A stretch of 64,000 bases of DNA from IMG/VR virus record IMGVR_UViG_3300029267_001718, positions 1 through 64,000 of that record, one strand, 5' to 3'. Position numbers and translations under genes: made by a program. This document shows positions 1 to 64,000 of this stretch, piece after piece. The stretch's first letter is position 1; every line of letters begins with the position of its first letter. The stretch comes from a virus. Under the pieces are notes generated by a model. That model saw only the letters and a list, made by a program, of their open reading frames with translations, was not told the DNA's origin and searched no databases.

Positions 1-697
1 ATATACAATTCGGATCATTCCTGCCCTTCATCAAACGTTGTTCCCATTCTTCCCCGGTAATATATTCAACCGTCAATTCAACGGGGTCTTCCCCAACCAA
101 AATATAAAGCCCGGGTTTTCCCGCGGGAATTAGCGTAAAGCAAATGTCTTCGGCGAATAACTCATTGAATCTTTTCAACGTGGCGTCGTCGAAATAATGT
201 GAGTAGTGGTGGCGGGAAGGCCCCGCGTTTTGATGTAACATTCTGGGCGGTTGTATTCCGAACTTACTCCAAACCACACGCAGACTCGGTCTGAGTTGTT
301 CAAACGGAATCACGTAATTCGCTCGGAGTTTTCCGGTTTCGGGACTTATGAGAAATTCTTTTTGGAGACGTGCAAAATGATGCCACCCATAGTGGTCTTC
401 AGATTTCTGGGGTGGGTTTGCTACAACGTCCGCGAACGGTCGTTTTCGTAATGTCGGGCAGTGTAGCCAACCCGATATTGCACGGTCCCAAACGTTTCGA
501 ATTACTGTAAATTTCCAGGCGTCTTTGAACCATTGCTGATCTTCCCATAGTTCAATTTCGAAGGCTCCGATGACACAACAATCCCAACGGTCGTAGTGGT
601 GCACTTGCTCAGGTCTGAGTGCTCCTACGTTTTGTTTCAACATGCTGCGGATGGACGTTCCCGCACACTTCGGTTTGCGTAAGAAAATGACAGCCAT
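1..697 (-). CDS. Sulfotransferase family protein, truncated by the window edge
   Basis: The minus strand is open from an ATG at 697 through position 1, giving 232 visible residues with no stop. A KPKCAGTS motif (residues 8-15) matches the 5'-phosphosulfate loop of PAPS-dependent sulfotransferases. VIRNVWDR (65-72) matches the 3'-phosphate-binding motif. Such enzymes transfer sulfate from PAPS to sugars or proteins. AAAGGAG sits 6 nt before the ATG, and a TTTGCA-17-TAGACT promoter lies upstream on the same strand. It is the only convincing minus-strand gene in the window. Family assignment is from motifs; the substrate is unknown, although the neighbouring sugar genes make a glycan plausible. 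Confidence 0.82.
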   Translation of the reverse strand, partial: MAVIFLRKPKCAGTSIRSMLKQNVGALRPEQVHHYDRWDCCVIGAFEIELWEDQQWFKDAWKFTVIRNVWDRAISGWLHCPTLRKRPFADVVANPPQKSEDHYGWHHFARLQKEFLISPETGKLRANYVIPFEQLRPSLRVVWSKFGIQPPRMLHQNAGPSRHHYSHYFDDATLKRFNELFAEDICFTLIPAGKPGLYILVGEDPVELTVEYITGEEWEQRLMKGRNDPNCI

Positions 698-731
698 GCG
701 TGACTCCTTTGTAATTTTGGGCACAACGCCA

Positions 732-760
732 AGTCTAGCACAGTGTTGTGCGGCTGCAAA
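732..760 (-). promoter_or_regulatory. Predicted promoter for the minus-strand sulfotransferase
   Basis: Read on the minus strand, TTTGCA (755-760) and TAGACT (732-737) are separated by 17 bp, and the -10 has an upstream TG extension. An inverted repeat GCACAAC/GTTGTGC (721-727 and 745-751) overlaps it and could be an operator. Confidence 0.5.
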
Positions 761-765
761 GTGGA

Positions 766-794
766 TTGACTTTTCCCCACTAGTGAGCTATTCT
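766..794 (+). promoter_or_regulatory. Predicted promoter, TTGACT-17-TATTCT
   Basis: TTGACT at 766-771 and TATTCT at 789-794 with 17-bp spacing, facing the small secreted-protein gene at 859. The same hexamers and spacing recur at 53202-53230, and neither copy carries the GCCG-type operator found at five other promoters. Confidence 0.6.
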
Positions 795-858
795 ATAGCT
801 TTACACGGTTCAATGAATTTTGTGAATGCGGAACGCAAAACTGAAAGGAGAATGAACC

Positions 859-1155
859 ATGCGAGGACTGTTGGTGGTCGCTGTTGTTTGTCTCGTGACG
901 TGCGGGGTTGCAATGGCGGACACCCAAGCGAAGACGTACGACAATGGAACGCAAACACTGGTCGTCGAGGCCACGGCAATTGTGCAGTCCCCGGGGGTGA
1001 CTGCTTGCGAGCGGGGCGTCTGCCCGATGCCAACGATGAAGTCAACGAGTCACACGAATTTGAAAACTTGCAGCACTACGGTCGGACGGCGAAAAGCACG
1101 CCGGTTTCTTTTCCGAAGGCGGTGTTCACACGGCGGCAGATGTCGGGGCGGATAG
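859..1155 (+). CDS. Small secreted Cys/Arg-rich protein
   Basis: A 98-residue protein with a clear signal peptide: an N-terminal Arg, then a hydrophobic core, with likely cleavage after the VAMA near residue 20. The mature part holds several cysteines and an Arg-rich C-terminus ending in glycines. AAAGGAG precedes the ATG at good spacing, and a promoter lies at 766-794. Short secreted Cys/Arg-rich proteins of this look are common in Planctomycetota, by recollection, so it may be a host-derived or host-adapted secreted factor. Function unknown. A terminator-like hairpin follows at 1195-1223. Confidence 0.65.
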   Translation: MRGLLVVAVVCLVTCGVAMADTQAKTYDNGTQTLVVEATAIVQSPGVTACERGVCPMPTMKSTSHTNLKTCSTTVGRRKARRFLFRRRCSHGGRCRGG

Positions 1156-1194
1156 CCCCGTACGTTGCAAGTGACACTGAACTTCGATACGATA

Positions 1195-1223
1195 GGAGCC
1201 AGGGGAACGTTTCCTCTGGCTCC
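1195..1223 (+). terminator. Hairpin downstream of the secreted-protein gene
   Basis: GGAGCCAG pairs with CTGGCTCC, and the inner GGAA/TTCC extends the stem. Only a short T-run (ATTTCTT) follows, so termination may be partial. Confidence 0.5.
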
Positions 1224-1230
1224 ATTTCTT

Positions 1231-1246
1231 GTGCACCCGGGGACAC
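1231..1246 (+). repeat. CCCGGGGACAC near-palindrome, copy 1
   Basis: GTGCACCCGGGGACAC lies between the hairpin at 1195 and the ATG at 1261. It is one of seven related copies. Confidence 0.7.
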
Positions 1247-1260
1247 CGGAAGGGAATACG

Positions 1261-1644
1261 ATGCCACAAACTTTTTTGGATAACGAACAAGTAGTTGCTG
1301 CGGTCAACGATCTGCAGGAAGTGATGCTGGAACTAGACGGCTCGGTCACTGTCGGAATGACGGGCGACGGTCAGCCGCATCTTGGAAGCATGTTGAATCT
1401 GCTCATGGAAGTGAAGCAAACGATCATCATGCTGAAGCATCAAAATCTGATCTTGCTGTCGTTCTTCGACGCAGTCATCAAGTCGTCGGAGGATGATATT
1501 TCTGACGCGGTGCTGAGTGACGCGGTGATTACGATGCGTGAAATGATCCGCGAATTCAAGGAACAAATCGCAGCCCGCCCGCCGAAGTCAAAACTCGCGA
1601 TGCCCGCGAAACCTTCTTCGATCATCACACCGCCAGGAGTGTAA
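1261..1644 (+). CDS. Hypothetical helical protein
   Basis: This 127-residue protein is read from ATG 1261, preceded by GGAAGGGA. Longer in-frame extensions run back through the hairpin and palindrome and are unlikely. The central part (about 45-100) is predominantly hydrophobic and amphipathic helix, and the C-terminus is Pro/Lys rich. I do not recognise a family. It sits directly before a dehydrogenase-like gene with a 1-nt gap, suggesting coexpression. Confidence 0.6.
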   Translation: MPQTFLDNEQVVAAVNDLQEVMLELDGSVTVGMTGDGQPHLGSMLNLLMEVKQTIIMLKHQNLILLSFFDAVIKSSEDDISDAVLSDAVITMREMIREFKEQIAARPPKSKLAMPAKPSSIITPPGV

Positions 1645-1645
1645 C

Positions 1646-2254
1646 ATGGGGACGTTTCTCGTTGTCGGCGGTAGCCGGGGGTACGGTTGCCAAATCGCGT
1701 TCACGTTGCAGGGCACGAAGCACAAAGTTTACACGCTGCAACGCACGCCTCCGCCTGATGGCATTTGGGGCGAAATGTGGTTTGAGCAAGATCTTGAAGA
1801 CTTCGCGAAAACGGCACTGACTGTCCACGCATTCGTCAGCGACGAAGTCGTTTTGGACGGTGTGGTCTTCGCGGCGGCAGCGAACGAGAAACGGGATCAT
1901 CGGGTGCTAAACGCGTTCGATCTCAGGGACCACCTTGAGACGAACGTGATAGCCCCGACTCTGATGCTCCGATATCTCGGTGAGCACGGCGTGCTGAAGC
2001 CGAATGGCGTGGCGATCTTCCTGTTGGATGACCGCGAGTTGGAGCCTGATCGACTTCCCTATATGGTTTCGAAGGCAGCGATCCGTCCTGTGGTCGACAC
2101 GTTCTTTCGGAGTTTTCACCACCAGATTCGGATTGTCTACGTTTGTCCACCCCCGTCCACGGTTCCCGGTTCGGAGGATATCGTCACCGAGACCATTCGG
2201 AAAGTGCTGACGGGTGAAACGGAAATCCTTGGGAATCTGATCGATTTAAGATAA
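1646..2254 (+). CDS. Short-chain dehydrogenase/reductase-like protein, divergent active site
   Basis: A 202-residue Rossmann-fold protein. GGSRGYG (8-14) matches the SDR nucleotide-binding loop, N100 fits the conserved strand-4 Asn region, and Y139xxxK143 is present. The catalytic Ser normally found just before the Tyr is replaced by a Leu-Leu-Asp-Asp stretch near 127-130, so oxidoreductase activity is uncertain. It probably binds NAD(P). The context is the sugar-modification block; a second, complete SDR lies at 3773. Confidence 0.75.
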   Translation: MGTFLVVGGSRGYGCQIAFTLQGTKHKVYTLQRTPPPDGIWGEMWFEQDLEDFAKTALTVHAFVSDEVVLDGVVFAAAANEKRDHRVLNAFDLRDHLETNVIAPTLMLRYLGEHGVLKPNGVAIFLLDDRELEPDRLPYMVSKAAIRPVVDTFFRSFHHQIRIVYVCPPPSTVPGSEDIVTETIRKVLTGETEILGNLIDLR

Positions 2255-2261
2255 ACTTGGG

Positions 2262-2290
2262 TTGACACGGTCGCCGATACCGGCTATACT
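2262..2290 (+). promoter_or_regulatory. Promoter with embedded GCCGATACCGGC operator, copy 1
   Basis: TTGACA (2262-2267), 17 bp, TATACT (2285-2290). The inverted repeat GCCGATACCGGC occupies 2273-2284, the 3' part of the spacer, so a bound protein would block polymerase. It drives the gene at 2327, whose leader ends in an accessible CCGGAG ribosome-binding site. Confidence 0.85.
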
Positions 2291-2326
2291 GTGGGGAAAT
2301 AAACACCACAAACCGGAGTAAGCCCA

Positions 2327-3418
2327 ATGCAACAATTGACGCTGTGGGAGGATGCTGTGTCGGATGAATTGCAACCATATTCGAAGGACGAAAAACCCAA
2401 TAAGAATTGCTACTACGTAGCAATTTCCTGTCTCCAAAAATGCGTGCGTCGGGGGTGGGTCGAGGGTGCGGTCAACTGGGCGAAAGTCGCTTGGCGGATC
2501 GATCCATATAGGTTGTTCTGCCGACTCTGGACAATCACGTTTGAGGATTGCGGGCGAGACTTGGAAACGCTACTCGCTCTGTATCGTCATCGGGGCGGGG
2601 GCAAGAAGTGGGAACCTATTGCGAAACTCGTCGAACAAATGGCGGGGGGAACTCACTGCAGGGCGGTTTCGCACGCTTCGCTGATAATGAAAAAGATCGG
2701 CGAAATCAACACGTCTCACCTGTTTGATTGTCTCAAGGACACCGAACATCGGCGGTTTATCAACCTCTGCTCAGATTGGGATTCGGAAGAACCGAATTGG
2801 GACATTTACGATGTCTGGGATTATGGGATAGGCGGGAAAAATTACGACTGGACGATTGAACTCGCACAACGGGCGAAGACGTTCGATTGGAGTGCGTTCG
2901 GGTGGTCCCTGCCGTATTTCTTCCAACGCTCGACATTTTGCCCCACAGAGACCGTATCGGACGAATGCGAGCCGCTCACGCTCTGGAATGACTTCCTACC
3001 GTTGGAAGCGTTGGACGTTCACACGCAGCCGGGAAAGCTCGCAATAGGTATTCTCTACAAACACAATCCTCTCGACTATTTCACCAAGGATCAGGCGGGG
3101 GATGCGTTGTTCTTCGCGGAGGGCTGGTTGCTGCGGAATCATTCTCCGTATCCGTACGATTGGGCGAGACTGCTGTGCGAACTCCGGAAGGATGACAACC
3201 CGGGTGGATCTTGGGCGTGGTATCTGGACCCCGAAGTCGTCGCACACACAAAAGCGGATCTGATTCCTGAGATTCTGTCGATTCGGGAATGGATGTTGGA
3301 AAAGGGCTCGATGGTGAAAGACGGCGAACGTCTTCAAATCGAATATTACAAGGATCACATTGAACTGGAGGATGCCACCCATGCCAGTCGTGGAGAAATC
3401 GAAACTGAAAGTTGCTGA
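2327..3418 (+). CDS. Hypothetical protein with a helical, clamp-loader-lid-like N-terminal part
   Basis: This 363-residue protein starts at an ATG preceded by CCGGAG. Residues about 25-85 hold a pattern of paired helices with a WRxxxITFEDCG-like segment. That recalls the C-terminal helical domain of MgsA/RarA-type AAA+ proteins, seen alone in some phage genomes. No ATP-binding motif is present. The gene has its own operator-bearing promoter, shared in type with early genes at 54-63 kb, so it probably belongs to the same regulon. The functional suggestion is weak. Confidence 0.6.
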   Translation: MQQLTLWEDAVSDELQPYSKDEKPNKNCYYVAISCLQKCVRRGWVEGAVNWAKVAWRIDPYRLFCRLWTITFEDCGRDLETLLALYRHRGGGKKWEPIAKLVEQMAGGTHCRAVSHASLIMKKIGEINTSHLFDCLKDTEHRRFINLCSDWDSEEPNWDIYDVWDYGIGGKNYDWTIELAQRAKTFDWSAFGWSLPYFFQRSTFCPTETVSDECEPLTLWNDFLPLEALDVHTQPGKLAIGILYKHNPLDYFTKDQAGDALFFAEGWLLRNHSPYPYDWARLLCELRKDDNPGGSWAWYLDPEVVAHTKADLIPEILSIREWMLEKGSMVKDGERLQIEYYKDHIELEDATHASRGEIETESC

Positions 3419-3563
3419 TCGCGTGACGTTCGTCAATGCGTCACGCGTGGAAATCGGAACCATTTTGAAGATCCGCGAGGGTATCGCGTACGTGCGTGCG
3501 GACAATCCTAGAATTGTGCGTCTTGTGGAACGACCACTTGATGAGTTAGAATCTTTTGGGTAG
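3381..3563 (+). CDS. Small hypothetical protein, SH3-like beta pattern
   Basis: A 60-residue protein read from ATG 3381, which lies 9 nt after a GGAGG. The ATG at 3372 abuts that site too closely. It overlaps the end of the 2327 gene, implying coupled translation. The alternating pattern (VADRVTFV, GTILKIREGIAYV) resembles small beta-barrel proteins found in phages. Function unknown. Confidence 0.55.
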   Translation: MPVVEKSKLKVADRVTFVNASRVEIGTILKIREGIAYVRADNPRIVRLVERPLDELESFG

Positions 3564-3703
3564 TTGGCTTGCTGGCTCAGCCACCGGAGCACTACGGGGT
3601 GAGCGTTGCGATTTGGCGTGTAGGATGAAGCATTGTGCCCCTGTGGGGCAAGGATCAAACGCGACGGAACACCCTCGGGCGATTGCTCGGCTTGGAGGAA
3701 AAT

Positions 3704-3747
3704 GAGTGTCACTATCCTAGCGGGAGAGAACATCCGACACTCCCGCT
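3704..3747 (+). promoter_or_regulatory. Leader with two mutually exclusive hairpins
   Basis: GAGTGTC (3704-3710) can pair with GACACTC (3736-3742). AGCGGGAG (3719-3726) can pair with CTCCCGCT (3740-3747). The two 3' arms overlap, so only one helix can form. The SDR ribosome-binding site is at 3761, making an attenuator or conformational switch conceivable; the second hairpin could also be a weak terminator. Confidence 0.35.
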
Positions 3748-3772
3748 GAATATTTGAACCGGAGTATGATTG

Positions 3773-4444
3773 ATGCAGTATTTAATTACTGGAACGTCTT
3801 ATGGTTTGGGGGCAGCGATTGCCGAAGCGGTTGTGGGGAAGGGCAACGCGGTTCTGACTTGTTCGCGGACTGAACCCAGGAAAATGAAACTGCAAAACTG
3901 GGTGCGGTGCGACATGTCCCGAAGTCAGGATATCAACCACGTGATTGACTTCGCTCGTGCAACGCAATACCACTTTCAAGGCGTTGTTTTCAACGCTGCA
4001 ATCGCGGACAAATCCGTAGACCAATGGAAGCCTGAGCAAATTCGTCGGCACATGGAGACGAATTTTTTCGGGATCGCGGAAATGTTCCACAAGTTGCGGT
4101 TGTTCAATCTACTCCATAGCGAAGTCTGCAATGTGGTCTTGCTGTCTTCGTTTCTGCAGAATGGTAACGCACGCCAACCCGCATACGCGGCGAGCAAGGC
4201 AGCGTTGTGGTCTTGGATGCGATCCTTCACGTTGGCACAAACGGCCAGCGGAAATGCCGAGAACATCCAGATGAACATGATTTGGCCTGGACGCGTGGAA
4301 ACGCCAGCGAATCCGAAGCGTGAGCTACCTGATGGCGATCCGAATCTATTCCGCAAACCCGAGGAAGTAGTGCCGATTGTGATGCACTATTTGACACTGC
4401 CAAAGGGCGGTCCTCGTGGAACCGTTTACGACATGGGAAGATGA
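3773..4444 (+). CDS. Classical short-chain dehydrogenase/reductase
   Basis: A 223-residue protein with every SDR hallmark: TGTSYGLG (6-13) for NAD(P), NAA (74-76), catalytic S125/S126, and Y138xxxK142. ATG 3773 lies 8 nt after GGAG; an in-frame TTG one codon earlier is less likely. It probably reduces or oxidises a sugar or lipid-like carbonyl in the cytoplasm. Neighbouring cupin, epimerase and aminotransferase genes suggest a role in making a modified sugar; the substrate is not predictable. Confidence 0.85.
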   Translation: MQYLITGTSYGLGAAIAEAVVGKGNAVLTCSRTEPRKMKLQNWVRCDMSRSQDINHVIDFARATQYHFQGVVFNAAIADKSVDQWKPEQIRRHMETNFFGIAEMFHKLRLFNLLHSEVCNVVLLSSFLQNGNARQPAYAASKAALWSWMRSFTLAQTASGNAENIQMNMIWPGRVETPANPKRELPDGDPNLFRKPEEVVPIVMHYLTLPKGGPRGTVYDMGR

Positions 4445-4476
4445 ACTAATATGGAGGGGCTGGCTTCTCCGTCTAG

Positions 4477-4500
4477 CGTGGAGTCCCCCCCAACTCCACG
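4477..4500 (+). promoter_or_regulatory. Strong hairpin in the leader of the 4526 gene
   Basis: CGTGGAGT (4477-4484) pairs with ACTCCACG (4493-4500) around a C-rich loop. No T-tract follows, so it looks like a leader structure or processing signal rather than a terminator. Confidence 0.4.
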
Positions 4501-4525
4501 TGGTTGGCCAAACAGTAGGTGAATC

Positions 4526-4867
4526 ATGTACGGACTTATTCTGGTCGTTGCGTTGTTGGGTGAGACTGAACGCGAAGCGTGTGAACGTCTCGCTCCGCAA
4601 ATGAACGGTAAGACTGAAGTCTTGATGCCTGACGAAACGCGGTGCGATATTCTCACGGAGTCGACGGCGTGGGAAGTGGATTGGGCGGACAAATGGGCGG
4701 AGGGCGTTGGCCAAGCGTTGCTCTATTCGATCTGGACGGGCAAAGATCCCGGGTTGTTGCTGCTTGTGAAGGATTGGCGAAAAGAAAAAGTTCATATCTT
4801 GCGGGCGAAAATGGTCTGCGAAAAAGTGGGCGTGAAATTCCGAATTGATTTCAGCGATAAGGATTAG
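4526..4867 (+). CDS. PD-(D/E)XK-like small protein
   Basis: A 113-residue protein. D41, then E50-V-D52 and K56 followed by Q63, gives a layout like compact PD-(D/E)XK nuclease folds (D, ExD, K, Q). The conserved AWEVDWADKWAEGVGQAL segment is one I associate with an uncharacterised bacterial and phage family often annotated as endonuclease-like. The first 12 residues are hydrophobic and could be a short signal segment, which would be odd for a nuclease. A GTAGGTGA ribosome-binding site precedes the ATG. Activity is unproven. Confidence 0.55.
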   Translation: MYGLILVVALLGETEREACERLAPQMNGKTEVLMPDETRCDILTESTAWEVDWADKWAEGVGQALLYSIWTGKDPGLLLLVKDWRKEKVHILRAKMVCEKVGVKFRIDFSDKD

Positions 4868-4870
4868 GAA

Positions 4871-5326
4871 ATGTATCGCGAACCTCGCTCGAAAATACTT
4901 GAGACATCCTGCAATCCCGTCACGCTGGACGACGGGCGAGGCGGAATCTTCACAGGGTTTCCGGTATTCGAACAGAAGATCGTGGAATTCAACGCTATCT
5001 TCACGAACCCGGGCAAGCAACGCGGTTTTCACATGCATCCGGAATTCAATGAATACGTGTTAGTGATGTCCGGACATGGAGCGTATGTCGAATATGACCC
5101 CGGGTGCACAAGCGAGTCGGTGATGGGTGGTGAGGATCTTGTTTTTGAACCGACGAAACACGTCTTCAAGATGGGTCCAGGCGACTGCATTTATTTTCCG
5201 AGAAACACGTATCACACGTTCTACGCGATCACTGAAGTAGCGATGGTTGCGATGTTAGATAAGAAATGGGACGATTGCGACGTTCCGCTTGTTCCTCTCG
5301 ATGTGGAGGCTTTTGTCGATGGCTGA
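4871..5326 (+). CDS. Cupin-domain protein, possible sugar-nucleotide isomerase/epimerase
   Basis: A 151-residue single cupin. Motif 1 is visible as GFHMHPEFNEY (about residues 56-66), which supplies His/His/Glu ligands, and motif 2 as GPGDCIYFPRNTYHTF (about 100-115). Cupins of this size in sugar clusters include dTDP-4-keto-6-deoxyhexose epimerases and ketoisomerases. Its place beside an extended SDR and a DegT aminotransferase fits such a role, but simple metal-binding cupins with other activities cannot be excluded. Confidence 0.75.
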   Translation: MYREPRSKILETSCNPVTLDDGRGGIFTGFPVFEQKIVEFNAIFTNPGKQRGFHMHPEFNEYVLVMSGHGAYVEYDPGCTSESVMGGEDLVFEPTKHVFKMGPGDCIYFPRNTYHTFYAITEVAMVAMLDKKWDDCDVPLVPLDVEAFVDG

Positions 5327-5498
5327 GTATCGATTTTTGAAAAAGGACGAGATCATTCAGGAAGGCGACGAAGTCGACGCGTGTGGGGACGGTTGGCGGG
5401 ATGACCCGAAGTGGGAGCCTGCAACGTGCATCGGTCAACCCGCTCCTGATCCTGCGTACCCGAGTCATCGGATATATCGACGGAAAATTTCAGAATGA
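5319..5498 (+). CDS. Small conserved phage-type protein
   Basis: A 59-residue protein. ATG 5319 overlaps the cupin stop and lies about 10 nt after TGGAGG. The opening MAEYRFLKKDEIIQEGDEV resembles short phage proteins of unknown function that share a YRFLxxGExIxxGDE opening. The acidic GDE loop may bind a ligand or partner. No further claim. Confidence 0.6.
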   Translation: MAEYRFLKKDEIIQEGDEVDACGDGWRDDPKWEPATCIGQPAPDPAYPSHRIYRRKISE

Positions 5499-6931
5499 GA
5501 TTTCTCTACGATCACTATTTCTACGCGTCGAAAAGCATCCACGGGATTAGTTCGTTCTCGCTGATCCGTAGTTTGGCTCATGGTTGTCGGCGACTCGGGG
5601 AAACGGTTGCAATTGACTACGCGGCTCCGAAGGTTGCGAAGGATTCGATTCAGTGGGATGCTGACGACTTGCGGGGGTGCGGTCTGTTTCCGCATGAGTT
5701 GGGACCGTCGAAGATGCCTCGCGAACCTTATCCGTTCTTCGAACCTGAGTACGTGCGATTCATTCGTGACAAGAATTATGCAGCGGACTTCCTTCTGACG
5801 AAAACGTATGCCCATGTTCCGAGTCTCTGCACGCTACAGCACACTCTCGCGTCGAAATGGGAGTTGTTCCTGCCGTTGCCGATCATCAACTATTTCACGG
5901 AGACGACGCTGGACGATGCACTGTGCAAGTGGGGACTGAACGAGGACTATGCTGCGGGATCGATTGCGTTGAGTGCGGCGTGCTGTCCGATGTTTGTGTT
6001 GAATCCGTTTGACATTCAGGAAGTTCGGCGATTGATTCGACGATACCTGTCGTCGTCGCTGGTTGGCAAAGCGTTGGAAAATATCCACGTTGTTCCCCCG
6101 TCGTTCGAAGCTGACTATATCGATTCTCAAATCCCGCTCTGGGAAGCTGAACGGCGTGAGCGTCGGTTGTCGGGACGGATCAACGTTTTTCACGGCGGGG
6201 CAGTCGATCCGAAACGACACGTCACGGATCTAGTGAACGCGGTTGAGGAAGTGCGTCGTACGGGTGCGGACGTGCATGTGCATTTGGTCACGCAAACGAG
6301 TCAAAAATTTGAGCAACCTTGGGTGCACTGTGTAAACAACTGCAGCGGGCGGGACTACATAGACCAATTCGGCAAGGGTGACATTCTCTGGATGGCAGCG
6401 GACTACGAAGGCACGGGTCTGGGGTATATGGAAGCGATGCGTTCTGGCATGATTCCGATCTGCAACGAGAAAGCGTTGTGGGTTGTGCACCGAATGCCAG
6501 GAGGTTACCCGTTTTTCTTCAGAAATTTCTCGTCGGAACATCACCTGATGCTTGGGGCGATGGTCAAGCGGTTCGCGGAGTTCAAGGATTCGTGGCAACC
6601 TGAGATCATTGCCAAGGCGGGGGAGTGGTCGTCTGAACCTGTCGCCCGCACGTTTCTCGACACGGCGGCGAAGGTTATCAAACCTTACACAGAGAGTAAC
6701 ATCGAAACCGCTAAACGCTGTTTCGCTTTCAAGTTTTTGCGTACGGCGGATGAGCGTGGTCTACTCCCTGAACGTGTGACGCTCGCGGACGTTCTTCCCA
6801 TTATGACTTCAGTGACGGATAAGGAATTTCCGTTTGAGTGGGTAGGTCATCGCGGGATCAAATACATGCTTCAGGCGTTGGGATATTCGGACACGTGCGA
6901 ATCCTCTGAGATCATTATGGAAAGGACTTAG
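5495..6931 (+). CDS. GT-B fold glycosyltransferase (GT4-like)
   Basis: A 478-residue protein with two Rossmann-like halves. The C-terminal half carries FHGGAVDPKRH near residue 230 (donor-domain start) and YEGTGLGYMEAMRSG near 306, the acidic nucleotide-sugar-binding region of GT4 enzymes. It likely transfers a sugar from an NDP-sugar donor in the cytoplasm. It overlaps the preceding gene by 4 nt and leads straight into the epimerase at 6934, so the enzymes are probably made together. The acceptor is unknown. Confidence 0.78.
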   Translation: MRFLYDHYFYASKSIHGISSFSLIRSLAHGCRRLGETVAIDYAAPKVAKDSIQWDADDLRGCGLFPHELGPSKMPREPYPFFEPEYVRFIRDKNYAADFLLTKTYAHVPSLCTLQHTLASKWELFLPLPIINYFTETTLDDALCKWGLNEDYAAGSIALSAACCPMFVLNPFDIQEVRRLIRRYLSSSLVGKALENIHVVPPSFEADYIDSQIPLWEAERRERRLSGRINVFHGGAVDPKRHVTDLVNAVEEVRRTGADVHVHLVTQTSQKFEQPWVHCVNNCSGRDYIDQFGKGDILWMAADYEGTGLGYMEAMRSGMIPICNEKALWVVHRMPGGYPFFFRNFSSEHHLMLGAMVKRFAEFKDSWQPEIIAKAGEWSSEPVARTFLDTAAKVIKPYTESNIETAKRCFAFKFLRTADERGLLPERVTLADVLPIMTSVTDKEFPFEWVGHRGIKYMLQALGYSDTCESSEIIMERT

Positions 6932-6933
6932 TT

Positions 6934-7863
6934 GTGAACGTTTTGATAACTGGTGGTGCGGGATTCAAGGGCGTGGTCTTGACTGAAATGCTGGCGAGAT
7001 TGTCGGCGGGTCACGAGATCGTGGTCATCGACAATTTTCGTTGGGGGTTGAGTCCAGTATTGACATTGTTTCAATACCCGAACGTGAAAATCGTTAAGGG
7101 CGACGTTCGCGACAAGCAACTGATGGAAGGCTACGTTCTCGGGGCGGACGTGATTATCAACCTTGCAGGGATCGTCGGCTATCCGGAATGTGCTCGGTTC
7201 GAACGCGAAGCCCGCGAAGTCAATGTCGATGCGGTCTATCAATTGGCGGATATGGTGAAGCCGTCGCAGAAATTCATTCAAGCCTCGACGGGATCTGTCT
7301 ACGGCAAGTTGGATGACACGTGCACCGAAACCAGCGGGACGAATCCGCTGACGGTCTACGGCGAGACAAACTTGGAAGCGGAAACTCCGGTCTTGGGGGC
7401 GGGTGGGATCTGTCTGCGATTCGCGACAGCGTTCGGCATTAGCCCGTGTATGCGGTTTGATCTTCTGCCGAACTTCTTCAGCTTTCGGGCAGTGCATGAT
7501 CGATACCTCGTTGTGTACGAAGCTGAAGCACGGCGGACGTTCATCGACACCTACGACATGGCGAGGGCTTACCTCTTCGCAATAGACCACTACGAGGCTA
7601 TGAAGGGCGGAATCTTCAACGTCGGTGACGAACGTCTCAACGTCAACAAGGGCGATGTCGCCGAGTGGGTCTGCGAACTCACCGGGGCGGATCTCTTCAT
7701 CGAATCAGTGGGCAAGGATCTGGACGCTCGCGATTACGAAGTCAGCTACGCGAAAATCAACGCTCTCGGCTACTTCTGCCAGCATACTGTGCAGGACCGA
7801 CTTCCGCTGATCGTCAAAATTGCCGAGTTGTATGATCGGCGGGACAATTGGCGAATTGGTTGA
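6934..7863 (+). CDS. Extended-SDR NAD-dependent sugar epimerase/dehydratase, Lys replaced
   Basis: A 309-residue protein. TGGAGFKG (6-13) binds NAD(P), STGSVYG (118-124) holds the catalytic Ser/Thr region, and Tyr142 heads the YxxxK motif. The Lys position is Asn146 (YGETN), which should lower the Tyr pKa effect normally needed for hydride transfer. GTG is taken as start, 9 nt after AAAGGA. The family converts nucleotide sugars (4-epimerases, 4,6-dehydratases). The Asn substitution makes exact activity doubtful or altered. Confidence 0.82.
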   Translation: MNVLITGGAGFKGVVLTEMLARLSAGHEIVVIDNFRWGLSPVLTLFQYPNVKIVKGDVRDKQLMEGYVLGADVIINLAGIVGYPECARFEREAREVNVDAVYQLADMVKPSQKFIQASTGSVYGKLDDTCTETSGTNPLTVYGETNLEAETPVLGAGGICLRFATAFGISPCMRFDLLPNFFSFRAVHDRYLVVYEAEARRTFIDTYDMARAYLFAIDHYEAMKGGIFNVGDERLNVNKGDVAEWVCELTGADLFIESVGKDLDARDYEVSYAKINALGYFCQHTVQDRLPLIVKIAELYDRRDNWRIG

Positions 7864-7984
7864 AAATTCTTTTTAGTGTGTGAAACCCGAACGAAAAGGC
7901 ACTTCCGAACTAGACACTTTGGAAAATGTGAATAGTAGCAGTGCCTAAATTGCTAGCAGCCTAAGAATTGGGCAGGAGCGGAAA
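7864..7984 (+). promoter_or_regulatory. Intergenic leader before the aminotransferase
   Basis: The 121-nt gap holds an inverted repeat GGCACT/AGTGCC spanning a loop of about 40 nt, and a GGCAGGAG ribosome-binding site before ATG 7985. No convincing promoter pair was identified. Confidence 0.3.
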
Positions 7985-9115
7985 ATGTTGGAGGGATTGA
8001 AGGTTTCATTCACCCCTGCGGTGGTCAATCAAGCTGTGGCGAACGTTCGAAACTGCTTGGAGTCGGGGCGGCTCATTCACGAGCGATATGTGCCGGAACT
8101 GGAACAGAAAATTCTTCGGATGATTCCCGGGGCGATGTATGTCGTTACGACGTTAAGCAACACGGCGGGGCATGAGGTTTTGTTCCACGTACTCTCGCAC
8201 AATTACGGGGCGAGGGGTTGGAAGATTGTTTTTCCAGCGAACGCGTTTGCGGCTCCGGTCTTCGCGGCGGAGCGTGCGGGATTCAAACCGATCTTCTGTG
8301 ATATCAACCCAGAGACGACGGACTACAATCTCGATGAGCTATCCAGCATCTTGGCACTGCATCGTGATGTCTTCGCGATTTCAGTGCTGTCCGGAAATGG
8401 TCGTGTCCCCGGGTGCATTCCTGAACTTCACACGTTGGCACACCACCACGGAGCGAAACTGATCGAAGACGCGGCTCATTCGTTCGGGGCGAAACGCGAG
8501 GAATTCTACTCAGGCAATTGGGCGGACTTTACGGTTTTGTCGTTCAATCCAACGAAGCCTGTAGGATTCGGTCAAGCGGGTGCGGTCGTCGGGTTTGATC
8601 CTTCGGTGATGGATGACGTACGGCAGTGGGCACATTACGGTAAGACGGCGATGTTTGGAGCGTCTTCGCCCGTTGTCCCGGGATTCAATTTGAAGATGGT
8701 CGATATCTACGCGGCGATTGGTTGTGCAGTGTTGGACGACGCACCACGCATTCTCGCGGCAAGGCGTGTAGTCGCTGATTGGTACGCGGAACATCTTCCG
8801 CACATGGTGAGACAATTCGACAACGCGGAGTCGACGTTCTACAAGTTTCCGGTTGAACTTCCGGAAGGCATCGACCGCAAAAAATTTGAGGATCTCATGC
8901 GTGCACGCGGGATCGGTTTGTCGGGTAATACAATCACTGAGCCGACACCGTTCCAGCCAGCGTTGTCGGGCGAATGGGACACCGAAAAATTCCCGGGCGT
9001 TGAGCGGCACCTTGCACGCACGGTTTGTTTGCCGATGCACGAGGGCGTGAGCCTCGACCATGTGAAGTCAATCTCTCGTTTGATTCCTGATGTTTTGGAC
9101 AGGATGACACACTAA
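7985..9115 (+). CDS. DegT/DnrJ/EryC1/StrS-family PLP aminotransferase
   Basis: A 376-residue fold-type I aminotransferase. EDAAHSFGA (161-169) supplies the Asp that contacts the PLP ring nitrogen and a nearby His. SFNPTK has the Schiff-base Lys at 191. FPANAFAAP (83-91) is the conserved strand before the cofactor site. Members aminate keto-sugars of nucleotide sugars. With the epimerase and cupin it could make an amino-deoxy sugar, although no sugar nucleotidylyltransferase is in this window. Confidence 0.9.
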   Translation: MLEGLKVSFTPAVVNQAVANVRNCLESGRLIHERYVPELEQKILRMIPGAMYVVTTLSNTAGHEVLFHVLSHNYGARGWKIVFPANAFAAPVFAAERAGFKPIFCDINPETTDYNLDELSSILALHRDVFAISVLSGNGRVPGCIPELHTLAHHHGAKLIEDAAHSFGAKREEFYSGNWADFTVLSFNPTKPVGFGQAGAVVGFDPSVMDDVRQWAHYGKTAMFGASSPVVPGFNLKMVDIYAAIGCAVLDDAPRILAARRVVADWYAEHLPHMVRQFDNAESTFYKFPVELPEGIDRKKFEDLMRARGIGLSGNTITEPTPFQPALSGEWDTEKFPGVERHLARTVCLPMHEGVSLDHVKSISRLIPDVLDRMTH

Positions 9116-9243
9116 TGCAGTCAGTAAATGATGTTCCAAAGGTTGTGATGATTATGCGTCCGGTCGACGGCGGGCGTGCAGTCATTGGTTCGGTCGATTG
9201 TCCACACTGCGGGTCTTGGGTGGATGTGGAGACAATTCAATGA
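9115..9243 (+). CDS. 42-residue protein with a CPHC motif
   Basis: The ATG overlaps the upstream TAA (TAATG) and the stop overlaps the next ATG (ATGA), so the frame is locked between two genes by translational coupling. One CPHC pair near the C-terminus is the only visible motif; it could form half a zinc site, perhaps on dimerisation. Function unknown. It is below common gene-finding length cut-offs. Confidence 0.65.
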   Translation: MQSVNDVPKVVMIMRPVDGGRAVIGSVDCPHCGSWVDVETIQ

Positions 9244-10631
9244 GGTTCGCAATTCTACCTTTGATTTCGGTCAAAAAGAAAATCCTAAAAGAATCCGATT
9301 GGGTCACGTGGAAACAACTGATCCACACATGGCGTGAGGAAGTGTTTTGCTACGTGCTTCTGCATGAGAATGCGGACGTGCCGGAAGATTGTGAATTCGA
9401 AAACGTGGAGTACGTTCGGCTGAAACACTGGTCTCCGTACGCGTCGGATCAAGCGACGATTAGCTCGGAAGTTTACGAACTATTCAATCCGGTCAATGGA
9501 AAATACCAAGTCGATGCGTTCTGGACTTCACGCAGTCCGGTAGCGGCGAATCTGAAACGACTTCTGGACTACAACGGGCAGACGGCGGTCCCTGTTTATC
9601 TCGTGGAAATGTGGGTTCAGGAGTACGCGAAACTGACGGATCTGGATCACAAATTGCGGGCGGTCAGCTACAGCGAATGTGTGACGCTGTTTCAATCGGA
9701 ACGGGAGAAAAAAATTGCTCTCGACTCGTGCCGCAAATACTTGGCTCCAGCGGAATTTATCAAGGCCGAAGGGCTCGCACGCGTACGCTCGGGCGGGATC
9801 AATGCCCACAGGATCGCGAAACTCGCAGACAGCACGCCTAAATTCGACACACAGACGTTGCTTTTCGCAGGGCGACTCAACTCCAACAAACACTGGAAAG
9901 ACGTTCTGGAGGTTTACCAAGATCTATTTCGCATGGGTCACGATATCGAAATAAAAGTCTTGAGCGGATCGGCGGAACCCACCGAACACTTCGACAAGGT
10001 GGAAGTTGTCAAACCTCTCGGGTATGCGGAATATTTGGAGTTTCTCTGCAAATGTCACGTGTCGGTTTCGATGAGCCGGGAAGAGGGATTCTCGTTCGGT
10101 CTGTTGGAGCAAATGTGCACGGGGAATCCAGTGCTGCTTCCGGACACGTGGTGGGCGTGGGACTTGGCAGGATCGAAGGATTATCCGTTTCTTTACAAGA
10201 ACAAAAAAGAATTGTATGCTCTACTGACTTGGGTTCTGCGAAACTACGCGGACGCCCGCACGCGTATGGTCGAGCACACGGAGCGAATTGTCGAGCAACA
10301 CGACGTGTCGGTTGCTGCGGCAGAAATGCTCGGCGTGGTGGATGGGACGTTTGTGGAGTTCGGCGAGTGGGATGAAAAATTTCACGCGGTTCTGGCTGAG
10401 ACGCCTCCGCTGTTCTCGTTGCTTGAGTTCTGTAACATCGCGGCGAAGATGTACCCGGGGACTGCTTTCGGAACTTACCTGATAGTGATTGGGGCATACC
10501 GAAACATTTACCATTGGCTCCGCAGCAACGCGGTTGAAGTGCGTGTTGCGTCCATGCAATTCGTCAAAAACAAAGAGGAAATGTCGAAATGGTTGACGAC
10601 GGCAAGATCGAGATCATCAAGCCCGAAATGA
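9240..10631 (+). CDS. GT-B fold glycosyltransferase (GT4-like)
   Basis: A 463-residue protein read from ATG 9240. FAGRLNSNKHWKDVLEVYQ (about 215-233) is the donor-domain opening of GT4 enzymes. SREEGFSFGLLEQM (about 281-294) is the EX7E-type region, with Glu residues near 283-284 and 291. It forms a coupled unit with the 42-residue protein and the aminotransferase, so it may use the sugar they make. Its C-terminus overlaps the start of the ParB-like gene by 43 nt. Confidence 0.8.
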   Translation: MRFAILPLISVKKKILKESDWVTWKQLIHTWREEVFCYVLLHENADVPEDCEFENVEYVRLKHWSPYASDQATISSEVYELFNPVNGKYQVDAFWTSRSPVAANLKRLLDYNGQTAVPVYLVEMWVQEYAKLTDLDHKLRAVSYSECVTLFQSEREKKIALDSCRKYLAPAEFIKAEGLARVRSGGINAHRIAKLADSTPKFDTQTLLFAGRLNSNKHWKDVLEVYQDLFRMGHDIEIKVLSGSAEPTEHFDKVEVVKPLGYAEYLEFLCKCHVSVSMSREEGFSFGLLEQMCTGNPVLLPDTWWAWDLAGSKDYPFLYKNKKELYALLTWVLRNYADARTRMVEHTERIVEQHDVSVAAAEMLGVVDGTFVEFGEWDEKFHAVLAETPPLFSLLEFCNIAAKMYPGTAFGTYLIVIGAYRNIYHWLRSNAVEVRVASMQFVKNKEEMSKWLTTARSRSSSPK

Positions 10632-11335
10632 TTCCGCTGGATCGGTTGCACCCTAATCCTTGGAATCCGAATGTTCAGGATGAGGAAACGTTCAATCAAC
10701 TGGTCGAGGAAATTCGGGCGGACGGGTTTGAGCATCCGTTGAACGTCGTTCCCTGCACGTGCGATGAGATCGACGGCGAACACTGGATGATTATCGGCGG
10801 TGAGCATCGATTCAAGGCGGCGACGTTCCTCGAAATGGAAGCGGTCCCCTGTTGCGTTGCCAATTGGGACGAATTGGAAGCGAAATTCAAAACGGTCAAG
10901 CGGAATCTTTTGACGGGCGAATTGAGTGCTACGAAATTCACGGCACTTGTCAAATCGTTGGAGGATCGCGTAGACCCCGGGGCGATGCCACACGCGTTCG
11001 GCTTTTCGTCGGAGAAAGAATTCAAACGGTTCCTCATCGAAGAAAAGGATGATAGGGATCGCTCGTTTATGGATTCTCTGTTGGATGAAACACGCAAGGG
11101 AAAATTTGCAGTCGATTCGATCTCGGATATCATCTCCACCATATTTGGGGAGTGTGCCGAAACAGTCGACCAAAACTTCCTATTCTTCACATATCGCGGA
11201 GCTATCCAGTGCGTGTGTCTCTGTGATGATGCTTGCCTGAAATCGGTCAAAAACATGGTGCAGCATCTCAAGGACACGGGCGGGGATATCACGGTCTTCA
11301 TGCAGGAAGCAATCGACGCCCGTCTTGAAGGTTGA
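10589..11335 (+). CDS. ParB/Srx-like N-terminal domain protein
   Basis: A 248-residue protein. Residues 10-100 have the ParB-N pattern: LHPNPWNPN early, a central Glu-rich helix, and IIGGEHRFKAATFL, matching the GERRxRA box. ParB-N domains bind nucleotides (CTP in true ParB) or act as nucleases or kinases. The C-terminal half is not recognised. It precedes the terminase genes, where phage ParB-like proteins are often found. A GAGGAAATG ribosome-binding site lies before ATG 10589. Confidence 0.8.
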   Translation: MVDDGKIEIIKPEMIPLDRLHPNPWNPNVQDEETFNQLVEEIRADGFEHPLNVVPCTCDEIDGEHWMIIGGEHRFKAATFLEMEAVPCCVANWDELEAKFKTVKRNLLTGELSATKFTALVKSLEDRVDPGAMPHAFGFSSEKEFKRFLIEEKDDRDRSFMDSLLDETRKGKFAVDSISDIISTIFGECAETVDQNFLFFTYRGAIQCVCLCDDACLKSVKNMVQHLKDTGGDITVFMQEAIDARLEG

Positions 11336-11360
11336 CACTCCCCTGGAAATTGGGTATGAC
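11332..11360 (+). promoter_or_regulatory. Late-region promoter TTGACA-17-TATGAC
   Basis: TTGACA (11332-11337) and TATGAC (11355-11360) are separated by 17 bp, overlapping the stop of the ParB-like gene and facing the terminase small subunit. No GCCG operator is embedded, unlike the early-type promoters, so control should differ. Confidence 0.7.
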
Positions 11361-11394
11361 TATCAGTAGTCTCCGATTTTTCTAGGGGAATCCT

Positions 11395-12066
11395 ATGTCT
11401 ACTGCATCGCCCGATTCGTCGACAGTTCTGCCTCTGACGGGACTGTTGCGTGAACTCGACAAAGATCCACGCGAGGCATCCCCCGAAGAGTTGGCACTGG
11501 TCCCCTCGGATGAGGCGGAAAAGGTTCGCAAACTTCGGGTCATGTCCGATTCTGAAAAGCGGGCGGAAGCATTTCTGATGCGGATGGATGGTGTTCCGGT
11601 CAACGCTATCGCCAAGGGGTTTGGCGTGAGCACGAGTACGGTCTATCGCTGGCTTCACGAACACGCGGACGAATTTCGAACGCACTTCGAACAGCGGCCA
11701 GCGGCGAACGTGATTGTCGAACACATGCAGTGGCTCGGTCGGCTGGAGGAAATGTGTCTGTACGAAGCGAACCAACTGAAGGACGATGGCACAATCATCG
11801 ATCCGAAAACAGGCACGGTGACGCGTATCGACAATGGACGTGCGAAGTCCATGAAGAACAAGTTTCTGCAGTCGGCAATGCGTGCTCGTCGAATGATGAT
11901 TGAGCTACAATTGGACACGGGTGTATTGCCTCGTGAGCCGTCCAAGCATTATCATTCTATGGTGAATGACGGACGTGCAGCCGACGAGGAAAAAACGGCT
12001 CACAGGACTCCCGAACAAGTACGGGAAGAAATCCTAAAACTCGCCGAAACCACCCGCACACTATGA
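11395..12066 (+). CDS. terS: Terminase small subunit-like DNA-binding protein
   Basis: A 223-residue protein. A helix-turn-helix lies at about residues 62-85 (IAKGFGVSTSTVYRWL), followed by a long helical region rich in Met/Arg for oligomerisation. It lies directly before, and overlaps by 4 nt, the large terminase gene, which is the main ground for the role: recognition of the phage packaging site and regulation of the motor. A promoter at 11332 starts the late operon here. Confidence 0.75.
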   Translation: MSTASPDSSTVLPLTGLLRELDKDPREASPEELALVPSDEAEKVRKLRVMSDSEKRAEAFLMRMDGVPVNAIAKGFGVSTSTVYRWLHEHADEFRTHFEQRPAANVIVEHMQWLGRLEEMCLYEANQLKDDGTIIDPKTGTVTRIDNGRAKSMKNKFLQSAMRARRMMIELQLDTGVLPREPSKHYHSMVNDGRAADEEKTAHRTPEQVREEILKLAETTRTL

Positions 12067-13748
12067 GCACCGCAGTAGATCCCGCTGAACCTCTTTCCGA
12101 CTTCGAAATGCGTCAGCTTGAAGTCATGGAAAAACTTCTGGCGATCCGCAAGGCCCGTTTGGAGTTTGCGACGGAGCACCATTTGAACACCAAGGGTGAG
12201 CGAATGGACTTCGAACACTATCCGCACATCCGAGCGTTATACAACAGCCTCGCGGCGGATATTGTTCTGCAGGGCTCGGTTCAATGTTTCAAATCGGAAT
12301 GGTCAGTGATCGATCATTTCGCGTCAGCCTATGTCGGCCTGTCGATCTTCTACGTGGTTCCAAAATTTGAAGCACGAACGACCTACGTGCAGAACCGAAT
12401 CAACCGAGTCGTCGAAAACGTTCCGGAGTACAAAAAGATCGTCAAGGATGGGTTCTTCGATTCGGTTGCGATGAAAAACTTTGGAGCGGGTGTTATCAAG
12501 TACGTTGGTTCGAACGTGCTCGCTGACTTCAAGGAATTTCCTGCCGACATGCTATTCGTTGAAGAGGTTGACGAGTGCGACAAGCAAAACGTTGAATACG
12601 CTCTCGACCGTTTGCGAGCTTCGAAATTTCAGTTTCGTCGATACCTCGGCAACCCGAAATTACGCGGGCGGGGGATCAATGGTTTCTTCCAAATGTCGGA
12701 TCAGCGTGAGTGGTTCGTCCCCTGTTTGGAGTGCGGGAATTTCCATGAACTCGATTGGTTCGAAACGGTTGTGAAGGCTGTATACGATGAGTCGGGCGAA
12801 GTGGTCGACTATCTTCTGCGGGATGAAATTTGGGAGCCTGGGTGTAGACGCGATATCAAAATCATTTGTCCGGACTGTGGGGGCGAACTGGAACGGGCAA
12901 GCATTCGCGGCGAGTGGCGACCGAAAAATCCGAAAAGCCAAATCGAGGGTTATCACATTAGCATGTTGTGCAACCCTATCAACTCCGTATCCGGAATGTG
13001 GGATCGGTTTCAGAAGGGTCTAACCGATCCCGGGAAGATGCAGCAATTCTTCAATTCGGATTTGGGATTGCCTTATTCGGCGATGGGTAGTAGGGTGACA
13101 ACCGAAGTGTTGGACGGTTGCGTGGAGGATGGGTTCTCGTTACAAATTCAGCCCGACTGTGCACACGTGCGAGGAAACTCTTCGGACGGTCCCTGCACGA
13201 TGGGAGTTGATGTTGGCGGCGTGCTCGACGTTCAAATCTCGCAACTGGTCGAGCGTAATAATCGAAAGAAATTGTTCTTCGGAAAGGTTCGGACGATTGA
13301 CGAATTGGTCAATCTGTGTGAGCTATACAACGTTGAAGTAGCGGTCATGGATTCGATGCCCGAGGCGACATTGGCCCAGGACTTTCAGGAACTTGCCCCG
13401 TGCGACGTTTGGTTGTGTCGTTATCGGAATGAAGGAACTGATCGTCGGCGAACCTACGACACACGAGACCGGATTATAAACATCGACAGGACGGAAGCAC
13501 TCGACCGTTCGTTTGCGAAGTTGCGAGCACACCGAACAATTCTTCCGGAGAATTATGAGTTGGTGCTTGGCGGTGCATTCCTTCGCGAAATGTGCAACCC
13601 TGTCCGCGAAGTTGTTGAGGACACGAAGGGCAACGCAAAATACGAATGGAAAAAATGCGTAGACCACCAGCGGCACGCGGACACGTACGATCTGTTGGCG
13701 GCTGAGTTGGCTATCGAATCGGTTCTGGACGCAATTGAGGTAGGATGA
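12063..13748 (+). CDS. terL: Terminase large subunit, GpA-like
   Basis: A 561-residue packaging ATPase-nuclease. Residues 71-79 (GSVQCFKSE) occupy the Walker A position of the GpA family in a degenerate form, and MLFVEEVDECD (163-173) is Walker B. A zinc ribbon of C221/C224 and C269/C272 matches GpA-type proteins. The C-terminal half holds GVDVGG and AVMDSMPE acidic motifs of the RNase H-like nuclease that cuts concatemers. It overlaps the genes on both sides. Confidence 0.88.
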   Translation: MSTAVDPAEPLSDFEMRQLEVMEKLLAIRKARLEFATEHHLNTKGERMDFEHYPHIRALYNSLAADIVLQGSVQCFKSEWSVIDHFASAYVGLSIFYVVPKFEARTTYVQNRINRVVENVPEYKKIVKDGFFDSVAMKNFGAGVIKYVGSNVLADFKEFPADMLFVEEVDECDKQNVEYALDRLRASKFQFRRYLGNPKLRGRGINGFFQMSDQREWFVPCLECGNFHELDWFETVVKAVYDESGEVVDYLLRDEIWEPGCRRDIKIICPDCGGELERASIRGEWRPKNPKSQIEGYHISMLCNPINSVSGMWDRFQKGLTDPGKMQQFFNSDLGLPYSAMGSRVTTEVLDGCVEDGFSLQIQPDCAHVRGNSSDGPCTMGVDVGGVLDVQISQLVERNNRKKLFFGKVRTIDELVNLCELYNVEVAVMDSMPEATLAQDFQELAPCDVWLCRYRNEGTDRRRTYDTRDRIINIDRTEALDRSFAKLRAHRTILPENYELVLGGAFLREMCNPVREVVEDTKGNAKYEWKKCVDHQRHADTYDLLAAELAIESVLDAIEVG

Positions 13749-15592
13749 TGTCTGACGAACACGAAAAACCTGAAGTGGTTGAAGACGGTCCACTCGCCGA
13801 AGCGATTCGGGACGCGGCTGTCCCCTGGGACACTGCGGAAGAATTCGAAATCAACGAAGCCTTCATCACGGAAGAGGGACGCGTCACGTCGGCGGATGAC
13901 TTTGCCAAGGAAGTCATTCGGAAATCGATGCGGTGTTTCGACACGGATCGGATTGAGTCCGAAGATACGCGACAACTGATGTCGAAATCATTGGTTGAGG
14001 GATCGACGCAGTCGGATCGCGAAATCGGGGACGCTGACATTCAGATGGATAAGGTGAAGGTGATTGAACCTCCGTACCCACCCGAACTCTTGTCAGCATT
14101 CTTGGAGGTTGACGAAACGCACTTCCGTTGCGTTCGGACGAAAGTCACAGACGCGGTTGGTCGTGACTACTCGTTTTCTCCTGCAGTGAATCCGGGCGGG
14201 TTGCAGCATGATCCTTCGAAATTGTCGGACGCTGAAAAGGCGGCAATGCGGAAGGAACTTGAAATGATTCAGGCGTTTGTCGAAGACGCCAACGACATGA
14301 TTCATTTTGAAGGTGTGCTAGATCGGGCGGGGATGGACTACGAGGCAATCGGTTGGGCGGGCGTCGAAGTCGTGCGATCTCTCGACATGAAAATTCGGAA
14401 GCTCGCACACGCACCCGCGACACGCCTACGCGTGCTGAAGGGTTGGCGGGGATTCGTGGAGATTCTCGGGGCGAACAAATTCGTCTACTATCAACCGTTC
14501 GGTCAGAAAGTCGTATCGAAACGCATCGATCCGATCACGAAGAAAAATGAGCCGTACGATCCTCGCCAGGACGGTCCTCTGGAAGCGTCGAATCCAAAAC
14601 TGAAATGGAACCTCATCGACCGCGAGACGGGCAAACCGACAACCGATATGTCGCGTGCGGCGAATGAGTTGATTTGGTTGACGAAGCCACATCCGAATAC
14701 GATCTATTACGGAATGGCAGACGTGCTTCCCGCACTAGGTTGGCTGTTGGCGAACGTACACATTCGCGACTATGTTTTGCAGTTTTTCGAGCACAACACG
14801 GTTCCTCGATACGCGGTGGTGATTGAAGGTGCTCGGCTGTCGGAACCCGTGAAGAAAACGATCACTGAATATTTCGGTTCGCAAGTGAAGGGGAAGGCAC
14901 ATAAAACTCTGATTATTCCTGTGCCCGCACGCGGGACGGAAGTGAAAGTGCGGTTCGAAAAACTCGACGCGGACGCCCAAGAGTCTTCGTTCCAAGAAAC
15001 CAAAAAGAACAACTCTCAATCCATTATGACTTCGCACGGAGTCAGCCCTGCGATCATCGGAATTTCGGAACATTCCGAACTCGGTTCTGGCAAAGGATTA
15101 TCCCAAGCGGAAATTTACAAGGATCGGATCGTCACCCCGTCACAGCGACTTTGGGCACGCGGGATCAACCGCATGTGGAGACTCGGTCTCGGAGTGACGC
15201 TGGTCGTTCTGAAATTCAGCCCGTTGGACGTGCGGGATCGCAAGTCTGAGCAAGAAATGTATGTCGGCTACATGGAACGCGGGACGATGACAATCAACGA
15301 GATTCGGTTGAAGCTGGATCTTGAGCCCGTGGAGGGTGGGGATCGTCCGTTCATTATGACCCCGCAAGGCCCGTTCTTCATCGACGAAATGACCGAAGCG
15401 TCGTCGGCGGACAAGCAAGCCTTGGAAGACGAAATTGAGGCGGTCAAAAACGACATGGCGGCGAAAGCGATGGCGGACAAGGTGAAAGCCGACGCTGAAC
15501 GCAAAGCCGCTGCGGAAAATGGACCCCCGCAAAATGGCAACGGTAAACAACCCAATTCCGGACCTCCGAAGCCACAGCCTGCAGCTAGTTAA
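13748..15592 (+). CDS. Portal protein (PBSX/HK97-like)
   Basis: A protein of about 614 residues forming the dodecameric DNA channel at the capsid vertex. After a poorly conserved acidic N-terminus, the segment from about residue 100 (EPPYPPELLSAF) on follows the PBSX-type portal pattern. The MTSHGVSPAIIGISE segment near 428-442 is typical. The tail is Ala/Lys/Asp rich and low-complexity. The start is ATG 13748 or the adjacent ATG 13745, overlapping the terminase stop. Position between terminase and head protein supports the call. Confidence 0.88.
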   Translation: MSDEHEKPEVVEDGPLAEAIRDAAVPWDTAEEFEINEAFITEEGRVTSADDFAKEVIRKSMRCFDTDRIESEDTRQLMSKSLVEGSTQSDREIGDADIQMDKVKVIEPPYPPELLSAFLEVDETHFRCVRTKVTDAVGRDYSFSPAVNPGGLQHDPSKLSDAEKAAMRKELEMIQAFVEDANDMIHFEGVLDRAGMDYEAIGWAGVEVVRSLDMKIRKLAHAPATRLRVLKGWRGFVEILGANKFVYYQPFGQKVVSKRIDPITKKNEPYDPRQDGPLEASNPKLKWNLIDRETGKPTTDMSRAANELIWLTKPHPNTIYYGMADVLPALGWLLANVHIRDYVLQFFEHNTVPRYAVVIEGARLSEPVKKTITEYFGSQVKGKAHKTLIIPVPARGTEVKVRFEKLDADAQESSFQETKKNNSQSIMTSHGVSPAIIGISEHSELGSGKGLSQAEIYKDRIVTPSQRLWARGINRMWRLGLGVTLVVLKFSPLDVRDRKSEQEMYVGYMERGTMTINEIRLKLDLEPVEGGDRPFIMTPQGPFFIDEMTEASSADKQALEDEIEAVKNDMAAKAMADKVKADAERKAAAENGPPQNGNGKQPNSGPPKPQPAAS

Positions 15593-17978
15593 TTTGCAGC
15601 GATTGATGATTCTGAAATCGGCGGACGTGGACGCTCGCCGATACGCAGAACGCCAATTTGAACAGTGGTTGCGTGGTTTCTATCATCGCTGGTTCGAAAA
15701 GATTTCCAGGCGTTTGACGCTGTCGGGATTCTTCTCGGCTGCGGTTCGGCACGCACATCTCATCAAAAGAGTTGGGGAGCCCATAAAAGAACGTCGCAGG
15801 CGTGTGGACGACGCATTGGGGGAAATCTTCGACCCGATAGTCAACGAGCTATTTGGAGAATCTGAGCGGCGGATCTTCGCGTCGAAACATCGACCCTATT
15901 ATCGGCTGATGTACGAGTTCGGGGCGGTGGAGGGTTTGCGGTCTATGGGGTTCAAGGCCACATCACGGCGTGTGAAGCATGTGGAAGACGTTGCGAAGGC
16001 TGTTCGTCCGGACGGGACGGTTGTCTTTCAATTGACGGACAGCGAGCTAATACACTCTCTGGAGACGCGTACGATACGCGTCGGAAATGGACTTGCCCCC
16101 GAAGTCGTCAAGGATGTTCGCGGGATGGTTCGCGACAACGTCTATTTGGGATCGGCGGACACTCAGGATATAGCCCGTATCGTGGCGAGCGGTGATGGTG
16201 TTCCGGAATGGCGTGCGTTGAAAATCGCCCGCACGGAATCTCAGGCCGGATTCAACACAGCAAAAAACGAAATGTATAAGCGGTCGGGTGTGAAGAAAAA
16301 GGAATGGTACACGGTCGGGGATAGTCGGGTCCGTCCTCCGCATTCGCTGAACGAAGCAACCGGGGCGATCCCCATGTCGTCACCTTTCCCGAGCGGGCAA
16401 ATGCACCCGGGAGACGGAGTTCTGTCGGTCAATTGCAGATGCTCAATGATGCCTGACTTATCTGATCCGAATCTATTGCTGGAGCCTTGGGACGGCGGTC
16501 CTGTGCCCATGCCAAAGGGAATCCCACCCGCTGATCTTCTCGGCGGGGCGAGACCCGCTGGAGCCCCGACAACTGAACCTCCGGTCTCGTTTTTGGATAA
16601 GCCCCCCGTCGAACTGCCGGATGACCGCGTAGCGTTGATAAAACTCCGCAATCGATTGGTTAAGGAAGGAACTGATCCTGACGCATTGGCAGCGGCGGAA
16701 GCGAAACTCGCAAAACTGCGTGCGGCTGATGATTTGGGACAACCGAAACCACCCCCGAAACCTAAGCCGACTCAAAAACCAACGGACGCAGATCTCGACC
16801 GTGTGGGACTTGAACATGCCGAGGATCTCGGCGAAGAACACGCCAAACTTGCGAAACGTCCTGCTGACACCGACGAACTTCAGTGGGTCAAGGAAATGAC
16901 CGAAGACGAGTTTGAGCACGTCGCTGGTTGGATCTACGGCGACGAGATGGGCGTGAATGGATCGTTCTGGACAGGGGACGAAGCCCTCACAGTGAAAGAA
17001 GCGGCGAAACGCTACTACAAACCTGTGCGTGACTCGATTGCTGCGGGTAAGCCGACGCCGGAAGCAAAAGTGTTTATGCGTGCGATTGAAAAGGGACGGG
17101 AAACTGCACCGTTTCGCGGCAAAGTTTATCGCGGTCTACACAATCTTACTGATGACCAATTGCAGGCATTTCAAAAAGGAAGCGTTGTTGAACTCAATGC
17201 TCCAACGTCTTCGGCGGAGGGGATCGATCAAGCGTTGCGATTTGCGAAGGGTGAGTTTTCGGATCTCGCGTTGGGGAAGGGTAAGAATCCGGTCATTATG
17301 GAACTCCGCACGCGTACGGGCGTGCGTCTGCGGGAAGTCACGCGAAATTTCACGGGCGACATTTTGGATGAAGTGATTGTTCAAGGCAAGTATCGTGTCG
17401 TTGGGGTGGTGGACGACGTTCGCGACGGATTCAAATTCAAGCGGGTTATTCTGGAGGAAGCAAAAGCGAAACCGAAACGTGCTCCACGTATCAAACTTTC
17501 AGAGGCGGTAGCCGAGGAAGCTGCGGAAGCTGGCGTGCACCCTACGGATCTTCGTGGATTTCTCGACGACATTTATGAGTCGGAAGTGCAATACGTTCGT
17601 GAATACCAACAAGCGAAGGAAGGGATTCATCGGGCAACGAATTTGAAGGCATCGGATCTTGCACATCTGGAGAACCGTGGATTCGATCACGCGTCGAACA
17701 TTCCAGGCAAACTCGGTGAACGCGTTGCACGGTTGGACGTTCAAGCGTCGTCGCTCGCACGCGAATATCCGATCTTGGAGTTAGGTGACCCTGATAGTCC
17801 GACTGCGGATCTAACTGCGGCGTTGTGGGATAAGTTGCGGGAATCGAAACCGCTCATTCCGAAGAAAACTGATCCCGAGCTATTGCGGCAAGCATCACAA
17901 CTGGCGTACGACGCGGGAAGTCGTTCGGGTCAATCCATTGGGCAAGCGGTTGAACTTGTTGAGGAAATTCCTTTCTAA
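15519..17978 (+). CDS. Mu gpF-like head morphogenesis protein fused to an ADP-ribosyltransferase-like domain
   Basis: This 819-residue protein (ATG 15606 is an alternative start 29 codons in, avoiding the 74-nt portal overlap) has a MuF minor-head region at about 215-320: ARTESQAGF, then HPGDGVLSVNCRC. After a Pro/Lys linker, residues about 455-650 follow the ART exoenzyme plan: RGKVYRGL (Arg), APTSSAE (STS) and a DILDEVI segment at the catalytic Glu position. Such domains are often injected with DNA and modify host proteins. A helical C-terminal domain follows. Confidence 0.8.
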   Translation: MDPRKMATVNNPIPDLRSHSLQLVNLQRLMILKSADVDARRYAERQFEQWLRGFYHRWFEKISRRLTLSGFFSAAVRHAHLIKRVGEPIKERRRRVDDALGEIFDPIVNELFGESERRIFASKHRPYYRLMYEFGAVEGLRSMGFKATSRRVKHVEDVAKAVRPDGTVVFQLTDSELIHSLETRTIRVGNGLAPEVVKDVRGMVRDNVYLGSADTQDIARIVASGDGVPEWRALKIARTESQAGFNTAKNEMYKRSGVKKKEWYTVGDSRVRPPHSLNEATGAIPMSSPFPSGQMHPGDGVLSVNCRCSMMPDLSDPNLLLEPWDGGPVPMPKGIPPADLLGGARPAGAPTTEPPVSFLDKPPVELPDDRVALIKLRNRLVKEGTDPDALAAAEAKLAKLRAADDLGQPKPPPKPKPTQKPTDADLDRVGLEHAEDLGEEHAKLAKRPADTDELQWVKEMTEDEFEHVAGWIYGDEMGVNGSFWTGDEALTVKEAAKRYYKPVRDSIAAGKPTPEAKVFMRAIEKGRETAPFRGKVYRGLHNLTDDQLQAFQKGSVVELNAPTSSAEGIDQALRFAKGEFSDLALGKGKNPVIMELRTRTGVRLREVTRNFTGDILDEVIVQGKYRVVGVVDDVRDGFKFKRVILEEAKAKPKRAPRIKLSEAVAEEAAEAGVHPTDLRGFLDDIYESEVQYVREYQQAKEGIHRATNLKASDLAHLENRGFDHASNIPGKLGERVARLDVQASSLAREYPILELGDPDSPTADLTAALWDKLRESKPLIPKKTDPELLRQASQLAYDAGSRSGQSIGQAVELVEEIPF

Positions 17979-18002
17979 CTTCTTAGCGTGTAGGTGGTTA
18001 CG

Positions 18003-18152
18003 ATGGCGGACACGCCGAATCCAAACGAGCGACGGTACGGTGAGCGGTTTGGTGACTCTGGGGAAGATCTGGCTACGTTTTATCGCGTGCGTGCACCCGG
18101 GGACACTGAAAAATCTGAAGAATCTCTTGACGAGCGTTCTGACAATCCTTAG
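18003..18152 (+). CDS. 49-residue acidic hypothetical protein
   Basis: ATG 18003 follows a TAGGTGG ribosome-binding site by 6 nt and ends at TAG 18152, filling the gap between the head protein and the protease. The product is acidic and hydrophilic (RYGERFGDSGEDLATFYRV, then a Glu/Ser-rich tail). The coding sequence contains a copy of the CCCGGGGACAC repeat at 18091-18106. Role unknown; possibly a small head-region protein. Confidence 0.6.
   Translation: MADTPNPNERRYGERFGDSGEDLATFYRVRAPGDTEKSEESLDERSDNP
18091..18106 (+). repeat. CCCGGGGACAC near-palindrome, copy 2
   Basis: GTGCACCCGGGGACAC inside the last third of the 49-residue gene, where it is read as Arg-Ala-Pro-Gly-Asp-Thr. Confidence 0.7.
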
Positions 18153-18183
18153 ATTAAGGGCAACTCTTGCCGAGGGTGGGTCT

Positions 18184-19785
18184 ATGCCAAGCGAATTAGT
18201 ACGTGAACTTCTACGTGTCCCTGCTGCTATTCCAGTGGCGGTGGTTCCCTCTGATCCTGAAGCCGATACTGTAACGGTGAAGGGATTTGCATCGGTTGAA
18301 ATCGAAGACCGTTCGGGCGATCTTGTTGCTCCGGAGGAATTCGATATCGATCAATTCATGGCAGCACCGAGCCTGATGGTCAACCACAAACTGTGGGTAG
18401 ACCCTATGGGCAACGGAGTGGCCGTTGGTCGTCCGATGGAAATGTACGCGTCGAAACTCGTCGACATTGGTAGTGACGACAATTGGGGCGTGTACGATCT
18501 GAAGACACGCGAACTCGTCAACGAATATCCGAAGGTCAAAGTCCCGAAACTCAAAGCGGGGGATCGCGGGCTGTTCGTTGTGGTCGAAGTGACCGAGTAC
18601 GATGTCGTGAAGATGGTCAAACGTGGCGAACTGTCTTCCTTCTCTTGGCGTGGTCTAGTTCAAGTCGACTACCAAACAAATCCGGACGGCACTGTTTCCC
18701 GGGTGCTGAAGAACATCGATCTCTACGAAATTTCCCTCGTGAACGTAGCGGACAATCCGAGTTCGACGTTTATGGTCGGGAAAATGGTGGCGGGGAAATT
18801 CGAAGGTGAGCCGTCCGAGGATACCTTGGCGGTTCACGTCGTTCGACTTGACAAGAGTCGCTTCGAAACTGAAGTAATGGCTCTTGAATATCTGAAGAAT
18901 CACGATTTGGATTCTGAATCTGTGCGGTCGACTGACGAGGCATGGTTCGCACGTCAAAAACCCGCCGACGATTTCAGCAGTCTGAACGATCTTGTATCTG
19001 TGAAAATGAGCGACGGCGTTTTCGTTGTAGCTGGCCCGCTCACTGCCAGATTCTCTCCGCGTAAGGGTTTGAAAGATCCGCAACAACACTGGATCGGTCA
19101 ACTCCTTGGGAGTGAAGCTGCCGAAAATCTGACCAATTTGTATTCGCCTGGATCGGCTGGCGAGGACGCATCGAAAGATGGTCATACTTCATCCGCAAAG
19201 GAGAAAACGATGGCGGACGACGCTGCGGACAAGGGCCAGACGGACGATCAAACCGACGCTGGCGAAGACAAGGAAACCACCGAAACGCAGGAAACCCAAA
19301 CCGACGTGGAAAAGGGTCTTGCGAAATTGGCGGACGACGTTTCGACGAAAACGGCCAAGGCCGTCGCCGAAGCAATCGAGCCGCTGTTCGGCGGAGTTAC
19401 CGAATCCCTCAAAACCGTCTCGACTGGACTGGAGCAAATTTCGTCCAAGATGGCGACGGTCGAACCCGACGCGGACACCGAGACCGCGACGAAGGACGCA
19501 GACGAAACGGAAACCGAAACGGACGAAACGGAAAATACGGAAGACACGGAAACGGAACCCGATGGCGACACCAAGACCATCGAGAAAACGTTGGCGGGAC
19601 TCACCGATGGTCTCACCAAACTGAACGACAAGGTCGCGGAAGTTGCGAAGACCGCCGAGGGTCTCGCGAAAGCCGCCCCTTCCGGAACCGAACGGGACGA
19701 GAAAGTCGAAACCGAAAAGACCGGCGAGAAAGACCCGAACAACTGCTTCGACAGCACGTTCGCGTTCCTCGGCGGATCGGAGTAA
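18184..19785 (+). CDS. Prohead protease-scaffold fusion (HK97-like U35 protease)
   Basis: A 533-residue protein read from ATG 18184; the upstream in-frame extension crosses the 49-residue gene. The N-terminal 160 residues match HK97 prohead protease: KGFASVEIEDRSGD (33-46), catalytic His68 in NHKLW, and Ser152 or a neighbour in ELSSFSWRG. From about residue 330 the protein becomes a highly acidic Thr/Glu/Asp-rich coiled-coil-like region typical of scaffold. Protease activity would remove the scaffold and the capsid delta domain during maturation. Confidence 0.85.
   Translation: MPSELVRELLRVPAAIPVAVVPSDPEADTVTVKGFASVEIEDRSGDLVAPEEFDIDQFMAAPSLMVNHKLWVDPMGNGVAVGRPMEMYASKLVDIGSDDNWGVYDLKTRELVNEYPKVKVPKLKAGDRGLFVVVEVTEYDVVKMVKRGELSSFSWRGLVQVDYQTNPDGTVSRVLKNIDLYEISLVNVADNPSSTFMVGKMVAGKFEGEPSEDTLAVHVVRLDKSRFETEVMALEYLKNHDLDSESVRSTDEAWFARQKPADDFSSLNDLVSVKMSDGVFVVAGPLTARFSPRKGLKDPQQHWIGQLLGSEAAENLTNLYSPGSAGEDASKDGHTSSAKEKTMADDAADKGQTDDQTDAGEDKETTETQETQTDVEKGLAKLADDVSTKTAKAVAEAIEPLFGGVTESLKTVSTGLEQISSKMATVEPDADTETATKDADETETETDETENTEDTETEPDGDTKTIEKTLAGLTDGLTKLNDKVAEVAKTAEGLAKAAPSGTERDEKVETEKTGEKDPNNCFDSTFAFLGGSE
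19210..19785 (+). CDS. Nested in-frame scaffold protein (internal start)
   Basis: Inside the protease gene, AAAGGAG lies 7 nt before ATG 19210, which is in frame with the 18184 start (codon 343). It would yield a 191-residue acidic, helix-rich scaffold alone, the arrangement of lambda C/Nu3. The strong ribosome-binding site at exactly the domain boundary is the direct evidence; expression is inferred. Confidence 0.65.
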   Translation: MADDAADKGQTDDQTDAGEDKETTETQETQTDVEKGLAKLADDVSTKTAKAVAEAIEPLFGGVTESLKTVSTGLEQISSKMATVEPDADTETATKDADETETETDETENTEDTETEPDGDTKTIEKTLAGLTDGLTKLNDKVAEVAKTAEGLAKAAPSGTERDEKVETEKTGEKDPNNCFDSTFAFLGGSE

Positions 19786-19843
19786 CGTCCTCGGAGCCGG
19801 ATCGTATTTTCCGAAAATCAACCTCCATTTAAGGAGATAAACT

Positions 19844-20860
19844 GTGGGTTCTGAAATCAAGCTGCCGTTGGATCAACTCATGCAGAAGTCGGCAATCGAC
19901 GAGACTTCGCTGCCGAACTCTGTGTTGAACCGTCAGCAAGCGAATCGCTTCATCGATCTCGTTGTCAACGAGTCGGTGTTGCTCCAAGAAATTCGCGTCG
20001 TGCGGACGAACAACTCCAAGGGCGAAATCAACAAGTTGGATCTCGGTACGATTGTGACCGAGGGTGCACACACGACGAGTCGTGCATCGACGCGGACTCC
20101 CACCGAGTCGGTTGTCACCTACGACATGGAAAAGTATCGGTCGGCGTTCGATCTGAAGACCGATTTCATGGAAGACAACCTGGAACGGTCGGGCATTCGC
20201 GACACGCTTCTGAGCATGTTCACGAAGCGGATCGCAATCGACACCGAACTCGCGAGCATCGAAGGCGACGACTCTTTGCCCACTGGCGACAGCCAAACGG
20301 CGGAGAACAACCTTCTCGGCGTGAACGATGGCTTCAGCAAGATTCTGGGTGCGGAAGTTCCCGCTGCTCAGATCCTCGACGCTGGCGGTGCGGCTCCGTC
20401 CAAGAAGCTGTACTACGACGCCAAACGTCTCGTGCCGAGTCGCTACCGAGCGGCCAAACCCAACTACGTTTGGATCGTGCCGAGCGGTCCTGCGGATAAG
20501 TGGTCTCTCGACTGGAGCGACCGCGAAACTGCGGGCGGCGATGCAGCGATGCGGTTCAACAACCTCAAGTCGCGGATGCAGCCGGGACCGTGGGGCATTC
20601 CGATGTTGGAAGTCCCTCTCATGCCCGAGAATCTGTCGTTCGGCACTGCCGGGACGGACGGGAGCGAGATTTGGCTGACTCCGCTCAAGAACCTCGTCTA
20701 CTTCGTGAAGCGTGACATCACAATCGAGTTCGACCGACAACCGCGAGCCGACGTTTGGGAAGTGACGATCCACTTCCGCGTGGACTTCGAAGTCGAAGAA
20801 CCCGAAATGGTCGTCATCATTCAGAACGTCAGCATGAGTGGATCGGACTACACGGGCTAA
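19844..20860 (+). CDS. Major capsid protein (HK97 fold likely)
   Basis: A 338-residue protein starting at GTG 19844 behind a strong AAGGAGAT. It lies immediately after protease-scaffold and before a terminator, the canonical capsid place. RQQANRFIDLVVNES and the Thr/Ser-rich E-loop-like part near 70-90 (AHTTSRASTRTPTES) fit capsid proteins of this type. The C-terminal half ends in an acidic beta region (EVEEPEMVVII). The gene's codon use is visibly more regular than its neighbours, as expected for a highly expressed protein. Confidence 0.82.
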   Translation: MGSEIKLPLDQLMQKSAIDETSLPNSVLNRQQANRFIDLVVNESVLLQEIRVVRTNNSKGEINKLDLGTIVTEGAHTTSRASTRTPTESVVTYDMEKYRSAFDLKTDFMEDNLERSGIRDTLLSMFTKRIAIDTELASIEGDDSLPTGDSQTAENNLLGVNDGFSKILGAEVPAAQILDAGGAAPSKKLYYDAKRLVPSRYRAAKPNYVWIVPSGPADKWSLDWSDRETAGGDAAMRFNNLKSRMQPGPWGIPMLEVPLMPENLSFGTAGTDGSEIWLTPLKNLVYFVKRDITIEFDRQPRADVWEVTIHFRVDFEVEEPEMVVIIQNVSMSGSDYTG

Positions 20861-20908
20861 CCCGTCTTTCGATTCGCCAAGCAGGGGTTCCTACCTATCC
20901 GAACCTTC

Positions 20909-20943
20909 AAGGGCTCGGCGGGGTTTATCCCTGTCGAGCCCTT
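20909..20943 (+). terminator. Terminator after the capsid gene
   Basis: AAGGGCTCG pairs with CGAGCCCTT, and GGGG/CCC near the loop extends the stem. TTGCTTTA follows. It separates the capsid gene from the glycosyltransferase at 20961. Confidence 0.75.
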
Positions 20944-20960
20944 TGCTTTAGGAGTTCGAA

Positions 20961-22160
20961 GTGGACGGGTTTCGGCACATTACGAAAGCGTCGGAGCCCT
21001 TAGTTGAACTGCCGGATGATTGGTCTTGCAAACGGATCTGTCTGAGGTTCACTGGAGGAATCGGCGATGTGCTCATGGCAATCGGCGGGACAGCGAAAAT
21101 GCTGAAGTCCCGCGAGTGCCATGTGACTGCTGCCGTTATGCCTCACATTCGCGGACTTGCGAAGCAACTGATCGGCGTAGATGACACGATTGAAACCACC
21201 GCTCTCAACTCTCCCGAGACACGTTTCAGCTTCGACATTGTCATCGAATTCAAGCGTGTGTTGAACCACATGCGATCATTGCGTGCGGAGGACTATTACA
21301 AACTCATCAGCGAACGTGTAGGGCGTACGGTCGAACCCGGGCAACTGCGGATCGAATACGCTCCGGAATTCCACGAGAACGCTCAAGTGATCGCGTTGCA
21401 TCCTGGGGCGTCGAATCCAAACCGTCGCTGGAGTGAGGAACGTTGGGAAGAACTAGCCACGAAGTTGGTCGCTCGCGGGCTATTTGTAATCTGGTTGGGA
21501 CCGAAGGATGAGTTTGGATTCACGAATGAACGGATGTTCAAGGCAAGCGACAAATCGGATTGTCTCGTGGATCAATCGAAACTATTAGCAAGCAGTCATT
21601 TTTTCATAGGAAACGATTCTGGTTTCTGTCACGTAGCGGGTTTGTTGGGCGTGCCAGGGTGTGTCATTTTTTCGGCGACTCATCCCGACACTGTCATCAA
21701 GCATTATCCGCTATTAACAGGGGTGCACGCGTTTGATAAGTTGGGGATCGAACCGACACGGAGCCTCGATGTTAAAGATTCCGTCTCGTTGTGGGCAGCT
21801 GACTCGGTGCTAGTTGACGAGGTTTTGAATTCAACACCTTACGGCGATTGGCCCGAAGTCGTGAAACCGCCAAGCGGTGAACGACACGCGACACGACATA
21901 CACTGTTGGCATTGGAGCCGACGACACTGAAGGCCGCAAGCTACTTGGATGATTTGGAGGAATTTTTCGGCATTCATCGTTTTCCGACACTTCCGGACGA
22001 CTGGAGCGGATTCGACGCAGTAGTCACGGTGGATGTTCCGAATACAACACTATTCAACGGTGAACCGTGGAAGCCGAACGTTTACCTGTCGACGGCACAA
22101 CCCATCGAAGTTGCTCGGCGAATGATTCGCGAAGTCATAAATTCCGAGGATGTGCAATGA
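20961..22160 (+). CDS. GT9-family-like glycosyltransferase (heptosyltransferase type)
   Basis: A 399-residue GT-B protein from GTG 20961 (TAGGAG 6 nt before). GGIGDVLMAIGG (about 33-44) matches the GT9 N-terminal motif. LHPGAS (about 150) plus WSEERWEEL matches the donor domain, and FFIGNDSGFCHVAGLLGVP (about 216-234) is the GT9 signature. GT9 enzymes use ADP-heptose or related donors on LPS. Here it follows the capsid gene, which is not the usual context for LPS assembly. The last ~95 residues are a phage-specific tail. Confidence 0.85.
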   Translation: MDGFRHITKASEPLVELPDDWSCKRICLRFTGGIGDVLMAIGGTAKMLKSRECHVTAAVMPHIRGLAKQLIGVDDTIETTALNSPETRFSFDIVIEFKRVLNHMRSLRAEDYYKLISERVGRTVEPGQLRIEYAPEFHENAQVIALHPGASNPNRRWSEERWEELATKLVARGLFVIWLGPKDEFGFTNERMFKASDKSDCLVDQSKLLASSHFFIGNDSGFCHVAGLLGVPGCVIFSATHPDTVIKHYPLLTGVHAFDKLGIEPTRSLDVKDSVSLWAADSVLVDEVLNSTPYGDWPEVVKPPSGERHATRHTLLALEPTTLKAASYLDDLEEFFGIHRFPTLPDDWSGFDAVVTVDVPNTTLFNGEPWKPNVYLSTAQPIEVARRMIREVINSEDVQ

Positions 22161-22522
22161 GTGACGCAGCTGCAAATACAAATGATTCGGTATTCTCCAA
22201 AGAGGCTTGTGACAATCGCCACAAGGAACTGGAGAAAACGATGGCAACCCGACACACTTTCAATAAGTGGATGTTGAGTATCATCCTTGGCATGATGACG
22301 CTGTTCGTCGCGGGGGCGGGCGTGTCTGTATTCAAGGGTGGCGTTGCTCACGATAAAGCGACCAGTGTCGAATACAAATTGGAAGCAAGCAAGGAGGTTT
22401 TGTCTCAACAAATAACCTCCGTTAAGGAAGACGTGACTGAGATCAAGGAAGACATGGCAAAACAAACTCGCATGATTGAGGAAATCTGGCGAAACGGACA
22501 CCTTCGGGAAGCGGAAAATTGA
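22157..22522 (+). CDS. Small membrane protein with coiled coil
   Basis: A 121-residue protein whose ATG overlaps the glycosyltransferase stop (ATGA). One transmembrane helix lies at about 38-58 (KWMLSIILGMMTLFVAGAG), followed by a heptad-rich segment (VLSQQITSVKEDVTEIKEDM) ending in charged residues. The layout resembles phage hemolysin XhlA-like or holin-accessory proteins, but its place in the head region argues against a lysis cassette. A role in membrane anchoring is possible. Confidence 0.65.
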   Translation: MSDAAANTNDSVFSKEACDNRHKELEKTMATRHTFNKWMLSIILGMMTLFVAGAGVSVFKGGVAHDKATSVEYKLEASKEVLSQQITSVKEDVTEIKEDMAKQTRMIEEIWRNGHLREAEN

Positions 22523-22668
22523 TTAGCGGAATTCTCAAAGGGAAATTGCGTAGGATCGCTGCGGGGGACACTTGGAGTGGGACTAACGAAAGTGCTCCTG
22601 GGTTGTTGGAATTGGATTTTCATTTCCCGATTGATACTGAAGGATCTCGACAGGAGTTTGTAAAATAA
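22519..22668 (+). CDS. 49-residue hypothetical protein, TTG start
   Basis: An open frame from TTG 22519, overlapping the previous stop, to TAA 22668, with GGAG for the next gene immediately after the stop. Content (GDTWSGTNESAPGLLELDFHF) is not obviously a shadow of another gene and fills the gap exactly. The start codon and weak ribosome-binding site keep confidence low. Confidence 0.4.
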   Translation: MISGILKGKLRRIAAGDTWSGTNESAPGLLELDFHFPIDTEGSRQEFVK

Positions 22669-22678
22669 GGAGTGAATG

Positions 22679-22963
22679 ATGCCGAACACTGGCACGCAAA
22701 CGTTGACAGCTTCCGAGGATCTGATTTTCAAAGATCCAGCTGGTTGCACGTCCTATTCGATCAAAAACTTGAGTTCGTCGGCGGGCAACGCTCAGATTCA
22801 CGTGGACACGCTTCACGACGATGGTGAGTTCTTCGAAATTGAGCCCGGGGATGAGTACATTTTCCGACTCAATCATTTGGGGATTCGCCGAATCACGGGC
22901 AAGGCTCCGAGTGGTGCTGACATTCTCAAAGGGGTTGTCGCGAAGACCGTACCCGAAGGCTAA
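22679..22963 (+). CDS. Small beta-rich virion-type protein
   Basis: A 94-residue protein from ATG 22679 behind AAGGAG. It has an alternating beta pattern with a central acidic loop (DTLHDDGEFFEIEPGDEYIF) of the kind found in small decoration or phage structural domains. Its stop overlaps the first LamG-like gene (TAATG), so it is translated with the lectin-fold trio. No family recognised with confidence. Confidence 0.6.
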   Translation: MPNTGTQTLTASEDLIFKDPAGCTSYSIKNLSSSAGNAQIHVDTLHDDGEFFEIEPGDEYIFRLNHLGIRRITGKAPSGADILKGVVAKTVPEG

Positions 22964-23727
22964 TGTCTGATGCTCTTGCTACAGGATTGGCAACGCATCG
23001 AAACAAGATGCGTCCGTACCCACCACCGTTCAAGACTGGCCTAGTCGGATGGTGGGACGCTGCCGATCTGTCTACGATCACGGAGTCGGGCGGAAAAGTC
23101 AGTCAATTCGATGACAAATCAGGTCTCGGCAATCATCTTGTGCAGGGGACGGGGGCGAATCAACCAAGCACCGGATTAGTGACTCGTAATTCTCTGAACA
23201 CTCTCTACTTCGCGGGCGGAAACAACGCAGTCGGAAGTTGGATTCGGAAACTCGGTTTCAACCAAACGAGTGCTCAAGAATTCTTTGTCGTGTTTCAACC
23301 GTACAGCACGCAACCGTTGGGCGGAATTGCGGGATTGTGGTCGGCGGATAATGACCGAGGTAACGTGCGAGCTAGTGCTGCAGGACTTCGGTTTCGATAC
23401 AACAATGATGTTGTGATCCCGGGAGCCCCGGGCGACAAAAACGAATTGGGGCATCAAACCGGCGAGTGGAATCCGAACGGCACAATCGGTAGCGTGGTGA
23501 CAGATCTTGACATAGCAAATGATGTGTGGTCACGCGTGCACATGACACGAGGAAATCCAGATAGCGGTGGGAGCGTTTACACGACGTTTCGACTCGGCGG
23601 GGACAAGGTTGCAGGCGGACGACACTTGCGTTTTGATTTTGCTGAGTTGCTGATCTACAATCAAACTCTGACGACAGCGGAGCGTGCGGAAACTGATCTT
23701 TACCTCCGACTGAAGTGGGCATTATGA
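22963..23727 (+). CDS. LamG/concanavalin-like lectin-fold protein, copy 1
   Basis: A 254-residue protein. Residues about 25-60 (LVGWWDAADLSTITE, then KVSQFDDKSG) show the opening strands of LamG-like jelly rolls common on phage surface proteins. It is the first of three tandem paralogues sharing this opening, a shared ATGLAT N-terminus and a C-terminal strand ending in KW. Such domains bind carbohydrates or other surface ligands. The position between capsid and connector genes suggests a head decoration or fibre. Confidence 0.75.
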   Translation: MSDALATGLATHRNKMRPYPPPFKTGLVGWWDAADLSTITESGGKVSQFDDKSGLGNHLVQGTGANQPSTGLVTRNSLNTLYFAGGNNAVGSWIRKLGFNQTSAQEFFVVFQPYSTQPLGGIAGLWSADNDRGNVRASAAGLRFRYNNDVVIPGAPGDKNELGHQTGEWNPNGTIGSVVTDLDIANDVWSRVHMTRGNPDSGGSVYTTFRLGGDKVAGGRHLRFDFAELLIYNQTLTTAERAETDLYLRLKWAL

Positions 23728-24440
23728 GCGACGGACTTGCAACTGGACTGGCGACTTCGAAAGGTGGGAAGGGATTGAAGAGTCCCAAAGTCCTGGCCGA
23801 TCTGCTTGCGTGGTATGATGCTCAAGACTTGGGTACAATCACCGAAGCTGCGGGGAAAGTTTCGCAGTGGGATGATAAGTCAGGCAACGGATACCATGTG
23901 TCGCAAGGTGCGGGTGCGAATCAGCCAAGTCTGAGCACCTTAAACGGTTTGAGTGCGATTGAATTTGTGAAAGCGAACAACACGCACTTGGATGGGGTGA
24001 GTTGGTCGCCGCAGTCGCCTACAACGATATTCCTTGTGTATGAGCTTACAAGCCCATTGAATAGTGCGTTTGGACGAGTGTTCTGGGGCGGGAGTGATGA
24101 CAGACTTCGATACCAGAAACGAAGCGGCAGTAATGCACATGGGCGTTGGATGCACGAGAATAGCTCGATCAACGGTTCATCGTTTAGCACCGATCCTGAG
24201 TACGCTTCGCTTGTCTATAATGCGGCGAGTAGTTTTGGACGAGTCAACGGTGTGCAAGACTTGTCGGGAAATGTGGGAACGAGGACACCTTCTGCAACAG
24301 GGTTGTCGATTGGTGCGGAGGCTGACGGATCAATTGCCCTTGATTTTACGTTGGGAGAATTCATCTGGTACGATAGACTTCTCACTGATAACGAGATTTT
24401 GCTGATGGAAACTTATCTCGCGAATCGTTGGGGTATTTGA
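23724..24440 (+). CDS. LamG/concanavalin-like lectin-fold protein, copy 2
   Basis: A 238-residue paralogue of its neighbours, ATG overlapping the previous stop. It shares LLAWYDAQDLGTITE, KVSQWDDKSGNGYH and the closing NRW strand, but diverges strongly in the middle (residues 80-190), where ligand loops of the jelly roll would lie. That pattern suggests duplication followed by diversification of binding. Confidence 0.75.
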   Translation: MSDGLATGLATSKGGKGLKSPKVLADLLAWYDAQDLGTITEAAGKVSQWDDKSGNGYHVSQGAGANQPSLSTLNGLSAIEFVKANNTHLDGVSWSPQSPTTIFLVYELTSPLNSAFGRVFWGGSDDRLRYQKRSGSNAHGRWMHENSSINGSSFSTDPEYASLVYNAASSFGRVNGVQDLSGNVGTRTPSATGLSIGAEADGSIALDFTLGEFIWYDRLLTDNEILLMETYLANRWGI

Positions 24441-25174
24441 TGGATGAGTTAGGACTGGCAACTGGAATCGCGGTACGACGCTCGGAGTCTCGCTGGAGAT
24501 CTCTGATGCGTTCTGTAGTGATTGGTTGGTGGGATGCGTCTGACTTGTCCACAATTACGGAAGCCGCTGGAAAGGTGAGCCAACTCGATGACAAATCGGG
24601 CAACGGTAATCACATGACGCAAGCGAGCGGGAGTCTGCAACCCACGACAGGAACGCGAAGTCAAAATGGTTTGAACGTTCTCGATTTTGTTCCGAGCAAT
24701 CGGTTGGCGAGTCCGTTACATCCAACGAAACCACATACCATGTTTGCGGTGGGAAAAGGCGACGGCGGCGTAGCCAATGCATTTGACGACGGGTTTTTGG
24801 CGGCACGTTGGAAGAACGGGATCGATCATCATATTTCGTTCAATCAGCGGGGGTGGGGGCGATTTCAAAACGGGCAAAATAACATGGTAGCGGCTGACGC
24901 TACAGTACCTCGATTGCTGAGTGGTTCGGAAGTATCTGGCGGTTCTCCTAATGCTCGTGCGTGGTTGAACGGAAGTTTGATCGGCACAAATAGCGGAGCG
25001 ACGTTGGATTGGAACGCGAATCTCCGTTGGGGACTTGGCGGACCAGCCCCGTTGCCCCTATCGAGACACTATTTGAATGGATGGATCGGAGAGGCTATAA
25101 TCTGTAGTGTTGAATTGGCGGACGCGGATCGCCAACTGTTTGAGAATTATCTCTTAACGAAGTGGGGTATCTGA
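24440..25174 (+). CDS. LamG/concanavalin-like lectin-fold protein, copy 3
   Basis: A 244-residue third paralogue. TGATGG couples its start to the previous stop, and its own stop overlaps the next ATG. It keeps the WWDASDLSTITEAAGKVSQ opening and the terminal TKWGI strand. Differences again lie in the central loops. Three successive copies in one polycistron point to stoichiometric production of related surface lectins. Confidence 0.75.
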   Translation: MDELGLATGIAVRRSESRWRSLMRSVVIGWWDASDLSTITEAAGKVSQLDDKSGNGNHMTQASGSLQPTTGTRSQNGLNVLDFVPSNRLASPLHPTKPHTMFAVGKGDGGVANAFDDGFLAARWKNGIDHHISFNQRGWGRFQNGQNNMVAADATVPRLLSGSEVSGGSPNARAWLNGSLIGTNSGATLDWNANLRWGLGGPAPLPLSRHYLNGWIGEAIICSVELADADRQLFENYLLTKWGI

Positions 25175-25533
25175 TGCTTGCCTACGTCTTTGCGACTGAA
25201 GCCGATGCGAATACTGCAGTCCCTCAAATTGAGGCGGCGATGCGTGGTATCTTGGCGAGTGTGGGATTCACGATTGACGAGGATGGTCACCTAGTCGGGA
25301 AGCGTGCTTCGACGGGTGAGGATCGTCCGGACGCACAACACACGGAGAAGTGGGGAGATCCGTTTATTTTGACGGACGGGAAGTGGGCGATTGCTTCCTA
25401 CCGTGAGAATTTCTCACGTGAGGTTGAGGGCGTTCCGCTCTGGCAAAACATCGATGCTGCGATCACGGTAGCATTCAATCATAAGGACGTGTCGGATCTC
25501 ATTCCGATACCTCCGGAGTACCCCGAGGACTGA
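25174..25533 (+). CDS. Hypothetical protein, 119 residues
   Basis: Coupled to the lectin-fold genes by a TGATG overlap. The N-terminus (LAYVFATEADANTAVPQIEAAM) is an alpha/beta pattern with a Glu-rich helix. The rest holds WGDPFILTDGKWAI and an acidic Pro-rich end. I do not recognise the family. It may complete the decoration module or serve as a head-region assembly factor. Confidence 0.55.
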   Translation: MLAYVFATEADANTAVPQIEAAMRGILASVGFTIDEDGHLVGKRASTGEDRPDAQHTEKWGDPFILTDGKWAIASYRENFSREVEGVPLWQNIDAAITVAFNHKDVSDLIPIPPEYPED

Positions 25534-25534
25534 C

Positions 25535-26230
25535 ATGGGAAACTACGTCACTGTCGCTGAAGTCCGAGCATTCAAAATCGCGGGCGAAGTGATCGATTTG
25601 TCTGCCTACACGGATGACGAAGTGGAGGAACACATCGGTCTTTCGGAATCGTTCGTCGAGGCGATCTGCAATGATATCTTCTACGCGAAAGATGAGACGA
25701 ATCGTTTCGATGGCAACGGTTTGACGCAGCTACATTTTCAACCGTTGGTTGTCTACCCATTGATTTCGATTGTCAGCTGCAAGGATATTGATATCGATGG
25801 GGCGGAACTGGAAGAGTATGTGGAGGGGGATGACTTTGTTCGATACGATCATTACATTCAGACTGCTCTCGCATTCCCCGAAGATCGCCCGAGACGTGGT
25901 GTTTTTCGCGGCGGCGTTTGGCCAAAAGGCCAGAAAAATATTGTGGTTGAAGGACGTTGGGGACGTGAAGAAACCCCTCCGGAAATCAAGCGGGCAGTCA
26001 TGCTACTGACGTTGGAATCGTTGCAACCGGGATCGACGAAGCAAGTTCCGGTCGACGCACAGCAAATCATTTGGCCTGACTTCACTGTCACGTTCAAAGG
26101 TACGGCGGAAAGCATTGGAATGGAGACTGGTTTTCCTCAAGTTGATCGGTTACTCTACAACTACGTCAACTGGGTGGATCTATTCCAAGTGGTATCCGAC
26201 AAACGTGGAGAACATGACCGTGATTTATAG
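25535..26230 (+). CDS. Head-tail connector-like protein
   Basis: A 231-residue protein. The N-terminal half (VTVAEVRAFKIAG, then YTDDEVEEHIGLSESFVEAICN) has the helical pattern of gp6-type adaptor proteins that sit under the portal. A beta-rich middle and a helical segment EIKRAVMLLTLES follow. Location before the tail-completion genes supports the call. It overlaps the fucosyltransferase-like gene by 17 nt. Confidence 0.65.
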   Translation: MGNYVTVAEVRAFKIAGEVIDLSAYTDDEVEEHIGLSESFVEAICNDIFYAKDETNRFDGNGLTQLHFQPLVVYPLISIVSCKDIDIDGAELEEYVEGDDFVRYDHYIQTALAFPEDRPRRGVFRGGVWPKGQKNIVVEGRWGREETPPEIKRAVMLLTLESLQPGSTKQVPVDAQQIIWPDFTVTFKGTAESIGMETGFPQVDRLLYNYVNWVDLFQVVSDKRGEHDRDL

Positions 26231-27194
26231 AATTCCGAAGTGGTTCGGACGACTCGGCAATAATCTGATTCAGATCAGCAATTGCCTCTGGTCTGCGTAC
26301 ACGACACACGGGGCGTTTGAGATGCCTGAGCATGATAATATCGCTCAAATCTCGGAACGTTTTTGTATGCCTGGGCAGATCAATCCCGAAGTGGTTTCGG
26401 AAGCGACGGCGGCACAAACGTTTCACGGTCCCCCGCTCAGTGGGCGAACTCCAAAATTCTTTGAGTTCGTTCGTGACGCTGCACGGTCGACGCTTTATCA
26501 GGCGTTGGAATTCCCGCTGAAGAATCAAGATCCGTTGCCTGAGAACACGTTGGTTGTGCACGTGCGGTCGACGGACATTGTGAGGTATCGTCAATCGTCA
26601 AAAGTCAACAAGACTTACATGTGCAATCCGATCACATTCTTTGACGATGCAGCGAAACAATTCGACCATGTGATTGTTCTCTCTCAATCGGATCAGCACC
26701 CGTTGCTGACTTATTTTCAGGAACGCGACTGGGAGATCCGGACGGGTGGCACAATCGAAGAGGACGCGGCTCTGATCCTTCGTGCACAAAATCTTTGTAT
26801 CGGTAGCACATCGTCATTCAGTGCGATGCTCGGGTTGTGCTCGCAGCATTTGAAACGGATCTACCTGTCTTCGTTGAGTCATCAGCAATGGAAGTGCCCG
26901 ATTGATTCGTTTTTCTATCATGTGTCGATTGAGAAGCATTTCTATCTGTACCCGATGCAGTGGATTGAAACACAAAAGAACACGCATGGGGCGGCATTCC
27001 TTCGGATGCTCGTCGAGTTTCCTGTTCGCAAAATGTCGAAGCTGCGGTTCAATCGTCGGCAACTGGTCGACGCGAGTATTCCGAGGCTGATCGAATGGCA
27101 GAAATTTCACAAACGGACGGACAAACCTGATCCCCCATTTCCAGTGAGTCTTGACGTGGAAAAACCACCCGAAGGTGAGTCCGATGCTGTATAG
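26214..27194 (+). CDS. GT11-like fucosyltransferase
   Basis: A 326-residue protein from ATG 26214 (GTGGAG before it); the longer in-frame extension overlaps the connector gene. FGRLGNNLIQISN (11-23) matches the GGLGNQMFQ motif of GT11 alpha-1,2-fucosyltransferases. VVHVRSTDI (about 113-121) matches the HxRRGD motif II, and CIGSTSSFSAM near 200 matches the SNSSFSWW motif III. It would use GDP-fucose or a similar donor. It sits between two connector genes, overlapping both. Confidence 0.78.
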   Translation: MTVIYRIPKWFGRLGNNLIQISNCLWSAYTTHGAFEMPEHDNIAQISERFCMPGQINPEVVSEATAAQTFHGPPLSGRTPKFFEFVRDAARSTLYQALEFPLKNQDPLPENTLVVHVRSTDIVRYRQSSKVNKTYMCNPITFFDDAAKQFDHVIVLSQSDQHPLLTYFQERDWEIRTGGTIEEDAALILRAQNLCIGSTSSFSAMLGLCSQHLKRIYLSSLSHQQWKCPIDSFFYHVSIEKHFYLYPMQWIETQKNTHGAAFLRMLVEFPVRKMSKLRFNRRQLVDASIPRLIEWQKFHKRTDKPDPPFPVSLDVEKPPEGESDAV

Positions 27195-27579
27195 CGTTTA
27201 TCCTCTCTACGGAATGGTCAACAAGATGACCGTGGTTCGCATCGCCAACGCGGATGACGGAGCGGGTGGGTTGACTCCAAGCGGATCGGAAACAGTGATC
27301 TATGAGGATCGCGACTGTCGGATCGCGTTGATGAGCGACGAGGATCAACAGCAACTTTTCGGCAACGCATCTCGCTACCGTTGGAAGTGCTTGTGTCCCT
27401 ATTCTCCGGATATTCAAAAGTCTGATTTCATTCGCATCGCTGCGGGTGCGTATCCGTACGACTTGACAGGACAAACCGACTATCGAGTTTGTTGGGTGAG
27501 ACCGCAACAAGACGACCGTGGTGGATTGCACCACACGTCTTTCGTGATGGAGTTGGAAGACCAAGATACGGGTGTCTGA
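27184..27579 (+). CDS. Head completion / stopper-like protein
   Basis: A 131-residue protein from ATG 27184 after AAGGTGAG. Its size, beta-rich pattern and position between the adaptor and the HK10-like gene fit a gp16/stopper-type head closure protein. No sequence signature is decisive. It overlaps the preceding glycosyltransferase by 11 nt, coupling structural and glycosylation genes. Confidence 0.5.
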   Translation: MLYSVYPLYGMVNKMTVVRIANADDGAGGLTPSGSETVIYEDRDCRIALMSDEDQQQLFGNASRYRWKCLCPYSPDIQKSDFIRIAAGAYPYDLTGQTDYRVCWVRPQQDDRGGLHHTSFVMELEDQDTGV

Positions 27580-28094
27580 TGGCGACTGGGTTCTTCATTA
27601 CTGAAATCGGGATAGACCGTGCAGCCCGAACGCTCGCGAAGTGGGCGAAGTTCGCTCCGATGGTCACGGCTCAAGCTATGCACACGTCGGCGGAAATGAT
27701 CCTCGTTCCAGGTATCCGAGCGGAAATCCGGAAGAATCGGTCGATCTTTCGGGGGCAACTCTCACAAAAAGTCGACGTGCGTGCTATCGTCGTCGGCGGG
27801 AACCCGGGCGTGGAGGTTGGGTCTTTGGGGGTTCCATACGGGGAAGCTGTGGAAAAGGGCACGAAGCCGCATTCTGCCGACATGTCGAAATTGGTACAAT
27901 ACGCCCAGAAAAAGATGGGGGCGACGGGGGATCGTGCGATATCATTGGCGGCAGCGATTCATGCGACAATCGAAGAGGAAGGGACCAAACCGCACCCGTT
28001 CATTATCCCTGCGTGGGTGGCTCTGAAGGATCTGTACTACAGAGACACTGTGCGGCGTTTGCGGACACTCTTTTTAGGACTGGCGTCTGTCTAA
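27579..28094 (+). CDS. HK97 gp10-like neck/tail protein
   Basis: A 171-residue protein, ATG overlapping the previous TGA. The pattern of an N-terminal helix (DRAARTLAKWAKFAPMVTAQAM), a beta hairpin (VGSLGVPYGEAVEKGTKPH) and a second EEGTKPHPFIIPAW matches the HK97 gp10 family, where the paired E-x-GT-x-P-H-x-x-I-x-PA segment is characteristic. These proteins join head and tail. Confidence 0.72.
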   Translation: MATGFFITEIGIDRAARTLAKWAKFAPMVTAQAMHTSAEMILVPGIRAEIRKNRSIFRGQLSQKVDVRAIVVGGNPGVEVGSLGVPYGEAVEKGTKPHSADMSKLVQYAQKKMGATGDRAISLAAAIHATIEEEGTKPHPFIIPAWVALKDLYYRDTVRRLRTLFLGLASV

Positions 28095-28552
28095 TGGAAC
28101 ATCAGGAAAAGCTCAACAAAGCGATTGCGGACGTTCTACGAGCGGATACCGGGGCGGGGTCACTGGTTGAACTGACAGGGCACACTCCGACGAACATCCG
28201 GATAGCTCGTGATACCCCACCCGTGAAGGGCATGAAGCCGTTTCTGGGGTTCCGGATTGGTCCCTCGGTTCCACTGAACAACGAGACCACGTTTCTGCAG
28301 GAATCACGTGTTGAATTCTGTTGCTGCAGTACACAGGAATTGACGGCAATGCGGATTGCCGATAGACTTGAGGAATTGGTGCACAACACCACCCCCGCGA
28401 GCTATTGGAATTTTTCCAACGGCGACATTAGCAACCGTTCAACACGGTTCGCGAATCGCGGAAAATCGATGCACGACGAAGATACGGATGTGTGGACTGT
28501 CCAAGTGGATTTGGATCTGATCTGGTATGGTCAGCCTTGTCCAGTACCCTAG
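28094..28552 (+). CDS. Tail completion-like protein (Gp17/DUF3168 type)
   Basis: A 152-residue protein coupled by TAATG to the previous gene. A helical N-terminus with an ADVLRADTGAGSLVEL segment, followed by beta strands and a closing VQVDLDLIWYGQ strand, matches tail terminator proteins in both size and position before the tube gene. Functional call rests mainly on synteny. Confidence 0.6.
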   Translation: MEHQEKLNKAIADVLRADTGAGSLVELTGHTPTNIRIARDTPPVKGMKPFLGFRIGPSVPLNNETTFLQESRVEFCCCSTQELTAMRIADRLEELVHNTTPASYWNFSNGDISNRSTRFANRGKSMHDEDTDVWTVQVDLDLIWYGQPCPVP

Positions 28553-28566
28553 TTGGAGGGTTTTTC

Positions 28567-29046
28567 ATGCCGAATGCCGACAACATTATCATCGGGGCGG
28601 CTCAAGTCTCCATCGGTGGTAGCGATGTGGGCTACACCAAGGGCGGTGTCACTGTTCGGTACGAACCTGAGTTTGTCGATGTCATTGCGGATCAGGCCGT
28701 TGGCGTGGTTCGCAAGGGTCGCTCTCTGGAACGTATGTACGTGATGACCACCTTGCTGGAAGTGACGTTGAATCAGATTCGACTCGCTTTCATGCAGCCC
28801 CAGGCAAACCTCTCAGGGCAAACTCTCACGCTTGGCTACGATGATTCGTGTTGGGTGGACGAAGTTGCAATCGTGTTGGTTGGCGTAGGTCCGTCTTGCG
28901 GGACGCGTACCTTCACCTTCAGCAAGTGCGTGACGTTCGGAACTCGCGAATACACAATGCAGCGTGAAGAGGAAACTGCTTTCGAGGTTGAGTTCGAAAT
29001 TCTGAAGGACTCCAATGGAGCCTTCGGGACAATCGTGGACTCCTAA
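28567..29046 (+). CDS. Major tail tube-like protein
   Basis: A 159-residue protein behind a strong GGAGG. The beta-rich sequence opens NIIIGAAQVSIGGSDVGYTKGGV, with an extended positively charged loop, and ends in a strand-rich FEVEFEILKDSNGAFG. This is the pattern of siphovirus tube proteins. Position after the tail terminator and before the chaperones supports it. The gene stands alone between short gaps with its own ribosome-binding site, consistent with high expression. Confidence 0.72.
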   Translation: MPNADNIIIGAAQVSIGGSDVGYTKGGVTVRYEPEFVDVIADQAVGVVRKGRSLERMYVMTTLLEVTLNQIRLAFMQPQANLSGQTLTLGYDDSCWVDEVAIVLVGVGPSCGTRTFTFSKCVTFGTREYTMQREEETAFEVEFEILKDSNGAFGTIVDS

Positions 29047-29059
29047 AAAGGAGGGAGTC

Positions 29060-29302
29060 ATGGCGTCATCTGAATTTGGCAATGCGGTTCAATCTGAGTT
29101 GCAAGCACTCGGAATCAACACGCAGCCTGAAGTTCAAGACTTTCGTGTTCCCGGTGAACGCCGGAATGAACAAAAGACTCCAACGGCGGGCGACATGCAC
29201 ACCGTAATCACGAACATCCAAGCTGCTCGCGGGCAGTATTGGATTTCGCGAAAGCGGATGCGACATGACGCTTTGCGGTTGTTGCACGAAGGTCAACTCT
29301 AG
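29060..29302 (+). CDS. Small hypothetical tail-region protein
   Basis: An 80-residue protein behind AAAAGGAGGGAG, one of the strongest ribosome-binding sites in the window. It is hydrophilic, Gln/Arg rich and probably helical at the C-terminus (MHTVITNIQAARGQYW). No family recognised. A CCCGGGGACAC repeat lies 5 nt past its stop. Confidence 0.55.
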   Translation: MASSEFGNAVQSELQALGINTQPEVQDFRVPGERRNEQKTPTAGDMHTVITNIQAARGQYWISRKRMRHDALRLLHEGQL

Positions 29303-29306
29303 TTCT

Positions 29307-29322
29307 GTGCACCCGGGGACAC
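29307..29322 (+). repeat. CCCGGGGACAC near-palindrome, copy 3
   Basis: GTGCACCCGGGGACAC in the gap between 29302 and ATG 29368. Confidence 0.7.
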
Positions 29323-29367
29323 TCGGGAGCTTTACTAAAATTGCGACACGTAGCAAGGGAGTCCAAA

Positions 29368-29742
29368 ATGGGACACGATTATGCTACCAGTGGTGCGAGC
29401 AACAACATGGGCGACTTCACGGTCACCAAGTCGAACCCGGGGACGACGGTCGTTCGTTTCACGGTCAGCGACGGTTGCTCCCGTCTCACCACTTCCAAGA
29501 TGATTCGTGCGGTCCTGGCCGATGCTATCGACCAGTGGATTGCTGACGAACGCAGCGATCTCGATGCGAACGGTGACGCGAGCGTCAAGGGTTCGGACGA
29601 GTATCCTCTGCCGGGCGATGGCTTCAGTGCCTTCACGTGGAACTTCAGCGGCAAGTACGCGGAAGTGACGCTGACTGCTCTGACGAACATCAGCACGAGC
29701 GGCGATATCACCGTCTCGATTCCGTACGCGGACGTAGCCTAA
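29368..29742 (+). CDS. Hypothetical virion-type protein
   Basis: A 124-residue protein behind GGGAG. It is rich in Thr, Ser, Gly and Asp with alternating strands (TTVVRFTVSDG, KYAEVTLTALTNI, ITVSIPYADVA) around one central helix. Codon use is regular, resembling the capsid gene, which hints at high expression and a structural role. Family unknown. Confidence 0.55.
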   Translation: MGHDYATSGASNNMGDFTVTKSNPGTTVVRFTVSDGCSRLTTSKMIRAVLADAIDQWIADERSDLDANGDASVKGSDEYPLPGDGFSAFTWNFSGKYAEVTLTALTNISTSGDITVSIPYADVA

Positions 29743-29786
29743 GCACTGCGGGGTAATTCCCGCACGTGCTGACGGAGGTAAAGATT

Positions 29787-30080
29787 ATGAGTACGACGGA
29801 CAAACCGAAAACTTCTTTCCGAACTAAGAACCTGAACGAAGCGGCATTCATCTGGTCACAAGACGGCGTGGATCTGAAGAACGTTCAGGGAAAACAGGGT
29901 CGTGGCACAACGATCTATTTCCACTTCGATGTGGAAATGTCGGAAGAGGAATTGACGAAGATACTGATAGACTACGCAAATGGAAAAACGCTGGTTGAAC
30001 CCCTAGCATTCTGCGAAAGTTTGCGGAAACTTCGCGATGCTCTACACGGCGGTCTCCAGCATCACCGAAAGTCGAAGTGA
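29787..30080 (+). CDS. Small tail-region protein
   Basis: A 97-residue protein from ATG 29787 behind GGAGG. A beta-rich N-terminus (SFRTKNLNEAAFIWSQDG) is followed by helices with a Lys-rich end. Its place between the tube and chaperone genes matches a tail accessory protein. Its stop overlaps the chaperone start (GTGATG). No family recognised. Confidence 0.5.
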   Translation: MSTTDKPKTSFRTKNLNEAAFIWSQDGVDLKNVQGKQGRGTTIYFHFDVEMSEEELTKILIDYANGKTLVEPLAFCESLRKLRDALHGGLQHHRKSK

Positions 30081-30538
30081 TGTCTGACGCTGATACTGTT
30101 GAACTGACCGAATCGGAGCGAATGGCGAACGTTGGCGTTCCGGTCGAAACGAAGAAACTCGGTACGATTCGCGTACGCGAATTGACTCTTGAGTCGCTGC
30201 TAGGATTGTCAACCGACATTGCGGTTCTTCTGCAAGCCATGCAGGACGAACGCAAAACGTCGGACGACGCTGACGGGTTGGGATTCCTAGCAATTCTCGC
30301 GACGAACCCGAACACTCAGGAAGGGTTGCGACGAATCGCGTCTGCAGCGACTAGCGAGCCTATGGATTCCTTCAAAGAGATGGGAATCGGCGACTGGTTG
30401 AAGATCTCGGTCGCACTGAAGGAAGTCATGGATTGGGAGGAACTGCGGGGCCTTTTTACGCAGCTGATTCCACCGAAGACCTTTACGGCTCTGCGGGAGG
30501 GATTCGCGGCGGCGACAAGCGAGCCCTCGCAAAGCTGA
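30080..30538 (+). CDS. Tail assembly chaperone, G-like
   Basis: A 152-residue acidic, helix-rich protein immediately upstream of the tape measure gene. The N-terminus (VGVPVETKKLGTIRVRELTLESLLGL) is the usual strand-helix opening of siphovirus chaperone G proteins. ATG 30080 follows a GTG one codon earlier. The next open frame, offset by -1, overlaps its 3' third, as expected for a programmed frameshift producing G and GT. Confidence 0.7.
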   Translation: MSDADTVELTESERMANVGVPVETKKLGTIRVRELTLESLLGLSTDIAVLLQAMQDERKTSDDADGLGFLAILATNPNTQEGLRRIASAATSEPMDSFKEMGIGDWLKISVALKEVMDWEELRGLFTQLIPPKTFTALREGFAAATSEPSQS

Positions 30539-30804
30539 TCGATTCCTTTGCATCGGAGTATGGTTGGACGCTGCAACAAATCCTGTCGCACACAATTTTT
30601 CAGCTGAATCGATTGAGTTGGGCGGGTTTGGTTCGGCGTGCACAAAACCGGAAGGAAATGTCGAACGACTTCCGCACTGCACAACACGCAGACCGGAGAG
30701 AATTCGATACGTACGTTGGACGTTTTGACCAAGTGGGTGATGTCAAATCGGACGAACCTGTTAGTGAAAACTTGCCTGACGGTTTGTTGTATTCCAAAGG
30801 GTAA
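30433..30804 (+). CDS. T extension of the tail assembly chaperone (probable -1 frameshift product)
   Basis: Open in the -1 frame relative to the G gene, from about 30433 to TAA 30804, with no ribosome-bound ATG near its beginning. Residues from SFASEYGWTLQQILSHTIFQLNRL on resemble the T domain of GT chaperones, which recruits the tape measure. A run CCTTTTTAC (about 30450) in the overlap is a possible slip site but not a canonical heptamer. The coordinates mark the open frame; the true N-terminus would be the G protein. Confidence 0.6.
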   Translation: MGGTAGPFYAADSTEDLYGSAGGIRGGDKRALAKLIDSFASEYGWTLQQILSHTIFQLNRLSWAGLVRRAQNRKEMSNDFRTAQHADRREFDTYVGRFDQVGDVKSDEPVSENLPDGLLYSKG

Positions 30805-30807
30805 TCG

Positions 30808-33800
30808 ATGGCACTCGGCGAAGCAGTTCTACGAATCTGGGCAAACGTTCGCGGTCTGCAAGCGGGATTAGCTGCGGGGACTGCGAAACTCAAAGCGTTT
30901 AGTGCATCGGTTTCCAAAGTCGGTGCTTCGCTGACCGCTCTCGGTGCGTCTGCTGCAGCGACGGGTGCGATCCTTCTTGGTGCTCTATCGCCGATTGTCG
31001 TCGTTGGGGCGAAGTTTGAGAAAACCATGTCAGCCGTGAAAGCGGTTGTGGGCGATCTCGCTCCCGCTGCCGAGAACGCGGGCAAAAACTTCGACAAACT
31101 ACGTGCGAAGGCTCAAGAGCTCGGCAAAACGACTGCATGGTCCGCATCGCAAGTCGCGGAAGCGATGAAGTTTCTCGGGTTGGCGGGTTTTCGGACGATT
31201 GACATTCTCAACGGCGTGGAGGCAACGTTGAATCTTGCCTCTGCGGGGGCACTAGATCTTGCCCGAGCGTCTGATATTGCGTCGGATACTCTGACTGCGT
31301 TCCGGATGAATGCAGCGGACCTAAATCGTGTCGCGGATGTTCTAGCGATCACGCAAGCTAGTGCGAACACGACGGTCGAAATGCTCGGCGAGTCGATGAA
31401 ATATGCAGCCACGGTTTCGGCTGCGTACGGTCAATCTCTTGAAGACACTGCAGTAATTCTCGGGTTGCTTGGAAACGCTGGTCTTAAAGCGAGCATCGCA
31501 GGGACCACGTTTGCGAATATGCTGCAGATGCTCACGAAAAACGCGGATCGTGCTGATCGCATTATGCGGAAGTACGGGTTGACGTTTGAAGATATCGATC
31601 CGTTGCTGCACTCAATCACTGACATTATGCGAACGCTCGACAAGGCGGGCGTTAGTGCGGCTGATGTCTTCGACATGTTCGGGAAACGAGCTTTCAAGGG
31701 CGTCCAGGCTGTCTTGGGGCAGATGGAACAAATGGAGTTGTTGGAGCGGGCTATCAACGGGTCAAAACTCGCAGCTATGGAAATGGCTACGACTATGATC
31801 GACAACGTTGCTGGAGCTTTCACACTTCTCAAGTCGGCGGTCGAAGGATTTCTGAATGCACTGTTCGACATGATTCGGGCGGATTTGGGAGCGTTCATTC
31901 ACAAGGTGACGGAACTGGTTGGCAAGGCCCAAGACTGGGTGATGGCGAACGAAGCAATCGTCAAATCAGTCATCGGTGTTGTTTCGAAAATCGGGGCGTT
32001 TATGCTCGCGGTTGGGGTAGCCCTGATTCCATTCGGCGGGTTTATCGCGTTACTTGGAAAAGCGATTGGTGTGATAGCGTCGGTTGTTGCTGCGGTCGTT
32101 TCGTTCAAAGCAATTCTGATCGGTCTTGCGGTCGGTGCAGTCAGCGGTGTGCTGATTCCGGTCTTCGTTGCGTTGGGTAAAGCGTGGCAAAAACTCAAAG
32201 AAATTTTTGTTGCGGTCTGGAACGGATTCATTAAGCCGATCATTGTCGGAATGAAGGAAGGATTTGTTGAAGCCTGGAACAAATTCCTCAAGCCCGCAAT
32301 TGCACGACTCGGCGAAGCGTTTAAGTCGCTGTTCGCTGAGATCTCGATACTCTTTCAAACGATGGGGCAAGGCGATGGGATCTTCAAGAAAATTGCCAGC
32401 GTAATCACATCAATGGTTGTGATTGCGGTTGCGGCACTAGTGCACATCATTGAAGTTCTCGTGGTGGTTGTTAAAAGTGCCGTGCAGTCGTTCACGGCGT
32501 GGAACGATGACTTAATTCGAATGGGGAGACGATTTGGGTGGTGGACTGATAAGGTTAAAACGTCAACTGAACTACTCGCCGAACAGAAGAAACAGGCGGC
32601 GGAAACTACGAGTCAGTTTGGCGATCTCGCTGCACAAGTTGAGAAAAATATTCACGCCAACAAGAATAAAGTCGCATCGCAACAAAAGATCATTGGTCTG
32701 CTACAAACGCAGTCCCGTTGGACGGTCAACGAACTGAATCAATTGGAGGAAGAACTTGCGAAGCATGGCGATCTGAAAACGGCGATTGACGATCAAGTTA
32801 AGGAACGGCAAAAAGATGTCGACGCATTGAAACAACTGATCGACGCGAAGAAAACTCTTGGGATCTCGGCGGCAGCGGAAGAAAAACAATTGAAAGCTGC
32901 AAAGTCGTTGTTGTCTGATGCGTCGTCGGCTCAAAAGCGTTTCAATGAGGACACGAAGGATCTTGTTCGTGAGCAATACCTGTCGGTCGATGCTGTGCGT
33001 GCGGCGAAGGCTGAAATGCAAGCACACACGGAAATGATGGAGGCTGCGGAGCAAGCACAAGGTCGTCTCAAAACTGGGACCGAAAAATTCAACGAACTCT
33101 ATAAGGAATTAACGCAACAAAGTCTTGAGGGATTTGCGGGTGAGATTCAAAAAATTGAGGAAACCCGGGTTGCACAGATTGAACTTACAAAAGCACGCAT
33201 TGCGGATCTTCAGGCAATCCGCACGCGGATGGTGGTGCAACGTAAAGCGGCTGATGAAGATATCGCTACACACATCGCCGAACTTGAAGCGGAACGTGCT
33301 GCGGTGTCGGCAAGCGGTAAAACTACGGCGGAAATCGACGCTAACATTAAGAAATTGTCGGCTGCTCGTAAGGCGGCGAGCGAAGAGTCTGCGGCGGAAA
33401 TTGATAAGATCGATGGGGACATTCGGCAAGCTGCAACTGCTCTCGGATTGATTGAGAAACGTGCGGCGGAAAACATTGCAAAGTCGTTGCAAAAACAATC
33501 GGACGCTCGACGAAAACACTTGCGTCAAATGCAGATCGATGATTTGAAGGCCCGTGAGGAAACGGTTGCTGCGGCTCGATTGGAATCTGACGCGTTGTTG
33601 GAAGAAGAACAAAAACGGATTGATAAGCTGTTCGCGACTCATGCGAAAATGAGTCCCGAGGAAATTGCACGCGTTGAAAATCAACGGGCGGAAGCGATTG
33701 CACTGGCTCGGAATAAGGCTGCGAAAATTATCGAAAAAGCGGAAGAGGATCAAGCGGACAAGAAGGAAAAGAAACTGACGGTTGCTGCTCGCGAAAAGAA

Positions 33801-34662
33801 ATTGGAAACGGATGTCACGTCGCAACTGGTCAAGCGGGTGCAAACGGTTCAGGATCTCTACATTCTCTATCAAGCGTTGGCGAATATTCGACAGGCCCAG
33901 GAAATGCGGGCGTGGCGTGCGGCGGATGCTGCTCTGAAAATGGAGCAACAAATCGTGACGATGAAGGAACGTCGCACGAAAGCCGAAGCACTTGGAAACG
34001 ACGCGGAAGCAACGCGGTTGAACAACCTCATCCAACAGCGGGAACAGCAAGCACTATTCGCTCGGTCGATTGCGGGCAAACGTGCGGGCGAGGCTGGTTT
34101 GGAAGGCATGGCTCATGCGGGGATGTCACAAGAACAAGCCCAACTGAAAAACGTTCTCGATCAAACCGTTCAGAGCATCACGCTCGCACGCGGGAATTTC
34201 AAGATGCTGTTCGACGAAGTCAACGTGATGTTCGGACAAGCACCCGTCAACTGGATTTCATCCTTTCTCACGGCGTGGCACGAGCAAGCCCCGGCTATGA
34301 TCGATGCGGTGTCGGCGACGATGGCGAATCTGAAGTTGGAAATGGACCCAACGACGCAGCATTCTCCTTCGCTAGTGCAAGTTTGGAAACAAAACGTGCG
34401 TGCGGTTTCGGAGGGTGTTGCTGGAATCGGATCGGCGATGCAAAACGCACAGCCACGGTTGCGTGAAGCGGCGTTGTCGCACATGACTCCACGTATTCGC
34501 GGCGTGAGTGCGGGTGGATTTGTCCCCGGGGTTTCTGCGAACGAAATCAACGATAATCGGCAAGTTCAAATGGAAATCCATAGCCAAGTGGACTTGGATG
34601 ATGTACGGAGGAACATTGGCAACGCTCTGAATACTGCCGGAATGAACGCGGAGGGGATCTAA
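30808..34662 (+). CDS. Tail tape measure protein
   Basis: A 1284-residue protein, the longest in the window. The N-terminal part follows the TP901-type tape measure core (FEKTMSAVKAVVGDL, TAWSASQVAEAMKFLGLAGF, and SLEDTAVILGLLGNAG). Several hydrophobic helices occur at about 385-470 and 535-560. Residues 600-1130 are long charged coiled coil. Length of this gene sets tail length; by the usual ~1.5 A per residue rule the tail would be near 190 nm. The immediate upstream GT chaperones fit. Confidence 0.93.
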   Translation: MALGEAVLRIWANVRGLQAGLAAGTAKLKAFSASVSKVGASLTALGASAAATGAILLGALSPIVVVGAKFEKTMSAVKAVVGDLAPAAENAGKNFDKLRAKAQELGKTTAWSASQVAEAMKFLGLAGFRTIDILNGVEATLNLASAGALDLARASDIASDTLTAFRMNAADLNRVADVLAITQASANTTVEMLGESMKYAATVSAAYGQSLEDTAVILGLLGNAGLKASIAGTTFANMLQMLTKNADRADRIMRKYGLTFEDIDPLLHSITDIMRTLDKAGVSAADVFDMFGKRAFKGVQAVLGQMEQMELLERAINGSKLAAMEMATTMIDNVAGAFTLLKSAVEGFLNALFDMIRADLGAFIHKVTELVGKAQDWVMANEAIVKSVIGVVSKIGAFMLAVGVALIPFGGFIALLGKAIGVIASVVAAVVSFKAILIGLAVGAVSGVLIPVFVALGKAWQKLKEIFVAVWNGFIKPIIVGMKEGFVEAWNKFLKPAIARLGEAFKSLFAEISILFQTMGQGDGIFKKIASVITSMVVIAVAALVHIIEVLVVVVKSAVQSFTAWNDDLIRMGRRFGWWTDKVKTSTELLAEQKKQAAETTSQFGDLAAQVEKNIHANKNKVASQQKIIGLLQTQSRWTVNELNQLEEELAKHGDLKTAIDDQVKERQKDVDALKQLIDAKKTLGISAAAEEKQLKAAKSLLSDASSAQKRFNEDTKDLVREQYLSVDAVRAAKAEMQAHTEMMEAAEQAQGRLKTGTEKFNELYKELTQQSLEGFAGEIQKIEETRVAQIELTKARIADLQAIRTRMVVQRKAADEDIATHIAELEAERAAVSASGKTTAEIDANIKKLSAARKAASEESAAEIDKIDGDIRQAATALGLIEKRAAENIAKSLQKQSDARRKHLRQMQIDDLKAREETVAAARLESDALLEEEQKRIDKLFATHAKMSPEEIARVENQRAEAIALARNKAAKIIEKAEEDQADKKEKKLTVAAREKKLETDVTSQLVKRVQTVQDLYILYQALANIRQAQEMRAWRAADAALKMEQQIVTMKERRTKAEALGNDAEATRLNNLIQQREQQALFARSIAGKRAGEAGLEGMAHAGMSQEQAQLKNVLDQTVQSITLARGNFKMLFDEVNVMFGQAPVNWISSFLTAWHEQAPAMIDAVSATMANLKLEMDPTTQHSPSLVQVWKQNVRAVSEGVAGIGSAMQNAQPRLREAALSHMTPRIRGVSAGGFVPGVSANEINDNRQVQMEIHSQVDLDDVRRNIGNALNTAGMNAEGI

Positions 34663-35051
34663 TGCCGTACCCAACTCTAGCAACGCTCGACGGAACTGAT
34701 CTGCCCCCGCAGTTTTCGTATAAGCCGTATGTTCCTCGTAAACGGAACTCGACGACGCCAACGGCAAACGCGGTAGTCGTGCAAGCGAGTAATCCTCAAA
34801 TCGTTCACGGCGACGGGACTTTGGCGTTCACGATTGAAGCCTGTTATCCTTCCGAGTTTCAAACACTCTACGATCTCTACGACACAAGCACCTTGACTCT
34901 CTACACGTTTGAGGGATACTGGGGTGAAGTGTTGGAAGTCTACTTTGCTCGGTTGGATCAACCCGGGGTTCGCGGACGACTCTTCAGCGTCTCGGGAATG
35001 TTCCAAGTGATGTGTGTAACAACCCCGATGGCCGCAGTCTGTAGTCCATGA
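34662..35051 (+). CDS. Small tail-tip protein, distal-tail-like
   Basis: A 129-residue protein coupled to the tape measure stop (TAATG). Beta-rich, with an FTIEACYPSEFQTLYDLYDTS segment and a C-terminal FSVSGMFQVMCV strand, a pattern of small distal tail or baseplate proteins that follow tape measure genes. Assignment rests on position and size. Confidence 0.5.
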   Translation: MPYPTLATLDGTDLPPQFSYKPYVPRKRNSTTPTANAVVVQASNPQIVHGDGTLAFTIEACYPSEFQTLYDLYDTSTLTLYTFEGYWGEVLEVYFARLDQPGVRGRLFSVSGMFQVMCVTTPMAAVCSP

Positions 35052-36784
35052 GTTGTCCCGAAATCCGGCAATCGATCTACACGTATGTCGAACAGCCTGC
35101 AGTTGTTTGGCGTAGCGATGTAGTTTTGGAACCTCCGGTTCTTCTAGCACCGGAAAACGAGTCGACGGTTTGCCCGAGCAACACGGGCGGATACGACAAT
35201 CCTTCTGGGATCACGCTGGAGTGGGAAGATCCGGTCGACGCGGATTGGATCATCATTCAAGTCTGTGATAATTCCAGTTTCAACGGTCCTACGCTTCGCT
35301 CGGTCAAAGTGCTCGCCGGGGAAGAATCGTATCAGCTTTCACTGATTTCGGAAATCCGACACGGTGAAAGCGTCTATTGGCGGGCGATGGCGTATAGCAA
35401 TTCGGGCGGTGTTTCCCCGAAGTCGGACGCGTGGCAATTCACTTACGATTGTGGTTCGCCCGGGAAGAAAGGTGGTTCGCCCCCGAGTCCTGCCGGTCGA
35501 CGCCCGTCGCTGTGTGAACTCTACGAAGTGAAGATGGAAGTCGCCGGTCCCGATGTGATAATGGCGTGCTCTCAGGAGAATTTCAATGCAAACGTTGTGT
35601 GGACTTGTGAAGACGGTGACGGTAATGAGATTCTCCGTTTGGATAGCGTTCAGTGGTCCGTTGAAAATGATCCTGCTCACCCTGGACAAATAACGACGCA
35701 AGGCCCGACGAACGGGATGGAAGTGATCGTCAATATAGACTGTGAGTTTTCCGGTCTATTCGCGGTTGTCTTCTGTGCGACGTTCACGCACATTCCAACG
35801 TCTCAGCAATTCGTGTGTTGCGAACGCAAAAAGTTTCGTGTGCACGAGCGGGACATTCCGCAAAACAAACCGCAATTTCAACTGAACGATCCGACGAAGT
35901 TGAAGATATACATGCACCCTGACTACACATCGTTAGGGTCAGGCACGTACATGTATCCTTCGGACGCAAATAAATCAGTGCTTGGTCGCGGTTCGAATGT
36001 GGTTGCGAAGGGTCCGGTGATGCTCGTCAGTCAGGACGTTGCACCCGAACAAAAAGCACGTTGTAAAATTCCGACTGGCGATTCTCAGATGGTGGGAATG
36101 GAGTCGGTTGTCAACATTCCAGTCCCTTGGGTTTGCGATCACATTAAGAAGGAAGGCAAAGCCGATTCCGGTTTGAAATGCGACGATGAGACCCCCTCGG
36201 GTTTGATGGTCGACAACGAAGCCGAGTGCACGTTTGGAATCAATTCGGTGACTGGTCTCAGCATGGTGTTGAAACCGGGGGGTCACCTTGTTGTGGATCT
36301 AGTTGGGGATAGTTATGATTTTGGTGTGACTGAGCACGGGCTTGTTGTTCGTGATGATTGCGAAAAGGATTTGTCTTGGTCGATTCGTCAATACGTGGAC
36401 ATTAAGGATTGGGCAATCAGCGGCGGTCTGGTCTTCGACATTTGCAACTATTGCTATGGTTGGTATCCAGGCGAAGAATTGCCTGATCCTGCCGGATGTT
36501 CGGATACGATGGTAGTGTCGGGCGGTGACGATGAAGGGATCAATGATAACTACACTAAATCGGGCACTTACAACGGCGAGCCCGCTTGGGTCAACAGTTC
36601 TTCGCCTCCGTACCAATATTGGATTTGGTGGGATTCAACTGCGGGCGAATGGCGAGTGAGTCAAAACAAGGGTGATGATTTCGACTATTACGCGGGCGGT
36701 GGCGATGCGAATTGCCCGAGTGGTGGCGGAGCGTATACCGGATTCGGAGTACATACCGGAACTATTCTAGTGCAAGAGGGTTAG
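35048..36784 (+). CDS. Large Cys-rich tail protein with FN3-like N-terminal region
   Basis: A 578-residue protein, ATG overlapping the previous stop. Residues about 30-135 contain a fibronectin-III-like sandwich (LEWEDPVDADWIIIQVCDNSSF to VYWRAMAYSN), then a Gly/Pro linker. The middle is rich in cysteines in pairs. The C-terminus (about 500-575) carries a compact repeat-like domain (INDNYTKSGTYNGEPAWVN, with WWDSTAGEWRVS). It is likely a tail-tip or fibre component exposed to the host surface. Confidence 0.62.
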   Translation: MSCPEIRQSIYTYVEQPAVVWRSDVVLEPPVLLAPENESTVCPSNTGGYDNPSGITLEWEDPVDADWIIIQVCDNSSFNGPTLRSVKVLAGEESYQLSLISEIRHGESVYWRAMAYSNSGGVSPKSDAWQFTYDCGSPGKKGGSPPSPAGRRPSLCELYEVKMEVAGPDVIMACSQENFNANVVWTCEDGDGNEILRLDSVQWSVENDPAHPGQITTQGPTNGMEVIVNIDCEFSGLFAVVFCATFTHIPTSQQFVCCERKKFRVHERDIPQNKPQFQLNDPTKLKIYMHPDYTSLGSGTYMYPSDANKSVLGRGSNVVAKGPVMLVSQDVAPEQKARCKIPTGDSQMVGMESVVNIPVPWVCDHIKKEGKADSGLKCDDETPSGLMVDNEAECTFGINSVTGLSMVLKPGGHLVVDLVGDSYDFGVTEHGLVVRDDCEKDLSWSIRQYVDIKDWAISGGLVFDICNYCYGWYPGEELPDPAGCSDTMVVSGGDDEGINDNYTKSGTYNGEPAWVNSSSPPYQYWIWWDSTAGEWRVSQNKGDDFDYYAGGGDANCPSGGGAYTGFGVHTGTILVQEG

Positions 36785-36785
36785 A

Positions 36786-38201
36786 ATGCACAATGTGTTA
36801 CTGTCGGCTATACATGAGGAATTCGTAAGGAGTCGAATCTTTCAAGCGGTGACTCCCGAACGCGGTGTTCGGTTCATCAATTTCCTCAAGCACAATTCCG
36901 TAGATGACATTCGCGGTGAGTTTGACTGGTGGAATGTTTCCTACGATTCTGAAAAGCAAGTATTCACCTTGCAACTCCAACGGGACGGCAAAGTCGCGGC
37001 GTTGCTGACGATGGATTCGAAGGGGATCTGGCGAGGACGTTCGCGGGTGTCGAACGGGACGCTGGTTCTGACTTCAACGGTCAGGGGCGAGCACTGGAAA
37101 ATTCTCGGGAGTCCGGTCAAATTCTACGCGACGATTGAAGTCGATCCGGATGAGCCAACGTTTCGATACGAGGATCATCTTCCACCGCAGCTTGACTGGT
37201 CTGAAGTCGGGTTGAATCTTCGGAAACCTCCGTATTGGAATCACATCCGAGAGTTTCCGAAATCGGACACGGCGATTGCTCTGGTCGGACACGATAGACC
37301 CACGTATTTTGAGCGTGTGGTCAAATCGCTCGCGGCGAATAAGGGAGTGATTGAAGGCATCCCGGTTTACGTGTTCCTCGACGCGTGCGATCCTGATGTG
37401 ATGCGTGAGCAGGAAAACTTGGCGAAGGCGATCCTGCCGGTTGTGCTCGTGGTAAAGCGGCCAGTCAATTTCGGCTGCGGGCGAAACCTGATTGACGCAC
37501 GTCGACAAGTGTTTGATTTGCTCGGGTATCGTCAAGCGTTCATCTGTGAAGATGATTTGGTGTTGTCGGAAACCTACCTTTCGACGTGCCTCCAATTGTA
37601 TAGATGGGCGACAGAGACCTACAGCGACGTTGGAGCGGTTCAAGCGTGGAACTTCTGTACGCTTCCCCTCGACGCTAAACGAGAAGCACACAGCCTCGTG
37701 AAAGCCACTTGGACGAATTGGTGGGGTTATCTGATGGGGCACGAGACTTGGAGACGGATTCGGGCGTTCCTCTACAAGTTTGAGCGGCTGTTTCTCGGTG
37801 GTGTCTATGCTCGTCGCCCGCATCGGTCGGTCAAAAAGTGGTTCCAGCTGAAGTATAGCTCTGAACGAGATCCGATTGGTGTCTCGGATCACTATCCGGT
37901 CGACAGCGAATTCTACACCCGTCGCGAGGCATATTTGAACGGTCCTCCCACTGGTCAGGACGCAGCGACTTCGTATGCGATGGATCTGGCGGGGTACGTG
38001 CGACTGTGCACGCTAGTCAATCACGGGGAGTACATTGGGCAGCAAGGGATTCACATGAATCCGAAATGGTTCACGCGGGAAGGTTTTGGGAACATCCGCC
38101 TGGATGAACTTGGGACGCCTAAGCAATTCGTTCCGCTGAAGGAAGGGCAATCCTTCGAACGTCTCGACTCGGCAATCAAGGGGGGTTTGGAGTTCAAATG
38201 A
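36786..38201 (+). CDS. GT-A fold glycosyltransferase with N-terminal beta domain
   Basis: A 471-residue protein. Residues 1-150 form an unrecognised beta-rich region. From about 158 a GT-A pattern begins (AIALVGHDRPTYFERVVKSL, VYVFLDACD), with the metal-binding acidic motif FICEDDLVLS near 253-262. The pattern recalls GT13 (GnT-I-like) or GT2 enzymes. It lies between two tail genes and overlaps the next gene by 4 nt, an unusual place for a sugar-transfer enzyme. Confidence 0.78.
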   Translation: MHNVLLSAIHEEFVRSRIFQAVTPERGVRFINFLKHNSVDDIRGEFDWWNVSYDSEKQVFTLQLQRDGKVAALLTMDSKGIWRGRSRVSNGTLVLTSTVRGEHWKILGSPVKFYATIEVDPDEPTFRYEDHLPPQLDWSEVGLNLRKPPYWNHIREFPKSDTAIALVGHDRPTYFERVVKSLAANKGVIEGIPVYVFLDACDPDVMREQENLAKAILPVVLVVKRPVNFGCGRNLIDARRQVFDLLGYRQAFICEDDLVLSETYLSTCLQLYRWATETYSDVGAVQAWNFCTLPLDAKREAHSLVKATWTNWWGYLMGHETWRRIRAFLYKFERLFLGGVYARRPHRSVKKWFQLKYSSERDPIGVSDHYPVDSEFYTRREAYLNGPPTGQDAATSYAMDLAGYVRLCTLVNHGEYIGQQGIHMNPKWFTREGFGNIRLDELGTPKQFVPLKEGQSFERLDSAIKGGLEFK

Positions 38202-38485
38202 TTGACGACATTCGCGTTCCGAAAAATATTTTTCAGAAAGCGTTGTCTGCGATTAGTGCCTTGGTTTCGGGTGAAACCGTTGGTGAAATGCAGATGCGAA
38301 AACGCGTTGAGGTTTGTGCTCAATGTGAGTACGTGCGTGAAGCGAACGGCGAAATGCGATGCGGGATCTGCGGATGCAAAATCTCAGGAGATCGTGGAAT
38401 TTTGAACCTCGCGAAGTTTGTCGAAACTGACTCCTATGGATGCAAACATCCGAACGGTAGTCAGTGGAAAGCGAACGGATGCTGA
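38198..38485 (+). CDS. Small zinc-ribbon protein
   Basis: A 95-residue protein coupled by ATGA. The C-terminal half carries C-x2-C (CAQC), C-x2-C-x-C (CGICGC) and a final CKH/GC, consistent with one or two zinc sites. The N-terminus is a helical hydrophobic segment (FQKALSAISALV). Similar small ribbons occur near phage tail genes. Role unknown. Confidence 0.6.
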   Translation: MIDDIRVPKNIFQKALSAISALVSGETVGEMQMRKRVEVCAQCEYVREANGEMRCGICGCKISGDRGILNLAKFVETDSYGCKHPNGSQWKANGC

Positions 38486-38500
38486 GAACCGGAGTATGAA

Positions 38501-40240
38501 ATGAAAATTGCGATGATTGGTGAGTCGTTGGGAGTGCCGTCTGGTTTTGGCGTTCAATCTCGGATGATTGCTGAAGGATTGGCAAAACGCAAGCACGAGG
38601 TTGTGGTCATCGGAACTCCTTCGGTTCCGTTGAAAGATCCGGTCGACAATCTTACGGAGATCCGTTGCGAACAGATCAATGATTTGGAGGCGGTGGATCG
38701 CATCCTGCATAGGATTAAACCAGACGCGGTGATTTGTTTTTACTACATGGGCATGTGCGCACACTGGTCGAAGCTATCATCAGCCCCGCCAAACTGTCCT
38801 ATGTATTTCTGGATGCCTTGGGAAGCGAGTTCGCCGGAACACGATTTGGATCTGCTACTGAAGACAATTCCGGAAGATCACATCGTGCATCTGACGAAAT
38901 ATGGTCAGCAATTGTGGGAGGGTGTCTTTCAATCGAAAAACATCATTCCGCACGGAGTCGACTTGTCGATCTTCAAACCTCGAAACGTTTCGCAGTCGGC
39001 ACTTCGGCGGGAGTGGGCGGAGAAACTGCGGTTCCCTCTGTTTGAGGATTCGCTGATCGTGTTGAACGTCGATAGAAACGTGTGGCATAAGCGTTGGGAT
39101 GCGACGTTTGATTTTATTCGGCGACTGCAGGAAACTGAGAGTCGCACGGTTCAACTGATCGCACACACGCGGATTCACGAAAAGGGTGAGCACGGTCATC
39201 CCAAGGGCTACAATCTCCCGAAACTGGAAGCACTCTACGGACTGACGGGCAAGGTCTGCTACACTCATTTTGAGTGGGCGACGGGGTTAGACCGTCAAAC
39301 GTTGGCGAAGTTGTATCGTGTAGCTGATTTGCGGATCTCCACATCGATGGGTGAAGGGTTCGGCGTTCCCACAATTGAAGCGATGGGGATCGGTCTCCCT
39401 CAAATCGTCAACAAGCAAACAACGATGCCGGATATCCTTGGTGAAGACTGTCCATATATGGTCGAGCCCGCATTCACGCAGGAGCAATCTGGTCACCTTT
39501 GGCAAGTGCCTGATGTGATGGCGATGGTGGATCGTGCTCGGTATTTGATTGAAGACCCGAAAGTGGTCAAAGCGGAACGCACCAAACATCGACGGCGGGT
39601 GCAAAAGTTCGACTCGGAAAAGGTGGTCGACGCTTGGGAAGAACTGCTGAAAAAGGGACGGCGTAGCAATCCTCCGGAACAATGTTGGCGTTTCCACCGT
39701 TGGGGCTATGGGGCGAAGCATTTCAATATGGATAAGTTGAAGGCTACGGCGAAGGTTGTCAGCCGACTCGGGCGACTCCCGAAAACGTTGGTCGTCGGGG
39801 CATTTGATGGTAGAATGTTGGAGTTCTGCCTAGATGCGGGTTGTGATGTCTTTGGAATCGAATACGATGCAGAAGTCGTCAAAACTGCAGCGGCGATAAT
39901 TCGCGATTCGATTAAGGTGATTACTGATGCCGATCCTTGGCCGGATGCAGAAGTTGCGGTGGTGACGGACGAATTATATCGGACGAACGACGCGGAAGCA
40001 CTTCTCGACAAGCTATCTGAATACGAGTGGGTGGTGTTGCGAAATCGGCGGATCTTTTTGTGGGATCGCGATGAGTTGGACGTTGATAGCCTGATGAAAT
40101 ATTTCAGGACGCAAGGGATGACTCGGCGACACGACTTGGAGAAAATGGCTCGCGAGAAAATCGACGATGAGTTCGATCACGAAATCTGGCAGCGTGGCCA
40201 GGACACGTCGAAAATTCCACACGCGTTTGCGAAGGCATAG
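38501..40240 (+). CDS. GT4-like glycosyltransferase fused to a methyltransferase-like domain
   Basis: A 579-residue protein with ACCGGAGTATGAAATG at its start. Residues 1-395 are a full GT-B enzyme: GESLGVPSGFGVQSRM (8-23), IIPHGVDL (about 147), STSMGEGFGVPTIEAMG (about 285-301). Residues about 430-525 (LVVGAFDGRMLEFCLDAGCDVFGIE) match motif I of Rossmann methyltransferases, followed by an acidic strand, but later SAM motifs are weak. Such a fusion could cap a transferred sugar. It sits between tail genes. Confidence 0.75.
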   Translation: MKIAMIGESLGVPSGFGVQSRMIAEGLAKRKHEVVVIGTPSVPLKDPVDNLTEIRCEQINDLEAVDRILHRIKPDAVICFYYMGMCAHWSKLSSAPPNCPMYFWMPWEASSPEHDLDLLLKTIPEDHIVHLTKYGQQLWEGVFQSKNIIPHGVDLSIFKPRNVSQSALRREWAEKLRFPLFEDSLIVLNVDRNVWHKRWDATFDFIRRLQETESRTVQLIAHTRIHEKGEHGHPKGYNLPKLEALYGLTGKVCYTHFEWATGLDRQTLAKLYRVADLRISTSMGEGFGVPTIEAMGIGLPQIVNKQTTMPDILGEDCPYMVEPAFTQEQSGHLWQVPDVMAMVDRARYLIEDPKVVKAERTKHRRRVQKFDSEKVVDAWEELLKKGRRSNPPEQCWRFHRWGYGAKHFNMDKLKATAKVVSRLGRLPKTLVVGAFDGRMLEFCLDAGCDVFGIEYDAEVVKTAAAIIRDSIKVITDADPWPDAEVAVVTDELYRTNDAEALLDKLSEYEWVVLRNRRIFLWDRDELDVDSLMKYFRTQGMTRRHDLEKMAREKIDDEFDHEIWQRGQDTSKIPHAFAKA

Positions 40241-40242
40241 CC

Positions 40243-42474
40243 ATGAGTTGTATTGCTGATGAAACTCTGATGAATGACCTAGTCAACTGGTCGATGACTA
40301 GTGCGATGGGCGGGCAATATTCTGGAAGCGTTCAACTGATGAACGCGAGCGGGCAATATGACGAGTCGCTCCACTGGACGCCGTTGAGGATCTACCTTGC
40401 AGCGACGGCGGTCGGTTCGGGTGGCGTGGATGTGAGTGGGTTGTGGGGAACAACGCACTGGATCAACGGATTGATTTCGTCAGTCCGCGAGGGTGAAGGA
40501 TTGTCGGCGGGACAAGTTTCGCTGTCAATCGTTTCTTACTTCACGCGGTTGGGGCGTAAGCCAGTCAATACCGAATTCTTCAACGCGTTGTCTCGGGGTG
40601 ATTACTTCGCTTCAGGGAATTCGAACAGTAGCTATGCGGAAGGCGGGTATTATCTTCAAGACGGGGGTGGATACGCGAGGGCGGGATCAACGCTCACGGA
40701 ACTTGCGGGGACGTGGACGATTGAGGACACGGACGGTAAGAAATGGACGCGTGTCGGCTCGGTCACAGGAACGTATACGGCAGCGGGCGGGGGTGCAACT
40801 GGTTCGCTGACGGTTGAAGGCACGTTGAACGTCGGCGACATATTGGCGGAGTTAGCCAGCCGTTACGGGACAACTCCACCCTGGCTCTACGATTTCAGCG
40901 AACTCGCTTCGGACGATCATCTGATTCGGGGAGTCGTGACGGGTAACAATTTGCTGGCGGAAATGCAAGCCGTCGCGGAAGCGGGCGAGTCTGATCTGTT
41001 CGTGCAAGCGGATGGTATTCTCACGGCGGGGTTGTGGAAGGACGCGAGTGATTCGGTCGACTTCGTGATTCCTGCCGAGGCTGTTATCGAAGCGAACATT
41101 TCTCACGAACAGGACTTCGGTCCTTCGATCTTGAAAGTCAGCGGGCGGTTTTTCTCCGAATACGAATGTGGCGATCAGCAAATGATCTGCGGGGGCGGGG
41201 GTGGTGGCAAGCCTGGGGGATCGGGCAGTGGTCTTCCCGCACGTCGCCCGACGCGTGGCGAGCAGAAAATTTGTGCGAAGGTTGGGATTGCTGAACCCGA
41301 TGCTCGGGCGAGACTGCAGGGGATCAAGGTTGGTGCTCAATCTGGAAACGTCGATGGAGCAAACTTCGAAATCACTGACGGCGACGGTGATTATGAGTCG
41401 GGTGATGAAGCTACGATCACGGTGCGACAAGGCTCGGACGGTGAAATCGAAATGGTTCCGACTACTCAAGGTTTTCTCGCTGCAGGGGATCATTCGGTGA
41501 CACTCGGGGCACGCGGGCGGGCGAAACCTCCGGAGTCAATCGACGGTCCTGGGGCGAAGAAAAAACTCGGGGCGGAAAAAGCGAAGGCGGTCGAAAAACA
41601 ACTCAAGGCGATGGTCAAAAAATTGACCAAAGGCAAAAAGGCTGCGGTCGGTGGTGCAGGTGGCGGTGCGGGCGGTGGTGGTAGTGGCACGAGCGGCGGT
41701 GGTGCGAACGCTGGAACGTCGGCGGACAAAGCGAATGATGAGAAAGATCCGAATCGCATCGAAATGATCGTCACTGATCCGGACTTGCAGAATGAATTCG
41801 GAACGGTAGTGGAGTCGATTGATAACCTCTACATCTCCGACAAAGAAACTCTTTTCGACGTGGCGGTTCATCGGTTCCAAGAATTCAAACGTCAGCGGAA
41901 AGTGTGGACGGTGAAATGTACGCACATCGATACGCTTCGACTCAACCAAGTCGTGCAGTTCCGGACGCCTAAGCAAAATACTTTGGTGACGGGTCTGTTG
42001 TCTCAGATCGCAGGTGGTTATAATCCTGAACCCACTGCACAAATGACTTTGCTCGTCGAATCCTTTGAAGACATTGGAGCGACCGAATACACGTCGGACA
42101 ATCTTCTCTTGTGTGGCGAGTTTGAGGGCGTCAACGAAATTGGACAAGGGACGGTTTGGGTTTGCGATGACGATGAGCGGATCTGGGCGGCTGACGGGTA
42201 CATGGTTGTCGAGGGAGCGGGGATTGTCTATCAGTGGATTAACGTGGATGTCAATGCTACTTACGACGTTGAGGTTTTTGGGTTCAAGCCTGGAGGCGGC
42301 GGTGGTGTGGCTACGTTGTCCTTCGGTGGTTCGTCAACGAACTGTCTCAGCAACTCCACGACGAGCATCACGGGAATCACGCCAGCGTCGTCGCCCGCTC
42401 AATTCAAACTCGACGTTACTTCGGGGCAGTGGGAATTCAAAAAGCCACGACTTGTCAAACACATCACTGCTTAA
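40243..42474 (+). CDS. Tail/baseplate hub-like protein with glycine-rich linker
   Basis: A 743-residue protein, start just after the preceding stop. The beginning (NDLVNWSMTSAMGGQYSGSVQLMNASG) and a middle part with LYISDKETLFDVAVHRFQEFKRQRKVWTVKC resemble hub proteins of siphovirus tail tips. Residues about 470-490 are a Gly/Ser/Ala tract, and a Lys-rich helix precedes it. The C-terminal 110 residues form a separate beta domain with a carbohydrate-binding-module-like strand pattern. It is the last structural gene seen. Confidence 0.6.
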   Translation: MSCIADETLMNDLVNWSMTSAMGGQYSGSVQLMNASGQYDESLHWTPLRIYLAATAVGSGGVDVSGLWGTTHWINGLISSVREGEGLSAGQVSLSIVSYFTRLGRKPVNTEFFNALSRGDYFASGNSNSSYAEGGYYLQDGGGYARAGSTLTELAGTWTIEDTDGKKWTRVGSVTGTYTAAGGGATGSLTVEGTLNVGDILAELASRYGTTPPWLYDFSELASDDHLIRGVVTGNNLLAEMQAVAEAGESDLFVQADGILTAGLWKDASDSVDFVIPAEAVIEANISHEQDFGPSILKVSGRFFSEYECGDQQMICGGGGGGKPGGSGSGLPARRPTRGEQKICAKVGIAEPDARARLQGIKVGAQSGNVDGANFEITDGDGDYESGDEATITVRQGSDGEIEMVPTTQGFLAAGDHSVTLGARGRAKPPESIDGPGAKKKLGAEKAKAVEKQLKAMVKKLTKGKKAAVGGAGGGAGGGGSGTSGGGANAGTSADKANDEKDPNRIEMIVTDPDLQNEFGTVVESIDNLYISDKETLFDVAVHRFQEFKRQRKVWTVKCTHIDTLRLNQVVQFRTPKQNTLVTGLLSQIAGGYNPEPTAQMTLLVESFEDIGATEYTSDNLLLCGEFEGVNEIGQGTVWVCDDDERIWAADGYMVVEGAGIVYQWINVDVNATYDVEVFGFKPGGGGGVATLSFGGSSTNCLSNSTTSITGITPASSPAQFKLDVTSGQWEFKKPRLVKHITA

Positions 42475-42488
42475 TGTCCCCGGGGACA
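42475..42488 (+). repeat. CCCGGGGACAC near-palindrome, copy 4
   Basis: TGTCCCCGGGGACA (continuing to CT) fills the gap between the hub stop and the next gene's GGAG. This copy is a perfect palindrome over 14 bp. Confidence 0.75.
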
Positions 42489-42500
42489 CTGGAGCGAACG

Positions 42501-43013
42501 ATGTCTAATCCGTCAGCAACGGTTAAGGAAATGTTGGCACGTGCGGAAGCACGTAAAAAACGCGTTGCGGATGACGTTCTTCAGGATGCGAAACCAAAGC
42601 GACGGTGGAAACCGAAAACGCCGAAGCAGCGGGTTTGGGATTACTTCATCAGTGAGTTTCGCGATAGATGGCCGATGTCGTTCGCGTCAACGGAGCGGTC
42701 AATGCCTGGGGGTGAGGACGCGGGCAATCAACGAACGTACGCGGCGGAATATCGGCGAGTGAATGCGATCTTGAAATTCTGCAACGCTGACGAAGGTCTG
42801 GCCAAGCGTATGGTAGCTTTCGTTTTCGATAATTGGGATAAATTCAGCACGACGGATCGCGACGTGCCAACGTTCAATCTAGTAGGCACCGTGGGGTTTC
42901 TTCAGGTGGTACGAACTCGGATGCTGAATGGGTTTCCGAAGAAACGTGAAGATGAACGGATGCTGACGCGGTGCGATGAAGAGGCGATGGACGCGGAAAC
43001 GTCTGAGTGGTAA
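42501..43013 (+). CDS. Replication-region hypothetical protein
   Basis: A 170-residue basic protein from ATG 42501. Residues 30-60 are Lys/Arg rich (RRWKPKTPKQRVWDYF), and the remainder is helical with Trp/Phe pairs. Immediately followed by a helicase loader (TAATG overlap). By synteny it may bind single-stranded DNA or help loading, as small basic proteins before DnaC/DnaB genes often do. Not recognised by family. Confidence 0.5.
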   Translation: MSNPSATVKEMLARAEARKKRVADDVLQDAKPKRRWKPKTPKQRVWDYFISEFRDRWPMSFASTERSMPGGEDAGNQRTYAAEYRRVNAILKFCNADEGLAKRMVAFVFDNWDKFSTTDRDVPTFNLVGTVGFLQVVRTRMLNGFPKKREDERMLTRCDEEAMDAETSEW

Positions 43014-43585
43014 TGGACGAGAAGATTTTAGAACGTATGCGACTCCCGCGAAATCATTGGGGGTCGAGACTTGCCGAGATTCCGGATGCGTGCGAACACA
43101 AGGAAAAATTTCAACGTTACGTTGAAGACATTTCTGAGCACGTGCGGGACGGTCGGGGGTTGCTACTGCTTGGCAAGTATTCTACGGGCAAGTCCGCATG
43201 TGCAGCAATCTGTTTGAAGGCTGCGGCGGTTGCTGGTCACCTTGGGTTGTGGATCAATGCCCGCGAGATTCTATCACACAAAATACAAAAGACTCCATTC
43301 GATGAAGAATTCACACTGTATGAGCGTGTGCTGGTTGTTCCGGTTCTGGTCGTCGATGAAGTGACGGTTGCATCGACGGCGACACAAGTTGAGGCTGAAA
43401 TTGAAAACGTTGTTCGCTCTCGGTTGGAGGATCGGCGGGCGACGATTGTCACGACTAACGAGATCAAGACAACGTTTACAAAACGGATGCCTGGATTGGC
43501 AGCAGCGATGAAGGAATGTATGTTTCCGCTGAAATGTGGTGGACATGACTTTCGGGAGGAACGGAAGGCTACGTGGGAGCTCTAG
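43013..43585 (+). CDS. DnaC/IstB-like AAA+ helicase loader
   Basis: A 190-residue AAA+ ATPase. Walker A GKYSTGKS (54-61), Walker B PVLVVDEV near 110, and a sensor-like IVTTNE near 151 are present. Small size and the DnaB-like helicase just downstream identify a loader that opens and places the replicative helicase. It overlaps the helicase gene by 13 nt. Confidence 0.85.
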   Translation: MDEKILERMRLPRNHWGSRLAEIPDACEHKEKFQRYVEDISEHVRDGRGLLLLGKYSTGKSACAAICLKAAAVAGHLGLWINAREILSHKIQKTPFDEEFTLYERVLVVPVLVVDEVTVASTATQVEAEIENVVRSRLEDRRATIVTTNEIKTTFTKRMPGLAAAMKECMFPLKCGGHDFREERKATWEL

Positions 43586-44868
43586 GAAAACGATTGATTG
43601 CGGCGTTGCTGCATGAGAAAGATTCTGCGGAACTCACCCGTGCGGGTGTGGGCGAGCACAATCTTTTTGATGACGCGAAGACTGCTTACAATTGGGCGAT
43701 TTCATTTCACGACGCAGAAGGATTTTGGCCGACTGCCGAAATGCTTCACGAGAATACAGGAATCGAACTGCCCGATTCTCCTGAGCCGCTGTCTTATCTC
43801 GCGGATCTTGTTCGTAAGCGAACACTCGGCAAAGCAATCGAAACTCGGATGAAGGATGCGATTGCGGAACTGGAAGGCCGAGATCCTGATGAAGCCCTCC
43901 GGTTGCTGAACGAAACTGCGTCGGCGTTGCGTCCGTTGAGTGTTCGGTCGAAGGTGACGAAATTCGTTGAAGACGCTTCGAAACGTGTCGGCGATTATCT
44001 TGAGGAAAAGAAACTCGGCGTTCGTGGAATGCCTACACCTTGGAAGTCGCTGGATCACGTTATTCAGGGCTGGATTGACGGAACGCTGAACGTCTTCACA
44101 GCGATGCAGAACACTGGAAAAACTTGGGCGATCTGTGTCTGTGCGGATAACTCACTTGAGCAGAATCAACGCGTGCTCTTAGTGACGATGGAAATGGCAG
44201 CGGCTCGGATTCATCGACGCTTGGATGCGATCCACTACAGGATGCCTTGGAAGGATCTGCGTGATTGGGAACTCGATGTCGGAACGGTCGAACGTTGGGA
44301 ACGTGAAGCATCGAAAATGGACTTCAGCGGAGACATTCTCATCGCCGATAAAAAACTTGTGCGGCGTGTGTCGGATGTCACGGCGTTAGTCAACGAACAC
44401 AAGCCCGATATCGTCTATATCGATGGCGGGTATCGATTCGAAGGGAATCAGGCGGGGAGTTCGGGCAAATGGGAAAACACGGTCGACATTGTCACGGATC
44501 TGCAACTAGCTGCGGAAGTGACTGAAATTCCTTGGGTGGTGTCGACTCAACACGGGGACGCACAAACGACAGGGAAAGACCCGAAGCGTGGACCGAAAAT
44601 GCGGGCGTGGAATGTTCGCTACGGTAAGGAATGGACGATCAACCCCGACAATGTGATAGGGCTGTTTGCCAACGAGGACATGCGGCTGATGCAGCAACTT
44701 GAGATCTCGTTTCTGAAGATTCGGGATGGTGCGGGCGAAACGTTTGGATCGGAATTTCGAATCAATTGGAATATGAAGAAAATGGACTTCTCGGAGATCG
44801 TCGTCACCGAGGACGACGGTGCTCCCGGGGACACTGACGAGGGTGCGGCTCACAAGGTGGATTTCTGA
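43573..44868 (+). CDS. DnaB-like replicative helicase
   Basis: A 431-residue protein from GTG 43573. An N-terminal helical domain (1-130) precedes a RecA-like core with Walker A AMQNTGKT (177-184, first Gly replaced by Ala), VTMEMAAARIHRRL (motif 1a), DIVYIDGGY (Walker B) and VVSTQHGD (motif 3). Gene order loader, helicase, primase is the standard replisome block. The C-terminus carries a copy of the CCCGGGGACAC repeat. Confidence 0.88.
   Translation: MGALGKRLIAALLHEKDSAELTRAGVGEHNLFDDAKTAYNWAISFHDAEGFWPTAEMLHENTGIELPDSPEPLSYLADLVRKRTLGKAIETRMKDAIAELEGRDPDEALRLLNETASALRPLSVRSKVTKFVEDASKRVGDYLEEKKLGVRGMPTPWKSLDHVIQGWIDGTLNVFTAMQNTGKTWAICVCADNSLEQNQRVLLVTMEMAAARIHRRLDAIHYRMPWKDLRDWELDVGTVERWEREASKMDFSGDILIADKKLVRRVSDVTALVNEHKPDIVYIDGGYRFEGNQAGSSGKWENTVDIVTDLQLAAEVTEIPWVVSTQHGDAQTTGKDPKRGPKMRAWNVRYGKEWTINPDNVIGLFANEDMRLMQQLEISFLKIRDGAGETFGSEFRINWNMKKMDFSEIVVTEDDGAPGDTDEGAAHKVDF
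44819..44834 (+). repeat. CCCGGGGACAC near-palindrome, copy 5
   Basis: GTGCTCCCGGGGACAC in the last 15 codons of the helicase gene, read as Ala-Pro-Gly-Asp-Thr. Confidence 0.65.
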
Positions 44869-45209
44869 TGTCTGACACACCCCCAACGGAGGGGAAAAAG
44901 CCCTCTGATACGATCCTGGCGATGCTCCGCGAGACGGATTCGGGCGAGTCGGTCGTCACATTGGCCGAAAATAGTACGAAACGTGTCTCCTGCGTCCGTT
45001 TCAGCGATCCTCGGGTGCGTTCGGCATTCTATGCACTGTACGAGGCAGGCCCGGGAAAGGGCTTTCTGATGGGTTCTACGTGGTACTCTGCAGCTTACGC
45101 AAAATACCTATACGACTACCTTCGCGAGATCTACGATGGAGTGGACCGAACTCAAGCTGATTCTGAACCAGATCGGGGTGAACACGGAGCATCTGTATCC
45201 GAACGGTGA
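44868..45209 (+). CDS. Hypothetical replication-region protein
   Basis: A 113-residue protein, ATG overlapping the helicase stop. The N-terminus is hydrophilic; a central alternating section (VRSAFYALYEAGPGKGFLMGSTWYSAAYAKYLYDYL) is Tyr-rich and probably helical. Its last 74 nt overlap the primase start in another frame. No recognised family; both overlaps suggest coexpression with helicase and primase. Confidence 0.55.
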   Translation: MSDTPPTEGKKPSDTILAMLRETDSGESVVTLAENSTKRVSCVRFSDPRVRSAFYALYEAGPGKGFLMGSTWYSAAYAKYLYDYLREIYDGVDRTQADSEPDRGEHGASVSER

Positions 45210-46113
45210 CCACGTTCAGATCCCTTGCCCACTTGCCCCGTGGTTCCACAAAAAGCGAACGGATCACCACCCGTCGCTGTCGATCAAGTTCGGCGAGCCT
45301 CCAACGCTCTGGAAATGTTTCTCGTGCGGCGAGGGCGGCAAGCTGTGGTCGCTGGTCGATTCTGTTGCTACTCTCGGCGAACGTTCGGACCTTAACGCGT
45401 TAGCCGATAATCTGACGGTTAGCGATGAGCCATCGTTGGGAACTCGGCTCGCGTCGGCGATGTCTGGAATCGATTCGTGGAGTCTTCCAACGGTCAAAAC
45501 TCAAGTGCGTGTTTTGCAGCCAACGGTGCTCGATAACTTTCGGTTTATTCGGCCAGGATCGGACCCACATCGGTACGTTGTCGACCGAGTGCCTGAGTCA
45601 CGGATTGACGAGTTCCAACTGAAGTATGATCTGCACAAAGATAGGGTTGTGTTTCCGATCTTCAACCAAGCACATCAACTGCTCGGGGCGGTCGGTCGAA
45701 CGTTGGCCAGTGACCCGCGAAAATATTACAACTACTTCGGTGTCGAAACGGGCAAGTGTTTGGGCGGAGCCGACAAATTTACTGATCGTCCCAGACTGTT
45801 CATCGTTGAGGGATATTTTGACTTGTTGCGTTGTTGGGAGTGGGCGGCTGAACGTGACGCGGATGTGGCGTGCACGTTCAAAGCGGAGATCTCTCCGGAG
45901 CAAGCGGAACTGATCTTGGGTCTCGACAAAACAGTCTCGGTTTGGTATGATAATGACGTTGCTGGAAATCGTGGTTGGGATAAGGCTGAGAAAACAATTG
46001 GAAAATATTTGATCGGTCTGAAACGAGCACGACTTCCGGAAGACAAAGATGTGGGTGCATTAAGCGAACGGCATTTCAAGCACCTAGTTGACTCTCTTTA
46101 TGGAGAATTGTAA
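45136..46113 (+). CDS. DnaG-type primase with CHC2 zinc finger and TOPRIM
   Basis: A 325-residue protein. The zinc finger uses C31, H38, C61 and C64 (PLAPWFHKK, then KCFSCGEGG). The TOPRIM domain shows LFIVEGYFDLLR (about 217-228) and WYDNDVAGNRGW (about 274-285). It is shorter than bacterial DnaG and lacks the C-terminal helicase-binding domain, as in many phages. It would lay primers for the polymerase at 46909. Confidence 0.9.
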   Translation: MEWTELKLILNQIGVNTEHLYPNGDHVQIPCPLAPWFHKKRTDHHPSLSIKFGEPPTLWKCFSCGEGGKLWSLVDSVATLGERSDLNALADNLTVSDEPSLGTRLASAMSGIDSWSLPTVKTQVRVLQPTVLDNFRFIRPGSDPHRYVVDRVPESRIDEFQLKYDLHKDRVVFPIFNQAHQLLGAVGRTLASDPRKYYNYFGVETGKCLGGADKFTDRPRLFIVEGYFDLLRCWEWAAERDADVACTFKAEISPEQAELILGLDKTVSVWYDNDVAGNRGWDKAEKTIGKYLIGLKRARLPEDKDVGALSERHFKHLVDSLYGEL

Positions 46114-46820
46114 TGAGCGACGAGCGACCCGATTGGCTGATCGGAACTGGGATCGATGACGCGGACATGTCAGGCGATCCAATTCCCGGGGGTGGAGCCT
46201 TCCAACGTCTCTGGATTCCTCGCGGCGAATCCAAGAAAATCATCTTCGTCACTGGGGGCGGTGAAGCCCCAATTCTTTGGGAACATCAATTCAACGTTGG
46301 CGGTTCGTGGCAGAACTGGGTGACGTGCGTTGAGCCCTTCGGAATGCCTTGCCAACTCTGTCGGTGGGCGGATGCGACAAGCAAGTTCCGGCGTTACAAG
46401 GGTGCGTTCTTCACGGTCATCGACTGCACCGAATTCAAAGACAAATCCGGTAAGGTTCGGAAGAACGAAAAACGGATTCTGTGTGCGAAGAAAAAGACGA
46501 CCGAAATTCTCAAACGGAAACGTCTCGCCCGGGTGGAGGAAGGGCAGGGGTTGAAGGGGGCGATGTTCAACGTTTATCGAACGAACGACGAACAATCGCC
46601 GAGCGTCGGAGACGACTACGAGTTCATCAAAATGGTGGACTTGAGTGACCTTCCGGTGGATACCGAACCTCACGATTTCAGCACGATGCTGAAGCCTGAT
46701 CCCGACAAGGTTGCTGCTGCTGTGCAAAGGCTTGCACGTGAGAGCGGCGGCAAATTTCCTTGGGAGTCGGGTGAAGGGGCGACGACGGCGGAGGGAACGG
46801 ATGCCTCCGTCGATTTTTGA
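46113..46820 (+). CDS. Single-stranded DNA-binding-like protein
   Basis: A 235-residue protein coupled to primase by TAATG. A beta-rich OB-like region (FQRLWIPRGESKKIIFV to AFFTVIDCTEF) contains a C-x2-C pair (PCQLCRWAD), reminiscent of zinc-bearing T4 gp32 or T7-group ssDNA-binding proteins. The end is flexible, acidic and closes in DASVDF, like the acidic aromatic tails that dock partner proteins. A strong terminator follows. The role is inferred from pattern and place. Confidence 0.68.
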   Translation: MSDERPDWLIGTGIDDADMSGDPIPGGGAFQRLWIPRGESKKIIFVTGGGEAPILWEHQFNVGGSWQNWVTCVEPFGMPCQLCRWADATSKFRRYKGAFFTVIDCTEFKDKSGKVRKNEKRILCAKKKTTEILKRKRLARVEEGQGLKGAMFNVYRTNDEQSPSVGDDYEFIKMVDLSDLPVDTEPHDFSTMLKPDPDKVAAAVQRLARESGGKFPWESGEGATTAEGTDASVDF

Positions 46821-46833
46821 TCGGCTGTAGCCA

Positions 46834-46895
46834 GGGATAGCACTTGGGTTCGGTTTGTGGTGAGCCTGTTTCCCCCAAGTGCTATCCCGATTTTT
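46834..46895 (+). terminator. Strong rho-independent terminator
   Basis: GGGATAGCACTTGGG (46834-46848) is perfectly complementary to CCCAAGTGCTATCCC (46874-46888), and TTTTT follows at 46891-46895. The loop is 25 nt. It divides the primase operon from the polymerase gene. Confidence 0.9.
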
Positions 46896-46908
46896 ATCGG
46901 ATGGTGGA

Positions 46909-48870
46909 ATGAAGACGATGGGCGTCGATACATTCATCGAAATGGCCGAAGAACACGGTGCGTTTGCGTTTGACGTGGAGCACCTTGATACTATCCAATT
47001 CAATGCGGATGGTTTCAAACTCATAGGCTGCGGATTCGCGACTGAAGGGGCGGAATTCTTTGCGGATACGGACGCGGATATCGAGCGTATCTGCAAAGCT
47101 CTTTTCTACAATCACAACATTCACGCGGTTGCACACAACGCGAAGTATGATATCAAGTGCCTACGTGCGGCGAAACTTATCACGCGATATCCAGTCAGCT
47201 TGCGGTGCACAATGGTCGCGGCGAACCTGTTGGATGACAATAAGCATCCGAATCAACTAGGTTTGAAGCCGCTAGTCTACGACACGTTTGGTCATCGGAT
47301 GATGACTTACAAGGAAGCTATCGAACACGGTCCTCGGTCGAAGGAATTTTACGAGTATGGGTTGGATGACGTTCGTTGGACGTTGAAGCTGTGGCATAAG
47401 TATCATCCGGAACTTGAAAAGCAAAATCTTTGGAACTTGTTCTCTAAGATTGTGATGCCCGCATTGAACGCGTTCTCGGATATGGAGATAGTGGGTGTCG
47501 GTTGGGATCTCTCGGGTGCTCGCGGATTGCTGACGGGGTTCCAGAAACTTCGCGATGATATGGAAGATGCAGTGTTGTCGGAGATCGGCGACTTGAATCT
47601 CGGCTCGGGGGATCAACTGGCGAAGCGACTGTTTGACGAGTTGGGATATTCGACACGGGGTATTCCGATGACGGACAGCGGCAAGCGGTTGTCGGTCGAC
47701 GCGAAGGCGATGGATACGTTGGCGAAACGCTATCCGGTTTGTCACAAAATCAAGACGTTTCGCACAGCGTCGAAAATGATAAGCACTTACATTGAACCTC
47801 TCACGCGGATGTGTCTTGAAGACCCGAAGCGGCGAGTGCATCCAACGTTCTGGGTGGTCTCTTCGACAGGGCGAACCCGCTGCACGAATCCGAACTTCCA
47901 AAACATTCCAGCGTATCTGGCGAAGGAATTCAAGCATCTGAATATTCGGCGGAACGTGATACCGGCAGACGGTCGACGTTTCATTGTCGCGGACTTGTCG
48001 CAGATCGAACTCCGGTTGTGTGCACACTTCACCCAAGACGCGGCGTTTATGCGTGCCTATCGCGGATGGCAGTGCACGGCGTGCGGAGCGGCGGGGGATT
48101 CAACGGTGATTCTGCACACGTGCCCCGAATGTGGTGCGGACGAAAACGAGAAAATTCTGAATACTTGTCCGAAGTGTGGGGCGAAGCACGTTCATGTAGA
48201 TAAGAAGGCTGGAACGTGTGCAGTTTGTCGTGGGGATTCTTCGTACGATCTTGCGAAGATCCGAGCGTTCTGGCATGGTCTCGACATTCACACCGAAACA
48301 ACTGAAAGCATCGCGGCGTTGCACGGTGACCGGCAGAACGGTAAGCGTGCGAACTTCGCACTGATCTACAATGCCACCGCGAGGAAGATGCATGACGAAT
48401 ATCCGGACTTGTCGGTCGATGAGTGGCAGGATGTCATCACGCAATTCTTCGAACACTATCGCGGAGTCCAACGTTGGCACATGCAGATGCAGCGTCAACT
48501 CTACGATACCGGAGTTTGCACTGACATTTTCGGACGACGGCGACGGATCACGGCGAACGAATTACGCAAGTCACCGAAGCACGCGTTGAATCAATTCGTC
48601 AATTTTCCGATCCAGGCGAGTGCGTGCAATCTCATCATGCTGGCAATCGTGAAACTGCGTGAGTTGTTCATCGATAAAGGATGGTGGGAGCGTCGGGTTT
48701 GGCTGACGAACTTCGTTCACGACGAGATCATTTTGGAAGTGCCGGATAAGGATTCGGTAATCGCGGATGTGATTGACGACGTGCAAGCGGTGACGGAGCA
48801 CGTCGTTCAATTGCGAGTACCTCTGCGAATGGATTTCGACATTGCAGACAACTGGGGAATCAAAGGATGA
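46909..48870 (+). CDS. polA: Family A DNA polymerase with 3'-5' exonuclease and zinc-rich insertion
   Basis: A 653-residue polymerase (ATG 46918 is an alternative with better ribosome-binding spacing). Exonuclease: D22/E24, HNAKYD (76-81), Y150-x3-D154. Polymerase motif A has D362 in VADLSQIELR, the O-helix shows K479, F483 and Y487, and motif C is VHDE (603-606). Between motifs A and B lie four CxxC pairs (C389/392, C405/408, C420/423, C437/440), likely two zinc ribbons absent from textbook Pol I. No 5' nuclease domain. Confidence 0.92.
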   Translation: MKTMGVDTFIEMAEEHGAFAFDVEHLDTIQFNADGFKLIGCGFATEGAEFFADTDADIERICKALFYNHNIHAVAHNAKYDIKCLRAAKLITRYPVSLRCTMVAANLLDDNKHPNQLGLKPLVYDTFGHRMMTYKEAIEHGPRSKEFYEYGLDDVRWTLKLWHKYHPELEKQNLWNLFSKIVMPALNAFSDMEIVGVGWDLSGARGLLTGFQKLRDDMEDAVLSEIGDLNLGSGDQLAKRLFDELGYSTRGIPMTDSGKRLSVDAKAMDTLAKRYPVCHKIKTFRTASKMISTYIEPLTRMCLEDPKRRVHPTFWVVSSTGRTRCTNPNFQNIPAYLAKEFKHLNIRRNVIPADGRRFIVADLSQIELRLCAHFTQDAAFMRAYRGWQCTACGAAGDSTVILHTCPECGADENEKILNTCPKCGAKHVHVDKKAGTCAVCRGDSSYDLAKIRAFWHGLDIHTETTESIAALHGDRQNGKRANFALIYNATARKMHDEYPDLSVDEWQDVITQFFEHYRGVQRWHMQMQRQLYDTGVCTDIFGRRRRITANELRKSPKHALNQFVNFPIQASACNLIMLAIVKLRELFIDKGWWERRVWLTNFVHDEIILEVPDKDSVIADVIDDVQAVTEHVVQLRVPLRMDFDIADNWGIKG

Positions 48871-48881
48871 ATCGATGCCCA

Positions 48882-48940
48882 GCACTGGTCCCTGGAGCGG
48901 CTTTTGGCATCCATCCCCGTGAAGGGGGCCAGTGCCTTTT
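48882..48940 (+). terminator. Terminator between polymerase and helicase genes
   Basis: GCACTGG (48882-48888) pairs with CCAGTGC (48929-48935), with adjacent C/G pairs, followed by CTTTT. It ends just 5 nt before ATG 48946, leaving no room for a normal ribosome-binding site after the hairpin. Confidence 0.75.
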
Positions 48941-48945
48941 GTAAC

Positions 48946-50316
48946 ATGACGCACGAACTAAAACTAGACCGACTATTGTGGATTCCGGAAGCTGCGGCGG
49001 ATGTAGAAAAGCTGAAGTCGGAACTGACGATTCATACCGAAACCTACCGAGGGGCGTCGGCGACACTGGAACTCTATGAGCATCCCGGTGAAGTCATTGG
49101 CGTTCCTCGCATGTGGGGTTTGGATCAGTTCAAGAATGATCCGACTGTTCACGTGGTGGATAATACTTCGTATCCACACATCGAGTGGCCGGAACCGAAG
49201 TGCGATTGGCGTAAGGGTCAACTCCCTGCGGTGACTGAACTCGTAGCGTCGTTCAATCCAATAGACAACGTTTATGGTGCTCGACTTGAAGCGGCGTGCG
49301 GATTCGGCAAAACGTTGGTTGGTTTGGCAGTAGCATCGTTGCTGCACACTCCGACTTTGATCCTCGTTCACAAGGAAGACTTGGCGGGACAATGGCACAA
49401 GACTGCCGAGGATCTGATCCCGGGTGCACGGGGCGGACACGTCCAAGCAAATAAATGGCGATATCAGGATTGTCATTTCGTTACAGCGATGGCACAAACG
49501 TTGTATTCGCGAAGGCTGGAGCTACCGTTGGATTTCGCTCGACACTTCGGTTTGGTCATCTACGATGAGGGTCATCGATATCCAGCAAAAACGTTTGAAC
49601 GCGTGATGCGAATTCCCGAGGCACGCTATCGGTTGGCGGTGTCGGCGACGTGGAGACGTAAGGACGGGTGCGAGTGCATCTGGCACTGGCACGTTGGCGA
49701 CATTCAACACCGAGCGAATGCGGAAACGCTCTCAGGTGAATACGTTCAAGTGTTGTGGAAGACCAACGTTCGTGATTCGATGTTTCGTTTCGGGCGGAAG
49801 ATCAACACGGCGAGATATATCAATTCGATTTCAAAGAACGCGAAATTTAACGCGTGGCTCGCGGAGCAAGCGGTCGCGGGCGTGAAGGCTGGTCGTCGCG
49901 TGCTCTTGGTATCTGATCGGCTCGACCAATTGGAGTGGATTCGTGCACGAATTCTGAAGGATGGCGAGTCGCTGACGATTGGACGATACACGGGTAAAAT
50001 TCCGAACGGTAAAAAGGGACGGCGACCAACGGAAACTGAACTCAAGGAAGCGGCGTCGTGCGATCTGATCTTGGCGACGTATGGAATGATGGCGGAGGGA
50101 ACAGACATTCCGGAACTCGATACGCTGATCTTCGGAACACCCCGGGCGGACGTTCAGCAAGTGGTTGGTCGGATTCAACGTCCGGTTGACAAGAAGCGAT
50201 TGCTGATCGTCGATCCCGTCTTCTCGACTCCGTATAATCAGAACCTTGCGACGAAACGGGAAAAGACCTATCAAAAACTTGATTTTGTACCTCAAATTAA
50301 GGAGCGACGGAAATGA
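48946..50316 (+). CDS. SF2 DEAD/DEGH-box helicase
   Basis: A 456-residue protein. Walker A ACGFGKT (117-123), DEGH (207-210), SATWRRKDG (motif III) and a C-terminal half with TEGTDIPELD-like MAEGTDIPELD and QVVGRIQRP (motif VI) define a Rad25/UvsW-like SF2 helicase. It could unwind recombination or stalled-fork intermediates. Terminator at 48882-48940 lies against the start codon and no Shine-Dalgarno is visible, so the start or translation mode is uncertain. Confidence 0.86.
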   Translation: MTHELKLDRLLWIPEAAADVEKLKSELTIHTETYRGASATLELYEHPGEVIGVPRMWGLDQFKNDPTVHVVDNTSYPHIEWPEPKCDWRKGQLPAVTELVASFNPIDNVYGARLEAACGFGKTLVGLAVASLLHTPTLILVHKEDLAGQWHKTAEDLIPGARGGHVQANKWRYQDCHFVTAMAQTLYSRRLELPLDFARHFGLVIYDEGHRYPAKTFERVMRIPEARYRLAVSATWRRKDGCECIWHWHVGDIQHRANAETLSGEYVQVLWKTNVRDSMFRFGRKINTARYINSISKNAKFNAWLAEQAVAGVKAGRRVLLVSDRLDQLEWIRARILKDGESLTIGRYTGKIPNGKKGRRPTETELKEAASCDLILATYGMMAEGTDIPELDTLIFGTPRADVQQVVGRIQRPVDKKRLLIVDPVFSTPYNQNLATKREKTYQKLDFVPQIKERRK

Positions 50317-50690
50317 GTGAGAGCAGTGATGTCGGTTCGAAAATCTCAACGGATGCTTTGACTTCTGCGAAGTCTGAGCGTCGAATGTTGACGGTCACGA
50401 AAATGTACCACCGTAGCGGCGTGCTCGACCGCGAGGAAAGCGATGACGAACCTCTTGAGGTTGAAGTCCCCGCTGCGGATGTTCCTCTCGCGTCGGTAGG
50501 GTTCGGCGTGCGGATGACGGTGAACATGGGAAACTACGAGACGGTTCAGGTTGGAGTCAATGCCCAACTGCCGTGCTACGTGGAAGAAATGGATGACGCA
50601 CTAACGACGGCGAAGAATTTCGTGGACGTGCGTTTGAACAAGGAAGTGAAGGCACTGCGGGACTACCGAAAGGAACGGGACGCATCGTGA
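50313..50690 (+). CDS. Hypothetical recombination-region protein
   Basis: A 125-residue acidic protein, ATG overlapping the helicase stop, its stop overlapping the RecA-like start. A beta section (GFGVRMTVNMGNYETVQVG) followed by a helical part (YVEEMDDALTTAKNFVDVRL) recurs in phage proteins beside RecA/UvsX genes, from recollection. Possibly a small accessory factor. Family uncertain. Confidence 0.5.
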   Translation: MSESSDVGSKISTDALTSAKSERRMLTVTKMYHRSGVLDREESDDEPLEVEVPAADVPLASVGFGVRMTVNMGNYETVQVGVNAQLPCYVEEMDDALTTAKNFVDVRLNKEVKALRDYRKERDAS

Positions 50691-51781
50691 GCGATTCTGA
50701 CGAAACGACATTGGATCGCGTGAAGTCGTGGATGGATGCGATCAACAAAACGTACAAGGGTGAAGTCGTTGAAGTCGGCGGGAATTTCGGTGCGTTGAGT
50801 TTGCACCGATTTTCCAGCGGGGTTATCGACTTGGATTGTGCTCTTGGTGGAGGTTGGCCGTTTGGACGGACGATGGTCATCGCGGGCGACGAGTCGACGG
50901 GGAAAACGCTGAAGGTTCTGAAGGCGTTCGAACAAATCGAAAACTACGATCACAAGACGCGGCTCCACAGGTCGCTGGTCGATCCGGAAAAGTTCGAACC
51001 TGGGAAGGGTCTCTTCATCGACTTGGAGGGTGCGTTCGATATTGATTGGGCGATCCGAAACGGATTCAATCCGGATAGCCACATAGTCGCCCGTCCCGAA
51101 TATGCGGAGCAAGCGGTCGATATCGTCACTGCGGCTATTCGCGAGAACGTCTTCGATCTGATCGCAATTGATTCCATTGCCCAAATGACCCCCGCGAAAG
51201 AGATCGAACAGTCCTCTGAAGATACGCTAGTTGGTGCAGCCGCGAGGTTGCTCAATCGGGCGATGCGTACGTGGACGGCGAGCCTCAACCGTATGAGCCA
51301 GGAATCTTCCACGGGCGGTCCAGCGATTATTTGTCTGAATCAATTCCGTATCAATATCGGGCAGATGTTTGGCGATCCTCGCACACTCCCGGGCGGACGT
51401 GCACAGCGATTCGCGGCGTCGATTATCGTCTACACGAAATCGGCGAAAATCAGCGACGATACGGACAAAGAAACAGCCATCGGCGAATACGGCGGGGTGG
51501 TGCATAAGAATAAGACTTACATCCCCCGATTGAACTTCGCCTATCGTATGGCGTTGAAGGAAACGGACGGATGGCCAGCGTGCCAAGTCGACAATCTTTC
51601 GCGGATGCTGAAAGCTGGAAAACGTTACGGGCTGATCGTCACTGAAAAGGGCAAGACCCTGTTTGGCGATCTGAAATTTCCCACTCAAAAAGCACTGATG
51701 GAACAAGTCGCCAAGGATGCCGAACTGTATCGACTCTTGTGGTTGGCGATCTGCGAAGCTGCTGCAGCCAAACGAAGATGA
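50687..51781 (+). CDS. RecA/UvsX-like recombinase
   Basis: A 364-residue protein from GTG 50687. Walker A GDESTGKT (67-74), a Glu-rich strand FIDLEGAFD, Walker B DLIAIDSIAQM, loop L2 with TGGPAIICLNQFRIN, and a C-terminal domain similar in size to phage RecA proteins. It would form filaments on ssDNA for strand exchange and recombination-dependent replication with the SF2 helicase and nuclease nearby. Confidence 0.88.
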   Translation: MSDSDETTLDRVKSWMDAINKTYKGEVVEVGGNFGALSLHRFSSGVIDLDCALGGGWPFGRTMVIAGDESTGKTLKVLKAFEQIENYDHKTRLHRSLVDPEKFEPGKGLFIDLEGAFDIDWAIRNGFNPDSHIVARPEYAEQAVDIVTAAIRENVFDLIAIDSIAQMTPAKEIEQSSEDTLVGAAARLLNRAMRTWTASLNRMSQESSTGGPAIICLNQFRINIGQMFGDPRTLPGGRAQRFAASIIVYTKSAKISDDTDKETAIGEYGGVVHKNKTYIPRLNFAYRMALKETDGWPACQVDNLSRMLKAGKRYGLIVTEKGKTLFGDLKFPTQKALMEQVAKDAELYRLLWLAICEAAAAKRR

Positions 51782-52224
51782 CGAAAGAATTTCGATTCGC
51801 TGATCGGGAACCCAAAAAGCCGGGAACCCAAACACCACTTGGCTCGCAAAAACACAAGTCTGTGAAAGCTCGGACGCTGCAGACGGAGCGTGACGCTGCG
51901 GACACGCTTGGTGGTGTCGCTCAACCGGCGAGCGGTGCTATGGAAGCCCACAAGGGCGATATTCGCTTGGATGATATTCTTTTGGATTCGAAGGAAACCG
52001 AAGGGCAAGTCATCAACGTAACCAAACGGGATCTCGTGAAAATCTGTCGGGAAGCGTTTGAGATCGGCAAGCACCCGGGAATCGTTGTCAAAATGAACGG
52101 GGTAGCAACTACTGTCCCGAAGACCTGGGTCATGCTGCCGATTACGGTCATTGCTTACATGCTGGAACGTGGACAAGGCGAGGGCTTATCCGATGTCGAT
52201 TCTGGATGGGATGAGGGAACTTGA
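51778..52224 (+). CDS. Hypothetical protein
   Basis: A 148-residue protein overlapping the RecA-like stop by 4 nt and the nuclease start by 32 nt. The N-terminal half is basic and disordered (KPGTQTPLGSQKHKSVK). The C-terminal half (NVTKRDLVKICREAFEIGKHPGIVVKMNG) has a mixed alpha/beta pattern. Perhaps a recombinase partner; no family recognised. Confidence 0.5.
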   Translation: MTKEFRFADREPKKPGTQTPLGSQKHKSVKARTLQTERDAADTLGGVAQPASGAMEAHKGDIRLDDILLDSKETEGQVINVTKRDLVKICREAFEIGKHPGIVVKMNGVATTVPKTWVMLPITVIAYMLERGQGEGLSDVDSGWDEGT

Positions 52225-53224
52225 CGCCGAGCGGAAACGTGATGTCGAAATCGACTCACCCGCGAAGTATTGTCACCTTGAAAAAGCAATCAAGGTTTGG
52301 CTGAACTCACGTCCCCCACGTGAGCCGGGAACGGACTGGCTTAGGGCGTCCGGTCTTCATTCGCTGTGTCCTCGGCAGTTCGTGTTGAATTATTGGCATC
52401 CTCGCCCACACGTGCAGTTTGATTGGGCGAGCATCCTACGGATGAACATCGGATCGTATCTGCATTATTTCATGCAGAATCAAGTGCTAGGGCCGATGGG
52501 CGTTCTCTACGGGACATGGTGGAACAAAAAGACTGGGGTGAGGGTTGGCGGATTTCACCCTGAGCCCGAAGTCGATTGGGATACGACGGAAATCACCTGG
52601 GAATTTCAAGAGGAAACGGTTCGCGACGAACACCTTCGAATTGAAGGGCACTTGGACGGAATGGTCAGCGTGGAGCGGATAGCGTACCTCTACGAAATGG
52701 GCGATCTGCACAAACGCGATCCAGAGGAATGCATGAGGCGAATGTGGTCGATGTCGGCGGGGACACTCGTCCCGTTCGAACTGAAGACCGTGAGCAATTA
52801 CGGCTACACTCTCTTGGAAGGCCCGAAGGATATCGCGGGCTATTACAAAATGCAATCGTGCATCTACCAGAAACTCAAGGGCGAAAAACGGATGGTGTTC
52901 CTCTTCATCAACCGAGACACGGTCGCCAGCAAAACGATGCTCTACAACTATGAGCCTGGGTGGTGGCGTGATGCGAAACGAAAAGCACAAATCGTTTGGG
53001 AAGCAATTCGTGATGAGACGCTTCCGGAAAACGGAATGAAGTGTCATACACCTACAGACAAGCGTGCGAAGAACTGCCTGTTCCACCACCCGTGTTGGCT
53101 GGCGGAACCGAGCGACTTTCGAACGTACGTTGAGGAAGGAAAAATTCGTGCTGACGAATCTGGTCGCAAGCTGCTTGACTTGTCGAAGTGGAGCGGTCGG
53201 GTTGACTTGATTGAAGTCCTGTAG
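52193..53224 (+). CDS. Cas4/RecB-like PD-(D/E)XK exonuclease
   Basis: A 343-residue protein. CPRQF (59-63) opens the nuclease domain as in Cas4/AddB proteins. Then come His91, Asp155 (HLDGMV) and E196-x-K198 (FELKTV), the PD-(D/E)XK catalytic set. Cysteines at the C-terminal side (K-C-H-T to C-L-F-H-H-P-C) with C59 could hold a Fe-S cluster. It likely makes ssDNA ends for the recombinase. A promoter overlaps its 3' end. Confidence 0.85.
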   Translation: MSILDGMRELDAERKRDVEIDSPAKYCHLEKAIKVWLNSRPPREPGTDWLRASGLHSLCPRQFVLNYWHPRPHVQFDWASILRMNIGSYLHYFMQNQVLGPMGVLYGTWWNKKTGVRVGGFHPEPEVDWDTTEITWEFQEETVRDEHLRIEGHLDGMVSVERIAYLYEMGDLHKRDPEECMRRMWSMSAGTLVPFELKTVSNYGYTLLEGPKDIAGYYKMQSCIYQKLKGEKRMVFLFINRDTVASKTMLYNYEPGWWRDAKRKAQIVWEAIRDETLPENGMKCHTPTDKRAKNCLFHHPCWLAEPSDFRTYVEEGKIRADESGRKLLDLSKWSGRVDLIEVL

Positions 53225-53230
53225 TATTCT
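53202..53230 (+). promoter_or_regulatory. Promoter TTGACT-17-TATTCT with likely leaderless start
   Basis: TTGACT (53202-53207) and TATTCT (53225-53230) with 17-bp spacing. The ATG of the next gene is at 53237, about 7 nt beyond the -10, where transcription would start, so the mRNA is probably leaderless. Same type as 766-794. Confidence 0.65.
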
Positions 53231-53236
53231 CAGGTT

Positions 53237-54031
53237 ATGAATACTACAGTACATAACAAACGTGTCTCGGATGATGACATTCGCAAGGCTTACAGACTGG
53301 CACCGACTTTGCGTGTTGGTGCTCAACTCGTAGGATTATGTCCGCAATCATTCCACGAACGGGTGAAGCGATTGATTCCGCAGGATGAGCAACGGAACAC
53401 CAATTGGACTGCTGCGGAAATTCAGCGACTTCGCGACTACTACACAAATACGGATTCGAAACGATTCAGCATCAAAACGATAGCGAAACGTTTGCAGCGT
53501 CCGTATTCGGGCGTAGCTCTCATGGCTTCGCGACTCGGGTTGACTCAACAGAATCGACCAATGAGCGATGAGCATCATCGGAAAGTCACCGAAGCCAATC
53601 ACGAACGCTGTGGATCGTCCCCATTTTCACAGACCAAAAAAGGGCGGCGATCCGATCTTGGCGATGCGTTTTTCCGTAGTGCCTGGGAGGCAAACTACGC
53701 TCGATACCTTAACCTCATGGTCGAGGAAGGACTTATTTGGAAGTGGGAATACGAACCGGAAACGTACTGGTTCCATAAGATCAAGCGGGGAACGCGATCC
53801 TATCTTCCCGATTTCAAAGTTTGGCCGATTCCCAACGCAGAGGGGATTTTCTATCTCGTCGAAGTTAAGGGTTACATGGACCCTGTTTCAAAAACAAAGC
53901 TCAAGCGAATGCGGCGATACTACCCGCACATCACGCTTTTACTTTTGGAACGAAAAGTTTATAGGCGAATGTCGAAAATCTACGGTGAACTCATTCCAAA
54001 TTGGGAGTTCGCCAAGTCCGAAAAGAAATGA
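53237..54031 (+). CDS. PD-(D/E)XK endonuclease with N-terminal HTH-like domain
   Basis: A 264-residue protein. Residues 10-105 hold two helix-turn-helix-like segments (SDDDIRKAYRLAPTLRVGA, then AAEIQRLRDYY to RLQRPYSGVALMASRLG). The nuclease half shows E151 (SAWEANYARYL), PD at 191-192, and E209-V-K211. This fold is shared with VSR-like, phage and homing endonucleases. Own promoter and a mainly separate position at the module edge make a selfish or homing element plausible. Confidence 0.78.
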   Translation: MNTTVHNKRVSDDDIRKAYRLAPTLRVGAQLVGLCPQSFHERVKRLIPQDEQRNTNWTAAEIQRLRDYYTNTDSKRFSIKTIAKRLQRPYSGVALMASRLGLTQQNRPMSDEHHRKVTEANHERCGSSPFSQTKKGRRSDLGDAFFRSAWEANYARYLNLMVEEGLIWKWEYEPETYWFHKIKRGTRSYLPDFKVWPIPNAEGIFYLVEVKGYMDPVSKTKLKRMRRYYPHITLLLLERKVYRRMSKIYGELIPNWEFAKSEKK

Positions 54032-54065
54032 CTTTTGGATTCTTTGCAAAAATTTTGCCTTGCCG

Positions 54066-54126
54066 ACGATGCTCAAGTGGTAGAAGTGAAAGCCCGTAAA
54101 ATACGCACTTCAGAGCCATGCATCGT
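54066..54126 (+). ncRNA. Candidate structured RNA
   Basis: In the 235-nt gap between 54031 and 54267, ACGATGC (54066-54072) pairs with GCATCGT (54120-54126). Inside, GAAGTG (54083-54088) pairs with CACTTC (54106-54111), stacked on CGTA/TACG. A CCGGAT/ATCCGG hairpin and a CTGAAAAA/TTTTTCAG hairpin follow (to about 54180). A GCTCAAGTGGTAGA stretch looks like a tRNA D-arm, but the acceptor and T-arm are missing. It could be a regulatory RNA or tRNA relic. Confidence 0.45.
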
Positions 54127-54189
54127 AGTCCGGATAGATGAAATCCGGCCAGCCCGCTGAAAAATTTTTGGATTTTTCAGGAATTCCCC

Positions 54190-54218
54190 TTGCAATCATC
54201 GCCGATACCGGCTATATT
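54190..54218 (+). promoter_or_regulatory. Promoter with embedded GCCGATACCGGC operator, copy 2
   Basis: TTGCAA (54190-54195), 17 bp, TATATT (54213-54218), operator at 54201-54212. Leader begins near 54225 and carries the GAAAC, CACCACC, ACGGGA pattern before ATG 54267. Confidence 0.82.
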
Positions 54219-54266
54219 TCAAACATGCGAAACACATTCACCACCACCGCAAACGGGACCAAAACC

Positions 54267-54656
54267 ATGTCGCTTAAATCGCAAGCCCTCGCACGTCAAC
54301 AAAAAATCGCCGAATTCAACGAAGCCGAAATCGCGAATGAAATTGCTGCAATCCGCAAGGAGATGGCGAAAATCAACCGCATGATTGATCGTGCAACCGA
54401 TCCCGTGAATAAAGCCGTGCGGACTATCAACCGTTGGATCGATCTGAACAACTACAACGGGTTTGACGACGACGCCCAAAAGCGTGAAATGGCGACAGCC
54501 GCTCTCAACGCGTGGAACGGTCTGACCGATCTGGAACGGTTGAGCATCCGATCCACCAAACGCATTCTCAACGAATTGGTGAAGTGGTCGTCTGATCCCT
54601 TTGCTTACGCTATTCCTCGGGACCGTGTAACGGATGCTCACATTCTCCGACGTTAA
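54267..54656 (+). CDS. Early-type hypothetical protein, coiled coil
   Basis: A 129-residue protein from ATG 54267; the upstream in-frame ATG at 54225 lies at the transcript start. The N-terminal 60 residues are a basic/acidic coiled coil (QKIAEFNEAEIANEIAAI). The rest is helical with Trp. First gene of an operator-controlled run of small genes. No family recognised. Confidence 0.6.
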   Translation: MSLKSQALARQQKIAEFNEAEIANEIAAIRKEMAKINRMIDRATDPVNKAVRTINRWIDLNNYNGFDDDAQKREMATAALNAWNGLTDLERLSIRSTKRILNELVKWSSDPFAYAIPRDRVTDAHILRR

Positions 54657-54697
54657 ACCGAACGCGAAACGAATCACCACCATACCGGAGCCGAACG

Positions 54698-54997
54698 ATG
54701 AACCACGAAAATCAAAATTTCGATCAGCTGGCCGACAAACTACGCGAATCCTTCGATCTGCCAATCGAAGCGAAATCGGTCGAAGATGGCGTGCTCTTTC
54801 TGGAGCGATACTTCGATGACGACGCTAACCTCACCCACGATTGCGAAGTCGCTCTGAGCGTGCTGTGGGATGACGACTCGTTCGGCTACGTGCTCGGCCA
54901 CAGCAACCAATACCGGGGACGGCGAGGCTTGCCCCGTCTGGCATTCGATACCGTAGAAGACGCGGTCGACTTCGTTCTCTCTTGCGGCGTGATCTAG
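54698..54997 (+). CDS. Small acidic early protein
   Basis: A 99-residue protein behind CCGGAGCCG, with the leader pattern CACCACC just upstream. It is acidic (FDDDANLTHD, WDDDSFG), with a beta/helix layout and a final aromatic/hydrophobic strand. Acidic early phage proteins often mimic DNA or bind host proteins, but nothing specific is visible here. Confidence 0.58.
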   Translation: MNHENQNFDQLADKLRESFDLPIEAKSVEDGVLFLERYFDDDANLTHDCEVALSVLWDDDSFGYVLGHSNQYRGRRGLPRLAFDTVEDAVDFVLSCGVI

Positions 54998-55031
54998 GAA
55001 ACAACACGCACCACCACACGGGATTGAACCG
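54997..55031 (+). promoter_or_regulatory. Recurrent intercistronic leader motif
   Basis: GGAAAC, CACCACCAC, ACGGGA in order, before ATG 55032, matching the leaders after the operator promoters though no promoter is present here. Another copy lies at 55412-55450. Confidence 0.5.
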
Positions 55032-55412
55032 ATGAAAAGCGAACACGAAAAAGCGACTGAACTGCACGCGAAACTCGCCGAAATCGTCAGCGGCGAACTC
55101 GCCAAAACAGTGCCGGTCATTTGCACGGATCGACACATCCCCCGCAAGGAACAGGCCAAACTCGCACGCAAACTTTTCAAGATCCTCGGAATCAGAGGCG
55201 TCAGCGTTCGCACGCCGAACTACTCAATGGCCCGAGTGGTTGACGTGAGACTCCCGCAACTCGGCGATGACGTGGAACGGGAAGCACGACGCAAGGCGAA
55301 TTGGGAAGCACGTTGTCGGATGAAGGATGTGTTGGAATTCGCATTCCCTTGCCACGATGACCGCAGCGACCCGATGACAGACTATTTCGATCATTGCTGG
55401 TCGATTGACTAG
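55032..55412 (+). CDS. Hypothetical early protein
   Basis: A 126-residue protein. Helical N-terminus (HEKATELHAKLAEIVSGEL), a middle with KLFKILGIRGVSVRTPNYSMARVVDVRLP and a basic section, and a C-terminus with two Cys and His (FPCHDDR, FDHCW). Comparable small proteins with a large-plant-like GVSVRTPxYSMA segment occur in phage early regions, from recollection. Function unknown. Confidence 0.58.
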   Translation: MKSEHEKATELHAKLAEIVSGELAKTVPVICTDRHIPRKEQAKLARKLFKILGIRGVSVRTPNYSMARVVDVRLPQLGDDVEREARRKANWEARCRMKDVLEFAFPCHDDRSDPMTDYFDHCWSID

Positions 55413-55452
55413 GAAACCAACTATCACCACCTTCACCACACGGGAGCTAACA

Positions 55453-55641
55453 ATGGCACAGCACATCGACACGAACGCACGCGGGATCAGCGTTGTCACC
55501 CCCGCACAACTCTTCGGTCCTCCGCCCGAGCCTGCACCGACTTATGAGGAAGTCTTGGCGATGGGATACCCACGCAACTGGGAGTACATGCAGGGTATCA
55601 AACCTATCGATTGGGAACGTTCACAGGAGTTGCCACGATGA
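55453..55641 (+). CDS. 62-residue hypothetical protein
   Basis: Read from ATG 55453 after ACGGGAG and the recurrent leader. Pro-rich middle (LFGPPPEPAPTYEEVLAMG), otherwise unremarkable. Four-nucleotide overlap with the next gene supports it as real. Confidence 0.55.
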   Translation: MAQHIDTNARGISVVTPAQLFGPPPEPAPTYEEVLAMGYPRNWEYMQGIKPIDWERSQELPR

Positions 55642-55808
55642 CCGTCAAAACAACATACGAGTGGGACTGCGAACTAGTCGACGAGCACGGCGACATTCAG
55701 GATCACAATCACTTCGATAAGCTGGTGGATGCGTTAGCCTACCAACGCGAGCATGACGGCGACGGCGGAGCGATCTCCATCGTCCTCGTGCGTGACACGG
55801 TTGCGTGA
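55638..55808 (+). CDS. 56-residue protein, probable N-terminal half of a split gene
   Basis: ATG 55638 overlaps the previous stop. The frame ends at TGA 55808 inside a perfect 13-bp tandem duplication (55789-55801 and 55802-55814). Removing one copy restores a single open frame through 56139. The sequence (YEWDCELVDEHGDIQDHNHFD) is acidic. See the duplication entry. Confidence 0.6.
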   Translation: MTVKTTYEWDCELVDEHGDIQDHNHFDKLVDALAYQREHDGDGGAISIVLVRDTVA

Positions 55809-55814
55809 CACGGT
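55789..55814 (+). repeat. 13-bp perfect tandem duplication
   Basis: TGCGTGACACGGT occurs twice in a row. Thirteen base pairs shift the frame by one, ending the 55638 gene and starting the next frame. Confidence 0.9.
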
Positions 55815-56139
55815 CTGCGAGTTTGATGGGCTTATCCAGCGGTTCTGGGCGTACGTGGAGAATGGCGTGCTGCCGGATGTCATGTATTCGGCGGACGACT
55901 CCGAGACGAACACGCCCAAGCGATATCTCCGCGAGGCCGAACGCGAACTTCCCCTGCCGAAACTCTCGGAGGTTCTGGAGGCTCTGGGGTACACTCACGA
56001 GCGAGCCGGGGAACACACCTACGCTCACTACATCTACAAGGACGGAGAGCACGTATTCACGGGTACAGCGGCGGATGTGTGGGAGTGGCTTGTCGAACGC
56101 GGTGAATCGAAGAACGGGAGACCATATCCGAATGGCTAA
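55801..56139 (+). CDS. Probable C-terminal half of a split gene
   Basis: 112 residues if TTG 55801 is used; ATG 55753 is in frame but would overlap the previous gene by 56 nt and lies in shadow sequence. Content (VCEFDGLIQRFWAYVENG to TAADVWEWLVERG) is a normal-looking small phage protein, helical with Trp at the end. Continuous with 55638-55808 if one 13-bp copy were removed. Confidence 0.55.
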   Translation: MRDTVCEFDGLIQRFWAYVENGVLPDVMYSADDSETNTPKRYLREAERELPLPKLSEVLEALGYTHERAGEHTYAHYIYKDGEHVFTGTAADVWEWLVERGESKNGRPYPNG

Positions 56140-56470
56140 ACGTTACGGCGTTGCCGATCTGATTGGAGTTGGTGGAATGCAATACCGCAGACTGAAGAAA
56201 AAATGTTGCGAACTTGGCGTGCTGCTGTTCATCGACGAGCACGCCCGAACGTTGGCAGCGGAAGCCCCGACAGGATTTTGTTTTGACGCACACGGGGCAC
56301 ACGTCCTAGAACATAACTATTCGCTCAAGAGTCCCTTAGCGGATGCGGTGGCGAGAATGCTCTTGGATGTGACTCACGGGCTAGTCTCTTGTCCTGTGGG
56401 TGACTCGTGTACGTTCTGTGGTGATTCGACTCGATTTCAAGAAAAGCGAGGGGACCGATGCCTGACTTAA
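56132..56470 (+). CDS. Hypothetical early protein
   Basis: A 112-residue protein from ATG 56132 behind AACGGGAG. The N-terminus (KRYGVADLIGVGGMQYRRLKKKC) is basic, and the C-terminus carries CPVGDSCTFCGD, a possible metal site. It overlaps both neighbours. No family recognised. Confidence 0.55.
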   Translation: MAKRYGVADLIGVGGMQYRRLKKKCCELGVLLFIDEHARTLAAEAPTGFCFDAHGAHVLEHNYSLKSPLADAVARMLLDVTHGLVSCPVGDSCTFCGDSTRFQEKRGDRCLT

Positions 56471-56772
56471 CCGAGCAAACCTTCTGGGCGTGCCAAACGG
56501 CGATTGAATGGTCTACAGTAGTCGTCGGAAGCACGGGCGATAATCACGTGGTTCGTTGGGGGTTCACGCCCGAAGGCGATACCGAATATGCGTACAGCTG
56601 CGATTGCAAGGGATTCAAATATCGCAAACGTTGTTCCCACGTTAAGCGGGCGAAGGAACGTCGCTGTGGGTGGACACAATTCGTGGACGGCGGCGAGCCT
56701 CACACGGTAGACGGGAAGCACTTCTGTCCCGAATGCGGTGGTCCGGTCGTTGCCCAAAGATTTGGAGTTTGA
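56458..56772 (+). CDS. SWIM-type zinc-finger protein
   Basis: A 104-residue protein. C48-x-C50 and C59-x-H61 (SCDCKGFKYRKRCSH) match the SWIM zinc finger CxC-xn-CxH, and a second FCPECGG pair lies near the C-terminus. SWIM fingers bind DNA or proteins and occur in SNF2 ATPases and MuDR-like proteins. As a stand-alone phage gene with two siblings in this window it is notable. Confidence 0.72.
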   Translation: MPDLTEQTFWACQTAIEWSTVVVGSTGDNHVVRWGFTPEGDTEYAYSCDCKGFKYRKRCSHVKRAKERRCGWTQFVDGGEPHTVDGKHFCPECGGPVVAQRFGV

Positions 56773-56773
56773 A

Positions 56774-57103
56774 ATGCTCTGTTCAATGTGCCAGCACGGA
56801 ACCACTCAACACTGGAACTGCACTGAGTGCGGTGAGCGTCACTGCAAACACATTCGGTCTTGCTCGTGCAGCACGCCCGAGGAACGTGCAGCGTGGCACC
56901 ACCCGGGGTGGGAATCGTTCGTTGAGTACATGAATCAATTCCCCTGCGTGGATCAGCATGACTGGGAGCAACTGGAGCCCCACTGGAATATGTGGGTCAC
57001 GTCCTGGCAATATGCGATTAACTTTGCGGAAAGCCAGCAACCGCTATGCTGTCGTGGTAAGAAATGCGAGGGTTGCCGAAATCCCGATTGTCCTTTGGAG
57101 TAA
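56774..57103 (+). CDS. Cys-rich zinc-binding protein
   Basis: A 109-residue protein with about 14 cysteines in CxxC-like pairs at both ends (CSMCQHG, CTECGERHCKH; CCRGKKCEGCRNPDC), enclosing an aromatic-rich middle (PCVDQHDWEQLEPHWNMWV). It likely folds around three or more zinc ions. Immediately after the SWIM gene. Role unknown, perhaps protein-protein or nucleic-acid binding. Confidence 0.65.
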   Translation: MLCSMCQHGTTQHWNCTECGERHCKHIRSCSCSTPEERAAWHHPGWESFVEYMNQFPCVDQHDWEQLEPHWNMWVTSWQYAINFAESQQPLCCRGKKCEGCRNPDCPLE

Positions 57104-57106
57104 ATC

Positions 57107-57313
57107 ATGTCGACTGACGTAGACGAGAATGGGTATGTCAAACGTGCATTCTTTCAAGGCCCGAAAAGGAGCATTTGGAAGATCTGCGATATGTTGGGCA
57201 TTCCTCGGTGGGAAACCAAAAAGCGAATCCTGACGTTGAATGTCTTTCCTTCGGATCAGGTGACGCCGGAACAATTGCACGCGGCTCAAGAGGTTTGGCG
57301 AAACGAGGAATAA
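57107..57313 (+). CDS. Small hypothetical protein
   Basis: A 68-residue protein, ATG 57107 after TTGGAG. A helical, basic middle (KRSIWKICDMLGIPRWETKKRIL) with some helix-turn-helix character suggests nucleic acid binding, weakly. Its TAA overlaps the next ATG (TAATG). Confidence 0.55.
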   Translation: MSTDVDENGYVKRAFFQGPKRSIWKICDMLGIPRWETKKRILTLNVFPSDQVTPEQLHAAQEVWRNEE

Positions 57314-57465
57314 TGATGTTTAGACTCGGTCGATTTCAACTGCAGCTTTGGCGGAACGACGACTGGCGATTCTGGCAAGTCCTGATTGGCAGGGACGGCA
57401 TTCGCTACGGATGGTTGTCTTTGTACTTTGGGCGAGTTGGGGTATTCGTTGCCGTTTGGCGGTAG
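57313..57465 (+). CDS. 50-residue hypothetical protein, aromatic-rich
   Basis: ATG 57313 (or 57316) overlaps the previous TAA. The product is rich in Trp, Phe and Arg (WRNDDWRFWQVLIG, YGWLSLYFGRVGVFVAVW) and may be membrane-associated or a compact beta fold. It ends right at a palindromic terminator. Confidence 0.5.
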   Translation: MMFRLGRFQLQLWRNDDWRFWQVLIGRDGIRYGWLSLYFGRVGVFVAVWR

Positions 57466-57495
57466 GTGTCCCCGGGGACACTGGAATTTTTTTTT
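57466..57495 (+). terminator. Perfect palindrome followed by T9 (repeat copy 6)
   Basis: GTGTCCCCGGGGACAC (57466-57481) is fully self-complementary; a 6-bp stem with a CCGG loop precedes nine T residues (57487-57495). The copy functions plausibly as an intrinsic terminator and begins at the nucleotide after the stop codon. Confidence 0.8.
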
Positions 57496-57536
57496 GAGTC
57501 TCAAATGCGAGTGGGAAGTGAATTGTAAAAAATTTA

Positions 57537-57586
57537 GCCGATTTCGGTGAAATCGGGTTGACGCGGTCGCCGATACCGGCTATATT
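57537..57586 (+). promoter_or_regulatory. Double-operator promoter, copy 3
   Basis: TTGACG (57558-57563), 17 bp, TATATT (57581-57586); operator GCCGATACCGGC at 57569-57580 and a second, imperfect site GCCGATTTCGGT at 57537-57548. The two start points are 32 bp apart, about three helical turns. It drives the DUF6011-like gene. Confidence 0.87.
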
Positions 57587-57633
57587 TCAAACATCGGAAA
57601 CAAATTCCACACCACCAAAACGGGAGCGACACG

Positions 57634-58353
57634 ATGGAAATCACACTACGCGGGAAAACGATTGTCTCGGAACACAGCGACACTGAAGCGTGTGAACTGC
57701 TCGCCGATTGCAAAGGCGACTTCGCTGCTTCCCTCTACCGGCAATATCGCACGTCGAAGCGTGGGTTGTCGCAGAAGCAACTCGACTGGGTTCATTTCCT
57801 CGTCTACGAAATGGAACACCCCACCCCCAAAGCCGACAAGATCGATTTGGGCGTCAGCCTCTCGGAACTCGTTGCACGTTTCGATCTGGCGGGCAGCAAA
57901 CTCAAGTACCCGAAACTGCACTTCGATGTGGACGGGCAGCACGTGATGCTTGGTCGTGCTGGCAATCGGGCGAAGTTCCCGGGATCGCTGAACATCACCG
58001 ATGGCGGACGTTACGGTGAGAACGAGTGGTTTGGCCGAATCCACCGCGATGGTCGTTTCGAACCGTCCCGAAAGTGCACCCCCGAAATCGTTGCGTTTCT
58101 GAAATTCTTTGCGGACGATCCCGAAGCGGCACTTCTCAAGCACGCCAAAACTGGCAACTGCCCGTTCTGCAATTCCAAGTTGTCCGATCCGATCAGCGTC
58201 GTGCTCGGCTACGGTCGCACTTGCGGAAAAAACTGGGGACTGAAGTGGGGCAAAAAGTTGGCCGTCGCGGTCCTCAAAGCCGCTGGCAAATCGGACGATG
58301 AAATCGAATCCACGCTGAACCCCGAAGTGGCAACCGAGCCCGTCGCGGTCTAA
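57634..58353 (+). CDS. DUF6011-like protein
   Basis: A 239-residue protein. The C-terminal part carries NCPFCNSKLSDP (C176, C179) and GYGRTCGKNWGL (C197), the pattern of the DUF6011 zinc-binding domain that is frequent in phages. The N-terminal part (FDVDGQHVMLGRAGN to NEWFGRIHRDGRF) is beta-rich. Good leader with ACGGGAGCG before ATG. Function unknown, likely early. Confidence 0.75.
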   Translation: MEITLRGKTIVSEHSDTEACELLADCKGDFAASLYRQYRTSKRGLSQKQLDWVHFLVYEMEHPTPKADKIDLGVSLSELVARFDLAGSKLKYPKLHFDVDGQHVMLGRAGNRAKFPGSLNITDGGRYGENEWFGRIHRDGRFEPSRKCTPEIVAFLKFFADDPEAALLKHAKTGNCPFCNSKLSDPISVVLGYGRTCGKNWGLKWGKKLAVAVLKAAGKSDDEIESTLNPEVATEPVAV

Positions 58354-58365
58354 CTGAAACTGATC

Positions 58366-58397
58366 GGACTGCCCCGAGCAAATGCCCGGGGCGGTCC
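58366..58397 (+). terminator. Terminator after the DUF6011-like gene
   Basis: GGAC and GCCCCG pair with CGGGGC and GTCC around an AGCAAATGCC-type loop; a short CTTGATT follows. Moderate strength. Confidence 0.6.
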
Positions 58398-58470
58398 TCT
58401 TGATTCACGAGTTTACCTTTGATACGTTCGAACCTCTGGCTCACCATAACCAAACTAGGAGCGACGACAC

Positions 58471-59463
58471 ATGAGCGAAACTGAAACATCAACGGAACTG
58501 ATTCTCGGCAGCGGCGTAGCCGGGGACATTTGGGAGGGAACTGCTTCGACGTTCGTTCCCATGCTCAAGCAGGACATGCCGATTGCCGAACGCAAGGAAG
58601 CGGTGCGAAACATCCTGCACGCAAGCGGCGAGATCGACGACAAATTGAATCTTGTCGCGGGCGAAATGCTTTACGAGGTTCACGCCAACGAGTATTGGAA
58701 AGACTGGACGATCACAGTCGACGGCGAGGATCGTCCGTACTCGTCTTTCGAGGAATACTGCGAAGTCGAACTGGCGATGAAAAAACGCAAGGCTTACACG
58801 CTGCGGCAAGTCTACGAGCGTTTCTGTGTCGAACTCGACATTCCTCTCGAAACCCTACGCGGGCTGCAGTGGACGAAGGCACGGGCGATCCTCCCGGTGG
58901 TCACTGATGAGAACTGGGAAGAACTTCTCGGCAAAATCAAAACGCTGTCGAAATCCGAAGTCGAAAAACTGGTCAAGTCGATGAAGGCGGACGACGATGA
59001 CGATGACGGCGAGCCCGATGAGCTAGCCCGCATCGCCTTCAAACTCCACCCCGAACAATTCGAAGTGGTCACGTCGGCACTGAAGGTTGCCGAGTCGATG
59101 AGCACGTCTGAAGTCCCGGGAAATCAACTCCATTTGATCTGTATGGATTTTATCTCGGGTGCAGCCGGAACGGGCTTAACAGGAGCCCTGGCGAAGCTGG
59201 ACGTGGTTGTCAAAAACATCGAACGAGCGTTTGGTGTCGAACTCGAAATCAAGGGAGTCGACGAAGACCGCTATTCGGCGTTGAAGGGTGCGGCGGACGC
59301 GGAACCCATTGATACCACATCGACGGACGCCGAGCCCGACGAGGACGATACAGACGTTGTGGGCGATCTGGATGACGTGGACGACGAGGAACCGTCTGAC
59401 ACGGATCTGGAAAGCGTACTCGCCGACGCGGAAGCGGCTGAAGCCGCTTTGGGGGACGACTGA
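58471..59463 (+). CDS. Hypothetical protein with acidic C-terminal tail
   Basis: A 330-residue protein behind AGGAGCGAC. The first 140 residues are mixed alpha/beta (WEGTASTFVPMLKQDMP; YEVHANEYWKDWTITVDGE), followed by a helical region (LGKIKTLSKSEVEKLVKSMKAD). The final ~60 residues are nearly all acidic. I recognise no family. The tail may mimic nucleic acid or recruit basic partners. Confidence 0.6.
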   Translation: MSETETSTELILGSGVAGDIWEGTASTFVPMLKQDMPIAERKEAVRNILHASGEIDDKLNLVAGEMLYEVHANEYWKDWTITVDGEDRPYSSFEEYCEVELAMKKRKAYTLRQVYERFCVELDIPLETLRGLQWTKARAILPVVTDENWEELLGKIKTLSKSEVEKLVKSMKADDDDDDGEPDELARIAFKLHPEQFEVVTSALKVAESMSTSEVPGNQLHLICMDFISGAAGTGLTGALAKLDVVVKNIERAFGVELEIKGVDEDRYSALKGAADAEPIDTTSTDAEPDEDDTDVVGDLDDVDDEEPSDTDLESVLADAEAAEAALGDD

Positions 59464-59635
59464 TCTATGGTTGCGAAGATGCCATTGCCGAGGACGTGCA
59501 GTATTGGCGGTCGGGCGGTCCCCGAGCGTCGGGTAACGCTGACACGTTGGGCTAAGTGGAAGGGTGGTTTCCCGGGGCGGAGTGCACGCCAAACCGGGGA
59601 GGTAGGCTGGATCTTCGCAACCTCTTTTTCTACTT
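59464..59635 (+). other. Non-coding leader before the tRNA-like gene
   Basis: No convincing gene. A reading frame that runs from 59467 past 59635 into the tRNA-like sequence has a composition unlike the neighbours. GAGGT/ACCTC with TTTTT at about 59599-59629 is a weak terminator, and GC-rich stems precede it. The stretch may be part of a longer structured RNA. Confidence 0.4.
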
Positions 59636-59932
59636 GCGAGGGTAGCTCAATTGGCTGTTCACGGAGGGCGGCGGTATTAGGGACGCTGAACCCGTTTGCC
59701 TCAAGGCTCACTGGTTATCATAGCCGATTCGTGAACGACGCGGTGCGGACTTCGGTAGAGAACGTTGATACTGCCACTCCGCCCAAGCCCAATGAAAGTC
59801 CACGTGGTGACTGCGGGCGAGGGAGCCGTTGTGTGAGCACGGATTCGGAGCATACGAAACGGAAGAATCCCTCTTCCGTATTGCGTTACTGCTACGGAAA
59901 CGAGGTTGGAGGTTCGAGTCCTCCCCCTCGCA
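59636..59932 (+). tRNA. Interrupted tRNA-like gene with about 220-nt insertion
   Basis: GCGAGGG (59636-59642), then TA and GCTCAATTGG, is a tRNA 5' half. The T-arm GGAGG, TTCGAGT, CCTCC (59908-59924) plus CCCTCGC (59925-59931) and A73 is the matching 3' half, with seven perfect acceptor pairs. Between lie about 220 nt instead of about 35. GGACT (59747-59751)/AGTCC (59797-59801) with flanking GGTGC and GAA resembles the P7 region of group I introns, weakly. No unique anticodon could be assigned. Confidence 0.55.
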
Positions 59933-59979
59933 CTTTATTTTGAATTGAAACGCTTCACCATAGAACCGGAGTAGGAAAA

Positions 59980-60687
59980 ATGGCGATTGGCAGTGTATCG
60001 GATCTGCGGAAATACCTGGACGAGCGGGCACGTAAAACGAAGAAATTGCTCGATGAAATCTCTACGGCTCAATTGAAGCGAGCCAAAAGTTTCTGGACAT
60101 TGATCTGGAAGCTCACTGATCTTTGGGACCACATTCAATCGGGTTATCGACACGAGGGCAAACAGGGGCAAGAACTTCGAATGCTCACATACACTGCCTA
60201 TCTCCGACAACTGAAGGGACGCGTCAACGAACCCGATGCTATGTGGGGGCGTCAGGTTTACAAGCGTTGGGTGTCGGACGCGGATCGGGATACGATCCTT
60301 GAAGGGTGTACCCCCGAAGCGTTGCTGCTTGTGGAATCCAAACGTCCTGTGTGTCATCGGCGGAAGATCATCACGAGGTTGCGTGCTCACGTCAAACGTG
60401 GAGCAACGTTGGTGACGGAAGACACGGTGCGACGTTGGTGGCAAGGATACATCGACGGCGAAGCGTTGGCGGAAACTCCCCCGCACACAATCGGGGAGGA
60501 CGATCCGGATGTGTGTGCGTTCAAAATTCGAAAGCGTCGTAGTTCGGTTCTGAACGAATTGGAAATTGCGGAGCGTGTGGTAGAATTGGCGAAGAAGCAT
60601 CGGGCGTTGATCGCTTCGCTATTCGAACTCTACGGCGAGGATTGGCGAACGGCGAAATCAGTGAAGGCACCCGGGGACACAAAATGA
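59980..60687 (+). CDS. Hypothetical protein
   Basis: A 235-residue mostly helical protein behind CCGGAGTAGG. N-terminal coiled coil (SDLRKYLDERARKTKKLLDEIS), a basic central part (LLVESKRPVCHRRKIITRLRAHVKRGATLV), and helical C-terminus. Resembles nothing I can name. Its 3' end carries repeat copy 7 and overlaps the next gene by 4 nt. Confidence 0.58.
   Translation: MAIGSVSDLRKYLDERARKTKKLLDEISTAQLKRAKSFWTLIWKLTDLWDHIQSGYRHEGKQGQELRMLTYTAYLRQLKGRVNEPDAMWGRQVYKRWVSDADRDTILEGCTPEALLLVESKRPVCHRRKIITRLRAHVKRGATLVTEDTVRRWWQGYIDGEALAETPPHTIGEDDPDVCAFKIRKRRSSVLNELEIAERVVELAKKHRALIASLFELYGEDWRTAKSVKAPGDTK
60665..60680 (+). repeat. CCCGGGGACAC near-palindrome, copy 7
   Basis: AGGCACCCGGGGACAC in the last codons of the 59980 gene, ending 3 nt before ATG 60684, so it could also affect initiation there. 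Confidence 0.65.
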
Positions 60688-60983
60688 AATACACAGTCCG
60701 CGAGAATGCTGACCACACGCACACGTTGCTTCGATATCACAAGGAAGTGCCGCGATTGATTAACAACGCGGAGCTAGAATTCTGGTTTGAAATCGAACGA
60801 CTTCGTGAAGCACTGCAAGCGATTGCGGATCGTGGCGATCCACCCCCAGGACCGCGAGCGGCGGTGTGTGTAACGACCACAACTCTGGCGACGATGGCGA
60901 AGCAAGCGTTGGCGGAAACAACGTTGTCGGTTCCAGACACAGATGAACGCGAAATTTCTGACGTTCGAATGGAAGGATTTTGA
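60684..60983 (+). CDS. Hypothetical protein
   Basis: A 99-residue protein, overlapping the previous stop. A beta-like N-terminus with His (NADHTHTLLRYHK) precedes a long helix (AELEFWFEIERLREALQAIAD) and a Thr/Ala-rich end. No family recognised. Confidence 0.55.
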   Translation: MKYTVRENADHTHTLLRYHKEVPRLINNAELEFWFEIERLREALQAIADRGDPPPGPRAAVCVTTTTLATMAKQALAETTLSVPDTDEREISDVRMEGF

Positions 60984-60984
60984 A

Positions 60985-61500
60985 ATGCGGAAGGGATTGT
61001 TCGAAGAACTGACTGCGATCATGCCGAATACCGTCTATGTGTTTCAGGAACACCCGGGCGGATACGTTTGTGACAAACTCACGAAGCCCGACGAGGGCAC
61101 AGAGTTCGAACGAAAACGATACCTCATCACGGGCGAAACGCAGTGCACTTGTTTGGGGTGGATGAAGTTTCGCGACTGCAAACATCTGAAGATGCTCCGA
61201 CGTGACATGAGTTGGGTCAAAAATCCCCCTCCGTTCTCTTTTGCAGTGGAGGAATTCGAACGACTCTTTGTTGAATTGCAGAAGCGATTCACATCGTTCG
61301 CCGAACGGGATCTGCCCGACTTTCTTAGCGTGTTGGAAGACGCACATCCGGACACTGTTCGGGTGATGGAGTTGTGTTTTCCAGAGTCGGAATATCCGCC
61401 GAACATGGTGCTCGCGGTCTCCATAGCTAAGTGGTCCGAGGGTTACGATATGGCGATTGCGTGGGAAAAAATTTCGGCGGATTCTGAAGCCTCAGAATAA
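60985..61500 (+). CDS. SWIM-type zinc-finger protein
   Basis: A 171-residue protein from ATG 60985 (GGAAGGA before). C54-x-C56 and C65-x-H67 (QCTCLGWMKFRDCKH) fit the SWIM motif. N-terminal beta section and helical C-terminus differ from the 56458 protein, so the shared element is the finger. Second of three SWIM-type genes here. Confidence 0.7.
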   Translation: MRKGLFEELTAIMPNTVYVFQEHPGGYVCDKLTKPDEGTEFERKRYLITGETQCTCLGWMKFRDCKHLKMLRRDMSWVKNPPPFSFAVEEFERLFVELQKRFTSFAERDLPDFLSVLEDAHPDTVRVMELCFPESEYPPNMVLAVSIAKWSEGYDMAIAWEKISADSEASE

Positions 61501-61551
61501 TTAAGCTTTGTTTTACGGGATTCAGAGGCCGGAAAATATTTTCGAAATTTC

Positions 61552-61592
61552 GCCGATATCGGCTTGATTTCTGAGCGAGGATGTGCGATAAT
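61552..61592 (+). promoter_or_regulatory. Promoter with operator abutting the -35, copy 4
   Basis: GCCGATATCGGC (61552-61563), fully palindromic, directly before TTGATT (61564-61569), 17 bp and GATAAT (61587-61592). Operator placement upstream rather than inside the spacer implies a different mode or strength of control. A leader with repeated GGGAAAC and CACCAC follows to ATG 61674. Confidence 0.75.
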
Positions 61593-61673
61593 TCAATTAT
61601 TGGAAAACGGGAAACGGGAAACAAAACCACCACGGGAAACAAAACCCACCACACCAAACCGGAGGATTTTACG

Positions 61674-63245
61674 ATGGCGAAAACAGACATGGCGAAACCG
61701 ATCTACATTGGGTTCAAACTGGCGGAAAATCAGTACCACATTTTCCACGCGATTAGCTGGAAGGTACGCACCGAATATCGCATCAAACTGGAAGCCGGTA
61801 AGCCGACTTGCGGTTGTGCGTTGTTCCGTTTCGATGGCGGTTGCGATCACGCCGCATTAGTTGAACGTGACGCAACGGTTTTCGCGGGAGCGTGGGGCGA
61901 TGACGATCTTGATGTCGACGCGTTTCGCTGGCAAGCCGAAGATCCCTACGCATTCGTTGCGTTTTTCGACAAAGCAGGGGATCGTTTCGGTGTCTTGCGT
62001 CCGAACGTCGGCAACCTCTCGCTGGAGGAAGCCCTGTCGCTGTTGAGCAACGGCACGATTCCAGCGGGGGCGGACACAGACGGCGTTTTGAATCCGAATC
62101 GTCTCTACGCGGAAGCGGTCGAATCGTTCGACAAGGGAATCGACGTTTCGCATCGTGACGTGGTCGAAGCGGGCGAGGGGGCGGATGAACCTGTCGCCAC
62201 TGACACAGCGGACGATGACGCGGACGATTTTGAGGAAGACGTGGTCGACGCTCCTGCGGTCGACACTCCCGCCGAGGAACCGAAACCCGAAACGAAATCG
62301 GAACCCAAACCCAAGGCCAAAGCGGACCTACCGATCTGGCGACGGGTCAAGCGTCCGAATCCGAATCAGTTCTTTGTCGACAAGGATGTGTGGGAACAAC
62401 TACTCTACAGCATGTGCAACGGTGGGAACGTTCTGCTGATCGGCGAGTCGGGATCGGGCAAGTCGGAATTGTGCTACATCGCAACCAAGGCTCTGCATCG
62501 CGAGTTGGCCAAAATTGCCGAAGCGATCACCGATGACAGCGAGCCCAAAAACGTTGAGCCGCTCGATCCGTACAACTGCGGTGCGATGTCGGAACCCAGA
62601 ACGGCACTGATCGGCAACGTCAAACTTCGCGGGGACAAGACCGAATTTGAGCCCGCACGTTTTGCGAAATCGGTGCAGCGTGACGGGGCAGCGATCCTGT
62701 TGGATGAAATCACCCGGGCGGAGCGGGGAGCATTCAACATTCTCTTGCCGTTGTTGGATCGCCAAGGCTACTTGCCGTTGGATGAGGATGAGGGTGGCGG
62801 TGTCGTCAAACGGGGCGAGAAAGTCACGTTTCTCGCTACTGCGAACCTCGGAATGATCTACGGCGGAACGGACGAGTTGGACAAGGCTCTGAAGGATCGT
62901 TTCGACACGGTTATCGCTCTTGACTTCCCACCCGCAGACGCCGAGGCGAAGGTGCTCCTAGGTCGCTGCGAGGGTCTCACGCGAGCGGACGCGGATCGTC
63001 TGGTTGAAATTGCCACCACTCAGCGACGGTTGGCGGTCGACGGCGATTTCGCGGGCGGTGAGCAAATCTCGACTCGGATGCTTCTCAACGCGGGCGAAAA
63101 GATTGGGGCGGGCATGAGCTTCAATGCTGCCTGTCGGTTCTCGATTGCCAACGCGTTCAGCGACATGGGGGGCGAAACCTCGGATCGTGCGAAAATCCAG
63201 CAAATCATCCAAAAGGGTGACGTGGGCGAATCCTCTGGATTCTAG
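61674..63245 (+). CDS. MoxR/CobS-like AAA+ ATPase with N-terminal SWIM-like finger
   Basis: A 523-residue protein. A finger-like C46-x-C48 with C57-x-H59 begins it; an acidic, Pro/Lys-rich linker (165-215) follows. The AAA+ core has Walker A GESGSGKS (257-264), Walker B AILLDEI (DE 344-345), and a sensor-like FLATANLGMIYGGTDELDKAL typical of MoxR/CobS proteins. It is divided by a promoter from a metalloprotein gene at 63349, resembling CobS/CobT-type ATPase pairs. Confidence 0.85.
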   Translation: MAKTDMAKPIYIGFKLAENQYHIFHAISWKVRTEYRIKLEAGKPTCGCALFRFDGGCDHAALVERDATVFAGAWGDDDLDVDAFRWQAEDPYAFVAFFDKAGDRFGVLRPNVGNLSLEEALSLLSNGTIPAGADTDGVLNPNRLYAEAVESFDKGIDVSHRDVVEAGEGADEPVATDTADDDADDFEEDVVDAPAVDTPAEEPKPETKSEPKPKAKADLPIWRRVKRPNPNQFFVDKDVWEQLLYSMCNGGNVLLIGESGSGKSELCYIATKALHRELAKIAEAITDDSEPKNVEPLDPYNCGAMSEPRTALIGNVKLRGDKTEFEPARFAKSVQRDGAAILLDEITRAERGAFNILLPLLDRQGYLPLDEDEGGGVVKRGEKVTFLATANLGMIYGGTDELDKALKDRFDTVIALDFPPADAEAKVLLGRCEGLTRADADRLVEIATTQRRLAVDGDFAGGEQISTRMLLNAGEKIGAGMSFNAACRFSIANAFSDMGGETSDRAKIQQIIQKGDVGESSGF

Positions 63246-63254
63246 GAAATTTTA

Positions 63255-63304
63255 GCCGATTTCGGTGAATGGGTGTTGACTCGTTCGCCGATACCGGCTA
63301 TATT
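63255..63304 (+). promoter_or_regulatory. Double-operator promoter, copy 5
   Basis: TTGACT (63276-63281), 17 bp, TATATT (63299-63304); operator GCCGATACCGGC at 63287-63298 and GCCGATTTCGGT at 63255-63266, again 32 bp apart as at 57537. It begins just after the AAA+ gene and drives the HExxH gene. Confidence 0.87.
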
Positions 63305-63348
63305 TCACACAACGGGAAACGAACCACCACACAAACGGGAGCGACAAA

Positions 63349-64000
63349 ATGCCTTGGACAACTCACTACAAACCAATCGAGCGAGACGACCGCGAGTTCG
63401 GATTCATCGATGAATCCCTCCGGATGAATGAAGCCGCTGATCGTCGGATGCGAGGCTCGTCGATGTCGGCGGAATGGTTTCGCGGACGTTCGAAAAAATC
63501 GTCGGCGGAGGGCGTGGTTTTTGAGTTGATGCGAATTCGCGAAACGATTCGTAATCTTCTCAAAATTCACGGAGTGCCGAACGGCACGCGGATCGATATC
63601 GCGACAATGGCAGCGGGTGCACGGGGAGCCGCTGGTTTTGATCGCATCAGCGATTTCTCAGGTCCGCATCTGGTTCTGGACAAAACGATTTACGAGGTCT
63701 GCGAGTCGAACGAAATGCTCGACGTGTACTGCGGTGCAGCGATCCACGAGGCAGAACACCTGAACGAAACTCGACTCATGTTCAATCTGATGGAGTCGGG
63801 TGAGTTGCGTGGTGTTCTCCAACTGTTCTATAACTTGTGGGAGGATGAACGGATCGAGGCGACGGGTCGCGAGCGGTCTCCTGGGTACGCTCCCTACCTC
63901 CAAGCGTGCAAGCGTGCGTTGTTCGAAAAGAAAGAATTCGGATCGGCTATCGATAACTGGAAGAATCTGCCTGATAAGGACAAGATCCTGGCTATCATCT
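63349..64000 (+). CDS. HExxH metalloprotein, CobT/VWA-like partner of the AAA+ ATPase, truncated
   Basis: ATG 63349 follows ACGGGAGCGACAAA, and the frame stays open to the window end (217 visible residues). Basic N-terminus, then HEAEH (133-137), a zinc-binding HExxH motif, in a context (GAAIHEAEHLNETRL) seen in VWA/CobT-like proteins paired with MoxR or CobS AAA+ ATPases in phages. A C-terminal VWA domain would be expected beyond the edge. Role unknown; likely peptidase-related or protein remodelling. Confidence 0.72.
   Translation, partial: MPWTTHYKPIERDDREFGFIDESLRMNEAADRRMRGSSMSAEWFRGRSKKSSAEGVVFELMRIRETIRNLLKIHGVPNGTRIDIATMAAGARGAAGFDRISDFSGPHLVLDKTIYEVCESNEMLDVYCGAAIHEAEHLNETRLMFNLMESGELRGVLQLFYNLWEDERIEATGRERSPGYAPYLQACKRALFEKKEFGSAIDNWKNLPDKDKILAII

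Follow-up and report, generated by a model that had tools for sequence, protein, structure and literature searches.

The element at positions 59636-59932 (+ strand) of the window, the 64,000-nt stretch of viral DNA analysed here as part of a 79.6-kb virus record, is on balance best read as a phage-encoded non-decoding tRNA-like RNA, for which no homologues were found. The whole tRNA-like RNA was delineated by a descriptor match in combination with the predicted fold, and its predicted mature length is 297 nt before any CCA addition.

Anatomy and folding of the element

The 5' strand of the acceptor stem, GCGAGGG (59636-59642), forms 7/7 Watson-Crick pairs with CCCTCGC (59925-59931), which together with the discriminator A (59932) completes the 3' end (59925-59932); CCA is not encoded. 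U8 and A9 (59643-59644), the D-stem strand GCTC (59645-59648) and A14, A15, T16, T17, G18 and G19 (59649-59654) follow the tRNA consensus and yield the D-arm 5' half GCTCAATTGG (GCTC-AATTGG), with A14, the purine at position 15, G18 and G19 in register. Towards the 3' end, the V-loop AGGTT (59903-59907) precedes the T-arm GGAGG-TTCGAGT-CCTCC (59908-59924), which is paired at 5/5 positions; a TTCRANN loop on this arm and an acceptor stem of 7 bp are as expected of a tRNA. The seven acceptor pairs, the D-arm-like sequence and the perfect T-arm described in the first-pass annotation were all confirmed, the D-arm 5' half being of textbook form. Judged from these positions, a normal tRNA elbow could form, in which G18 and G19 would contact the T-loop, A15 would pair with U48 and U8 with A14.

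The extra sequence between the two halves, earlier described as a single insertion of about 220 nt, is present but does not form one block. A 180-nt insert placed after G19 (59655-59834) breaks the D-loop behind its canonical 5' half and extends it to approximately 186 nt, and an irregular hairpin of 63 nt (59840-59902) stands where a tRNA has its anticodon arm, no 5-bp stem with a 7-nt loop and U33 being found there. This hairpin is tipped by ACGGAAGA/TCTTCCGT, an 8-bp stem at 59859-59866/59872-59879 that corresponds to the strong hairpin previously noticed at about 59859-59879. The region encompassing the arm (59838-59903) is more stable than shuffled sequences, with a z of -3.8; the D-loop insert, for which no Rfam match was obtained, is no more stable than its own shuffles (z +0.77), and the whole element gives a moderate z of -2.1. 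The GGACT/AGTCC pairing proposed earlier within the insert is borne out as far as the sequences go (GGACTT/AAGTCC at 59747-59752/59796-59801), but it is absent from the minimum-energy fold.

Probably GAGC (59835-59838), with A26 next to it, serves as the D-stem 3' strand, as in the minimum-energy fold, where GCTCA pairs with TGAGC at 59834-59838; the placement is not unique, five places in the insert being able to pair with GCTC, and GAGC at 59848-59851 is one alternative. The second GCGAGGG reported by the first-pass annotation was located at 59817-59823 and is able to pair with the acceptor 3' strand, giving an alternative 116-nt fold (59817-59932) with a z of -3.7 and a weak match to tRNA-Sec in the Rfam search (21.5 bits, E 0.1). 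The consensus at U8/A9, in the D-loop and in the V-loop favours an acceptor starting at 59636, on the sequence evidence, and the RNA may be able to switch between this pairing and the one at 59817.

Assessment against random sequence

A descriptor combining the acceptor pairing, the T-arm and the D-arm 5' consensus was written after the element had been seen, using general tRNA positions only, and was applied to 11,948 random windows of the same dinucleotide composition. Acceptor and T-arm alone were matched 709 times in these windows, that is, in about 6% of windows by chance. The full descriptor matched none of the 11,948 and matched the real window once, and the tRNA halves at 59636-59932 are therefore not a product of chance. 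The descriptor recovered 21 of 39 real tRNA genes from four loci (about half), which makes it specific rather than sensitive.

Genomic setting and relatives

The record encodes a terminase, an HK97-type capsid protein, a family A DNA polymerase and AAA/CbbQ-like proteins; near the site, every gene is on the + strand. The element lies in a 516-nt gap, larger than any other nearby, that opens after the end of one gene at 59463 and closes where the next starts at 59980. Codon statistics mark this gap as non-coding: its single long + strand ORF (158 aa, 59467-59943) scores -0.16, vs +0.28 to +0.40 for genes nearby. This ORF has no match among phage families. The upstream gene (58471-59463, + strand, 330 aa) has a syntenic counterpart with 47% identity in the nearest relative, L006. 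For the downstream gene (59980-60687, + strand, 235 aa) no relative was found, and structure prediction returned no usable model (pLDDT 35).

A second structured non-coding element fills the 5' part of the gap (59464-59632, + strand). It is branched, with a perfect 12-bp closing stem (59469-59480/59611-59622), and TTTTT (59625-59629) comes after it. Its folding z of -2.9 to -3.0 is suggestive, but 1 of 13 control stretches gave an equal value; it has no Rfam match, and BLAST against phages returned no homologue. Directly 5' of the tRNA-like RNA, nothing resembling a promoter was detected. Short similar sequences occur in the gaps ahead of genes at 54190-54230, 57558-57600 and 63269-63310 and translate as PIPAIFQT / ADTGYIS in two frames; they are probably a promoter or regulatory motif of the phage. 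Further along the record, a polynucleotide-kinase-like protein (PHROG 505, E 8e-11) is encoded at 72719-73243 (L003 12719-13243) and possibly serves RNA or DNA repair.

Among relatives of the flanking genes, only L006 retains the syntenic site, and it does so without the RNA: about 90 nt there separate the homologues of 58471-59463 and 60943-61500, which lie side by side. Since both RNA elements and the gene at 59980-60687 are absent from that site, the tRNA-like RNA locus is, on this comparison, accessory in the lineage. Searches for the exact 5' and 3' halves found none in viral contigs, the exact 24-nt 3' half was found in none of the genome contigs of the collection, and BLAST of the RNA against phages gave T-arm or chance matches only. 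As no homologue was found, the predicted structure stands without covariation support, and selection on it, its details and its function are to be regarded as unproven.

Model searches and alternative explanations

ARAGORN found no tRNA or tmRNA, whether within the 64-kb window or in the record's 60001-79593 part, and the element would thus be the sole tRNA-related gene observed in this record. The first-pass annotation had proposed a comparison with the Rfam models for group I introns, tmRNA and tRNA, and its outcome was negative. The tRNA model (RF00005) scored 17.4 bits on the 3' part of the element, under the cut-off of 29, and neither the group I model (RF00028, P3-P8 core) nor the tmRNA model (RF00023) matched at E 10 across the record, both searches having matched control genomes. 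At the gathering and E 10 thresholds Rfam as a whole gave only the weak tRNA-Sec match and one chance antisense match. The YrlA model (RF02553), which also matched control genomes, reached 8.7 bits on the T-loop only, vs a gathering score of 69, in a search of the whole record. The 79.6-kb record, possibly incomplete, yielded neither a TROVE (Ro60) protein nor a tyrosine integrase, the class that the integrase search covered.

The leading alternative, to which we give a low probability, is tRNA punctuation, whereby the fold would be a processing signal only: cuts by RNase P and a 3' nuclease would part the 58471-59463 message from the one downstream, leaving an excised RNA without any function. 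The single orientation of the flanking genes, the position of the element in the one large gap and the U-tract with a strong stem directly upstream are consistent with it, but an acceptor/T-arm minihelix would suffice for this purpose, which leaves the D-arm consensus, the 180-nt insert and the 63-nt arm unexplained, and the relative L006 manages without the element. Somewhat less probable is a decaying tRNA gene, split by insertions and possibly with its 5' half partly duplicated. The two insertions relative to a tRNA, the second GCGAGGG and a near-miss anticodon hairpin, CGTT-ACTGCTACGGA-AACG, directly 5' of the V-loop would be in keeping with such a history. Against it, the conserved positions of the acceptor, the D-arm 5' half and the T-arm are all intact and the anticodon-arm region is an unusually stable hairpin rather than random sequence, which makes the degraded tRNA of the first-pass annotation the less likely reading.

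Next in rank, and improbable, is a tRNA with an intron, of group I or another type, whose removal would give a normal tRNA, even though canonical tRNA halves flank the extra sequence and the insert contains GGACTT/AAGTCC. The group I intron suggested earlier is not supported, given the failure of RF00028 to match, the lack of room for P4-P6 and the location of the insert in the D-loop. Deleting that insert restores no anticodon arm of 5 bp and 7 nt, so a single intron cannot explain the element and two would be needed. Less probable again is an attP site, that is, the 3' half of a host tRNA carried for site-specific integration. tRNA 3' fragments are commonly left or carried by integrating elements (PMC9897764), and some matches of our scan look alike. 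The presence of a matching 5' half with a D-arm argues against this origin, as do the negative search for a tyrosine integrase and the absence of the exact 24-nt 3' half from every genome of the collection. The order of these rivals is thus punctuation, decay, intron and attP. A divergent tmRNA or YrlA RNA receives the lowest probability of all. Both are longer RNAs that have tRNA-like parts and no anticodon, but the covariance-model searches largely refuted this reading: for tmRNA there is no match and position 3 is G3-C70, not the G3-U70 that marks alanine tmRNA, and for YrlA the score is confined to the T-loop, the model places the T-arm before the D-arm and no TROVE protein was found.

Comparison with known RNAs

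The acceptor stem, U8, the D-arm 5' half, the V-loop and the T-arm are common to the window RNA and canonical tRNA (RF00005), which differs in its D-loop of 7-11 nt and in the 5-bp/7-nt anticodon arm that the window RNA lacks. Like the window RNA, tmRNA has tRNA-like ends around a large insert and no anticodon, the differences being those given above. YrlA, a bacterial Y RNA, is likewise a tRNA mimic without an anticodon; its arms are permuted, and its Ro60/TROVE partner was not found in the window's record. In the Streptomyces phage Paradiddles (W01, MF347637.1), a sub-threshold YrlA-like RNA (76129-76243, 34.8 bits, E 4e-7) lies directly 3' of a tRNA and a few kb from a gene for a TROVE (Ro60-like) protein (81719-82639).

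Closer parallels are offered by T4 rnaC and rnaD (species 1 and 2), phage-encoded stable RNAs located beside tRNA genes. The annotated rnaC (139 nt) has a T-arm at its end and no tRNA-type anticodon arm, as in the window RNA. No sequence similarity was found between them; the T4 RNAs, no more than half as large, are encoded within a tRNA cluster. In the window RNA, unlike them, the D-arm 5' half is canonical and the D-loop contains a 180-nt insert. The best reading of the window RNA is that it is broadly of the T4 'species 1' kind with a much larger D-loop domain; as far as its sequence allows, it may be regarded as a variant of a kind already known but poorly understood.

Comparable RNAs in other phages

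A comparison set was assembled by BLAST with the T-arm, which yielded unannotated phage RNAs with an altered anticodon arm. One of these, a Samistivirus RNA of 134-135 nt, was recovered in 6 of 7 genomes examined and is unannotated (Paradiddles 101071-101204, equal to L002 1397-1530, Rfam tRNA 32.8 bits; others in L024, L025 and L135-L137). Like the window RNA, the Paradiddles copy has an acceptor stem, a D-arm, a GGTTGGAGGTTCGA T-arm and an enlarged multi-hairpin anticodon region. It differs in its length of 134 nt, in having the multi-hairpin insert in the anticodon arm only and in its occurrence in phages rich in ordinary tRNAs, and there is no sequence similarity beyond the T-arm.

In IMG/VR, the V-loop/T-arm pattern AGGTTGGAGGTTCGARTCCTCC was carried by 50 viral-contig stretches, 40 of them in ordinary tRNAs. 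Six of the other ten (L048, L080, L083, L085, L086 and L087) kept the 5' acceptor strand, with 6 or 7 pairs, and the D-arm. With a control T-arm, 7 of 36 stretches were without an ordinary tRNA, most of these resembling 3' tRNA fragments, and at most 1-2 of the 36 were comparable cases. The difference from 6/50 is too small for the GGAGG T-arm to serve as a marker of an anomalous class.

A 184-nt tRNA-like gene on a 202-kb viral contig (L048 8597-8780, - strand) combines a canonical D-arm with a small anticodon-like hairpin and a branched domain of about 110 nt, followed by the V-loop and T-arm. L085 8581-8678, L086 486-605 and L087 10452-10539 (- strand) are Rfam-positive tRNAs missed by ARAGORN, in which the anticodon arm has given way to a longer hairpin or to some 60 nt of inserted sequence. 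L098 (around 6430-6570) holds a tRNA-like gene with about 70 nt, possibly a short intron, between the anticodon-stem halves CTTTG and CAAAG, its acceptor pairing not being confirmed. In the Microbacterium phage Squash (L021) and in Marcie (L023), a tRNA-like gene with a shortened anticodon loop stands right after the gene for the ssDNA-binding protein; that of Squash has an enlarged D-loop too, and that of Marcie is annotated 'tRNA-OTHER'. Some of these phage tRNA-likes may instead be intron-bearing or degenerate tRNAs, and they are taken as leads, with no defined family. In the literature, mostly outside subscription journals, no description of such RNAs was found.

Proposed role and implications

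The acceptor/T-arm is the main part recognised by RNase P, tRNA 3' nucleases, the CCA-adding enzyme and EF-Tu; TrmA and TruB recognise the T-loop and elbow. An RNA with an acceptor, a T-arm and an elbow but no anticodon can undergo the processing, modification and protein binding of a tRNA and yet take no part in decoding. On this basis the element is inferred to be a tRNA mimic excised from the operon transcript. The non-decoding tRNA-like RNA proposed here would be co-transcribed with the neighbouring genes of the same strand, RNase P would free its 5' end, and host enzymes recognising the acceptor/T-arm would trim and CCA-tail its 3' end. Imitation of tRNA is more probable for it than codon reading. 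As a stable mimic it might occupy tRNA-handling proteins, such as enzymes of tRNA processing or modification, EF-Tu or a host defence directed at tRNAs, the choice of target being a guess; we infer decoy action as the most natural use of a tRNA mimic. Alternatively, it might act as a carrier of the D-loop domain, outside decoding. The tRNA-derived regulatory RNA of the first-pass annotation survives in that a non-decoding tRNA-like RNA fits best, but no regulatory role was shown. Absence of the locus from the L006 syntenic site is what would be expected of accessory cargo.

A tentative and rather doubtful extension is that non-decoding tRNA mimics are widespread in phages, the acceptor and T-arm, usually with the elbow, being kept and the anticodon arm carrying unrelated structured domains; such RNAs would serve as decoys or scaffolds against host proteins that handle or target tRNA. 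If so, the window RNA would be an extreme case, with a 180-nt domain on the D-loop. tRNA finders drop sequences without an anticodon arm, and RNAs of such a type therefore stay unannotated; given the six cases among 50 pattern-matching viral-contig stretches, phages may commonly carry RNAs of this kind. If stable and CCA-tailed, these RNAs would be candidates for a role in counter-defence, with anticodon nucleases as the opponent, or in the control of tRNA metabolism in the host, and would provide comparable cases for the old puzzle of the role of the T4 species 1 and 2 RNAs.
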